A stretch of DNA of 33,217 nucleotides, from positions 1 through 33,217 of the IMG/VR virus record IMGVR_UViG_3300031841_001366. One strand, written 5' to 3'. This document shows, piece after piece, positions 1-33,217 of the stretch. This DNA is from a virus. Position numbers and translations under genes: made by a program. Positions within the stretch are counted from its first letter, which is position 1, and every line of letters starts with the position of its first letter. The notes under the pieces were generated by a model, which searched no databases, was not told the DNA's origin, and was given only the letters and a program-made list of their open reading frames with translations.

Positions 1-392
1 CCAACCTTACCATCGTTAGCAATAGTCATCATTTCTTGGACATTATTTGTATTATCAGTATAAAATCCAAAACGACCTTGATTTATACCTTCGTAAATAT
101 ATCTAATATATCCATCAGCGGTATCAGCTCTAAGATGTAATTGAGAATATGCTCCACCTGTACTTGAAGTATTTTCTATTCGAAGTCCTTTTTCAAATAG
201 ACCAACTCCTGTATCTGTTGAAGTTGTTGTGTTATCTGTGTATTGAACACTTAATTTACCTTGTACTATCTCATCATAAGCAAAACTACCACCACCCTCA
301 ACTTTAAAATCTCCAGTAATAGTTAAATCGCCATCAACTGTACCGCCACTAGCTAAACCAGCACTTACATTACTTATCATTGATTTTAGCAT
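1..392 (-). CDS. Tail fibre, N-terminal part (runs off the window)
   Basis: The first 130 codons of a minus-strand gene starting at ATG 392 and still open at base 1. The N-terminus is followed by a Gly/Thr-rich stretch (SAGLASGGTVDGDLTITGDF), then short beta-rich segments ending MMTIANDGKVG. This is the pattern of phage tail fibre shafts that precede a C-terminal intramolecular chaperone. The start overlaps the stop of the preceding 114-aa gene by 7 nt, so translation is probably coupled. The S74-type C-terminus at the other end of the window (32909-33217) is probably the rest of this gene. Direct joining of base 1 to base 33217 gives a stop within three codons, so sequence is missing between them. 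Fibre class is well supported; receptor specificity is unknown. Confidence 0.75.
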   Translation of the reverse strand, partial: MLKSMISNVSAGLASGGTVDGDLTITGDFKVEGGGSFAYDEIVQGKLSVQYTDNTTTSTDTGVGLFEKGLRIENTSSTGGAYSQLHLRADTADGYIRYIYEGINQGRFGFYTDNTNNVQEMMTIANDGKV

Positions 393-730
393 TCTACTAT
401 CCTAACTGCTCCAGTTGTTGTTGAGGTTGAGTTATAATTAAAATAGATCGTATTGCCCAAGCCTCTTGGAACTGTAATAAATGTGAGTGTGTTCTTTGGA
501 ATTAATAAATCGTTTGAAGCATTTACATCTGTTTCACTAGATGCGAAGTTAAAATAAATCTCTACTGCACTATAAATACCTACAGATCCTGTAGATGCTT
601 TGAGTAGTTGATGTGATGTGTTTGCTACATCAGCACTAGAACCTGCTGTCCCTGCTGATGCTACAGTCCATTCTCCCCCGACTGTAGTATTTAATGCTTC
701 CTGTACTGAATATCTGTGAGTATCTGCCAT
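386..730 (-). CDS. Small virion-associated protein between capsid and fibre genes
   Basis: A 114-aa protein beginning MADTHRYSVQEAL. It is rich in Thr, Ser, Val and beta-branched residues with no charged coiled coil, and it ends in a compact beta-like segment (IPKNTLTFITVPRG, then GAVRIVEC). Size, composition and position just downstream of the major capsid gene are what one expects of a decoration or fibre-associated structural protein, but I do not recognise the family. A good ribosome binding site (AGGGAG) lies 4 nt before the ATG. Its stop overlaps the fibre start. Confidence 0.7.
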   Translation of the reverse strand: MADTHRYSVQEALNTTVGGEWTVASAGTAGSSADVANTSHQLLKASTGSVGIYSAVEIYFNFASSETDVNASNDLLIPKNTLTFITVPRGLGNTIYFNYNSTSTTTGAVRIVEC

Positions 731-782
731 TTTTCTCCCTCTCTAAGCTATGACACAAGCGTGAACGAGACTTGTAGTCTAA

Positions 783-953
783 TTATTTTTTCTTTTTCTT
801 TTTGACCTTTTTAAACGGAGATAGGTCATCTTCTCCCTTTACCCTTATAAATCCTGCTTGTTCAAGCAATTCTAATTTTTCAGGGTGTTTACTAAAGACT
901 TCATCTTCAAGTCTTTCTAGTTTTGCTAATTTCTCTGAATACCAATATTGCAT
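783..953 (-). CDS. Small basic-tailed protein, 56 aa
   Basis: A short minus-strand gene (ATG 953, TAA 783) starting MQYWYSEKLAKLERLEDEVF and ending in a run of lysines. The middle carries Leu/Glu-rich helical sequence (HPEKLELLEQAGFI). A GGAG ribosome binding site sits 6 nt before the ATG, after a GC-rich hairpin that separates it from the capsid gene. Placement in the capsid operon suggests a minor virion or assembly role; the function is unknown. The overlapping plus-strand frame has no ribosome binding site and runs against operon direction. Confidence 0.65.
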   Translation of the reverse strand: MQYWYSEKLAKLERLEDEVFSKHPEKLELLEQAGFIRVKGEDDLSPFKKVKKKKKK

Positions 954-968
954 GTTATCTCCTAGTTA

Positions 969-995
969 TTGGGGGCATGAAAAACACACCCCCAA
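969..995 (-). terminator. GC-rich stem-loop after the capsid gene
   Basis: TTGGGGG (969-975) and CCCCCAA (989-995) form a perfect 7-bp stem with a 13-nt loop, strikingly GC-rich for this genome. Read on the minus strand it follows the capsid stop (1006) by 10 nt and precedes the next start (953). No U-run follows, so it may be a partial terminator or an mRNA-stabilising hairpin that lets capsid be made in excess over the fibre. That role is inference. Confidence 0.45.
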
Positions 996-1005
996 CTATT
1001 ACTAA

Positions 1006-1899
1006 TTAAGTTACGTTTGTAAACTTAACACCTTTGATGTTATCAGAATCGTCAATTAGTTTTACTCCGTAAAGTAAATCACTAACAACTTTAGTACCAA
1101 GAGCATCGATTGAATACTCGCTCTGTACTCTGACATCGTTTTGAACTGCTATTACACAAGCAGACTTGTGAAATACAGCTCCAGGAATTGTAGTTGCAGT
1201 ACCACCAGTAGAAACTGTGTTTGACATATAAACATCAATTCCATATAGTGAACCAACTAGACCTGATCTTAAACCACGATTACCTTCACCGACTGCATCA
1301 TTTCTGATGAAATATTGAGCAATACCAGCAGATGGGTTAAGTATATCTGCAAATAGAGTTGGATTAACAACCATTGCACACTCACCATCCATGTAAGGAA
1401 TATCGTTCTCACCTAAAATAGCGAGTACGCTTTCAAATACACCAGCAGTTAATGTGTCATCAGCAGAAAGAGCTTGAGATTGATTTAAGCCATCTAACTC
1501 AGCCCAAATATCAGCATCAACTTGACGAGCAAGAGCCTCACCCATCATTCTTGAATACTTTTCTACTAAGTCAGCTTCTGATTGAATCATTAATACATCT
1601 TCAAATAATTTTGCGACATATTTATGTTTATTAATTGTTAATTGAGTTTCTGTGGTTGCAGTTGCATCATAAGAGACATCTGTACCAGCATTTTTATCTG
1701 TAGCACCTATCAAAGACATTTCAGGAATATGAATTACATCCCCATAACCTTTTCCTGCAACAAGAGCAGAATAATCTTCTACTAACCCACGAAAGACAGT
1801 TTTTCTTTCAAAGAATTTGTAGATACCATCAGCCCAAATTTCAGGTATAAAATGTTGGTCGGTTGATACTGTACTAGGATTTCCAGAATAAGTTGCCAT
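1006..1899 (-). CDS. Major capsid protein
   Basis: A 297-aa protein directly downstream of the scaffold-like gene, in the usual scaffold-capsid order. It opens with MATYSGNPSTVSTDQHFIPE and IWADGIYKFFERKTVFRGLV, followed by GKGYGDVIHIPEMSLIGATD and a VDADIWAELDG helix. This layout is common in HK97-fold capsid proteins of environmental siphoviruses, in which an N-arm region is followed by an IP-containing strand and an ALARQVDADI helix. There is no long N-terminal delta domain, consistent with a separate scaffold gene. Size and position fit well. Only 5 bases separate it from the scaffold stop. It would assemble the icosahedral shell around the scaffold and then expand on DNA packaging. Confidence 0.85.
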   Translation of the reverse strand: MATYSGNPSTVSTDQHFIPEIWADGIYKFFERKTVFRGLVEDYSALVAGKGYGDVIHIPEMSLIGATDKNAGTDVSYDATATTETQLTINKHKYVAKLFEDVLMIQSEADLVEKYSRMMGEALARQVDADIWAELDGLNQSQALSADDTLTAGVFESVLAILGENDIPYMDGECAMVVNPTLFADILNPSAGIAQYFIRNDAVGEGNRGLRSGLVGSLYGIDVYMSNTVSTGGTATTIPGAVFHKSACVIAVQNDVRVQSEYSIDALGTKVVSDLLYGVKLIDDSDNIKGVKFTNVT

Positions 1900-1904
1900 T
1901 TATT

Positions 1905-2408
1905 TTACCTTTTCATGTATGACTCCAATATTGTATTCCAGTTCTTTCTTCTGTCTGCTCCTGACATTTCAGTCCAATCTCCTACTTGTTTAGTTGGGAT
2001 TGTTCCTTTATTATCAGGTGGGTTTACAACTTCTACGTTAGTAAACTCTTCAACAATACTTAAAAGAACTTCTGTATCAACATTGGCAAATTTTTCTCGT
2101 TTATTTTCAGGAAGTTGAGCTAAAGCACCTTCACGAAGTCTTGCATCCATTGTTTCCCATCTTTCCTTATAAGGCTTGTAGGATTCAATTTCACCAGCAA
2201 GATCTGCATTTAGTTCTTGCCATTTTTCTTCTTCACGAAGTTTTGCTCTTCGTTCTTCTTCCTCTTTACTTTTAAATGACTCAAGTGCTTCACGAAGGTT
2301 ATTTCTTTCGTTAATAACTTCGTTCAATCTTGAAATCGGTACATTGTTTTCGACTTGTGTGTCGGCTTCCTGTTTTACATCTGTTTCGATGGTTGTTTCT
2401 TCTGACAT
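1905..2408 (-). CDS. Capsid scaffolding protein
   Basis: A 167-aa, very charged protein: an acidic start (MSEETTIETDVKQEADTQVE), then a long Glu/Arg/Lys coiled coil (about residues 28-95), then a Pro-containing linker and a short C-terminal segment ending SGADRRKNWNTILESYMKR. Scaffolding proteins of HK97-fold phages have this acidic, helical build with a C-terminal capsid-binding segment, and they lie just upstream of the capsid gene as here. It is the first gene of the minus-strand late operon, which starts in the divergent promoter region 2409-2492. It has no catalytic triad that would suggest a fused protease. Confidence 0.8.
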   Translation of the reverse strand: MSEETTIETDVKQEADTQVENNVPISRLNEVINERNNLREALESFKSKEEEERRAKLREEEKWQELNADLAGEIESYKPYKERWETMDARLREGALAQLPENKREKFANVDTEVLLSIVEEFTNVEVVNPPDNKGTIPTKQVGDWTEMSGADRRKNWNTILESYMKR

Positions 2409-2443
2409 TTTAACCTCTTCAGTGAGTTATGAAATTGCAAGAA

Positions 2444-2471
2444 TTACCCTTGCATTAATATATGGTATAAT
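2444..2471 (+). promoter_or_regulatory. Promoter for the terminase-portal operon
   Basis: TGGTATAAT at 2463-2471 is a perfect extended -10 element (TGnTATAAT). The -35 is weak (TTACCC, 2444-2449, 16-bp spacer), as is usual with extended -10 promoters. The expected start near 2478 leaves only about 15 nt before the TerL ATG at 2493, with no Shine-Dalgarno sequence, so the TerL message may have a very short leader. Confidence 0.55.
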
Positions 2472-2499
2472 ATAAATTAGTACATTAATCTAATGCAAG
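2449..2499. repeat. 9-bp inverted repeat flanking the divergent promoters
   Basis: CTTGCATTA (2449-2457) and TAATGCAAG (2491-2499) are perfect inverted copies 33 bp apart, centred at 2474. A third TGCAAG lies at 2436-2441. The two arms bracket the -10 elements of both divergent promoters, and the right arm contains the TerL start codon (2493-2495). This is the geometry of an operator pair able to control both structural operons at once. Confidence 0.55.
2469..2498 (-). promoter_or_regulatory. Candidate promoter for the minus-strand late operon
   Basis: On the minus strand TTGCAT (2498-2493) and TATATT (2474-2469) are separated by 18 bp. The -10 matches consensus at five of six positions and the -35 at three. 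It overlaps the -10 of the plus-strand promoter, so the two should compete. It lies upstream of the scaffold gene (ATG 2408). Confidence 0.35.
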
Positions 2500-3806
2500 A
2501 AAAAAATTACGAATTTAAAAAAAAGTGGTTTGATTATTTAGGTTATAAACCACATCAAGGGCAACTGCCTTTACATTTTCCTAAAAAGCAAGATGCTAGA
2601 TTTCAAGTTGTAGTATGTGGCAGAAGATTTGGGAAAACTTGGGCAAGTGCTATGGAGGCTACTTATGTAGCATCGCAACCTAATAAACGAATATGGGTTG
2701 TAGGTATGTCCTACAAGAAAGCTAGGCTTATATTTAGAGAAATATGGCAGAGAATGGTTATAGGACACCCTGATGATGTTGATAAAGCATCAGAAAAAGA
2801 TATGTATATTCGTTTTAAGTGGGGAACTATTGTAGAGGGAATGTCAGCAGATAATCCTTCTAGTCTTGTGGGAGAAGGTCTTGACCTACTTGTAATTGAT
2901 GAGGTTGCCAAGATGAATAAGAAGATATGGGATATGTATTTATCTCCTACGGTAGCAGGTAGAAAGGGAAAAGTTATTTTTATTACAACACCTGAGGGTA
3001 GAAACTGGATATATGATTTGTTTAAATTAGGCAGAGATGATCCTATGTGGGAAAGTCATAGCTCCCCATCGTGGATAAATGAGCATGAGTTTCCATTAGG
3101 TATTGAAGATCCTGCTATAATAGAAAGAAAGAGAAATATGTCCAAAGAATTATTTGGTCAGGAGTTTGGTGCAGAGTTTTCTGTATTTGAGGGTAAAGTT
3201 TGGGATTTTAACAGAGATTTAGATGTTGGACACTATCCTTATAACCCTAATTTGCCTACATACTGTAGTATTGACTTTGGTTACAGGCAACCTGCTGTTT
3301 TATTTTTACAAACAGAGTTTGATGGCAGTATTGACCATATTAGAATATTTGACTCTATATTACACAAACAAAACATTAAAACAGAAGATTTAATCAAAAT
3401 GATTAAAACAAAAGGCTATCCTATACTATCTTATTATGGCGATCCTGCTGGTAGCAATGTTCAAGGACAGAGTGGTGCAGGAGATATGGAGATATTTAGG
3501 AGAAGTGGTATTAGAATTTTATCAACTAGAGATAGAATGAGCAGAAATCTTGTGGCTAGTGTAGCTTATACTAGAGGATTTTTTGAAAGTGCTGATGGAG
3601 TAAGGAGAGTGCATGTAGATACAAGATGTAAAGAAATAATAGAAGATTTTGAAGAATATAGGTATCCTGAGAGTGAAGATGGCAAACCAATCAAAGAAGA
3701 ACCATTGAAAGATGGTTTTCACGATCACGGAAACGATGCATTTAGGTATTTTATAATCAATAGATTTCCGATGAGAAATCAAGAAATGAAGAGGATTCAA
3801 AGATAA
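2493..3806 (+). CDS. terL: Terminase large subunit (TerL)
   Basis: A 437-aa DNA-packaging motor with all landmarks. The Walker A region is CGRRFGKT (residues 42-49), Walker B is LLVIDE (132-137) and the coupling motif is TTPEG (165-169). The RNase H-like nuclease follows, with SIDFGY (D261), GDPAG (D317) and HGNDAFRY (D415) as the metal-binding acidic residues. Length is normal for the family. It pumps DNA into the prohead through the portal encoded next. It is the first gene of a plus-strand operon divergent from capsid and scaffold. The small subunit is not adjacent but lies 2.1 kb downstream of it on the opposite strand. There is no ribosome binding site before ATG 2493. Confidence 0.95.
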   Translation: MQEKNYEFKKKWFDYLGYKPHQGQLPLHFPKKQDARFQVVVCGRRFGKTWASAMEATYVASQPNKRIWVVGMSYKKARLIFREIWQRMVIGHPDDVDKASEKDMYIRFKWGTIVEGMSADNPSSLVGEGLDLLVIDEVAKMNKKIWDMYLSPTVAGRKGKVIFITTPEGRNWIYDLFKLGRDDPMWESHSSPSWINEHEFPLGIEDPAIIERKRNMSKELFGQEFGAEFSVFEGKVWDFNRDLDVGHYPYNPNLPTYCSIDFGYRQPAVLFLQTEFDGSIDHIRIFDSILHKQNIKTEDLIKMIKTKGYPILSYYGDPAGSNVQGQSGAGDMEIFRRSGIRILSTRDRMSRNLVASVAYTRGFFESADGVRRVHVDTRCKEIIEDFEEYRYPESEDGKPIKEEPLKDGFHDHGNDAFRYFIINRFPMRNQEMKRIQR

Positions 3807-5095
3807 TGGAGAAGGTACTAAAAGATAAATTATTGGAAACTAAGCTAATGATGTCTCATGCTAGAAGAAATGAGATAAGAAAACATCTAGATTATTATTC
3901 AGGTGTCTCTACAGACCAGTATATTAATAATTATTTCACAGGGGATGCTTTTAATGAAATACCCCCAACGCTTACTAATTTTACTAGAAAGTTTATAAAC
4001 AAGATAAGTAGAATATATAGCTTGGGTGCTAAAAGAACAGCAGGAGATAGTAGTGAAAGATATGCAGAGCTTATTCCCACTAAAGATGTTCGCATGAAAC
4101 ATTCTGAAAGAATGACTAGATTACTAGGAACTGTTGCTAATAGAGTATATTGGATGGATGGTGTATTTGATTATAGACCTATTTATTATTTTGAGTCATA
4201 CTTTGACGAGAATCCATTTGAGCCTAGTGCTATTATATATCCTTTGTTAAATAGCACAGCAGACTTGTCTAATACAGCAGATTTACAGTGGGAATACTGG
4301 GATGCAGAGAAATATGGTGTTATGAATGAAGAAGGTGAGTTGATGTCTGAAATACCTAACCCATATGGCATAATTCCCTTTGTATTTACACACAGAGAAG
4401 ATCAGATAGACTCATTTTTTGTAGAAGGAGCATCTGATATTGTAAACTGTAACGAACAGGTTAATATTGCCTTGACTGAAATGAATCTCGGTATGAGGTT
4501 TAACATGTTTGGACAACCGTGGGTAACTGGACTAAGAGCAGACCAAAGTATGTTGAGAGCAGGTTCTAACACTATTTTAGATATGGGAGAAGATGGTGCT
4601 TATAATATAACTAGCCCATCAGGTAATATTGATGAGGCTATTAATAATATTAAGTTTCAAATGGAATTAGTTGCTACAAATAATCATCTGTGGATTACAT
4701 GGGCAGAATCAGGTGGAGAAGTTCCTAGTGGTATTTCTTTGATGATTAAAGATATGGAAAGAAAAGAAGATTATTATGACGATATAGCTCTTTGGAGAAT
4801 GTATGAAAAGCAATTTTATAATGTAGAAAGAGTTATAGCAGAGTATAATGGTATTTCATTGCCTGAAGAATTTGGAGTAGATTTTGAAGAAGTAGAATAC
4901 CCAAAGACAGTTCAAGATCAGATACTTAAAGATGAATTTGATATTAAAAACAATCTTATAACTAGAGCAAAAATAATGGTTAGAGATAATAAAGATTTAA
5001 CTGTAGCACAAGCTCAGTTAATTATAGATGAAAACAGAAGTATTAATGAGCAAGAAAACCCTGTGGTAGTAAATGAAGTTAAAAATAACGACTAA
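3806..5095 (+). CDS. Portal protein
   Basis: A 429-aa protein starting one base into the TerL stop (TAATG). Portal features include an N-terminal helical region with RKHLDYYSGVSTD, NFTRKFINKISRIY, a central region with PFVFTHREDQIDSFFVEGAS followed by DIVNCNEQVNIALTEMN, and PSGISLMIKDMERKEDYYDD. The last two match the positions of crown and stem helices in siphoviral portals. Size is normal, and the TerL-portal order is the canonical one. It forms the dodecameric channel at one vertex where the terminase docks. The family call rests on pattern and order. Confidence 0.85.
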   Translation: MEKVLKDKLLETKLMMSHARRNEIRKHLDYYSGVSTDQYINNYFTGDAFNEIPPTLTNFTRKFINKISRIYSLGAKRTAGDSSERYAELIPTKDVRMKHSERMTRLLGTVANRVYWMDGVFDYRPIYYFESYFDENPFEPSAIIYPLLNSTADLSNTADLQWEYWDAEKYGVMNEEGELMSEIPNPYGIIPFVFTHREDQIDSFFVEGASDIVNCNEQVNIALTEMNLGMRFNMFGQPWVTGLRADQSMLRAGSNTILDMGEDGAYNITSPSGNIDEAINNIKFQMELVATNNHLWITWAESGGEVPSGISLMIKDMERKEDYYDDIALWRMYEKQFYNVERVIAEYNGISLPEEFGVDFEEVEYPKTVQDQILKDEFDIKNNLITRAKIMVRDNKDLTVAQAQLIIDENRSINEQENPVVVNEVKNND

Positions 5096-5516
5096 TTATA
5101 GTTTTTCTAAGTTATCTGATAATTTAGATAAAATAATGAATGACTCTTTAAAAGACTATTCTAAAAAAGTAGCAGTTAACTCTAAGAAAAGAATAGACAG
5201 GGGATTAAGAAAACTTAATGATGTTACTATAAAGATTAGAAAACATAGGAATCAACCTCCAAGACCAGCATTAAAAGCTAGTGGTGCTTTATATAATAGC
5301 ATAAAACCAGTAGATGATGGAATGCAAATATTAGAATATGGAATACTTCAGCATGGTCAATTTGGTGAAAAACCTAAAAGTTTTATTACTGGGGAAGGAA
5401 GTGCTGTCCCTAATAAAGAGGTCTTACCAAGACCATTTATAACTATAAATATAAAAGATAGACAAACAGTAAATAATAAATTTGTTTCTAATCTTAATAA
5501 GAATCTAAAAAAATAA
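5073..5516 (+). CDS. Head-tail completion protein (virion morphogenesis / gp10-like)
   Basis: A 147-aa basic protein overlapping the portal end by 23 nt. The central PPRPALKASGALYNSIKP, the LEYGILQHGQ segment and the late LPRPFI are the hallmark pattern of the Mu gpG-like and HK97 gp10-like virion-morphogenesis proteins. In that family a loop with SGALYxSI is followed by YG..QHG and RPF. These proteins join tail to head or complete the tail. The remaining connector and tail genes are far away on the opposite strand, so this gene travels with the terminase-portal block. Confidence 0.7.
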   Translation: MKLKITTNYSFSKLSDNLDKIMNDSLKDYSKKVAVNSKKRIDRGLRKLNDVTIKIRKHRNQPPRPALKASGALYNSIKPVDDGMQILEYGILQHGQFGEKPKSFITGEGSAVPNKEVLPRPFITINIKDRQTVNNKFVSNLNKNLKK

Positions 5517-5555
5517 GTTATTGTATTAAATCAGTTATTATCCATAGATTAATAA

Positions 5556-5795
5556 ATGGATAATGAATTATTAAGGCTACTAATTGATTACATGGTTCAA
5601 AGAGAATCAGATATAGTGGATTTAAACAAAAAAATACTTGAATTAGAAGATTTGATGGTTATAAACAATAACCTACTGGGATTTTTAAGTCAAATTATTG
5701 CCCCATACCAAAAACAAGAAAATATCATAGATAGAGAAATACAAAACTATTTAGCTAAATATGCTATCGAAAATGAATCTTGGGGTAAGTCATAA
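5556..5795 (+). CDS. Small coiled-coil protein, 79 aa
   Basis: Acidic-helical protein with heptad-like spacing (IVDLNKKILELEDLMVINNN) and no cysteines or signal. I do not recognise it. It follows the tail-completion gene after a 39-nt AT-rich gap and has no clear Shine-Dalgarno sequence. Its stop overlaps the start of the next zinc-ribbon gene by one base. Confidence 0.6.
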   Translation: MDNELLRLLIDYMVQRESDIVDLNKKILELEDLMVINNNLLGFLSQIIAPYQKQENIIDREIQNYLAKYAIENESWGKS

Positions 5796-5941
5796 TGAAT
5801 GATTTTGGGTTTTTAAAGTGTATTTGCTTAAAATGCCATTGGACTTGGGAAGTGTTATCTATAGATCCCGATAGAAACCAAGAATGTCCTGAGTGTAAGT
5901 CTTTTGACACTAGAAGTTTTTTAAAGGACTTTGATATTTAA
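5795..5941 (+). CDS. Small zinc-ribbon protein, 48 aa
   Basis: ATG 5795 overlaps the previous stop (TAATG). The protein has CLKC (residues 11-14) and CPEC (31-34), a four-cysteine zinc ribbon, with Trp-rich sequence between (CHWTWEV). It ends the plus-strand structural operon and its last 21 nt overlap the 3' end of terS on the other strand. The function is unknown; such miniature zinc ribbons are frequent in phages. Confidence 0.7.
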   Translation: MNDFGFLKCICLKCHWTWEVLSIDPDRNQECPECKSFDTRSFLKDFDI

Positions 5942-6544
5942 TGCTTTTTCTCGTTTTTCTACTTTTTCCTGCCATTCTTTACGCTGTCTAGGTGTTTGTC
6001 TACCTTGTTTAGGCATTTCTACACCTACAGCCTCTGCTCTTTCTCTCCACCTCCTAGCCTCTCTCCGTTTTTTATTTTTCTTAGCTTTTTTCTTTTCATC
6101 TAGCTTTATTTGTACAGGATTTTCAGGAACTATTGGTCGTTGTGGAAATACTTGCACTTCTTCAATATCTTCAATAATCTCTGCTTCAACAGGAACTTGC
6201 GTATTTAAGAACTTCTCAAATGGGCTTTGATGGTTATCTACCTCAACTCGTTTTATAAGTTTACCCGAATGTTCTAATACGAGCCTACCAGCCTGAACAT
6301 TACCAGCCTCAGCCTCACGAACCATACTATTTAATACATTAGGTAATCTAGCACCAAATGTAACCATATACTTTTGATAATATACTTCTACAAACTCAGG
6401 ATCTTTGAACCAATTTCGTATTGTAGCTGTCGTAACACCAGCTTTATCTGCAACAGCTTGTATTGACGACTCAGGAGCAGAAACTAGCATATCTATAGCG
6501 ATAGATTTCTCTGGTTTCCACTTAACTGGCAATGTAACACTCAT
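5921..6544 (-). CDS. terS: Terminase small subunit-like DNA-binding protein
   Basis: A 207-aa protein. Residues about 25-50 form a helix-turn-helix (IQAVADKAGVTTATIRNWFK) followed by PEFVEVYYQKYMVTFGARLP and NVLNSMVREAEAGNVQAGRL. This is the architecture of phBC6A51-type small terminases, an HTH plus a helical oligomerisation region. The C-terminal third is extremely Lys/Arg-rich. It would recognise the packaging start site and hand DNA to TerL. It is encoded on the strand opposite TerL and faces the end of the TerL operon. It has a GAGG ribosome binding site and its own promoter. Confidence 0.75.
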   Translation of the reverse strand: MSVTLPVKWKPEKSIAIDMLVSAPESSIQAVADKAGVTTATIRNWFKDPEFVEVYYQKYMVTFGARLPNVLNSMVREAEAGNVQAGRLVLEHSGKLIKRVEVDNHQSPFEKFLNTQVPVEAEIIEDIEEVQVFPQRPIVPENPVQIKLDEKKKAKKNKKRREARRWRERAEAVGVEMPKQGRQTPRQRKEWQEKVEKREKALNIKVL

Positions 6545-6566
6545 AATAAACCTCTATTTATGGTAT

Positions 6567-6595
6567 ATTCTACGGACTTTAATTTTTTTATACAA
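6567..6595 (-). promoter_or_regulatory. Promoter of the terS gene
   Basis: On the minus strand, TTGTAT (6595-6590) and TAGAAT (6572-6567) are separated by exactly 17 bp. The -10 matches consensus at five of six positions. Transcription would start near 6560, leaving a short leader with a GAGG site before ATG 6544. Confidence 0.5.
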
Positions 6596-6648
6596 GGGAT
6601 TTTACCTGAATCCTAATAAGGCAATACTACTACTATACAATACACAAG

Positions 6649-6667
6649 ATAAAAGCGTAGCTTTTAT
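6649..6667 (+). terminator. Hairpin upstream of terS
   Basis: ATAAAAGC (6649-6656) and GCTTTTAT (6660-6667) are perfect inverted copies around a 3-nt loop. An alternative, longer-range pairing is CCTAATAA (6612-6619) with TTATTAGG (6664-6671). The stem has only two G-C pairs, so termination would be weak; it could equally be a protein-binding site. Confidence 0.3.
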
Positions 6668-7223
6668 TAGGACTTTCTTTCAAAAAATTTTTTATAAGAT
6701 TGGGCTAAGTGTTTGTTATACAACATTTTGTGGGGAATGCGAATACACGCTAAAAATTTCTAAAATATACGCCTATTGGGGGTAAATTCCAAATAAAAAA
6801 TAAATTTTTTTGCAAGATAACTAAAAACAGGGACAAAGTCAATAGGCAAATAAAAAAACTTTTTTGGGTTGCATTTGTGGGAGGTATGAACGTACAAAAT
6901 TTAAAATCCAAAATAAAAAAAAGTTTTATTAGGAATTACGATAAATGTTTTGTATTAATACCATTCTTTTCTCATATATACAAGGGTTAATTTAGTGCCT
7001 AGTTGGATTCATGCAAAATTGATAGATTTTCACGACGAGAAAACGCCAAAACATAGCCTAAATGGAGAGATTATGCTTTTTTAGTAGTAACATACTTACG
7101 GATCACTTTCTGTCCATTTAAAGCCCTTTTTGGAGATCCTACGAAGTTTTGTAAAAGTCAAGAAAAAAATTACATAAAATGAATTTTTTTTTGGATAGAT
7201 TTAAAAATAGATAAAAAAAGTTC

Positions 7224-7251
7224 TTGACTTTCTCATAAATTAGAATATTTT
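7224..7251 (+). promoter_or_regulatory. Candidate early promoter
   Basis: TTGACT (7224-7229) is followed after 16 bp by TATTTT (7246-7251). Start of transcription would be near 7258, upstream of the AGTTAA palindrome at 7282-7297 and of the first early gene at 7368. A second TTGACA at 7306-7311 lacks a good -10 at the right distance. Confidence 0.4.
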
Positions 7252-7281
7252 CAAATCATTAATGGGAACAAAAAAAAATAA

Positions 7282-7297
7282 AGTTAAATGATTAACT
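7282..7297. repeat. AGTTAA-N4-TTAACT palindrome, copy 1
   Basis: Core AGTTAA ATGA TTAACT, extended by one A/T pair on each side and by A-runs and T-runs. It lies in the early control region between the promoter candidate and the first early gene, the natural place for an operator. It is one of seven copies in the window. Confidence 0.7.
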
Positions 7298-7367
7298 TTT
7301 TTTACTTGACACATCCAAAGATAATTTTTTACCTTTGAACTCAAATTAAATAGAAAGGTTATCAATT

Positions 7368-7721
7368 ATGAAATTAAAAACTACTTACAAACAAATTAAA
7401 GAGGGTACGCACCCCGAACATTTAATTAAGGTTGGTTATTGTTCTCTTCAGTGGTTGCTAGGCTACAAACAAGCTTTTGCATATTCTTCGGGGCATTATG
7501 GTTGGAATTGTGATTATTACGAATTTAATCTAAATGGAAAATACTTTGTAATTTCTACAGGATATAGACCGATTGGAAGAGATATTGATTACAAAATAGT
7601 AAAAAAATATGAAGATAAGGCTAGTAAATTGATGGGTAATTATGACAAGGAAGTTGTAAAAAATAGACCTCAATTATTAGACAAAGTTATTGAAGAATTT
7701 TTAACAGAAATAGAGGGGTAA
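7368..7721 (+). CDS. Early protein of unknown function, 117 aa
   Basis: First gene of the early operon, with AAAGG upstream of the ATG. The central aromatic-rich part (VGYCSLQWLLGYKQAFAYSS, then GHYGWNCDYYEF) and STGYRPIG look like a compact folded domain. The C-terminus is helical and charged. Its first position downstream of the control region suggests a host-takeover or regulatory role, but nothing in the sequence assigns one. Confidence 0.7.
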   Translation: MKLKTTYKQIKEGTHPEHLIKVGYCSLQWLLGYKQAFAYSSGHYGWNCDYYEFNLNGKYFVISTGYRPIGRDIDYKIVKKYEDKASKLMGNYDKEVVKNRPQLLDKVIEEFLTEIEG

Positions 7722-7724
7722 AAA

Positions 7725-7988
7725 ATGGTACATGATTTTTTAGTTTTATTTGTTTTGTTTGGAATGTTTTTTGGGTTGCTTGGTGTGGTTGGTTGCATTG
7801 TCCAAATAATTAGGATTGAAATGAAAGAAAAAAGAGATAGAGCAACAAAGGAAACAAATGCAAAAATAGAGTTACTTGAATTTATGGCAAGTCAAACAGA
7901 TGAAAACGAGTATTTCAAAATGTGCGATGAATTAGGGCTTTGTAGTAAATCCTCAGTAACTGAAGTAATTCTTGGTATTGAAAAATAA
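7725..7988 (+). CDS. Single-pass membrane protein, 87 aa
   Basis: Residues about 5-29 are a strongly hydrophobic helix (FLVLFVLFGMFFGLLGVVGC), followed by a basic and then acidic helical cytoplasmic-type domain. Only three bases separate it from the previous gene. Its stop codon ends exactly one base before the first hammerhead ribozyme. The function is unknown. Confidence 0.65.
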   Translation: MVHDFLVLFVLFGMFFGLLGVVGCIVQIIRIEMKEKRDRATKETNAKIELLEFMASQTDENEYFKMCDELGLCSKSSVTEVILGIEK

Positions 7989-8047
7989 GATTAGCTGAAG
8001 ATGGCTTTATTAGCCGAAACACCCAATATTTTTTGGGTGTCCTAATC
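7989..8047 (+). ncRNA. Type I hammerhead ribozyme 1
   Basis: Full hammerhead architecture. Stem I is GATTAG (7989-7994) with CTAATC (8042-8047), 6 bp. The core CUGAAGA (7995-8001; consensus CUGANGA) is followed by one extra U (8002). Stem II is GGCU (8003-8006) with AGCC (8012-8015). The second core strand is GAA (8016-8018). Stem III is ACACCCA (8019-8025) with UGGGUGU (8034-8040), 7 bp, extendable by one. Cleavage is expected after C8041 of the GUC triplet. Stem I is the open stem, so this is type I. An extra base between A9 and stem II is known from the chrysanthemum chlorotic mottle viroid hammerhead. The 3' product would begin 25 nt before ATG 8067, and its CTAA/TTAG ends can refold into a small hairpin. 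Confidence 0.9.
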
Positions 8048-8066
8048 AAATTAGAAAGGTAATAAA

Positions 8067-8636
8067 ATGAGTGAAAAAAACGTAGTTATCAAAACACAAA
8101 AACCAACCGATGATGATATTAAAATGGTCATTAAGGCTGGGATTACACATAGTTTAGAGCAAGAAAAAATGGCTCAAATCATTGTTGCTGATATTGTTAA
8201 TATGAATAAACAACATTGCACTACTAAAATGACTAGGGCTTTAGATGACATTTTTGCTAATGGAGAGGCTGAAGAGATAGACAATACAAAAAAGTTTGTT
8301 AAAACTCAGCTTCAAACTATCATTAAATCAAAAGCCGTTCAAACAGCTTTATTAGGTGAAGATATTAAACTAAAATCTTTGACTATTAAAAAAGTAAACA
8401 ACGGGGTTTTAGATGGTGATAAGTGCCTAAATAAAGACAAATTCCAAGATAAGCATTTAGGTTTGTTTAGGGTTATAATTGAAAGCAAAAAAACAACCCC
8501 AAAGTCATTTGATGAAGAGCTAAATAAACTCATGGAGAAACATGGCAAACATGCAAACGACCTAATCAGTAGTGCTTTAAATTGGTTATCAGTGGAACAG
8601 ATAATGGAGGAATTAGAAATAAAACAAGTAGCATAA
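8067..8636 (+). CDS. Early protein of unknown function downstream of ribozyme 1
   Basis: A 189-aa, charged, mostly helical protein starting MSEKNVVIKTQKPTDDDIKM. It has no cysteine cluster, membrane segment or recognisable motif. The C-terminal half (FDEELNKLMEKHGKHANDLI) is helical. It is the only gene between the two ribozymes, so cleavage at both would release a short transcript carrying this gene alone. It has AAAGG upstream of the ATG. Its size and early, ribozyme-isolated position suggest a protein needed in an amount different from its neighbours; that is inference. Confidence 0.75.
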   Translation: MSEKNVVIKTQKPTDDDIKMVIKAGITHSLEQEKMAQIIVADIVNMNKQHCTTKMTRALDDIFANGEAEEIDNTKKFVKTQLQTIIKSKAVQTALLGEDIKLKSLTIKKVNNGVLDGDKCLNKDKFQDKHLGLFRVIIESKKTTPKSFDEELNKLMEKHGKHANDLISSALNWLSVEQIMEELEIKQVA

Positions 8637-8642
8637 TCCTGT

Positions 8643-8702
8643 ATTATACTGAAGATGACCTAATGAGGTCGAAACAGGGGTTTTATATCCCCTGTCTATA
8701 AT
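8643..8702 (+). ncRNA. Type I hammerhead ribozyme 2
   Basis: Stem I is ATTATA (8643-8648) with TATAAT (8697-8702). The core is CUGAAGA (8649-8655) plus the same extra U (8656) as in ribozyme 1. Stem II is GACCU (8657-8661) with AGGUC (8666-8670), loop AAUG. The second core strand is GAA (8671-8673). Stem III is ACAGGGG (8674-8680) with CCCCUGU (8689-8695), 7 bp. Cleavage is expected after C8696 in GUC. All three stems differ in sequence from ribozyme 1 while pairing perfectly, so structure rather than sequence is conserved. Cleavage would leave a 21-nt leader carrying the GGAGGA ribosome binding site of the gene at 8718. Confidence 0.92.
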
Positions 8703-8717
8703 TTGGAGGAATTATTT

Positions 8718-9296
8718 ATGAACTTAAAACAAATTGAGAAATCAAAGCTATTTCAAGATGATTGGAATAATTGCACTGTAATTGCCTCATCAATAGCTTT
8801 TAATTTAGATTATGACAAAACAAGCCGATTTTATACCCTACATGGTAGAAAATGGAGAGATGGTTTATATCATTGCGATACTGATAGAATCATCAAATTA
8901 CTAGCCGAGCAAGAGGGTTATGAGGTTGATTTTTTTGCCTTTGATAAACATGAGGCAAAAATATTAAAAGGCGTTTATAATTGGAAAAGAGGAAAATTTA
9001 TAAAAAGACCTCATTTTCAGCGTTATAAATTCCAAGCTGATAAAAAGAATCCAATGGATTTAATGACCTTAACTCACAATCTAACACCTAACAATCAGCA
9101 TATGTACTTAGAAAGAGGTGATTATATTTTAGGCTGTCAAGGTCATGTATTAGCTGTTAAAAATGGATTTGTGGAAGATTGGACAGAGGGTAGAAAACAC
9201 AGAATAAATAAAATTTGGAAGATAACCAAAAAAGATAAAAAAGTTAAATCTTTAACTTTTTCAGAATACTTCAATAATAGAGAAAGGTTGTTCTAA
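8718..9296 (+). CDS. Putative papain-like cysteine protease-fold protein
   Basis: A 192-aa protein. I chose ATG 8718 because GGAGGA lies just before it; an upstream in-frame TTG at 8703 would sit on that ribosome binding site and inside ribozyme 2. Cys19 lies in NNCTVIASSIAF at the start of a helix. His143 lies in CQGHVLAVKNG and Asp154 in FVEDW. The order Cys-helix, late His in a GHxxAV strand, then Asp is that of papain-like folds found in small phage proteins. The family assignment is by pattern only, and activity is unproven. AGTTAA palindrome copy 2 lies inside its 3' end. It is preceded directly by ribozyme 2. Confidence 0.6.
   Translation: MNLKQIEKSKLFQDDWNNCTVIASSIAFNLDYDKTSRFYTLHGRKWRDGLYHCDTDRIIKLLAEQEGYEVDFFAFDKHEAKILKGVYNWKRGKFIKRPHFQRYKFQADKKNPMDLMTLTHNLTPNNQHMYLERGDYILGCQGHVLAVKNGFVEDWTEGRKHRINKIWKITKKDKKVKSLTFSEYFNNRERLF
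9242..9257. repeat. AGTTAA-N4-TTAACT palindrome, copy 2
   Basis: Core AGTTAA ATCT TTAACT with perfect A/T flanks that make a near-24-bp palindrome (9238-9261). It lies within coding sequence, reading Lys-Val-Lys-Ser-Leu-Thr, about 40 bp before the gene's stop. Confidence 0.75.
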
Positions 9297-9508
9297 TGAG
9301 CAAAAATAAAATGAATAAAGTAGTTACAGATATGCAAAAGAAAATAGCACTAGCTGTATTAGATGAAATAGAGGAACTTATAAATACAGGTGTGTTTTAT
9401 AATTCGGGTTGGGATGAACCCGAACTAATGAAAGACATGGGTTTTAGGTTTGATGATGATGATTTACTTGGTGGTATTGAATTAGCAAGGGAGTATATCA
9501 ATGGATAA
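9296..9508 (+). CDS. Small acidic protein, 70 aa
   Basis: Starts in the stop codon of the previous gene (TAATG). It has a helical N-terminus (VVTDMQKKIALAVLDEIEEL) and an acidic middle (GFRFDDDDLLGGIELA). I do not recognise it. It overlaps the next gene by 8 nt, indicating coupled translation. Confidence 0.6.
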   Translation: MSKNKMNKVVTDMQKKIALAVLDEIEELINTGVFYNSGWDEPELMKDMGFRFDDDDLLGGIELAREYING

Positions 9509-9671
9509 ATTTGTAGTTATTGCTAATTGGGATTCATGCGATTCTATGGTCTATGGGTTGTTTGATTCCATTGAAGATGCCAATGAATTTTGTGATAATT
9601 GGAAGTGGGATGATTACGATTCTAGGCATGAGTTATATTTAGAGGTTGAAAAACTAAGGGAGGTAAAATGA
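9501..9671 (+). CDS. Small acidic protein, 56 aa
   Basis: ATG 9501, TGA ending 9671, with GGGAG upstream. The protein starts MDKFVVIANWDSCDSMVYGL and continues with an acidic, Trp-rich helix (CDNWKWDDYDSRHELYLEVE). The opening resembles small SPOR-free alpha/beta phage proteins of unknown role. It overlaps both neighbours by a few bases. Confidence 0.6.
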   Translation: MDKFVVIANWDSCDSMVYGLFDSIEDANEFCDNWKWDDYDSRHELYLEVEKLREVK

Positions 9672-9838
9672 ATCATTTATCTGTTTTTCTAGCTATTTGT
9701 ATAGGATCAATTTTTGGCTTTTTTATATTAGGTGGTCATTATTTCCTTATATATCTTAATTTATTATTTCCTAGTTTATTTTGGATTTACATGCTAAGTT
9801 TACTGATCAAAAAATTAAGGAGTTTAAAATATGAATAG
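9668..9838 (+). CDS. Small two-segment membrane protein, 56 aa
   Basis: ATG 9668 overlaps the previous stop (ATGA). Two hydrophobic stretches span about residues 5-28 and 29-48, separated only by a short polar turn (GGHYF), and the C-terminus is basic (IKKLRSLKYE). The topology would suit a holin, but the gene sits among early genes far from the lysis block, so a membrane-acting early protein is equally likely. Confidence 0.55.
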   Translation: MNHLSVFLAICIGSIFGFFILGGHYFLIYLNLLFPSLFWIYMLSLLIKKLRSLKYE

Positions 9839-10262
9839 TGTTAAGAAAGGTATAATTGGAGAGTCATTTACAAAAATTGACTTAATTAAGCGTGGTTTAT
9901 ATCCTCACAAAGTAGAGTTAGATGATGATGGAGTAGACTTTATTGTCGAGAAAAAACCACAAGAGATTGGAAAAGGTTTATATACTAAATCCAAAACGTT
10001 TACTCTCCAAGTCAAATATAGAACTATTTACGATAGTAAAGATTCTGTAGTGTTTGATATAAAAAAGACTAGAGCCGATTGGGTTGCATTAGTACATGAG
10101 ATTGAACAACCAAATGGTTTGTCTAGTGCTATTGTAATGTATGTGAAAAACAAGCGTTATAATAAGCGTTGGCAAATTAACATAAGGATTGGTAATAGTT
10201 CCAATAATAAGCAAACCAAGCTAGTACATTATTGGCAAGATTATATAAATCCTGAGTTTTAA
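9831..10262 (+). CDS. PD-(D/E)XK nuclease-like protein
   Basis: A 143-aa protein with the compact signature of the PD-(D/E)XK nuclease fold. A helix with Glu (IIGESFTKIDLIKRGL) is followed by GVDFIV, where the Asp is the metal ligand, and then FTLQVKYRT, the QxK variant of the (D/E)XK half. The C-terminal half has WVALVHEIEQPNGLS and a strand-rich end. Such small proteins are often structure-specific or homing-type endonucleases or Holliday-junction resolvase relatives. The position among replication and recombination genes fits. The catalytic pattern is visible; substrate is unknown. Confidence 0.6.
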   Translation: MNSVKKGIIGESFTKIDLIKRGLYPHKVELDDDGVDFIVEKKPQEIGKGLYTKSKTFTLQVKYRTIYDSKDSVVFDIKKTRADWVALVHEIEQPNGLSSAIVMYVKNKRYNKRWQINIRIGNSSNNKQTKLVHYWQDYINPEF

Positions 10263-10319
10263 ATTGCTTGACTATAATTTATATTATATGTAACTTCAAA
10301 TCTAACAATAGGAGAACTT

Positions 10320-10466
10320 ATGGAGATTATATTAATGTTATCTATTATGGCACTTATAATATGGGTTGCTAAATTGAAAACAGACTTAAACATTGAGAGA
10401 ATGAAAGTAGATACTTACAGGTATTATTCTCTCAAACTTAACCATCAAATTAGGGGGATTAAATAA
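10320..10466 (+). CDS. Small membrane-anchored protein, 48 aa
   Basis: ATG 10320 follows GGAG at good distance. The first 17 residues are a hydrophobic anchor (MEIILMLSIMALIIWVAK), followed by a basic, helical tail. It resembles many small phage membrane proteins of unknown role. An A/T-rich possible promoter precedes it, and it overlaps the next gene by one base. Confidence 0.55.
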   Translation: MEIILMLSIMALIIWVAKLKTDLNIERMKVDTYRYYSLKLNHQIRGIK

Positions 10467-10639
10467 TGCTAAATAAAGTTACAAAAAAAGAGTGTATGGA
10501 GGCTATCGAGTATTTATTTACTATGGGTTATACTTTAGAAATGACTAGCGATAAGCGATTTTATACTGAGATACTACTTAAAAAAGTAGCTAATGATTAT
10601 AATATTAAACTTGATGGCATAGATGAGGTTGATGAATAA
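10466..10639 (+). CDS. Small helical protein, 57 aa
   Basis: Starts in the stop of the preceding gene (TAATG) and ends in the start of the next one. The sequence MLNKVTKKECMEAIEYLFTM is followed by a charged helix with LLKKVANDYN and an acidic end. It is not recognised. Confidence 0.55.
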   Translation: MLNKVTKKECMEAIEYLFTMGYTLEMTSDKRFYTEILLKKVANDYNIKLDGIDEVDE

Positions 10640-10899
10640 TGAAAACTAATAGTAGTGAATGGAGAGATAAAGAGGCTGACCAGACTATCAAACATTGTAA
10701 GAAATGTAATAAGTGTTGGGAAAGGATGGATATTGAAAAGTCTAGATTAGGTGGGCAAACAATAAATAAGTATGTTACGTTCTATGAGGACTTTGTAACA
10801 TATGGTAAGGCTAAAGTTACTTGCCCTGTGTGCGAAGGTAAAACATCACATGCACAAATGCTTAGAGATTTTGTCTTATATGAAATAATAAAAAGTTAA
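10639..10899 (+). CDS. Zinc-ribbon protein, 86 aa
   Basis: Two cysteine pairs, CKKC (residues 20-23) and CPVC (62-65), form a zinc ribbon with a 38-residue insertion that contains RLGGQTINKYVTFYEDF. The C-terminus is helical. Its last codons (Lys-Ser-stop) are formed by AGTTAA palindrome copy 3. The function is unknown; a nucleic-acid or protein adaptor is plausible. Confidence 0.65.
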   Translation: MKTNSSEWRDKEADQTIKHCKKCNKCWERMDIEKSRLGGQTINKYVTFYEDFVTYGKAKVTCPVCEGKTSHAQMLRDFVLYEIIKS

Positions 10900-10909
10900 A
10901 CGTTTAACT
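10894..10909. repeat. AGTTAA-N4-TTAACT palindrome, copy 3
   Basis: AGTTAA ACGT TTAACT is a perfect 16-bp palindrome. It spans the TAA stop of the 86-aa gene and the short gap before the next ribosome binding site. Confidence 0.75.
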
Positions 10910-10925
10910 AATTAGGAGAACAATA

Positions 10926-11252
10926 ATGTTAAAGGAAAAACAAAAGATAGCATATCTTGAAACAAAGCAGTACCAAAAAGATTGTACTGAGTTTAATAAA
11001 GAACTATGTGATTTATTATCTGAATATGTAAATAGCATGAGCCAATTAAAGTTTGATAAATTTTCTGAGGTTGTGCTACCTACTGTATTAATACATCATA
11101 TTAGTAATTATTTTGAACATAATCTTATAAAAAATGAGGAGTCTTTAGATGCTTTTGTTGGCAGTATAAAAGACACCATAATGGATAATTGTGGCATAGA
11201 GCATGAGTGCAATGATTATAAATTCATTGAGGACTTGGGGGCGATTGCATGA
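10926..11252 (+). CDS. Helical protein of unknown function, 108 aa
   Basis: Follows GGAG by a few bases. It starts MLKEKQKIAYLETKQYQKDC and is helical and acidic throughout, with several scattered Cys and His residues but no spaced metal motif. It overlaps the methyltransferase start by 4 nt (ATGA), so the two are probably co-translated. Confidence 0.6.
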   Translation: MLKEKQKIAYLETKQYQKDCTEFNKELCDLLSEYVNSMSQLKFDKFSEVVLPTVLIHHISNYFEHNLIKNEESLDAFVGSIKDTIMDNCGIEHECNDYKFIEDLGAIA

Positions 11253-11872
11253 ATGTATTAGAATTGTTTGCAGGTTCAAGATCACTTTCAAAAGTTGCAG
11301 AAAAATTAGGTCATAATACCTTTACATCTGATATTAATAACTTTGATAAGATTGATTATGTAACTAATATAATGGACTTCAACCCCAAGAAAGTACCATT
11401 TCAACCCGACTTTATATGGGCATCTGTACCTTGCTATACATTTAGTGTAGCATCTATAGGTCATCATTGGAAAGGGGGCAACAGAAGTTATACACCTAAA
11501 ACCTCAAGTGCATACATGGGATTAGCTATAGCCAAAAAAACTATAGAGATTATAAATCACTTCAATCCTAAGTATTATTATATTGAGAATCCTAGAGGAC
11601 TATTAAGAAAGATGGAATTTATGCGAGGCTTACCTAGACATACTATATGGTATTGTCAGTACGGAGACGACAGAGCCAAGCCAACAGATTTGTGGACTAA
11701 TGACAAGTCTTGGATTCCAAAGCCTGTATGTAAAAATGGAAACAAGGATTGCCACCACCAACCTGCACCAAGAGGTAGCAGAACAGGTACACAAGGTCTT
11801 AAGGGTAATTATGAACGCAGTATAGTACCTAGAGACTTATGTTATGATATATTAAAAGATAAGGAGATATAA
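11249..11872 (+). CDS. DNA C5-cytosine methyltransferase-like protein
   Basis: A 207-aa protein. Motif I is VLELFAGS (residues 3-10) for S-adenosylmethionine binding. Motif IV is WASVPCYTFSVAS, with the Pro-Cys catalytic pair. Motif VI is YYIENPRG, using ENP rather than the classical ENV. Later sequence contains a Cys/His-rich stretch. It is short compared with full restriction-type enzymes (300 aa or more) and the target-recognition region is reduced, as in several phage versions. It would methylate phage DNA to evade host restriction or mark it for packaging or replication. Substrate specificity cannot be read from sequence. Confidence 0.75.
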   Translation: MNVLELFAGSRSLSKVAEKLGHNTFTSDINNFDKIDYVTNIMDFNPKKVPFQPDFIWASVPCYTFSVASIGHHWKGGNRSYTPKTSSAYMGLAIAKKTIEIINHFNPKYYYIENPRGLLRKMEFMRGLPRHTIWYCQYGDDRAKPTDLWTNDKSWIPKPVCKNGNKDCHHQPAPRGSRTGTQGLKGNYERSIVPRDLCYDILKDKEI

Positions 11873-12027
11873 TGACCAAGAGTAAAATACTAGCCGAGAT
11901 TCAGAAAATGATAATGGGTTTAGCAGAATCAGAGCGTAGAGATGTTTATAAATTCATATTTCACTTTATTGATAACATGGAAAGTTCAACGATAGATATA
12001 TCAATTAAACAATTTAAGAGGAGATAA
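11872..12027 (+). CDS. Small helical protein, 51 aa
   Basis: Begins in the methyltransferase stop (TAATG) with AGGAG upstream. The sequence MTKSKILAEIQKMIMGLAES is followed by a helical, basic-ended tail (SIKQFKRR). It is not recognised; coupled with the methyltransferase. Confidence 0.5.
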   Translation: MTKSKILAEIQKMIMGLAESERRDVYKFIFHFIDNMESSTIDISIKQFKRR

Positions 12028-12028
12028 T

Positions 12029-12184
12029 ATGGATAATGAAGATATTATTGAAAGATTAAGGGAGATAGAATATTTAGTAAATTATATGCTATCTAAAGAT
12101 GAGAATACAAAACTTTCTGATATTGAATATTATATTGACACTATCAGTTATGAAATTGAAAAACTAAGATTGGAGTTAAAATGA
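12029..12184 (+). CDS. Small coiled-coil protein, 51 aa
   Basis: Strong AGAGGAGA ribosome binding site precedes ATG 12029. The whole protein is heptad-like (IIERLREIEYLVNYML and ISYEIEKLRLELK). It overlaps the next gene by ATGA. It is probably an oligomerisation or adaptor peptide; not recognised. Confidence 0.55.
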   Translation: MDNEDIIERLREIEYLVNYMLSKDENTKLSDIEYYIDTISYEIEKLRLELK

Positions 12185-12477
12185 AAATGCCTAGAGTTTA
12201 TATTAAGGATTATGTTTTAATAAAATATGAAAAGGAATCTAGTAAACTTAGAATGTCTGGTGGCAGTTGGACAATTAATGTAGAAAAATTTCCACTTGCA
12301 AAGTATCATACTATTCGTTATATTACAAGGCAGTATGTCTACGATATAGATACAGAAGATGCACTTTCTAATGGTTTTTTTAAAAATCTAGGTGGTGAAA
12401 AGAAATTAGTCGTACCTATTAAACATTGGAGAAGAATAGAATATGCCCTATCCCTTTATAAAAAACATATTGCCTAA
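12181..12477 (+). CDS. Protein of unknown function, 98 aa
   Basis: Basic protein with mixed alpha/beta sequence (MKMPRVYIKDYVLIKYEKES, later GGEKKLVVPIKHWRRIEYAL). It has no Cys motif, signal or membrane segment. Its position before the replication genes suggests a DNA-associated role, but the sequence gives no family. Confidence 0.6.
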   Translation: MKMPRVYIKDYVLIKYEKESSKLRMSGGSWTINVEKFPLAKYHTIRYITRQYVYDIDTEDALSNGFFKNLGGEKKLVVPIKHWRRIEYALSLYKKHIA

Positions 12478-12491
12478 ACATAAGGAGAATA

Positions 12492-12710
12492 ATGATGTTA
12501 AGGATGAACCGAGAAAAAAATACAATAAAGACATCCGTAAAAAATTATTGTGCAAATTATGATGCAGGTTATAAATGCAGTGGTGTTATGATTGATAAAG
12601 ACCTCAAGCAGTATATTGATGAGGATTATTATAATAAACCATGCAAGATCGCTAACGGAGAAGAGTGCCAATATTATGATAATATAGTAAGAAAAACAGC
12701 AGGTTTCTAA
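12492..12710 (+). CDS. Small cysteine-rich protein, 72 aa
   Basis: Has AAGGAG before ATG 12492; a second ATG lies one codon later. Cysteines are spaced as in CANYDAGYKCSGVMI, then PCKI and EECQYYD. This four-cysteine arrangement with a YKCSG core looks like a small metal-binding domain. It directly precedes the replication initiator, 10 nt away. The function is unknown. Confidence 0.6.
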   Translation: MMLRMNREKNTIKTSVKNYCANYDAGYKCSGVMIDKDLKQYIDEDYYNKPCKIANGEECQYYDNIVRKTAGF

Positions 12711-12720
12711 AGGAGGAAAA

Positions 12721-13500
12721 ATGATTAATGGTTATTTTGGCATATTGCCAACCAATATAAGACATAATAAAAATCTCAAACCACTATCTAAATTATTGTT
12801 TTGTGAAATAACAGCAAGTTTAGAAGATGATGGTATATGTGTAAAAAGAAATATATACTTTAGTAAAATAATGGATATATCAAAAGTATATGTATCAAGA
12901 TGTCTAAAAGAACTTAGAGATAATGGTTATATTCATGTTGAAATTGAACTTGAAGAAGGCACTCAAAGGTTTATAAAAAGATACATTACCCCTATACCCA
13001 CAGGTAATGGGGTAAACCCAATTACAAGCCATACCCATTTACCTGTAGTTAATGGGGTAGATAAATCTCACGAGGGAGAAAGTATGCCTACCCCTAGTAC
13101 CACAGGTAAAACATTATTATATAATAATAATATAGATATATCTCATACCAATAAACAGGCATTAAATACCCCTATTAATAAATCTATAAACTCAGAGCAA
13201 TTAAAATACATTAAGGAAGTTGTGAATAGTTTTTATAATATACAAAGCAGTAGGTTTCCACATTTGTATCCTAATTGGAAAGAGGATGGTAATTTAATAA
13301 ATGAATCAATTAATTCTATTTATGATTTAATAAGGTTAGATAAGGTAGATTATAAACTAATTAAGAAAGTTATATCTTGGGCATTACAAGATAGATTTTG
13401 GCATAAGAATGTTTTATCATTAAGAAAATTAAGAACAAAATCAGAGAATGGTTTTACCAAGTGGAATAATCTATTAACTAAATATAGGAGTCAAGCATAA
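12721..13500 (+). CDS. Replication initiator / helicase-loader-like protein
   Basis: A 259-aa protein preceded by AAAGGAGG. Residues about 15-85 form a winged helix-turn-helix (LSKLLFCEITASLEDDGICV, then MDISKVYVSRCLKELRDNGY), the DNA-binding half of phage replisome organisers. A low-complexity Pro/Thr/Asn linker (about 90-155) follows; its DNA contains the three iterons and an A/T-rich stretch. The C-terminal domain (NWKEDGNLINESINSI, ISWALQDRFWHKNVLSLRKL) resembles DnaD/DnaT-like loader domains. It is immediately followed by the primase-helicase, with the stop and start codons sharing one base. The layout parallels lambda O. Protein family is inferred from pattern. Confidence 0.75.
   Translation: MINGYFGILPTNIRHNKNLKPLSKLLFCEITASLEDDGICVKRNIYFSKIMDISKVYVSRCLKELRDNGYIHVEIELEEGTQRFIKRYITPIPTGNGVNPITSHTHLPVVNGVDKSHEGESMPTPSTTGKTLLYNNNIDISHTNKQALNTPINKSINSEQLKYIKEVVNSFYNIQSSRFPHLYPNWKEDGNLINESINSIYDLIRLDKVDYKLIKKVISWALQDRFWHKNVLSLRKLRTKSENGFTKWNNLLTKYRSQA
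12986..13007 (+). repeat. Replication iteron 1
   Basis: TTACCCC-TATACCC-ACAGGTAA. It shares the 7-base left block and the 8-base right block with iterons 2 and 3, with the same 7-base spacer. A GGGGTAA half-site in reverse follows at 13009-13015. Confidence 0.65.
13039..13060 (-). repeat. Replication iteron 2 (inverted)
   Basis: On the minus strand CTACCCC-ATTAACT-ACAGGTAA. The inverted orientation shows the repeat is conserved at DNA level and not because of a repeated peptide. Confidence 0.65.
13088..13109 (+). repeat. Replication iteron 3
   Basis: CTACCCC-TAGTACC-ACAGGTAA, followed immediately by a near-pure A/T stretch. A further partial copy (ATACCCC) lies at 13166-13172. Confidence 0.65.
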
Positions 13501-15182
13501 TGACCTTTGAGGAGAATGGAATATTTGTGAATGGCAGTGGGCAGGTAAAGACTACTTGTCCTAAATGTAGTAAAGGTAGGAAGAAATCATACGACACATG
13601 TCTTTCAGTAAATGTAGATGAAGGTGTATGGCATTGTCATCATTGTAGTTGGAAGGGATCACTAAAAGAAAAAGTTAAACATTTAACTTTACCACCTATT
13701 GAAAAACCTAACCCACCTAAGACAGAAATACCCGAAGAAGTTTACAAATGGTTTGAGGATAGATGTATAACTAGAGCAGTGGTTGATGCAGAGAAAATAG
13801 GTTATGAAAATAGATGGATACACTTTCCCTTTTATAAAGATGAAGAAGTAGTTAATATTAAATCACGGACAGCAGATAAGAGATTTAAACAATCTAAGAA
13901 TGCTGAGAAGTGTTTTTATAGATTTGATTCTATGAAAGGTATGGAGACTATTATAATTACAGAAGGTGAAATGGATGCTTTATCACTTGTACAAGCTGGG
14001 TTTATGAATGTTGTATCAGTACCTGATGGTGCTCCTGCAAGTGGCTCAAATCCAACAGATAAGAAGTTCAGCTACCTGTTGTCAGCAGAAGAGCATTTAA
14101 TGAATGCAGAAACGATTATATTATGCACTGATTCAGATAGTGCAGGTAAGTTTCTTAGGGATGAGTTATCAAGAAGAATAGGTAGAGAGAAGTGCTTTAG
14201 GGTTACATATCCCGATGGATGCAAGGATATGAATGATGTACTTGTAAAGCATGGAGAAGATGAGGTGCAGAATATAGTATCTAATGCACATCCATATCCT
14301 ATTGATGGTGTTATAATGGTGCAGGATATTGAAGATGATGCCATTGATTTATTATTAAAGCCTCAGCATAAGGGTTTATCTACAGGTTGGAGTGCTGTTG
14401 ATCCTCATTATTTGGTTAGCCCATCAGAGGTTACAGTGGTTACAGGTGTACCTAATATGGGTAAATCAGAGTGGATGGATGCGTTAATGATTAATATGAT
14501 TCAATCCTATGGTTGGAGATTTGGTATATTCTCAGCAGAGAATTTTCCAGTTGAACATCATTTACTTAAATTAGTAGGTAAATTTTCGGGTAAGGCATTT
14601 TGGGGAGAAGATAAATTAAATGAAGAGACAGCACGAGGCTCTATGAAGATACTCAATGACCATATTAAGTTTATAGGTACACAAGAGGACTCTGTAACTA
14701 TTGAATCTATAATGGAACAGGCTAAGGTACTTAACTATAGATTTGGTCTAAATGGTCTTGTTATCGATCCGTGGAACACGATTGAACATAAATATGGGGA
14801 TGGAGAGAACGAGACTTTATATATATCAAGAGTGCTTTCACAGCTTAGTGCATTTGCTAAAGTAAATGAATTACATGTATGGTTAGTTGCACATCCAAGA
14901 AAAATGGAGAATGGTGTTGATAGAAAACCTGTTGTGCCTACTCCATATGATATAAGTGGTTCAGCTAATTGGTTTAATAAATGTGATAATGCAATTACTG
15001 TACATAGGCATAAAACAGATGAAGATGATTATGCAGGTATTCATGTTCATAAGATTAGGTTTCAATATAAAAATGGTAAACCTAATCAAGGTCATCCTGC
15101 AAAACTAAAATACAATTTGACTAATGGTAGGTATTATGAGTATTTTGAAGAAACCCAATTTAAAGAAAATCTTTTTGAGTAA
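13500..15182 (+). CDS. Primase-helicase (T7 gp4 / Twinkle type)
   Basis: A 560-aa bifunctional replication protein. The N-terminal zinc ribbon is CPKC (20-23) and CHHC (46-49). A Toprim fold follows with TEGEMDA (154-160) and DSDSAGK (211-217). The C-terminal RecA-like hexameric helicase has Walker A GVPNMGKSE (316-324), Walker B LVIDPW (420-425) and the H-motif-like AHPRK (464-468). It unwinds DNA at the fork and, with an intact zinc ribbon, probably lays down primers. It starts in the stop codon of the initiator gene. AGTTAA palindrome copy 4 lies in its early coding part (codons about 57-63). No DNA polymerase is encoded nearby, so it must work with host polymerase. Confidence 0.93.
   Translation: MTFEENGIFVNGSGQVKTTCPKCSKGRKKSYDTCLSVNVDEGVWHCHHCSWKGSLKEKVKHLTLPPIEKPNPPKTEIPEEVYKWFEDRCITRAVVDAEKIGYENRWIHFPFYKDEEVVNIKSRTADKRFKQSKNAEKCFYRFDSMKGMETIIITEGEMDALSLVQAGFMNVVSVPDGAPASGSNPTDKKFSYLLSAEEHLMNAETIILCTDSDSAGKFLRDELSRRIGREKCFRVTYPDGCKDMNDVLVKHGEDEVQNIVSNAHPYPIDGVIMVQDIEDDAIDLLLKPQHKGLSTGWSAVDPHYLVSPSEVTVVTGVPNMGKSEWMDALMINMIQSYGWRFGIFSAENFPVEHHLLKLVGKFSGKAFWGEDKLNEETARGSMKILNDHIKFIGTQEDSVTIESIMEQAKVLNYRFGLNGLVIDPWNTIEHKYGDGENETLYISRVLSQLSAFAKVNELHVWLVAHPRKMENGVDRKPVVPTPYDISGSANWFNKCDNAITVHRHKTDEDDYAGIHVHKIRFQYKNGKPNQGHPAKLKYNLTNGRYYEYFEETQFKENLFE
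13673..13688. repeat. AGTTAA-N4-TTAACT palindrome, copy 4
   Basis: Core AGTTAA ACAT TTAACT with two further matching flanking pairs (20 bp overall, 13671-13690). It lies inside the primase-helicase gene between the zinc ribbon and the Toprim domain. Confidence 0.75.
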
Positions 15183-15363
15183 GACCTCAGTTGTAACTAA
15201 TGATAGGTACAGAAATCAAAATAAAGATAGACATCTGAGGCATATGCGTAATAGACTAGCAGAAGAGTTTGATGAGATTTGGATTAAATATAATAACAAT
15301 AAAGCCACATATAGCCAATGGGAACAAGCATTGGATAAGTGGATAAGTTCGGAGTTAATATGA
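15136..15363 (+). CDS. Small basic protein, 75 aa
   Basis: Overlaps the primase-helicase 3' end by 47 nt. I chose ATG 15136 because GGTAGG lies 4 nt before it; ATG 15124 is an alternative. The N-terminus is very basic (MSILKKPNLKKIFLSKTSVV), followed by RNRLAEEFDEIWIKYNNN and a helical end with WEQALDKWISSEL. It is not recognised. Its stop overlaps the next start (ATGA). The exact start is uncertain, and initiation near the helicase stop remains possible. Confidence 0.5.
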   Translation: MSILKKPNLKKIFLSKTSVVTNDRYRNQNKDRHLRHMRNRLAEEFDEIWIKYNNNKATYSQWEQALDKWISSELI

Positions 15364-16124
15364 AAGTAAAACGATATATAGTAACACCCGATAAACATTT
15401 TCCTATGGCTGATATGAAGGCTATAAGTGTTGTTTGTCAAGCTATAGAGATTATAAAACCAGACGGATATATAGATTTAGGCGACACAGGCGAGTGGAGT
15501 TCCGTGAGTCATTGGCAATGGAAAAAGAAGAAAAGACCACCACTAGAATATCAGATACCATTTGTTGATGAAGAGATTGCTCAAGTTAATAAAGGTATGG
15601 ATATAATAGATGAATCACTAGATAAGGCTAATGTAAAAGAAAGACATTTTGTTGAAGGTAACCATGAAGATTGGCTTAATAGATTTGTAGAAGAAAACCC
15701 ATACCTAGCTAAGAATTATAAAGTACCTAACGCTCTACGATTGAAAGAGCGTGGCTATAAGTATCATAGATTAGGTAAGATATTAAAGATTGGTAAGTTA
15801 AATTTTTATCATGGACATCACTATGCAGGTATTCAACATACTAGAAATCACTTACTTAGAATGGGTGGTAATGTTATGTATGGTCATCATCACGATATAC
15901 AGCAATCTAGCGTAACTCACATTGATGGTGTTAAGTCTGCATGGTCTATTGGATGCTTGAAAGATATGAGTGCAGAGGCTAATGAGTGGCTTGGTAACAG
16001 GGCACATAATTGGCAACATGCTTTTGCCATAGTAGACTTTTATAATAATGGATTTTTTACTGTACATCTAGTTCAGATTGTAGATGGTAAAACTTCATTA
16101 TGGGGAGAGTTAATTAAAGGTTGA
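15360..16124 (+). CDS. Calcineurin-like metallophosphoesterase
   Basis: I start at ATG 15360 with GGAG 5 nt upstream; a GTG at 15339 would add seven residues but lies within the previous gene. Metal-binding motifs appear in order: an initial strand with TPDKHF, DLGDTGEW, GNHEDW, FYHGHHYAG and MYGHHHDIQQ. This is the full calcineurin-like phosphoesterase set (D-x-H, GD, GNHE, GH, GHxH). The family cleaves phosphodiesters or phosphomonoesters with two metals. Beside replication genes a DNA or nucleotide phosphoesterase is likely, though substrate is not evident. Length, about 254 aa, is normal. Confidence 0.85.
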   Translation: MKVKRYIVTPDKHFPMADMKAISVVCQAIEIIKPDGYIDLGDTGEWSSVSHWQWKKKKRPPLEYQIPFVDEEIAQVNKGMDIIDESLDKANVKERHFVEGNHEDWLNRFVEENPYLAKNYKVPNALRLKERGYKYHRLGKILKIGKLNFYHGHHYAGIQHTRNHLLRMGGNVMYGHHHDIQQSSVTHIDGVKSAWSIGCLKDMSAEANEWLGNRAHNWQHAFAIVDFYNNGFFTVHLVQIVDGKTSLWGELIKG

Positions 16125-16155
16125 TTTATATCAAAGGAAAGGAGTAACTTCTGAT

Positions 16156-16293
16156 ATGAAAAGAGAGACAATAAGAGTTGAGTTCCCTGAAGATTACAGC
16201 AGTGAGGAGATCACTTTTGTAAGGAACAGACTATTCAAATTATTAGAGAGGCATTCATGCACTCTAAGAAAGATTTCAGAACATGAAGAGTGA
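16156..16293 (+). CDS. Small charged protein, 45 aa
   Basis: ATG 16156 with GGAG about 12 nt upstream. The sequence MKRETIRVEFPEDYSSEEIT leads to a basic helix (VRNRLFKLLERHS). It overlaps the next gene by 11 nt. Not recognised; start less certain than most. Confidence 0.45.
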   Translation: MKRETIRVEFPEDYSSEEITFVRNRLFKLLERHSCTLRKISEHEE

Positions 16294-16546
16294 TGCTATA
16301 TATTACGCTACTATAGGTTGGGATGGTATTGATGAGTACACTCAAGGAGACAGAACGATTACTAGGATGAATATTACTGATTTGATTGAGGGTGTACAAG
16401 ACTATCTTCATACTTTTGAATCAAGGCATCCCTATCTAGAATGTGCTAGTGTAGAGTATAGGGATGGTAGGAAAACTGTTGAATATAAAGATTTGACAGA
16501 AACAATAAAAAACACAATAAAGGAGAATAAAAAGAATGGAAAATAA
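16283..16546 (+). CDS. Protein of unknown function, 87 aa
   Basis: Starts MKSDAIYYATIGWDGIDEYT, with a helical middle (ITDLIEGVQDYLHTFESRHP) and a Lys-rich end. It precedes the SSB-like gene and overlaps it by 11 nt, so the two are probably co-translated. No motif is recognised. Confidence 0.6.
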   Translation: MKSDAIYYATIGWDGIDEYTQGDRTITRMNITDLIEGVQDYLHTFESRHPYLECASVEYRDGRKTVEYKDLTETIKNTIKENKKNGK

Positions 16547-17051
16547 TACATTCAAATTAAACCCAACTGATGCTAATGTTGTAGAATTGCTTTACAATCA
16601 ACCTAAAACAGGTACTAATAACTATGGAGATTGGTTCTTGTATGGTGTGAGAAAAGATGGTGTAGAGACTAGCTTTTTTGCAACAGATGCACTGCATAAG
16701 AAGTTATCAGCTTATAGTCAAGGTGCAAAGTTAAGCATACAAAAAGAGGAGTATGCTCCTGGTAAATCAGCTTGGACAGTTAAGCCTTTAGAAGGTACAA
16801 CTGCATCTGCTCCTACCACTACTACTACAAGAACAATAGATGAAAGGACTCACGACATACATAAGCAGGTATGTTTGAAGTTAGCTGTTGAGTTGTTTGG
16901 TACTAAGGAAGGTGATATACTTTCGGGTAAAGATGTGTCAATCATCGAAGCAAATACTTTGGCATTATTAGACATATTAGAGTACAGTGAAAAAGTTAAA
17001 GGTTTAACTTCTTCTGATGATCCTGTAATCAATGATGATATGCCATTCTAA
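16536..17051 (+). CDS. Single-stranded DNA-binding protein-like
   Basis: A 171-aa protein. The first 85 residues are beta-rich with conserved aromatics (YNQPKTGTNNYGDWFLYGVR, SFFATDALHKKLSAYSQG), consistent with an OB fold. A Thr/Ala-rich linker follows (about 88-100), then a helical region, and the protein ends in an acidic tail DDPVINDDMPF. The tail resembles the DDDIPF tip of bacterial SSB, which recruits host replication proteins. It fits between helicase and recombination-type genes. The AGTTAA palindrome copy 5 lies in its 3' end. Confidence 0.7.
   Translation: MENNTFKLNPTDANVVELLYNQPKTGTNNYGDWFLYGVRKDGVETSFFATDALHKKLSAYSQGAKLSIQKEEYAPGKSAWTVKPLEGTTASAPTTTTTRTIDERTHDIHKQVCLKLAVELFGTKEGDILSGKDVSIIEANTLALLDILEYSEKVKGLTSSDDPVINDDMPF
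16994..17009. repeat. AGTTAA-N4-TTAACT palindrome, copy 5
   Basis: Core AGTTAA AGGT TTAACT, within the last 20 codons of the SSB-like gene and reading Lys-Val-Lys-Gly-Leu-Thr. Confidence 0.75.
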
Positions 17052-17062
17052 TTAATCCCTCT

Positions 17063-17425
17063 GTGAAAAAATCATTATCAAAGAAACTAGACCATGCATG
17101 GGCAGACAAAATTAAAGAATATGGAATGTGTGAATACTGCCACAAGACTAAGCCTCTTAATGCTCATCATTTTTACTCAAGGTCTATCCGCTCTGTTCGC
17201 TGGGATATTGATAATGGTTTTTGTCTCTGCGTTGGATGCCATGTGTTCTCCTCCAAATTCTCTGCCCATAAGACTCCTGCCGAGTTTGTTGAGTGGGCAA
17301 TAGAAAAGCGTGGCATCCAATGGTACGAGACTTTAAAAGAAAGAAAGAACCAAGTAGTAAAATTTTTAGATAGCGATTATGAGGAGATTATAACTAAATT
17401 AAGGCAAATAGATTTTGATTTTTAG
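17063..17425 (+). CDS. HNH / NinG-like zinc nuclease
   Basis: A 120-aa protein starting at GTG 17063. CEYC (23-26), NAHHFYSR and CVGCH form an HNH-type zinc-bound beta-beta-alpha site, with the His pair placed as in HNH and NinG/Rap proteins. Lambda NinG acts in phage recombination, and the neighbours SSB and NinB-like fit that role. The rest is helical. It lies 11 nt after the SSB stop. Nuclease activity is inferred from motif; specificity is unknown. Confidence 0.65.
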   Translation: MKKSLSKKLDHAWADKIKEYGMCEYCHKTKPLNAHHFYSRSIRSVRWDIDNGFCLCVGCHVFSSKFSAHKTPAEFVEWAIEKRGIQWYETLKERKNQVVKFLDSDYEEIITKLRQIDFDF

Positions 17426-17434
17426 GAGAATTAA

Positions 17435-17659
17435 ATGAAAGTAAAAAAGATTAAAGATAAGGTAATGAGCATTTGGAATCATACTGAAATGGAGATGGAT
17501 GATTTATCAAAGGCTGGTATAAAGAAACACATCGATAAGATTAGTGATATAGTTAATGAACTTATTGGTGATATAGAAGAATTAAAAACTTGCTCAGTTT
17601 GTAGCTTTGAAGTCTGCGATACATGTGTAGATGGTATGGAGCAACAATATGGCGAGTAA
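17435..17659 (+). CDS. Small cysteine-containing helical protein, 74 aa
   Basis: Good AGGAG ribosome binding site. A basic helical N-terminus (MKVKKIKDKVMSIWNHTEME) and amphipathic helix (ISDIVNELIGDIEELK) lead into a four-Cys cluster CSVC and CDTC near the C-terminus, probably a zinc hook. The function is unknown. It directly precedes the structured region at 17662. Confidence 0.6.
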   Translation: MKVKKIKDKVMSIWNHTEMEMDDLSKAGIKKHIDKISDIVNELIGDIEELKTCSVCSFEVCDTCVDGMEQQYGE

Positions 17660-17661
17660 TA

Positions 17662-17832
17662 TTTGCCCCTATAAATTTCCTTTAACATTAGAAACTCATA
17701 GAAAGGATTCTATGAGGTATGTATAGAAGAGATAATAAATGAATTGGCGTTCAGGGGCAAAAAACTTAACAAGAGGCAAGGGAGTGTGTATCCTTTCAGT
17801 TACTCATTCTTATTTCCATAGCATACTCCCTT
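17662..17832 (+). ncRNA. Candidate structured RNA with three long helices
   Basis: Three long inverted repeats lie in one gap. TTTGCCCCT (17662-17670) pairs with AGGGGCAAA (17753-17761), 9 bp. CTCATAGAA (17695-17703) pairs with TTCTATGAG (17708-17716), 9 bp with a 4-nt loop. AAGGGAGTGTG (17778-17788) pairs with CATACTCCCTT (17822-17832), 11 bp with one G-U. The first encloses the second. The stems are unusually GC-rich for this genome. No hammerhead core, tRNA T-arm or other class is recognised. Short frames cross it (25 codons from 17649; 41 codons from 17739), so a coding explanation is not excluded. Confidence 0.45.
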
Positions 17833-17864
17833 CGCTTCTAAAACAAAAAAGGAGAATAAAATGA
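17739..17864 (+). CDS. Doubtful small frame, 41 aa
   Basis: ATG 17739 with AGAAGAG about 8 nt upstream, ending in an ATGA overlap with the next gene, as real neighbours do. The peptide MNWRSGAKNLTRGKGVCILS has no recognisable features. It coincides with two of the long RNA helices, and another frame in the same stretch also looks protein-like, so coding status is uncertain. Confidence 0.25.
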   Translation: MNWRSGAKNLTRGKGVCILSVTHSYFHSILPSLLKQKRRIK

Positions 17865-17977
17865 TAGAGATAATGTTAATGTTTGTACTAGCATTAGTAG
17901 TTTATAATAGTAGTTTATGGGAAAGTGGTGCTTGGGAAACCACTAAGTCTAGATGGGTATATTGGAGAGACAAATGA
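17861..17977 (+). CDS. Small membrane-anchored protein, 38 aa
   Basis: Strong AAGGAG before ATG 17861. The hydrophobic N-terminus (MIEIMLMFVLALVVYNSSLW) is a single membrane segment, followed by a Trp-rich basic tail. It overlaps the AbrB-like gene by ATGA. Function unknown. Confidence 0.55.
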   Translation: MIEIMLMFVLALVVYNSSLWESGAWETTKSRWVYWRDK

Positions 17978-18177
17978 GTTATAAACTAAGAAGTACATCA
18001 CTATCTATGGTTAATATACCTAAAGATACTATAGAAGAGTTAGGTTGGAATATTAATGATGATGTCAATGTAATCATAGCAGAAGAGCATTATGGTGAAT
18101 ATAATCAGTTCACTCACAATACTATAACTATTGAAAGAGTGGAGGATTATAATAAATATATAGAGGAGGAAGAATGA
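17974..18177 (+). CDS. AbrB/SpoVT-like DNA-binding regulator
   Basis: I start at ATG 17974, which has GGAG upstream and the ATGA overlap typical of this operon; an earlier ATG at 17953 is less likely. The 67-aa protein reads LRSTSLSMVNIPKDTIEELG with WNINDDVNVIIAEE and a late ITIERVED strand. That is the swapped-hairpin pattern of AbrB, MazE and SpoVT domains: a Ser-x-x-x-x-IPK turn, then G/N-D-x-V. Such proteins are dimeric DNA-binding regulators that often bind AT-rich palindromes. It is therefore the best candidate in the window for binding the AGTTAA-N4-TTAACT sites, which is inference. Confidence 0.6.
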   Translation: MSYKLRSTSLSMVNIPKDTIEELGWNINDDVNVIIAEEHYGEYNQFTHNTITIERVEDYNKYIEEEE

Positions 18178-18290
18178 ATGAATACTTAAGTGATTGTTGT
18201 TATGCTCCATTTATTGAACCTAATTATCCCGATACAGATATATGTTGTTCATGTTATGAGCATTCGGGATTAGCGGAGATTGAAGAATGA
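18174..18290 (+). CDS. Small cysteine-rich protein, 38 aa
   Basis: ATG 18174 overlaps the regulator's stop and its own stop overlaps the next start, both ATGA. The protein has CC near the N-terminus and CCSC near the C-terminus, a four-cysteine miniature zinc ribbon with a Pro/Asp-rich loop between. Such peptides are frequent in phages; role unknown. It is too short to judge by homology alone, but the tight ATGA overlaps and the GAGGAGGAAG ribosome binding site support it. Confidence 0.6.
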   Translation: MNEYLSDCCYAPFIEPNYPDTDICCSCYEHSGLAEIEE

Positions 18291-18607
18291 ATGTACCAGA
18301 CTTTATGAAATGGGCAGAGTCTATGCAAGAAGAAGAGAATAGGCTTATGCTTGTAAAAGGAGAAGAGTACACTGTTTCTAATGAAGATAAGTTTAAGAAC
18401 TTTAAAAGCATTGGAGAGAGAATGGAGTTAAATGCAGAACATGTTGCTTTAATCTATTTACTAAAGCACATGGACTCTATTAGGAACTATGTTCTTAATG
18501 GTAAAGAGGCTTCAGAAGAACCTATAATCGGCAGGATACAGGATGCAAGAAACTATTTATTATTGTTGGGTGGAATAATTGCCGAAAGAAAAAACACGAA
18601 AACTTGA
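18287..18607 (+). CDS. DUF1599 / nucleotide-modification-associated-like protein
   Basis: A 106-aa protein with KGEEYTVSNEDKFKNFKSIG, LNAEHVALIYLLKHMDSIRN and GRIQDARNYLLLLGGI. The pattern (Tyr near a Lys-Gly turn, D-x-F-x-NF, then KHMDSIRN and a D-x-RNY-LLL helix) matches the all-alpha DUF1599/Nmad1 group found beside DNA-modification and MazG-like proteins in phages. A role in nucleotide handling is suggested by family context, not shown here. Confidence 0.55.
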   Translation: MNVPDFMKWAESMQEEENRLMLVKGEEYTVSNEDKFKNFKSIGERMELNAEHVALIYLLKHMDSIRNYVLNGKEASEEPIIGRIQDARNYLLLLGGIIAERKNTKT

Positions 18608-18827
18608 TTCTATACAATGGGTTATTGATGCACTTGATAGCCCTATAATAGAAAAGAGATCACGAGAAAACCATAAAACTGATGAGATTAGGGCAGATGA
18701 ATCTTTATTTTGGTGTCCTGAATGCAGAAGAAAATGGAATATATTTGAGGGCGAAATGTGGAGTAGTCCTGATATGAAACTATGGGATGAAAAGATATGT
18801 CTAGATTGCGATTCCCCTGCAAGATAG
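18579..18827 (+). CDS. Zinc-ribbon protein, 82 aa (TTG start)
   Basis: Starts at TTG 18579 with GGGTGG upstream, overlapping the previous gene by 29 nt. A basic N-terminus (PKEKTRKLDSIQWVIDALDS) precedes CPEC (46-49) and CLDC (74-77), a zinc ribbon with a Trp-rich insertion (RRKWNIFEGEMWSS). The function is unknown. Confidence 0.55.
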   Translation: MPKEKTRKLDSIQWVIDALDSPIIEKRSRENHKTDEIRADESLFWCPECRRKWNIFEGEMWSSPDMKLWDEKICLDCDSPAR

Positions 18828-19156
18828 AAAATGGTAGTTTGGTTCTCCTAAACAGGGCAGAGTTTGATAGTGCTATCCTTAACCTTTCGGGAGAGTATTA
18901 TCTTGAACTTCACGAAACTGGAGTTCGCTCTGCCCAACAGAACAATTATTACTGGAAGATTGTTGAAATAATAGCAGATGACTTAGGATATACAACTCAA
19001 GAAATGCACTCAACAATCAAAGCACACTTCAATGTGCAAAGCACTAAAACCTTATCTACTAAAGAGTTTGCTACATTTATAGAGCGTATAATTAGATGGT
19101 GTGCTGTGGATCTAAACATAGTTATACCTGACACTAAAACTCTTCTTCGATCCTAA
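18797..19156 (+). CDS. NinB-like recombination protein
   Basis: A 119-aa protein. RSAQQNNYYWKIVEIIADDL, GYTTQEMHSTIKAHFN and the C-terminal STKTLSTKEFATFIERIIRW with CAVDLNIVIPD match the arrangement of phage NinB (the Orf/NinB recombination mediators), including the QNxxYW helix, the H-x-x-x-K-x-x-F helix and the S/T-T-x-x-L-x-T-x-E-F-x-x-x-x-ERI segment. NinB binds single-stranded DNA and helps recombinase loading. It is the last gene of the early operon and its 3' end overlaps the convergent tail-tip gene by 23 nt. Confidence 0.7.
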   Translation: MSRLRFPCKIENGSLVLLNRAEFDSAILNLSGEYYLELHETGVRSAQQNNYYWKIVEIIADDLGYTTQEMHSTIKAHFNVQSTKTLSTKEFATFIERIIRWCAVDLNIVIPDTKTLLRS

Positions 19157-20201
19157 GAGACACATCAAACACATCAGGTGCTACCTGAGTCATTCCTAAA
19201 TTATCTTGCCCAAATCTAGCAAATAAATAATCAGAGTAATCTGGACTATCTTTATCTTGAGTAAATATAAATGGTGTATGCCTACCATTTGTTTTATTCC
19301 ATAAATCTTCTATAATTGCTTCATCAGTTGGTTGAAATTCATTATAGTTATTAGGCATTATATCAGTTGAATTTAGATAGCTAAATTTCATATCGTATGA
19401 CATTCTACCACCGTATGCACCAAAGCTATTATAATATGTGTGAAATGGGCTTTTATTGCTATCAGATACATTGCTTCTTCCATGATTGGTCATTGTAGAA
19501 TATCTCTGACCGCCTATTGATTCTTTAATATCAACCCCATCAAAATCAATACTTCTTCTTACTGATAAATCAGGACTTCTAGGCATATCATAATATTGAC
19601 CAAGTAATACACATCCTATTTTTAAATTAGTTGATGCATCAAATGTTCCATCAGGATGCCCTACACTAGACTGCCCAACTGTTCCTTCAAACTGTATACC
19701 CCAGTATCTATGTGCAGACTCATCAAATGTAACAATAGTATGTCCTGTTCCCCATGATGATTCATCATCAGATGATGCTTTATTATTAAAAATCTCATGC
19801 GTTCCAATAACGCTAGTTAAAGTCATATTGCCTTCTGTATCATCAGCACCAGCGTGATCAATTGCTTGTACTTCACTTAATGTATTTGAGGCACTGATTC
19901 TTACTTTTGCATCTGCGGGGTGCATATTATGATTTAATATTGCCACAAAATCTACTCTAAAACCTGATGTTTTTAAATCAAACCACAAATTTACTGTACC
20001 ATCAGTATCTCCTGTTGTATTAAACTCTACTTGATTTAAAGGCTTCATGTCATATAGCTCTGCTATATTATTTCCTGATACAACATCTATTTGATCTGTG
20101 CCTGTTGAGATGCCATAATGACCTCCAGCAGTATCTCTATTTTGTAAAAAATTTATATAATCTACATAAAATCTTGGTGTTCTAATGTTTAAATTTGCCA
20201 T
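19134..20201 (-). CDS. Tail-tip or baseplate-like structural protein
   Basis: A 355-aa, beta-rich protein (MANLNIRTPRFYVDYINFLQ; VDFVAILNHNMHPADAKVRI; FDGVDIKESIGGQRYSTMTN). The segment around FVAILNHNM looks like a jelly-roll domain. It ends with a tail-type segment DVSLRIEEEF. Last gene of the minus-strand tail operon, after the tail-tip lectin protein. By position it is a distal tail or attachment protein; I do not recognise the family. Palindrome copy 7 sits directly upstream of its ATG. Confidence 0.6.
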   Translation of the reverse strand: MANLNIRTPRFYVDYINFLQNRDTAGGHYGISTGTDQIDVVSGNNIAELYDMKPLNQVEFNTTGDTDGTVNLWFDLKTSGFRVDFVAILNHNMHPADAKVRISASNTLSEVQAIDHAGADDTEGNMTLTSVIGTHEIFNNKASSDDESSWGTGHTIVTFDESAHRYWGIQFEGTVGQSSVGHPDGTFDASTNLKIGCVLLGQYYDMPRSPDLSVRRSIDFDGVDIKESIGGQRYSTMTNHGRSNVSDSNKSPFHTYYNSFGAYGGRMSYDMKFSYLNSTDIMPNNYNEFQPTDEAIIEDLWNKTNGRHTPFIFTQDKDSPDYSDYLFARFGQDNLGMTQVAPDVFDVSLRIEEEF

Positions 20202-20217
20202 AGTTAAGCCCTTAACT
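20202..20217. repeat. AGTTAA-N4-TTAACT palindrome, copy 7
   Basis: Core AGTTAA GCCC TTAACT; the pair next to the core has changed from A-T to G-C symmetrically, keeping the palindrome. It fills the gap between the two distal tail genes, immediately before the ATG at 20201 on the minus strand. Confidence 0.7.
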
Positions 20218-20219
20218 TT

Positions 20220-23200
20220 TTATCCTACTTCTCTGCATTCTATTGATACAGCTCCTATTTTTCTGTTTAAGTTAGTTATCATATAGTATTTAGAACCTGA
20301 CTCACTCCATGTATGACCAAACGGATTTATTGGCATATTATCAAATTTTACTATATCCCCTACTTCCATAGCGTATGATTTTCCTGAGTTAATAATATCG
20401 CATGAAATAATTTTTTTAATGTCTCCAAATATATTATTATAATATGAATAAAAATCTGCATTTGGATCTGTATTGGGAGTTGTAGCAGGTGTCCCTACAT
20501 TCATATCTAAGTTTATATTTTTAATATTTTCTTTAGTTTGTATTTTATATTTAGTTCTAATCTCATCATTAGATGCTGTTGATGTTGATACATAGCTTGA
20601 AATAGCTGGGTGCTTTTCGTAATTAATATCCATTTTACTTATAGTATTATTAAATCCTGATGATGAAATTTGCAAGTTATTAATATCATTTTTTGTTAAA
20701 GATATTACTTCACCGTTATTATCTTTTGTAGTATACTCACTTGACTGCAATACATGTATAACTCTGCTTGTTCCATCAGGTCTATATTTAAATATAAAAC
20801 CAAATTCATAAGTAATTTTATCTAAAATTGATTGTATATCTTTTGGTTCTAGTAACCAGTACCTAATTTCCCAGTTGTCGATGTGCCTATCATTATGTAA
20901 AGCTGTCCATCCATCAGGATCAGTTGTATCTAAGCCTACAAATCTAACAAGTATATCTCTTAATGCTTCATGTCCATGCTCAATTAAGTCTGAGCTACCA
21001 CTATATGTTTCACTTAACCCATCATTAGCAACGTATAATATATCTTCAGGTTCTTCTGAGACTCTTTGAGTAATTAAAAATACATCATATATTTTAACTT
21101 CTGCATCAAAAGCTGGAGTTAATCCAAAATCAGGATCAGCGGGATCTGCAACTTCATTTAAATCAAATACCATTTTTAATTTTAATTGAGTTGATTTATT
21201 TGCTTGATTTACAAGTTCAGTTGTAGCAGATACATCATTACTATTAAAACCTATACCTCCAAAAGCAATATTAACAGTATTGTTACCTACATCATCATTA
21301 CTTCTGTCAACATCAATAGCATATTTTATGCCTATAATATTAATTGTATTATTTAAAGATATTAATCTATTGTTATCGTGATCTTCTTTATCACTATCAA
21401 AAGCCCTTGTTACAGTTAAAGTATTAGACGATTTACTCAAAACAATCATTTTTTCATCATCTACTTTAATTACATCTCTATCACTTACATTAGTATCGTC
21501 ATCAATATTTACCCCTGTTTCAGAATCATCTAGATCCTCTGCTAATAAAACATTTATACCATCCGTATCTTTTAAAAAATCATAATCATCTGATGATTTA
21601 CCTGATACAGAATGAAAATTATAATCTAGTATAATTGTTTTGCTTGTATCTTCATTTAAATCTATTGAATAACTAGCATAAGTATTGCTATCTCCATCTA
21701 AAGCATTATCTGCATTAGCTATAGTAACACCATTATTACTAGCAGTTTCTACTGATTCTGCTCTATGTTTAAAGGATCTAATCTGTAATAAGTCTGATTT
21801 ATTATGGTAGGCATTATCTGTATTAACATTAGTTGATTCTGCATTTTCTAATGGAACAAATGTGTCTACGCTTTTTTCATATACAGCTAATTCACCATCA
21901 CTAGATGTATTTACACCATCTACATAAATTATTTTAGAGTCTTTGGTTTTATTAAAAGGAACAGGTCTATATGCTTTAGAAGATAATTGAGACTCAAATA
22001 ACGGAGATTCAAATGTTGTAGCAGAATTTTTTGTATAATTTCCGTAACTAACAGGAACATATATATTTTTTTCAGTAGTTTTTACTGAAGGTATAGATAA
22101 AAAATCCCACGGTTTTTTTTCTGTTAATGTTAAAGATACTGAGCTTTGATCATGTGCTATGTCAATTAATCTACCTTGATATATTTTTAAACAATTTGAT
22201 AATGAAGAATTTCCATTTAATTGAGAATATACTCTTACATTATTATTCATATACTGTATATCTCCCAAGAATAATTCAGAAGATATACTATTACCTTTAT
22301 AATCAAAGTTAGCAATAGAAAATGATAGATTACTTGTTTTTGATCTTGACTGAGATAAATCTATACTATCTCTTAAATTACCAGTTTTTGTTACTACTCC
22401 ATGATAAAATATATCATCAACTTCTGTATCGTTAGTTGCGAGGGGTAAAAATCCACCGTAAACAGCACCAGTAATAATGCCATGCTGACCATTTCCTGAT
22501 AAATCATTTAATACAGGTTCACCACTATTAAACTCCCAGTAACCTTTTAAATTACCTGATTGAGTATAATTACCAAAGTCATATAACAATGATTTATAAT
22601 TACCACTATTATATATTGATGCTATAGGATTAGTATTTGTAGCATCTAATCTTGTATTCCAACAAGCAAAGTTTTTTATTTTAAACTCTCCAAATGTATC
22701 TGTTCCTGCAATTTCTTTTGCAAATCTTGCAGTTCCATTACCGTATTCAGGAGTATTTATTCCTCCTGTTCCATTATTAGATGTTGTATCTGCTGTTGTT
22801 CCATTAATATATATTTTAGTTTCAGATAAATTAGTAGCATGAAAGGTAGTTGTGATCACTACAAAATACCAAGTATTAGCAGATAAAACTGTATCTCCAA
22901 CCATTGTTTCTCTATCTCCTGAGCCTACTCCACTAGCAGGATCATCTGCATCACCACCCCACGCTATCTCTATTTGATTGCTTGAATTTTTAGCAATCCA
23001 CCATCCATAATAAGGGGTGTTTGCATCATGGCTTGTAAATATTCTTTCACCAGTTCCAAGTGTTAGGAAGTTTACCCAAAATGCTACACTCATTCCTGTA
23101 GCACTTGTAATAGCTAAAGCAGAAGATGATGTTGTAGATCCGCAATTTACTTCATCATCAACCCCATCAAATTCTAAATAAGAGTCATTATTAAATAACT

Positions 23201-23273
23201 GATATAACCAGTTCTCTTTTATATTAGAGCTTTTAGATGCACTTTCGTAATTAGATGGAAGTGTTAGGCTCAT
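20220..23273 (-). CDS. Tail-tip protein with inserted LamG lectin domain
   Basis: A 1017-aa tail protein. The N-terminus (ENWLYQLFNN) and the sequence IFYHGVVTKTGNLRDSIDLS belong to a tail-tip framework. Between them, about residues 31-275, lies a concanavalin-like LamG domain (SYLEFDGVDDEVNCG, GMSVAFWVNF, LKGYWEFNSGEPVLNDLSGN). LamG domains bind carbohydrates, so this may contact the host surface. Further in are DVIKVDDEKMIVL and TLTVTRAF, a small beta domain also found in the connector gene. The C-terminus (NRKIGAVSIECREVG) is framework again. It follows the tape-measure gene with a 4-nt overlap. Confidence 0.75.
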   Translation of the reverse strand: MSLTLPSNYESASKSSNIKENWLYQLFNNDSYLEFDGVDDEVNCGSTTSSSALAITSATGMSVAFWVNFLTLGTGERIFTSHDANTPYYGWWIAKNSSNQIEIAWGGDADDPASGVGSGDRETMVGDTVLSANTWYFVVITTTFHATNLSETKIYINGTTADTTSNNGTGGINTPEYGNGTARFAKEIAGTDTFGEFKIKNFACWNTRLDATNTNPIASIYNSGNYKSLLYDFGNYTQSGNLKGYWEFNSGEPVLNDLSGNGQHGIITGAVYGGFLPLATNDTEVDDIFYHGVVTKTGNLRDSIDLSQSRSKTSNLSFSIANFDYKGNSISSELFLGDIQYMNNNVRVYSQLNGNSSLSNCLKIYQGRLIDIAHDQSSVSLTLTEKKPWDFLSIPSVKTTEKNIYVPVSYGNYTKNSATTFESPLFESQLSSKAYRPVPFNKTKDSKIIYVDGVNTSSDGELAVYEKSVDTFVPLENAESTNVNTDNAYHNKSDLLQIRSFKHRAESVETASNNGVTIANADNALDGDSNTYASYSIDLNEDTSKTIILDYNFHSVSGKSSDDYDFLKDTDGINVLLAEDLDDSETGVNIDDDTNVSDRDVIKVDDEKMIVLSKSSNTLTVTRAFDSDKEDHDNNRLISLNNTINIIGIKYAIDVDRSNDDVGNNTVNIAFGGIGFNSNDVSATTELVNQANKSTQLKLKMVFDLNEVADPADPDFGLTPAFDAEVKIYDVFLITQRVSEEPEDILYVANDGLSETYSGSSDLIEHGHEALRDILVRFVGLDTTDPDGWTALHNDRHIDNWEIRYWLLEPKDIQSILDKITYEFGFIFKYRPDGTSRVIHVLQSSEYTTKDNNGEVISLTKNDINNLQISSSGFNNTISKMDINYEKHPAISSYVSTSTASNDEIRTKYKIQTKENIKNINLDMNVGTPATTPNTDPNADFYSYYNNIFGDIKKIISCDIINSGKSYAMEVGDIVKFDNMPINPFGHTWSESGSKYYMITNLNRKIGAVSIECREVG

Positions 23274-26059
23274 GCTAAATTCATCCTTTGTGCTTTTTCT
23301 ATTGCAGGTATAATTGTATCAACTATTGTTTCATCAACAAGTGGTGCTGATATATTAACTGTAATTCCAGCCCCTCCCCCTTGATTCATATTTTGTAAGT
23401 TATCTATTCCTATTGAATCAACAGCATTTCTTGACATTACAAACTCACCTTGTTCTGCTTCAATTACAGTTCCTCCTTGTGAATGTCTTTTACCACCAAC
23501 TAAACCACCTTTTTCAAATTTATCAATCCCTTTTAGTGTCGCTATACCACTTATTAAAGCTCCTAAACCTAAAACACCAGCTAGTCCAAATGAAGCGGTA
23601 CTAGCATATATTGCTGGGTTTCTATAAGCATTAGCAAGACTCATTCCAGTTAATTCAGCATCACTAACTGCTTTTTTCTGAGCTGTTTTTGTTATTACTT
23701 GCTCTGCAATAGCTTGTTTGATTTTAGCTTTAATCATATCAGCTAAAAATGCGAAAATAGATTTTTTAAAAGAATCCATTACAGCTTTTTGTTTTTCAAA
23801 TCTATCCATATCTGAATCAATCATAGTTTGAACAAAAGTATCATAAGCACTAAAACTAGCATTATATAATAAATTGTTTTCTTCTAAGTGTTTTTGAGCT
23901 AGTTCTAATTTTCTATTATTTTCAAATTCATCAATAGCTACTCTTTCTTCAGCAGATGTAAGCAATTGTCTATATCTTTGAGCTTCTAGTTCAACTTGTT
24001 GCATCTGAAAATTTAAATCATTTTGGAATATAACTTTTCTAGCATCACTAAGTTCTCGTAACCTTTTTATTTCATCTCGTTTTATTTCCGCTTCTATCTT
24101 TGCTATTTCTTCTGCAAGTTTAATTTTCTCATTTCTTTCAAACTCATTTTGTTTTTTTATTTCTTCTTTCTTTTCTTCATTAGCTTTCTTTTCATCTTCT
24201 AAAATTTCAATCTCTATAGCCTTTAAATCTTCTGCTACTTTTTGTTTTTGATTTCTTGAAAATTGCTCTGCATCTTTTTTAGATTTTTCTTCATCTTTTC
24301 TTATTTCTTCTTCTATTTTTGCAATCTCTTCCGCTAACTTAATTTTTTCATTTCTTTCAAAGGCATCTTGTTTTTTTTGCTCTTCTATTCTTTTTTTATT
24401 TTGCTCTTTAGTATCTTTATCAATAGATTTTTGTATATCTTCAATTTCTTTTTGAAGTTTAATTTTTTCTTTTCTCTCAAATTGTTCTTCTTTTATAGCA
24501 TCTTTTTGTTCTTCCTTTAGTTCTTTGACTCTTTTTCTAGACTCTATTAAAGATTCAATTTTTTTTCTATTTTGCTCAACAAATTCAAAACCTAATTGCA
24601 TTTCCATTAAGTTTATAGCACTAATACCTCTAAGCTCTGCTTCCTGAAGAAGCAAAGATGCTATTTCATCATCAATAGATTTTTTTCTATTTTCTGATAA
24701 TTTTACTAATGCTTCAATATTATCAATTTGTTCTTTTGTTAATTTATTAGCAGTTTTTTGAGTCTTATTAAACTCCTCCACACCTTCTTCTGCTGTTTCA
24801 AATGCACCTGCCATTGCAAGTATTTTTTCTGCGAGTATTCCTCCAAGTACAACTAAAGCTCCAAAACCAGTTTTTGTTAGACTAGCTGTAAATCCATTAA
24901 CTGCAATACTAGCAACAATAGCTTTAGCTCGTAAAGTAGCAAATGCAATACCCATACTTCCAAGTACAAAAGTATATCTATTTACTTTTGCATCATCAAA
25001 GCTATTAGAAAATTCTTTTATTTTATCTGCTGAAAATATAACTAATGGAGCTAATACTTTACCTATTTTTTCTCCTACATCTCCAACAGAATTACTCATT
25101 TGATCTAAAGCAAAATTTAAAGATCCAGTTCTTTCTAAATGTAATTTAAATCCTTCAGTAACTTTTGCACTAACTATTGCAAGTTTTTCTGATTCTGTTT
25201 TAGCATTTCTTAATTCAGGAATGTATCTATTTAGCATCTCAGTATTACCACTTGTTGCCAATGCTAACATTCTTGTTGATTGCCTTAAATCTAATCCATA
25301 TGCTTCTGATAAACCTATAGATGCTCTTGTTACTTTAACTAAATTTTGTTCTTGTATCCCTAATGTAGATGCAAATCTCATTATCATTAATAATGATTCA
25401 TCTCCATGTGTAGTAATATTTTGAAGAGCAGATGCTTGTTCTAATAACTCTTTATTGGTGTGCCCTAATTGAGTAGATAAATCTCTTTCAGCATCTTGTT
25501 GTATACCAAATTGTCTAGTTAATCTACCTATTGTAGATGCTACTAATGTACCAGCAAAACTAACAAGTAATAATTTAGATCTCAGTACAGCAAAAGAACC
25601 GCCTAATAATCTATTACTTCCTACTAAACCAAATATACCTGCCTCCTGCTGTTTCATTCTAGCAATGTATTTTTTGGTTTGTATATCCATTTTAGCTAAT
25701 GCAAGTCTACTACCTTTGATTGCATCTCTATGTGTTTTGCTAGATATACCAGCTTTTTGAAAGTCTGCACCTAATTCTTTTAAAGACCTTCTAAGAGTAG
25801 AAATTTGTTTATTTCTTTGTTGTTGAGACCTTATTTCTTTTTCAGTCTCTTTATTTTGTTTTTTTACAGCTTCAGTATACCTTTTATAAGCTATAATATG
25901 TTGATTGTTTAGTCTATGTGCTCTTTTACTACTTTCAACTAACTTATGTTGAGTATCTGTAAGTTTTCTATGTACAGAGTCTAACTTCTCAATGGCTTTA
26001 ATTAATCTTTTATCGCCATCAGGTACAAATTTAACTGTTATTTTATTGTCTAGTGCCAT
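23270..26059 (-). CDS. Tail tape-measure protein
   Basis: A 929-aa protein. The N-terminal 130 residues are coiled coil, followed by a hydrophobic stretch (LLLVSFAGTLVASTIG), a globular helical region, then a long Lys/Glu-rich coiled coil with repeats (FERNEKIKLAEEIAKIE occurs twice), a second hydrophobic stretch (FGLAGVLGLGALISGIATLK), and a C-terminus with HSQGGTVIEAEQGEFVMSRN. The last motif is typical of tape-measure proteins. It sets tail length and is ejected with DNA; at 929 aa the tail should be roughly 140 nm on the usual 1.5 angstrom per residue rule. It overlaps the upstream chaperone gene by 17 nt, as is common. Confidence 0.88.
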   Translation of the reverse strand: MALDNKITVKFVPDGDKRLIKAIEKLDSVHRKLTDTQHKLVESSKRAHRLNNQHIIAYKRYTEAVKKQNKETEKEIRSQQQRNKQISTLRRSLKELGADFQKAGISSKTHRDAIKGSRLALAKMDIQTKKYIARMKQQEAGIFGLVGSNRLLGGSFAVLRSKLLLVSFAGTLVASTIGRLTRQFGIQQDAERDLSTQLGHTNKELLEQASALQNITTHGDESLLMIMRFASTLGIQEQNLVKVTRASIGLSEAYGLDLRQSTRMLALATSGNTEMLNRYIPELRNAKTESEKLAIVSAKVTEGFKLHLERTGSLNFALDQMSNSVGDVGEKIGKVLAPLVIFSADKIKEFSNSFDDAKVNRYTFVLGSMGIAFATLRAKAIVASIAVNGFTASLTKTGFGALVVLGGILAEKILAMAGAFETAEEGVEEFNKTQKTANKLTKEQIDNIEALVKLSENRKKSIDDEIASLLLQEAELRGISAINLMEMQLGFEFVEQNRKKIESLIESRKRVKELKEEQKDAIKEEQFERKEKIKLQKEIEDIQKSIDKDTKEQNKKRIEEQKKQDAFERNEKIKLAEEIAKIEEEIRKDEEKSKKDAEQFSRNQKQKVAEDLKAIEIEILEDEKKANEEKKEEIKKQNEFERNEKIKLAEEIAKIEAEIKRDEIKRLRELSDARKVIFQNDLNFQMQQVELEAQRYRQLLTSAEERVAIDEFENNRKLELAQKHLEENNLLYNASFSAYDTFVQTMIDSDMDRFEKQKAVMDSFKKSIFAFLADMIKAKIKQAIAEQVITKTAQKKAVSDAELTGMSLANAYRNPAIYASTASFGLAGVLGLGALISGIATLKGIDKFEKGGLVGGKRHSQGGTVIEAEQGEFVMSRNAVDSIGIDNLQNMNQGGGAGITVNISAPLVDETIVDTIIPAIEKAQRMNLA
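24087..24490 (-). repeat. Repeated Lys/Glu coiled-coil blocks in the tape-measure gene
   Basis: Near-duplicate blocks at about 24087-24150 and 24305-24370 encode FERNEKIKLAEEIAKIE in both, with a third, diverged copy (FERKEKIKLQKEIEDIQ) near 24430-24485. Spacing is about 216 bp, or 72 residues. Duplication of such blocks is a known way for tape-measure genes to change tail length. Confidence 0.6.
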
Positions 26060-26432
26060 GATTAATCGCCTCTGACTTTTTACTTTCTATGATTTTCCTA
26101 ATTAAAAAACTTTTTTCTACCCATTTTCTTGGTTGTTCTCCATACGAACCTTTATACGGTTGTACACCAAAGTTTTCAGAATATAAATATCTAGATATAT
26201 CTTTTTGTGCTTGTGTGTCTAATAACACATTATTACAGGTAAAGAAGGGCAATTGCTTGATTACTGACTCAGTAACATTAAAGCTACTGCCCTCTTTGTT
26301 TCTTTGGTGAACTTCTTCAGCTAATAGGTCAATAACTGCGTAAACATCATCTCTTGATGTAAAAGTACGAGTTTCATACTTGCCATCGATTAAGATAGGA
26401 ATACGAGCCTTATATGGGTATGTATGGTACAT
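26043..26432 (-). CDS. Tail assembly chaperone T part, expressed as G-T fusion
   Basis: A 129-codon frame from MYHTYPYKARIPILIDGKYE to its stop at 26043. It is continuous in the -1 frame with the upstream G gene: after the slippery GGGGG (26491-26495) the -1 frame reads without a stop through GVEALTLEYNLRVTDHCEGC into this frame. The full fusion would run from 26749 and be about 235 aa. A G/GT pair made by -1 frameshifting just upstream of the tape measure is the classical arrangement of long-tailed phages. Independent initiation at its own ATG cannot be excluded because GAGGG lies just upstream. Confidence 0.75.
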   Translation of the reverse strand: MYHTYPYKARIPILIDGKYETRTFTSRDDVYAVIDLLAEEVHQRNKEGSSFNVTESVIKQLPFFTCNNVLLDTQAQKDISRYLYSENFGVQPYKGSYGEQPRKWVEKSFLIRKIIESKKSEAINHGTRQ

Positions 26433-26485
26433 ACATCCCTCACAATGATCTGTAACCCGAAGATTGTATTCTAGCGTGAGGGCTT

Positions 26486-26749
26486 CTACTCCCCCAAGCG
26501 TTGATAGTCTTGCACTGCAACAGACAATTCATTTTTCTCATTATCGTTTAAAGATTTAATGAAATTATCATCTGCACCATCAACACCTCTACGAATCCAT
26601 GCTGTTCTAGCTTTAGATAAATGCTTAATTGCTATAAGATTATCGCCATCATACTTCATTTCAGGTATATCGTTACAGAAGTCTATATCATCTACTGACA
26701 TTTCTTTTATTTTTATTTCTTTGCCAGTAGCTAACTTTATGCTCTTCAT
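26486..26749 (-). CDS. Tail assembly chaperone G part
   Basis: An 87-aa protein MKSIKLATGKEIKIKEMSVD with a helical remainder ending VQDYQRLGE. Its position between the major tail protein and the tape measure, and the -1 slippery site in its last codons, identify it as the G chaperone. Together with the G-T fusion it would coat and solubilise the tape-measure protein until tail-tube protein polymerises. It overlaps the major-tail-protein stop by one base. Confidence 0.8.
   Translation of the reverse strand: MKSIKLATGKEIKIKEMSVDDIDFCNDIPEMKYDGDNLIAIKHLSKARTAWIRRGVDGADDNFIKSLNDNEKNELSVAVQDYQRLGE
26489..26497 (-). other. Programmed -1 frameshift site
   Basis: On the minus strand TTG-GGG-GAG followed by TAG. 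The five-G run lets a glycine tRNA re-pair after slipping back one base. Zero frame ends at once in TAG (26488-26486); the -1 frame is open into the T part. Confidence 0.7.
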
Positions 26750-27774
26750 TATGCTAATGTAATTGTGTAAATATTATTGCCAACATTAACACCTTGAATA
26801 GCAACATCTAACATCATAGCATCACCTTCATTGAAAGTAACATCAGTTAAAAAACCTGCTGGTAATGAAATTGAGCAATCTGTTGATGGGCTTTGTGTTA
26901 ATACAAACGCATTAGATGCTGTATCTTCTGTTTGAGTATTTAAACTATTATATAAACCCTTAGTAGCTGAATCATATTTGACTGTAGCGTTAGCACTTAC
27001 TGTAAATTCACTTCCTCTAGCATAGGAATGATAACCTGAACTTGAAAAGCCTGTATATATAGCAGGACTCTCTACTGTAAAGCCAAATGAGCTAATCACA
27101 GGAGATGCTACAGCAAATATCTGAGAACTAGCTAGTGTAGTTAATGTAATTAAACTACCAGCATTTCCAATACCACTTCCTGCTGTAATATCAGGAATAT
27201 CTGTATTATTTGTTTCAGGATTTTGACCGCTTGATATAGTAGCTTCAAATTTATATAAACCACCATCAGCAGTCATATCAGCATTAATGCTAAAGCTAGT
27301 GCATAAACAACCTTTCATAATAACATTAAAACCGCCAGTATAGTCAGGTGGTGCTAGTATTAAACTAAATGTTTTATTATCTCCATCAGAAGTAGTATCT
27401 CCGTAAGCTCCTGATTGACCTGTTGGAGTTGTAGGCATAATTATATTACCTATAGAGGTTTCATTCAAATCCATTCCAGTAACACTTTGCATTAGCATAT
27501 GTATTCCTTTATCTGCTCTAAATGTACCTGATAAAGAAACTTCTATAGCTCTAATTTCATTGTCTTGAAAGAAATCATCAGCATGTAGCACCCTACCGCC
27601 TCTTGATCTTACTGCTGTAACTTGATTAGGGCTTAAACTTGGAAAGGCAACAGAATCTACATCCAACTGATGAAGTAATGCAGTATTTGCATTAAATGTT
27701 GGTGTAGTTCCTGGAGTATCTTCTTCAATTACATATGCCTTAAAATCTCTGGGTGAAAAAACTTCGTTAGCCAT
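26749..27774 (-). CDS. Major tail protein
   Basis: A 341-aa, beta-rich protein starting MANEVFSPRDFKAYVIEEDT, with SPNQVTAVRSRGGRVLHADD and an AIEVSLSGTFRADKG strand pair. Tail-tube proteins of long-tailed phages show this N-terminal arm, then a beta sandwich with an RGGRV-type loop and a SLSG turn. The length may include a C-terminal surface domain. It lies just upstream of the chaperone pair, the expected place. It polymerises into the tube. Confidence 0.8.
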   Translation of the reverse strand: MANEVFSPRDFKAYVIEEDTPGTTPTFNANTALLHQLDVDSVAFPSLSPNQVTAVRSRGGRVLHADDFFQDNEIRAIEVSLSGTFRADKGIHMLMQSVTGMDLNETSIGNIIMPTTPTGQSGAYGDTTSDGDNKTFSLILAPPDYTGGFNVIMKGCLCTSFSINADMTADGGLYKFEATISSGQNPETNNTDIPDITAGSGIGNAGSLITLTTLASSQIFAVASPVISSFGFTVESPAIYTGFSSSGYHSYARGSEFTVSANATVKYDSATKGLYNSLNTQTEDTASNAFVLTQSPSTDCSISLPAGFLTDVTFNEGDAMMLDVAIQGVNVGNNIYTITLA

Positions 27775-27949
27775 TTTTTTCTATCTCCTTTTTTTCTTTT
27801 TTAATTTCTATTTTATCTTCAATTCGCTTTGGTATTTCACTTAATTCAACACTCTTGCCTTGATTAAGAGCTACCCAATCTTCATAAGCTAAATTGCAAT
27901 AATTACTATTAGAAGATAGCTGTTCATCTTTTTTTAACTTGACTTTCAT
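27767..27949 (-). CDS. Small lysine-rich protein, 60 aa
   Basis: A basic, helical protein (MKVKLKKDEQLSSNSNYCNL, ending IEIKKEKKEIEKNG). It overlaps the major-tail-protein start by 8 nt and has no recognised domain. Its place between tail terminator and tail tube suggests an assembly factor. The first half with YEDWVALNQGKSVEL resembles a short folded segment. Confidence 0.55.
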   Translation of the reverse strand: MKVKLKKDEQLSSNSNYCNLAYEDWVALNQGKSVELSEIPKRIEDKIEIKKEKKEIEKNG

Positions 27950-27967
27950 ACCGTATTCCTTATTACT

Positions 27968-28399
27968 TTATGATATGTTTCCTAAGTACTTACCTCTCCA
28001 TTCCCATCTCATAACATTTAAACCCTCAATAACTTCTTCATCTTCTTCCTTCTCGTTAATACGACAGTTTAATAGTCTACCATCAAAGTAAACATTATGT
28101 TCATTTTGAAAGAACAGAGCTTCTATGTGTGATACTTGGCGAAATATATGTTCCCAAGTATCCTTTTTGACTGTTTTTTCTTTAAAAGTATATGATACAT
28201 CTAGTATATATTCTCTCATTTCTGCTGTAGACATACGTTCAATCAAATCCGTGCCTACAGGATTAAGTCTTATAGACTGGTTTCCCATGTCTTTAAAATC
28301 GCCTGTATATATAGGAATGCTACCAGCAAACTCTTGATTAAGAAAAGAGCGAATAGTATCTAATATTTTATCATCCCATATATTAACAAATGTTATCAT
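27968..28399 (-). CDS. Tail terminator / tail-completion-like protein
   Basis: A 143-aa alpha/beta protein (MITFVNIWDDKILDTIRSFL; PIYTGDFKDMGNQSIRLNPV; REYILDVSYTF; FDGRLLNCRINEKEEDEEV). The order helix, strands and acidic end, and the gene position between connector and major tail protein, are those of tail terminators, which cap the tube and bind the head. The call is by context and build. Confidence 0.6.
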   Translation of the reverse strand: MITFVNIWDDKILDTIRSFLNQEFAGSIPIYTGDFKDMGNQSIRLNPVGTDLIERMSTAEMREYILDVSYTFKEKTVKKDTWEHIFRQVSHIEALFFQNEHNVYFDGRLLNCRINEKEEDEEVIEGLNVMRWEWRGKYLGNIS

Positions 28400-29583
28400 C
28401 TACGAGTCATCCTTATTGAGTAAGGCATACCTGCATCATCTACAGATTCATTCTTACCAAAAAACTCTATTTCCCATTTGTCATTTAAAGTTGCTGTATC
28501 AGCAGTATCTCCTGCAAATCTTATATAAACATCATTAGCTAGTGGTTGATACTGACCATTAATCTCATCAAAATAATCAGCAGTTTCTCCGTTATTCATC
28601 CTTTCAGCACCAAGATTATCTGCATCTTTCTGCCATACAGAATATACAGCAGTACCCATAGCACCACCTGTAGTAATCTTAACACCTATCCTATCATATA
28701 TATCGTAGTAATGACCTCTGGTATCTACTAGCTTAATATCTCCACTTACAGATACTTCTCTAATTACACCTTTACTAGCATCACCTGATACTTGCCATGA
28801 TAGCTTAGTAGAGCCATCATTTAATGACTGTATATTCCTATCTGCTTCTTCAAATAAAGCATTTGCTATTTCAGATGTAGGATCATTAGCTCTAACAAGA
28901 AAAGAACATGCTAATAATGCTGTAGTTCTTACAATCATATAATCGTAATTACCATCTTTATCTTTGAATTGCTTTCGGGGTAATCTTCCATCCAACCTAG
29001 AATCAAGGTATTTTTCGGAATTAGAGATATAACGAGCTCTTAAAGTATCCCAATCATCACCACTTTCCATAAGCATATCATTAGGACTTGCAACTCCATT
29101 TTCATACAATAAAACAGAATCATTACCTGAACTGTATAGCCATTGTTTTTTTTCTGTCCATCTTACCCCGACATAAATATCTGTTGCTGTGCTATGCGTT
29201 GCAGTAGTTGAACCTAAAAATCCTCTTTTAACTGTAAGCGTGTTACCGCCAATATTAATGACAAGCATTTTTTCATCATTAATTTTAATAATGTCTCCAT
29301 ATGCAAAAGCACTACCATCTGATACAGTTATTGCAGTTTCTATAATATCTATTTCTTCTGCTGAATTTGCAGTAGAATCTACATAGTTTTCTGTTTTTTG
29401 ATACGGAGTTAAATCTTCTCCATTCTCATATAAAACGTTTACAAGCCCTGTGTTAAATGATTCATAAAGTTTAAATCCAGCGTGTGAAAATAACTCTACC
29501 CATCCGTAGATAGCTTCTTTACTATCAAACTCATCTATCGATGGAAATACATCTTTTAAATCTCTATTTGTACAATATGCCAT
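28396..29583 (-). CDS. Head-tail connector protein with inserted beta domain
   Basis: A 395-aa protein beginning MAYCTNRDLKDVFPSIDEFD, the usual opening of gp6-like head-tail connectors. After about residue 75 follows a beta domain (GDIIKINDEKMLVINIGGNT, LTVKRGFLGSTTATHS), also found in the tail-tip protein. A helical region with RARYISNSEKYLDSRLDGRL and FLVRANDPTSEIANALFEEA follows, then a beta-rich C-terminus. Plain connectors are about 100-150 aa, so this one carries two additions. It is in line with the tail genes, far from the portal. Overlaps the next gene by ATGA. Confidence 0.65.
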   Translation of the reverse strand: MAYCTNRDLKDVFPSIDEFDSKEAIYGWVELFSHAGFKLYESFNTGLVNVLYENGEDLTPYQKTENYVDSTANSAEEIDIIETAITVSDGSAFAYGDIIKINDEKMLVINIGGNTLTVKRGFLGSTTATHSTATDIYVGVRWTEKKQWLYSSGNDSVLLYENGVASPNDMLMESGDDWDTLRARYISNSEKYLDSRLDGRLPRKQFKDKDGNYDYMIVRTTALLACSFLVRANDPTSEIANALFEEADRNIQSLNDGSTKLSWQVSGDASKGVIREVSVSGDIKLVDTRGHYYDIYDRIGVKITTGGAMGTAVYSVWQKDADNLGAERMNNGETADYFDEINGQYQPLANDVYIRFAGDTADTATLNDKWEIEFFGKNESVDDAGMPYSIRMTRR

Positions 29584-29629
29584 AGTATCCCTATATTAGT
29601 ATTTTATTGTTTTTAATACAATATAAAAA

Positions 29630-29645
29630 AGTTAAATGTTTAACT
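29630..29645. repeat. AGTTAA-N4-TTAACT palindrome, copy 6
   Basis: Core AGTTAA ATGT TTAACT, part of a perfect A/T-flanked palindrome (29626-29649). It covers the endolysin stop codon and lies between the lysis genes and the connector gene, at a natural operon subdivision. Confidence 0.75.
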
Positions 29646-30020
29646 TTTTAGCTCTACATGTACTAAATCATCAAAGTGGTTGTCTTTTGTTTGCCCATCG
29701 CTATCCCAATCACATCCAACTCTGACTGGTATTTTCATTACATGAGCAATACCTCTTATCATGCCACACATATAATGAAATGTATCTCTATCTTTCCAGT
29801 CTATAGGATATGGGGCAAGGTCTACTGCCTTACCATCAATATGCTTTGAATATTTCGTCTTACTAGCACCTTTAGCAACTAATTCATCTTGTCTTTCTTG
29901 CGACCTTACCCCTTCAATAATAGTAACATCCATTATTTTGATGAGTTCGTTTAAAACAAATATCAACTCAGGCTTTACACCTTTAAGTCTTTCTCTTGAT
30001 CTTTTACCGAACCTATACAT
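29640..30020 (-). CDS. Endolysin, M15 (VanY-like) peptidase
   Basis: A 126-aa peptidase with the M15 signature: EGVRSQERQDELVAKGASKT, SKHIDGKAVDLAP (the SxHxxGxAxD zinc motif) and the C-terminal HVEL with the third zinc ligand. It cleaves the peptide stem of peptidoglycan, as in phage T5-like L-alanyl-D-glutamate peptidases. It carries no signal peptide, so it needs the holin. The last codons Lys-Ser-stop are part of palindrome copy 6. It overlaps the small basic gene upstream by TAATG. Confidence 0.88.
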   Translation of the reverse strand: MYRFGKRSRERLKGVKPELIFVLNELIKIMDVTIIEGVRSQERQDELVAKGASKTKYSKHIDGKAVDLAPYPIDWKDRDTFHYMCGMIRGIAHVMKIPVRVGCDWDSDGQTKDNHFDDLVHVELKS

Positions 30021-30109
30021 TACTTTTTATTTTTTCTCTTAGGTTTTAACTTTTTTCTTTTTTTCATTGGCTTTGCTTTACCAAATCCATATCCTTTACC
30101 TTTTGGCAT
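30020..30109 (-). CDS. Very basic 29-aa peptide
   Basis: ATG 30109 follows GGAGAT; the peptide starts MPKGKGYGFGKAKPMKKRKK and contains twelve or more Lys/Arg residues. Its stop overlaps the endolysin start (TAATG). Position and ribosome binding site support a real gene. Possibly DNA- or membrane-binding; unknown. Confidence 0.6.
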   Translation of the reverse strand: MPKGKGYGFGKAKPMKKRKKLKPKRKNKK

Positions 30110-30193
30110 TATGATCTCCTTACTTTTCGGGCTACACTTCTGCTATATTTAGCTCTTTGTTTGCCTCGTTTGTTTGCTTTTCTTTCTAGGCAT
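30109..30193 (-). pseudogene. Small basic gene with a broken or shifting frame
   Basis: ATG 30193 overlaps the stop of the preceding gene (TAATG). In frame it gives only 14 residues (MPRKKSKQTRQTKS, stop at 30149). One frame over, the sequence continues as a basic peptide (KANKRGKQRAKYSRSVARK) to a stop at 30109, which forms the same TAATG overlap with the next gene. The 85-nt interval is one base more than 28 codons. A one-base indel in an A-rich run, or a real shift in frame, would explain this. Confidence 0.4.
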
Positions 30194-30495
30194 TACCACT
30201 TAACCTTGTTTGCCCAATATGCACCTGACATTTTGCCTCTAGCAATATTCTTACGATGCCTAGCTTTAAATGACCTACGCTTTGCTTTCATTCTAGCTGA
30301 TTCACCCTTTTTAGGTTTACCTGCTGTTTTAGCACCTTTCTGTCCAAATCTAATTAACTTAACTTTATTACCTACTTTTGCAAGTACGACATGTGATTTA
30401 GTTTTATGACTCGGTGTTCTTTTGGGTTTATTATACCCACTTAAACCAAATCTAGCTAGTCTTGGATCTCTTTTGCTTCTCCTTTTTTTAGGCAT
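30193..30495 (-). CDS. Conserved basic phage protein (DUF6321-like)
   Basis: A 100-aa, highly basic protein. VSGYNKPKRTPxH-type sequence appears as LSGYNKPKRTPSHKTKSHVV, followed by KLIRFGQKGAKTAGKPKKGE, KAKRRSFKARHRKNIARGK and SGAYWANKVKW. I recognise this pattern from a family widespread in marine podoviruses and siphoviruses and annotated only as a domain of unknown function. The combination of Arg/Lys runs and conserved Trp residues suggests nucleic-acid binding within the virion or during assembly. Coupled to its neighbours by TAATG overlaps on both sides. Confidence 0.75.
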   Translation of the reverse strand: MPKKRRSKRDPRLARFGLSGYNKPKRTPSHKTKSHVVLAKVGNKVKLIRFGQKGAKTAGKPKKGESARMKAKRRSFKARHRKNIARGKMSGAYWANKVKW

Positions 30496-30722
30496 TACTT
30501 ACCTCTAAATAGCCCTTCTACTATATCTGCTACTAAGTCTACGCACTTTTCAAAAAAGATTTGTTCTTTTTCTTCAGATACAAAAGGTATGTCAATTTTA
30601 TCATTTATTTTACTAGCAAGTTCTTCCTGAAATTCTTCAGACTGTACCCAAGCAACTGCTTTTTCTTTAAACTGATCAGCTTGAGATTCAGCAACTGCTA
30701 ACATTATTTTTTTAAAGTCCAT
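30495..30722 (-). CDS. Small acidic helical protein, 75 aa
   Basis: MDFKKIMLAVAESQADQFKE followed by a Glu-rich helical middle (ASKINDKIDIPFVSEEKEQI) and a C-terminal amphipathic helix (CVDLVADIVEGLFRGK). It lies next to the holin gene. It has no membrane segment, so is not itself a holin; a regulator or unknown assembly protein is possible. Confidence 0.6.
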   Translation of the reverse strand: MDFKKIMLAVAESQADQFKEKAVAWVQSEEFQEELASKINDKIDIPFVSEEKEQIFFEKCVDLVADIVEGLFRGK

Positions 30723-30724
30723 GA

Positions 30725-30865
30725 TTATTCCTTTATTTTATTTATTTTAAATATTAAATATATTATTGTAAGTATTGCTACAATACATTGTAAGATAATA
30801 CTTACCTCAGTCAAAGAAAGACCAAAATTCATTAAACTTGCTGATGATACTTTTACGCTATCCAT
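30725..30865 (-). CDS. Holin-like small membrane protein, 46 aa
   Basis: ATG 30865 overlaps the stop of the preceding gene (TGATG); stop 30725. After a short polar N-terminus (MDSVKVSSASLMNFGLS) follows one strong membrane helix (VSIILQCIVAILTIIYLIFK) and a basic tail (INKIKE). The arrangement and length resemble the single-span T7-type class III holins. It lies in the lysis block upstream of the endolysin. Holin role is inferred from topology and context. Confidence 0.6.
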   Translation of the reverse strand: MDSVKVSSASLMNFGLSLTEVSIILQCIVAILTIIYLIFKINKIKE

Positions 30866-31182
30866 CAGTGTTTACCATTTACTCTACTTAAACTGCCTTT
30901 AATTTCAGACACTTGATTATCTAAATCATTTATTTCTTTTGTTATAGCATCAAACTTTCTATCAAGCTTATCATCAGATTGATTCCATCTATTTATAAGT
31001 TTAATAACCATACCCTCTATATTTTCTAAGTTCTCACTTTGTCCTTTGTTCTCTACTTTTAAGTCCTGTAGTGATTCTGCTTGTTCATTTCCTCTTTTGT
31101 TCATTGAGTAAACCATAAACATAAACATAGCACCTACAACACCAATCATACCAGCTTCTGAATATACTGCTAGAAAATCCAT
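30865..31182 (-). CDS. Membrane-anchored coiled-coil protein (spanin- or BhlA-like)
   Basis: A 105-aa protein: hydrophobic N-terminal helix (AGMIGVVGAMFMFMVYSMN), then about 80 residues of coiled coil (SENLENIEGMVIKLINRWNQ). This is the build of inner-membrane spanins (Rz) and of BhlA/UviB-like lysis proteins. Its position just before the holin-like gene supports a lysis role. No lipoprotein partner (Rz1) is seen. Confidence 0.55.
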   Translation of the reverse strand: MDFLAVYSEAGMIGVVGAMFMFMVYSMNKRGNEQAESLQDLKVENKGQSENLENIEGMVIKLINRWNQSDDKLDRKFDAITKEINDLDNQVSEIKGSLSRVNGKH

Positions 31183-31246
31183 TATCTCTTTCTCCGCACT
31201 TCTCTGTTAATAAAGTAATTATGATTAAAGTCATCTTCTGTGAAGA

Positions 31247-31567
31247 CTATTTTCGTCTCTTTTTCTTGCCCCAAGACAAAGGGTTTAAATTTAATTCTTC
31301 TTCGTACCACTTCAACTGTTCCTGCATTTTTGTTATTTTTACTTCCTCCTCTTCTATATGTTTTTCTACAAGTTCTTCAATGCTGGAATTAGCAGATTCC
31401 ATTCTTCGCTCAAGGTCTGCAATTCTGTTTTCAATGCGTAAGTAGCCCATAACAACAAAGCCAACTCCCACAATGATTTGAATAAGCCACTTAATGTTAA
31501 GACTAATACGAAAGTTATCATCAAGTTTTGTAACACCATATGATCTGTACGTCTTTTCATCGCTCAT
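31247..31567 (-). CDS. Membrane-anchored coiled-coil protein, 106 aa
   Basis: Central membrane helix at about residues 25-43 (NIKWLIQIIVGVGFVVMGYL) followed by coiled coil (IENRIADLERRMESANSSIE), ending in a very basic tail (WGKKKRRK). A second such membrane-anchored protein beside the lysis genes; may be a spanin or an envelope-linked assembly factor. It overlaps the pilin-like gene by 4 nt. A 64-nt gap with a small hairpin separates it from the next gene. Confidence 0.6.
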   Translation of the reverse strand: MSDEKTYRSYGVTKLDDNFRISLNIKWLIQIIVGVGFVVMGYLRIENRIADLERRMESANSSIEELVEKHIEEEEVKITKMQEQLKWYEEELNLNPLSWGKKKRRK

Positions 31568-32055
31568 GGCTTATAATACTTATAAAAATCTTCTATGTTC
31601 TCCGTATCTACAACTATAAAGATTGGACTAACGATATTATTGCCTGTACCGCTCCCACCAACAATGGCATATGCATATAAACCATCTTGATAAGGACTTT
31701 TGATTGTATCATTGTCAAACAAGTGTAAAAAACTTGTATCACTAAATACTGGTACAAACTCTGCATCTATTAACTCTTCTACCTCTATCCTTCTATTTTC
31801 GTTGTAATCTACTAATGTTCCTATATTTGTAGTTCTATGTGGCTGACTAGGAAATCTGCCCATACCATTTAATTCTACTTGTTGGTTATACCACATTTGA
31901 GATGCTTTAACAATCTTCTCAAGATTAGCTTTAGTCTGTTTAGCTTTAGCACCTTCACCAATCCTACTAAAAGCAGGAGCGGAAGTAGTTGCAAGAGTAG
32001 CCATGATAGCCATAGTAACTGCGAACTCAGCAAGACTATTACCTTTATTCCACAA
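31564..32055 (-). CDS. Type IV pilin-like protein
   Basis: A 163-aa protein with a class III signal peptide. The leader MWNKG ends in Gly (-1), followed by NSLAEF with Glu at +5, then a long hydrophobic helix (AVTMAIMATLATTSAPAF) and the helix continuation (SRIGEGAKAKQTKANLEKIV). These are the features of pilins and pseudopilins processed by host prepilin peptidase. Asn at +1 replaces the usual Phe or Met. The C-terminal domain is globular (GLYAYAIVGGSGTG, PIFIVVDTENIEDFY). A pilin-like gene in a phage late operon is unusual. It might enter the virion or use the host pilus machinery; no function can be read directly. Confidence 0.65.
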   Translation of the reverse strand: MWNKGNSLAEFAVTMAIMATLATTSAPAFSRIGEGAKAKQTKANLEKIVKASQMWYNQQVELNGMGRFPSQPHRTTNIGTLVDYNENRRIEVEELIDAEFVPVFSDTSFLHLFDNDTIKSPYQDGLYAYAIVGGSGTGNNIVSPIFIVVDTENIEDFYKYYKP

Positions 32056-32332
32056 GAGTTGCTACTCCATCTACTAAAATATGTTTACCAACTTTAATTG
32101 CACCTATTGTATTATCATGCAGGTTTTGACACTCTGCATCATAATCGGATTGGGCAGTAATCCAAGAATCTGTTCTTGATACTACCGCCCCATCACTTGT
32201 AACTACATAAGTATGTCCTTGTGCATCAAATGAAACTGTTTCTTCAGGACTAAACCTATAAGTATTAGTTTCACTTCCTCTAGGTTTAAATATATAAACC
32301 TTATGACCTTGAGCACATTTACGGACAAGCAT
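32045..32332 (-). CDS. Protein of unknown function, 95 aa
   Basis: A beta-rich protein starting MLVRKCAQGHKVYIFKPRGS, with EETVSFDAQGHTYVVTSDGA and an end that reads IKVGKHILVDGVATLVE. It overlaps the pilin-like gene by 11 nt. No family is recognised. The lack of charged coiled coil suggests a small structural domain of the fibre or of the virion surface. Confidence 0.6.
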   Translation of the reverse strand: MLVRKCAQGHKVYIFKPRGSETNTYRFSPEETVSFDAQGHTYVVTSDGAVVSRTDSWITAQSDYDAECQNLHDNTIGAIKVGKHILVDGVATLVE

Positions 32333-32565
32333 TATGCTTCTGCTTCTTCCTCTGATTCAGATTCCAAAGACTCTTTTAAACGATTGATAAACGCTTCTTT
32401 ACCAACATTAAGCTGGTCTAAGTTAAAAGCAGTACCATTGATTTTGTTTTCTAGGTCTGCTATATGATTTACCATTGTCTTTTGCTCATCCGTTAGGTCA
32501 TCTAACAAATATTCTTTGTCAAATAAGTTTAACTTTTGAGGCTCGTTTTTTTGTTTTTTAGCCAT
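32332..32565 (-). CDS. DUF6447-like small protein, 77 aa
   Basis: MAKKQKNEPQKLNLFDKEYL, then DLTDEQKTMVNHIADLENKI, an amphipathic helix typical of small phage proteins described as DUF6447, and a Glu-rich tail. Position after the fibre gene and before the pilin-like gene suggests a virion or assembly role. Overlaps the next gene by one base. Confidence 0.6.
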   Translation of the reverse strand: MAKKQKNEPQKLNLFDKEYLLDDLTDEQKTMVNHIADLENKINGTAFNLDQLNVGKEAFINRLKESLESESEEEAEA

Positions 32566-32585
32566 TGTGTTATACTCCTATGTTA

Positions 32586-32909
32586 TTAAAGTGCTTCTAA
32601 GTCTGATTTGAGAGCTTCCCAATCAGCTTTTTCTGATTGTAGCCTAGATATTTCGTTATCTTTATCTGCAATCTCTCTATCAATTTCAGAGATTTCAAAA
32701 GACTGAACTGCATCATCTAAGGCTTGTCCATTCATTGGATTAAATTGTTTCTTTACTAATTGCAATTCTTCATGTGATTCTTCAGCTTCTGCTTCACGAA
32801 CTACATTTCCATCATCATCTAATACTTCGCTTACTGCTTCTTTATCGATGATTTTTTGCTTTCGTACAGAACAACATTCATCCTCTTTACCTTGAATATA
32901 ATTTATCAT
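32586..32909 (-). CDS. Fibre-associated helical protein, 107 aa
   Basis: Acidic N-terminal half (KEAVSEVLDDDGNVVREAEA) and C-terminal coiled coil (EIDREIADKDNEISRLQSEK). Its start overlaps the fibre stop (TAATG), and cotranslation suggests a fibre assembly partner. A CC pair lies near the N-terminus. No family recognised. Confidence 0.55.
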   Translation of the reverse strand: MINYIQGKEDECCSVRKQKIIDKEAVSEVLDDDGNVVREAEAEESHEELQLVKKQFNPMNGQALDDAVQSFEISEIDREIADKDNEISRLQSEKADWEALKSDLEAL

Positions 32910-33217
32910 TATTTATCCTTGAGTTGTTGTTTAAGTTCATTTACTTCGGCACTTAGTTCTTGTACCGCTTTAATTAATGGAAGAACAAATGCTTCAAAAG
33001 ATACGTTTTGTCTGCCATCAGGATTTACATCCCATCCGCTAAAAGTATCTACACCTTGTTTATCCAATGCTTGTTTTACTTCTTGAGCAATTAAACCATG
33101 TATGACTTTATCGCCACCCATAGGCTCTTTATCATTCTCATCATAAGCGTTCCATTCTTTTGGAAATTCGCTTGGTGATTTATGCTTATATGTTACTGGT
33201 CTTATATCGTTTATAAA
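32909..33217 (-). CDS. Tail fibre C-terminal part with S74-type chaperone (enters from window edge)
   Basis: Open on the minus strand from base 33217 to the stop at 32909, about 102 codons. RPVTYKHKSPSEFPKEW, then DKVIHGLIAQEVKQALDKQG, FSGWDVNPDGRQNVSFEAFV and a terminal coiled coil (VQELSAEVNELKQQLKD) are the signature of the intramolecular chaperone (peptidase S74) at the end of phage tail fibres and spikes. It trimerises the fibre and then cleaves itself off; the conserved catalytic Ser region precedes this window edge or lies in the missing part. Probably the other end of the gene at 1-392. Confidence 0.85.
   Translation of the reverse strand, partial: FINDIRPVTYKHKSPSEFPKEWNAYDENDKEPMGGDKVIHGLIAQEVKQALDKQGVDTFSGWDVNPDGRQNVSFEAFVLPLIKAVQELSAEVNELKQQLKDK

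Follow-up and report, generated by a model that had tools for sequence, protein, structure and literature searches.

Prophage genes flanked by hammerhead ribozymes have been known since 2011 (Perreault et al. 2011, PMC3088659), and the purpose of hammerheads in prokaryotes has been called an open question (PMC6155905). That question arises again in the viral record IMGVR_UViG_3300031841_001366, where two hammerhead-like folds enclose one small gene: what would a phage gain from two self-cleaving RNAs at this place? The whole record (33,217 bases, hereafter the window) was analysed. It was assigned to a tailed phage on account of its genes for terminase, major head, primase-helicase and tape measure; no DNA similarity of the window to isolated phages was found. 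The two folds, named RZ1 and RZ2, and the features around them are the following.

7725..7988, + strand: gene A, 87 aa; its TAA stop codon (7986-7988) adjoins RZ1, and unrelated genes stand in its place in several relatives.
7989..8047, + strand: RZ1, type I hammerhead with the same extra U as RZ2 (at 8002), predicted cut 8041/8042; from the descriptor parse, covariance model R1 and covariation.
8042..8696, + strand: gene B mRNA, the 655-nt RNA that would be freed by both cuts together, deduced from the two predicted cut sites.
8067..8636, + strand: gene B, 189 aa, no assigned function (weak match to phrog_38379); bracketed by RZ1 and RZ2 in every ribozyme-bearing relative.
8643..8702, + strand: RZ2, type I hammerhead with an open stem I, predicted cut 8696/8697; from the sequence, the descriptor parse, model R1 and covariation.
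8643..8648, + strand: 5' strand of RZ2 stem I, AUUAUA in the sequence, invariant in eight relatives.
8649..8655, + strand: RZ2 core C3 to A9, CUGAAGA (N7 = A), read from the sequence.
8656, + strand: extra U of RZ2, between A9 and 10.1 in the sequence; the same site is found in relatives with or without the U.
8657..8670, + strand: RZ2 stem II, GACCU (8657-8661) with AGGUC (8666-8670), loop AAUG; double changes in 3/5 pairs among relatives.
8671..8673, + strand: RZ2 core G12 A13 A14 (GAA), read from the sequence.
8674..8695, + strand: RZ2 stem III, ACAGGGG (8674-8680) with CCCCUGU (8689-8695), 8-nt loop; double changes in 4/7 pairs.
8696..8702, + strand: C17 (8696), then the 3' strand of RZ2 stem I (UAUAAU, 8697-8702), at which the downstream product is predicted to begin; read from the sequence.
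8698..8715, + strand: hairpin predicted for the downstream product, its loop containing most of the ribosome-binding GGAGG (8705-8709); the prediction is the same in 8/8 relatives, sequence nearly invariant.
8718..9296, + strand: gene C, 192 aa, phrog_3754, no assigned function; first gene of the RZ2 downstream product.

The descriptor parse returned two full hammerheads in the window, RZ1 and RZ2. The core order CUGANGA ... GAA-A ... U-H is found between three helices, with one extra U after A9, and the topology is that of type I, stem I being open to the flanks and stems II and III closed by loops. The preliminary description had named a second complete hammerhead at 8643-8702 with this core and these stems, and the sequence, the descriptor and the covariance model all agree. 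It had also listed GUC beside stem III; the triplet is indeed present as the NUH cleavage triplet of RZ2 (8694-8696), but its U is U16.1 and had already been counted within stem III. No match of this quality was obtained in 300 Markov-1 random windows, and the RZ2 60-mer folded 3.3 sd better than dinucleotide shuffles. In free folding, the bare 60-mer paired stems II and III, and stem I was also paired once the flanks were added. Judged by their sequences, RZ1 and RZ2 are type I hammerhead ribozymes with predicted self-cleavage. Outside RZ2 stem I, an internal loop (UGU/UU) followed by UCC/GGA was noticed by eye as a candidate tertiary contact between loop II and stem I.

A covariance model (R1) was built from twelve ribozymes of the more distant relatives, leaving out the window and contigs L001, L002 and L003. 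This search, which the preliminary description had proposed, returned RZ2 (58.4 bits, E=1.5e-13) and RZ1 (63.2 bits, E=6.6e-15) and no other site in the window, and in the contig of each ribozyme-bearing relative it gave exactly two strong matches (E < 1e-11). In contrast, no hammerhead match in the window was obtained with Rfam at the gathering score, and RZ2 remained without any hammerhead match at relaxed thresholds. Neither fold falls within Hammerhead_1 (RF00163, gathering 34 bits), which matched nowhere in the window; a pair of further phage hammerheads, in contig L223, reach 31 bits against the same family. RAGATH-1 (RF03152) has the hammerhead core in common with our folds and matched RZ1 weakly under relaxed thresholds, but at 26.4 bits, far below its gathering score of 56.3, and RZ2 was not listed, so that neither belongs to that family. 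The prophage and phage hammerheads of Perreault et al. 2011 (PMC3088659) are similar in their three-stem fold, in CUGANGA/GAAA/GUC and in the several copies around single phage genes. Unlike them, RZ1 and RZ2 carry an extra U between A9 and 10.1 and stay below Rfam thresholds, form a conserved pair around one gene, have an invariant stem I in RZ2 and are anchored at their start to the upstream stop codon.

Related phage contigs, several of them fragments, were found through gene B. The window and L001 are identical across the block of ribozymes and gene B, whereas gene B identity to the window is 95% in L002 and L003 and about 48-52% in L004 and L012-L017. RZ1 and RZ2 are both present at the same two sites in L001-L004 and L012-L017. 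The absence of any stem sequence common to RZ1 and RZ2 had been read earlier as pairing kept by structure, and the orthologues bear this out, with all cells paired at RZ1 (128/128) and at RZ2 (134/134). Compensatory changes, which had been put forward as a check, were found on both sides of 7/16 pairs in RZ1 and of 7/18 pairs in RZ2, the latter in stems II and III. The covariation score was 0.44 for RZ1 (0.19 in shuffles, <=0.05 with slid partners) and 0.35 for RZ2 (0.13 in shuffles); stem II of RZ2 is shorter in L004 and was set aside there by gaps. RZ2 stem I is the same in all relatives and hence has no covariation support, whereas stem I of RZ1 covaries.

Several relatives have unrelated genes in place of gene A but retain RZ1, gene B, RZ2 and gene C, and after such an exchange RZ1 adjoins whichever upstream stop codon is present. 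The two ribozymes could be relics, passengers of module exchange or selfish sequences with little effect on expression. The swapping of upstream genes at RZ1 fits this explanation, as does the catalytic module of RZ1 itself: its core and stems II and III in the window (7995-8041) are identical at 45/47 positions to those of L013 (1058-1104), while gene B is about 49% identical and stem I and gene A differ, a near-identity that, at the level of sequence, looks like module exchange. In addition, genes B and C of the distant relative L018 (5914-6739) are separated by about 46 nt with no ribozyme between them, a pair that offers a natural control without ribozymes, and therefore cutting is not needed for the gene B-gene C pair as such; the extra U, finally, could be a weakening lesion. 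However, full pairing has been kept through repeated double changes and the core is intact in all relatives, which points to continuing selection, and we regard the relic or passenger explanation as improbable.

The preliminary description had taken the same insertion in RZ1 and RZ2 as a sign of their common descent. RZ1 carries the extra U in the window, L002, L013 and L014 but lacks it in L004, L012, L016 and L017; at RZ2, only the window, L002 and L014 have it. Thus both ribozymes carry it in L014, RZ1 alone in L013, and neither in L004, L012 and L015-L017. As gene B is almost unchanged among L013, L014, L016 and L017, which nevertheless differ in the U, the change is recent and repeated. 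Among other hammerheads, the extra U occurs together with any N7, and in 73 bystander hammerheads lying outside the search patterns, a less biased set, 11 had the U, one had a G and 61 had no insertion. U-bearing and U-free ribozymes are mixed in 23/53 multi-hammerhead loci among the matches listed. Therefore, since the U is gained and lost at orthologous sites and recurs in unrelated phages, it does not mark a shared origin of RZ1 and RZ2, and the claim of common descent does not hold. From the sequences compared, the extra U after A9 is a recurrent phage variant, and it may slow RZ1 and RZ2. De la Pena and Flores reportedly described, in 2001, a CChMVd viroid hammerhead with an extra A in the core between A9 and 10.1. 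RZ1 and RZ2 resemble it in having one extra core nucleotide, but theirs is a U and is located in phage mRNAs. Weak activity was reported for a viroid hammerhead with an extra core nucleotide (PMC11014351). Among the phage contigs, L264 was seen to hold four hammerheads within 1.1 kb (521-1646) among small genes, two with the extra U and two without.

The RNA downstream of the RZ2 cut was then considered. A nearly invariant sequence, UAUAAUU(U)GGAGGAAUUAU, links the 3' strand of RZ2 stem I to the ribosome-binding site, and in 8/8 RZ2 relatives a post-cut hairpin is predicted with most or all of GGAGG in its loop. The predicted probability that GGAGG is unpaired rises on cutting in all eight orthologues, from 0.26-0.85 to 0.79-1.00 (0.26 to 0.80 in the window), and the predicted change at RZ1 is smaller. 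This exposure is predicted from folding thermodynamics for a conserved sequence that shows no covariation. By eye, the UCC upstream of RZ2 stem I can pair with the GGA of the ribosome-binding site in most orthologues, and such pairing would keep the site shut before the cut.

Processing of long phage transcripts by hammerheads has already been proposed, and triple hammerheads around ardA in Agrobacterium were active in cutting in vitro and in E. coli (PMC3088659). For the present locus, we give a probability of about 0.7 to the reading that RZ1 and RZ2 punctuate a polycistronic phage transcript, the predicted cuts parting the messages and freeing the next ribosome-binding site, possibly with coupling to translation. 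While RNA polymerase moved past each gene junction, the ribozyme would fold and cut immediately ahead of the 3' strand of stem I. This would leave an upstream mRNA that ends in the structured hairpins of stems II and III and bears a 2',3'-cyclic phosphate, and a downstream mRNA that starts with a 5'-OH, 21 nt ahead of the gene C start codon (25 nt in the case of gene B). At RZ2, the freed 3' strand of stem I would pair with AAUUAU (8710-8715) ahead of the start codon, giving the hairpin with most of GGAGG in its loop; with this part of the site displayed, the cut should promote gene C translation. Because stem I begins at or near the upstream stop codon, a ribosome terminating there would sit over the 5' portion of the ribozyme, so that gene B translation and cutting should compete with each other. 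The two folds, their covariation and their conserved placement are shown by the sequences; that the RNA is cut, that the messages part, that the ribosome-binding site is exposed and that translation is coupled to this are what we infer. The simplest account would be a separation of the gene A, B and C messages, with translation coupling as a possible addition.

The same elements could instead form a regulated switch. In that case cutting would not act on every transcript but would be set by ribosome occupancy or another signal, so as to change the expression of one neighbour at a particular moment. A stop codon at or in stem I would suit such a switch, as would the predicted sequestration of the ribosome-binding site before cutting in several RZ2 orthologues, and the extra U could slow cutting accordingly. 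Nevertheless, no ligand-binding domain or conserved extension was apparent in the folds and the exposure changes at RZ1 are smaller, which makes a switch quite improbable.

Two same-strand hammerheads flanking one segment could also free the gene B RNA so that its ends are ligated to form a circle. Retrozymes and viroid-like RNAs do this with copies of a single hammerhead, which both cut and are restored where the ends join. The predicted ends would be adequate for it, given that 5'-OH and 2',3'-cyclic phosphate ends suit RtcB-type ligation. However, the stem I strand of RZ2 at the 3' end of the fragment and that of RZ1 at its 5' end can pair at only 1-3/6 positions in eight phages, and with such unmatched strands no hammerhead re-forms at the circle junction. 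Therefore, the locus has in common with retrozymes and other circular RNAs with paired hammerheads the two direct-orientation ribozymes around one segment, but it differs in its two unlike stems I, in a junction ribozyme that cannot re-form and in the DNA phage gene inside, and it is not a member of that class. For other prophage hammerheads, neither spliced nor circular products were detected (PMC3088659), and we consider the circle very unlikely.

It is scarcely credible that the hammerhead resemblance is secondary, with stem III and its tail acting as an intrinsic terminator or the TATAAT in stem I as a promoter -10 box: 8674-8695 is listed by the terminator scan and TATAAT is an exact -10 hexamer, but the terminator and promoter matches are not above shuffles (2 vs 1.2 and 25 vs 24, respectively), no -35 is listed for TATAAT on the + strand, initiation would land at the ribosome-binding site, and the conserved CUGANGA, GAAA, GUC and stem II are left unexplained.

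The proteins encoded by the flanked genes were also compared. The predicted structures of gene B and gene C (pLDDT 67 and 71) gave no significant PDB match, and tblastn of both window proteins against isolated phages gave none. Homologues of gene C, reached through L260 and L264, are present in five isolated phages, in whose records no hammerhead match was found; a strict association of gene C with hammerheads was thus rejected, L260 and L264 themselves having originally been picked up by a hammerhead pattern. Cys19, His143 and Asp154 are conserved in gene C in a pattern like that of papain-type proteases, with no Pfam or structure match in support. Elsewhere in the window (11249-11872), a short gene (207 aa) resembles C-5 cytosine DNA methyltransferases (PF00145, phrog_757), the match covering the N-terminal part of the Pfam model only.

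The placement seen in the window was compared with that of 277 distinct hammerheads among the matches listed, most of whose loci were found by core patterns. The seed patterns demand GG/CC at stem II, so that the counts are samples dependent on them; the figures from scans for the insertion with N7 = C/G/T and for the uninserted core (viral) likewise hold among the matches listed, and adjoining genes are mechanical gene calls. A long open frame ends between -12 and +20 of the ribozyme start in 226/277 cases (82%) among the matches listed, compared to 9% of random positions in the same loci. This figure is inflated by the UGA inside every CUGA core and by the use of core patterns to find most loci. 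The unforced part of this placement is that genes extend right up to the ribozyme. Frequent stop positions are the base before stem I, its first base, its end and the UGA of the CUGA core. An offset of +9, found in 46 hammerheads among the matches listed, fits the core UGA (U4 G5 A6 after a 6-bp stem I) as the stop codon of the upstream gene.

In the window, the stop codon of gene A adjoins RZ1 and that of gene B ends 7 nt ahead of RZ2; stem I of RZ2 follows the gene B stop immediately in the more distant relatives. On the downstream side, a start codon with a ribosome-binding site lies <=60 nt from the cut in 61% of hammerheads, compared to 25% of random positions, and where both lie within 200 nt (<=200 nt) the cut is a median of 32 nt ahead of the start, again among the matches listed. 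All copies are on one strand in 82/82 multi-ribozyme loci among the matches listed. The genes beside phage hammerheads are diverse, and a single named function, an anti-restriction protein (phrog_7245), recurs among the sampled genes. Seven hammerheads each were observed on one strand of the phage contigs L223 and L200, and the whole records G011 and G012 also gave seven strong model matches each. A scan of a genome collection gave at least 117 pattern stretches, with real hammerheads in L149 only among the matches listed. L149 is a 5.3-kb contig in a Streptomycetaceae MAG bin, with three hammerheads by the descriptor and four by R1, and is probably a phage fragment.

A wider proposal, which we put forward tentatively and hold to be doubtful, is that hammerheads form a widespread punctuation code anchored at stop codons, in which the ribosome would hold the ribozyme open, its release would allow the cut, the freed strand would show the next ribosome-binding site, and an extra-U subclass missed by RNA family models would tune the speed. 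What appears to be new is that a conserved pair brackets gene B, that the U insertion recurs in phages (with respect to the open-licence literature), that the ribozymes are anchored to stop codons, that cutting is predicted to expose the ribosome-binding site and that Rfam has a blind spot for these ribozymes. Standard RNA family models miss many phage hammerheads, whose number and role are consequently underestimated. With a conserved pair, compensated stems, a stop-linked position and a predicted refolding at one locus, the purpose of hammerheads becomes directly testable.
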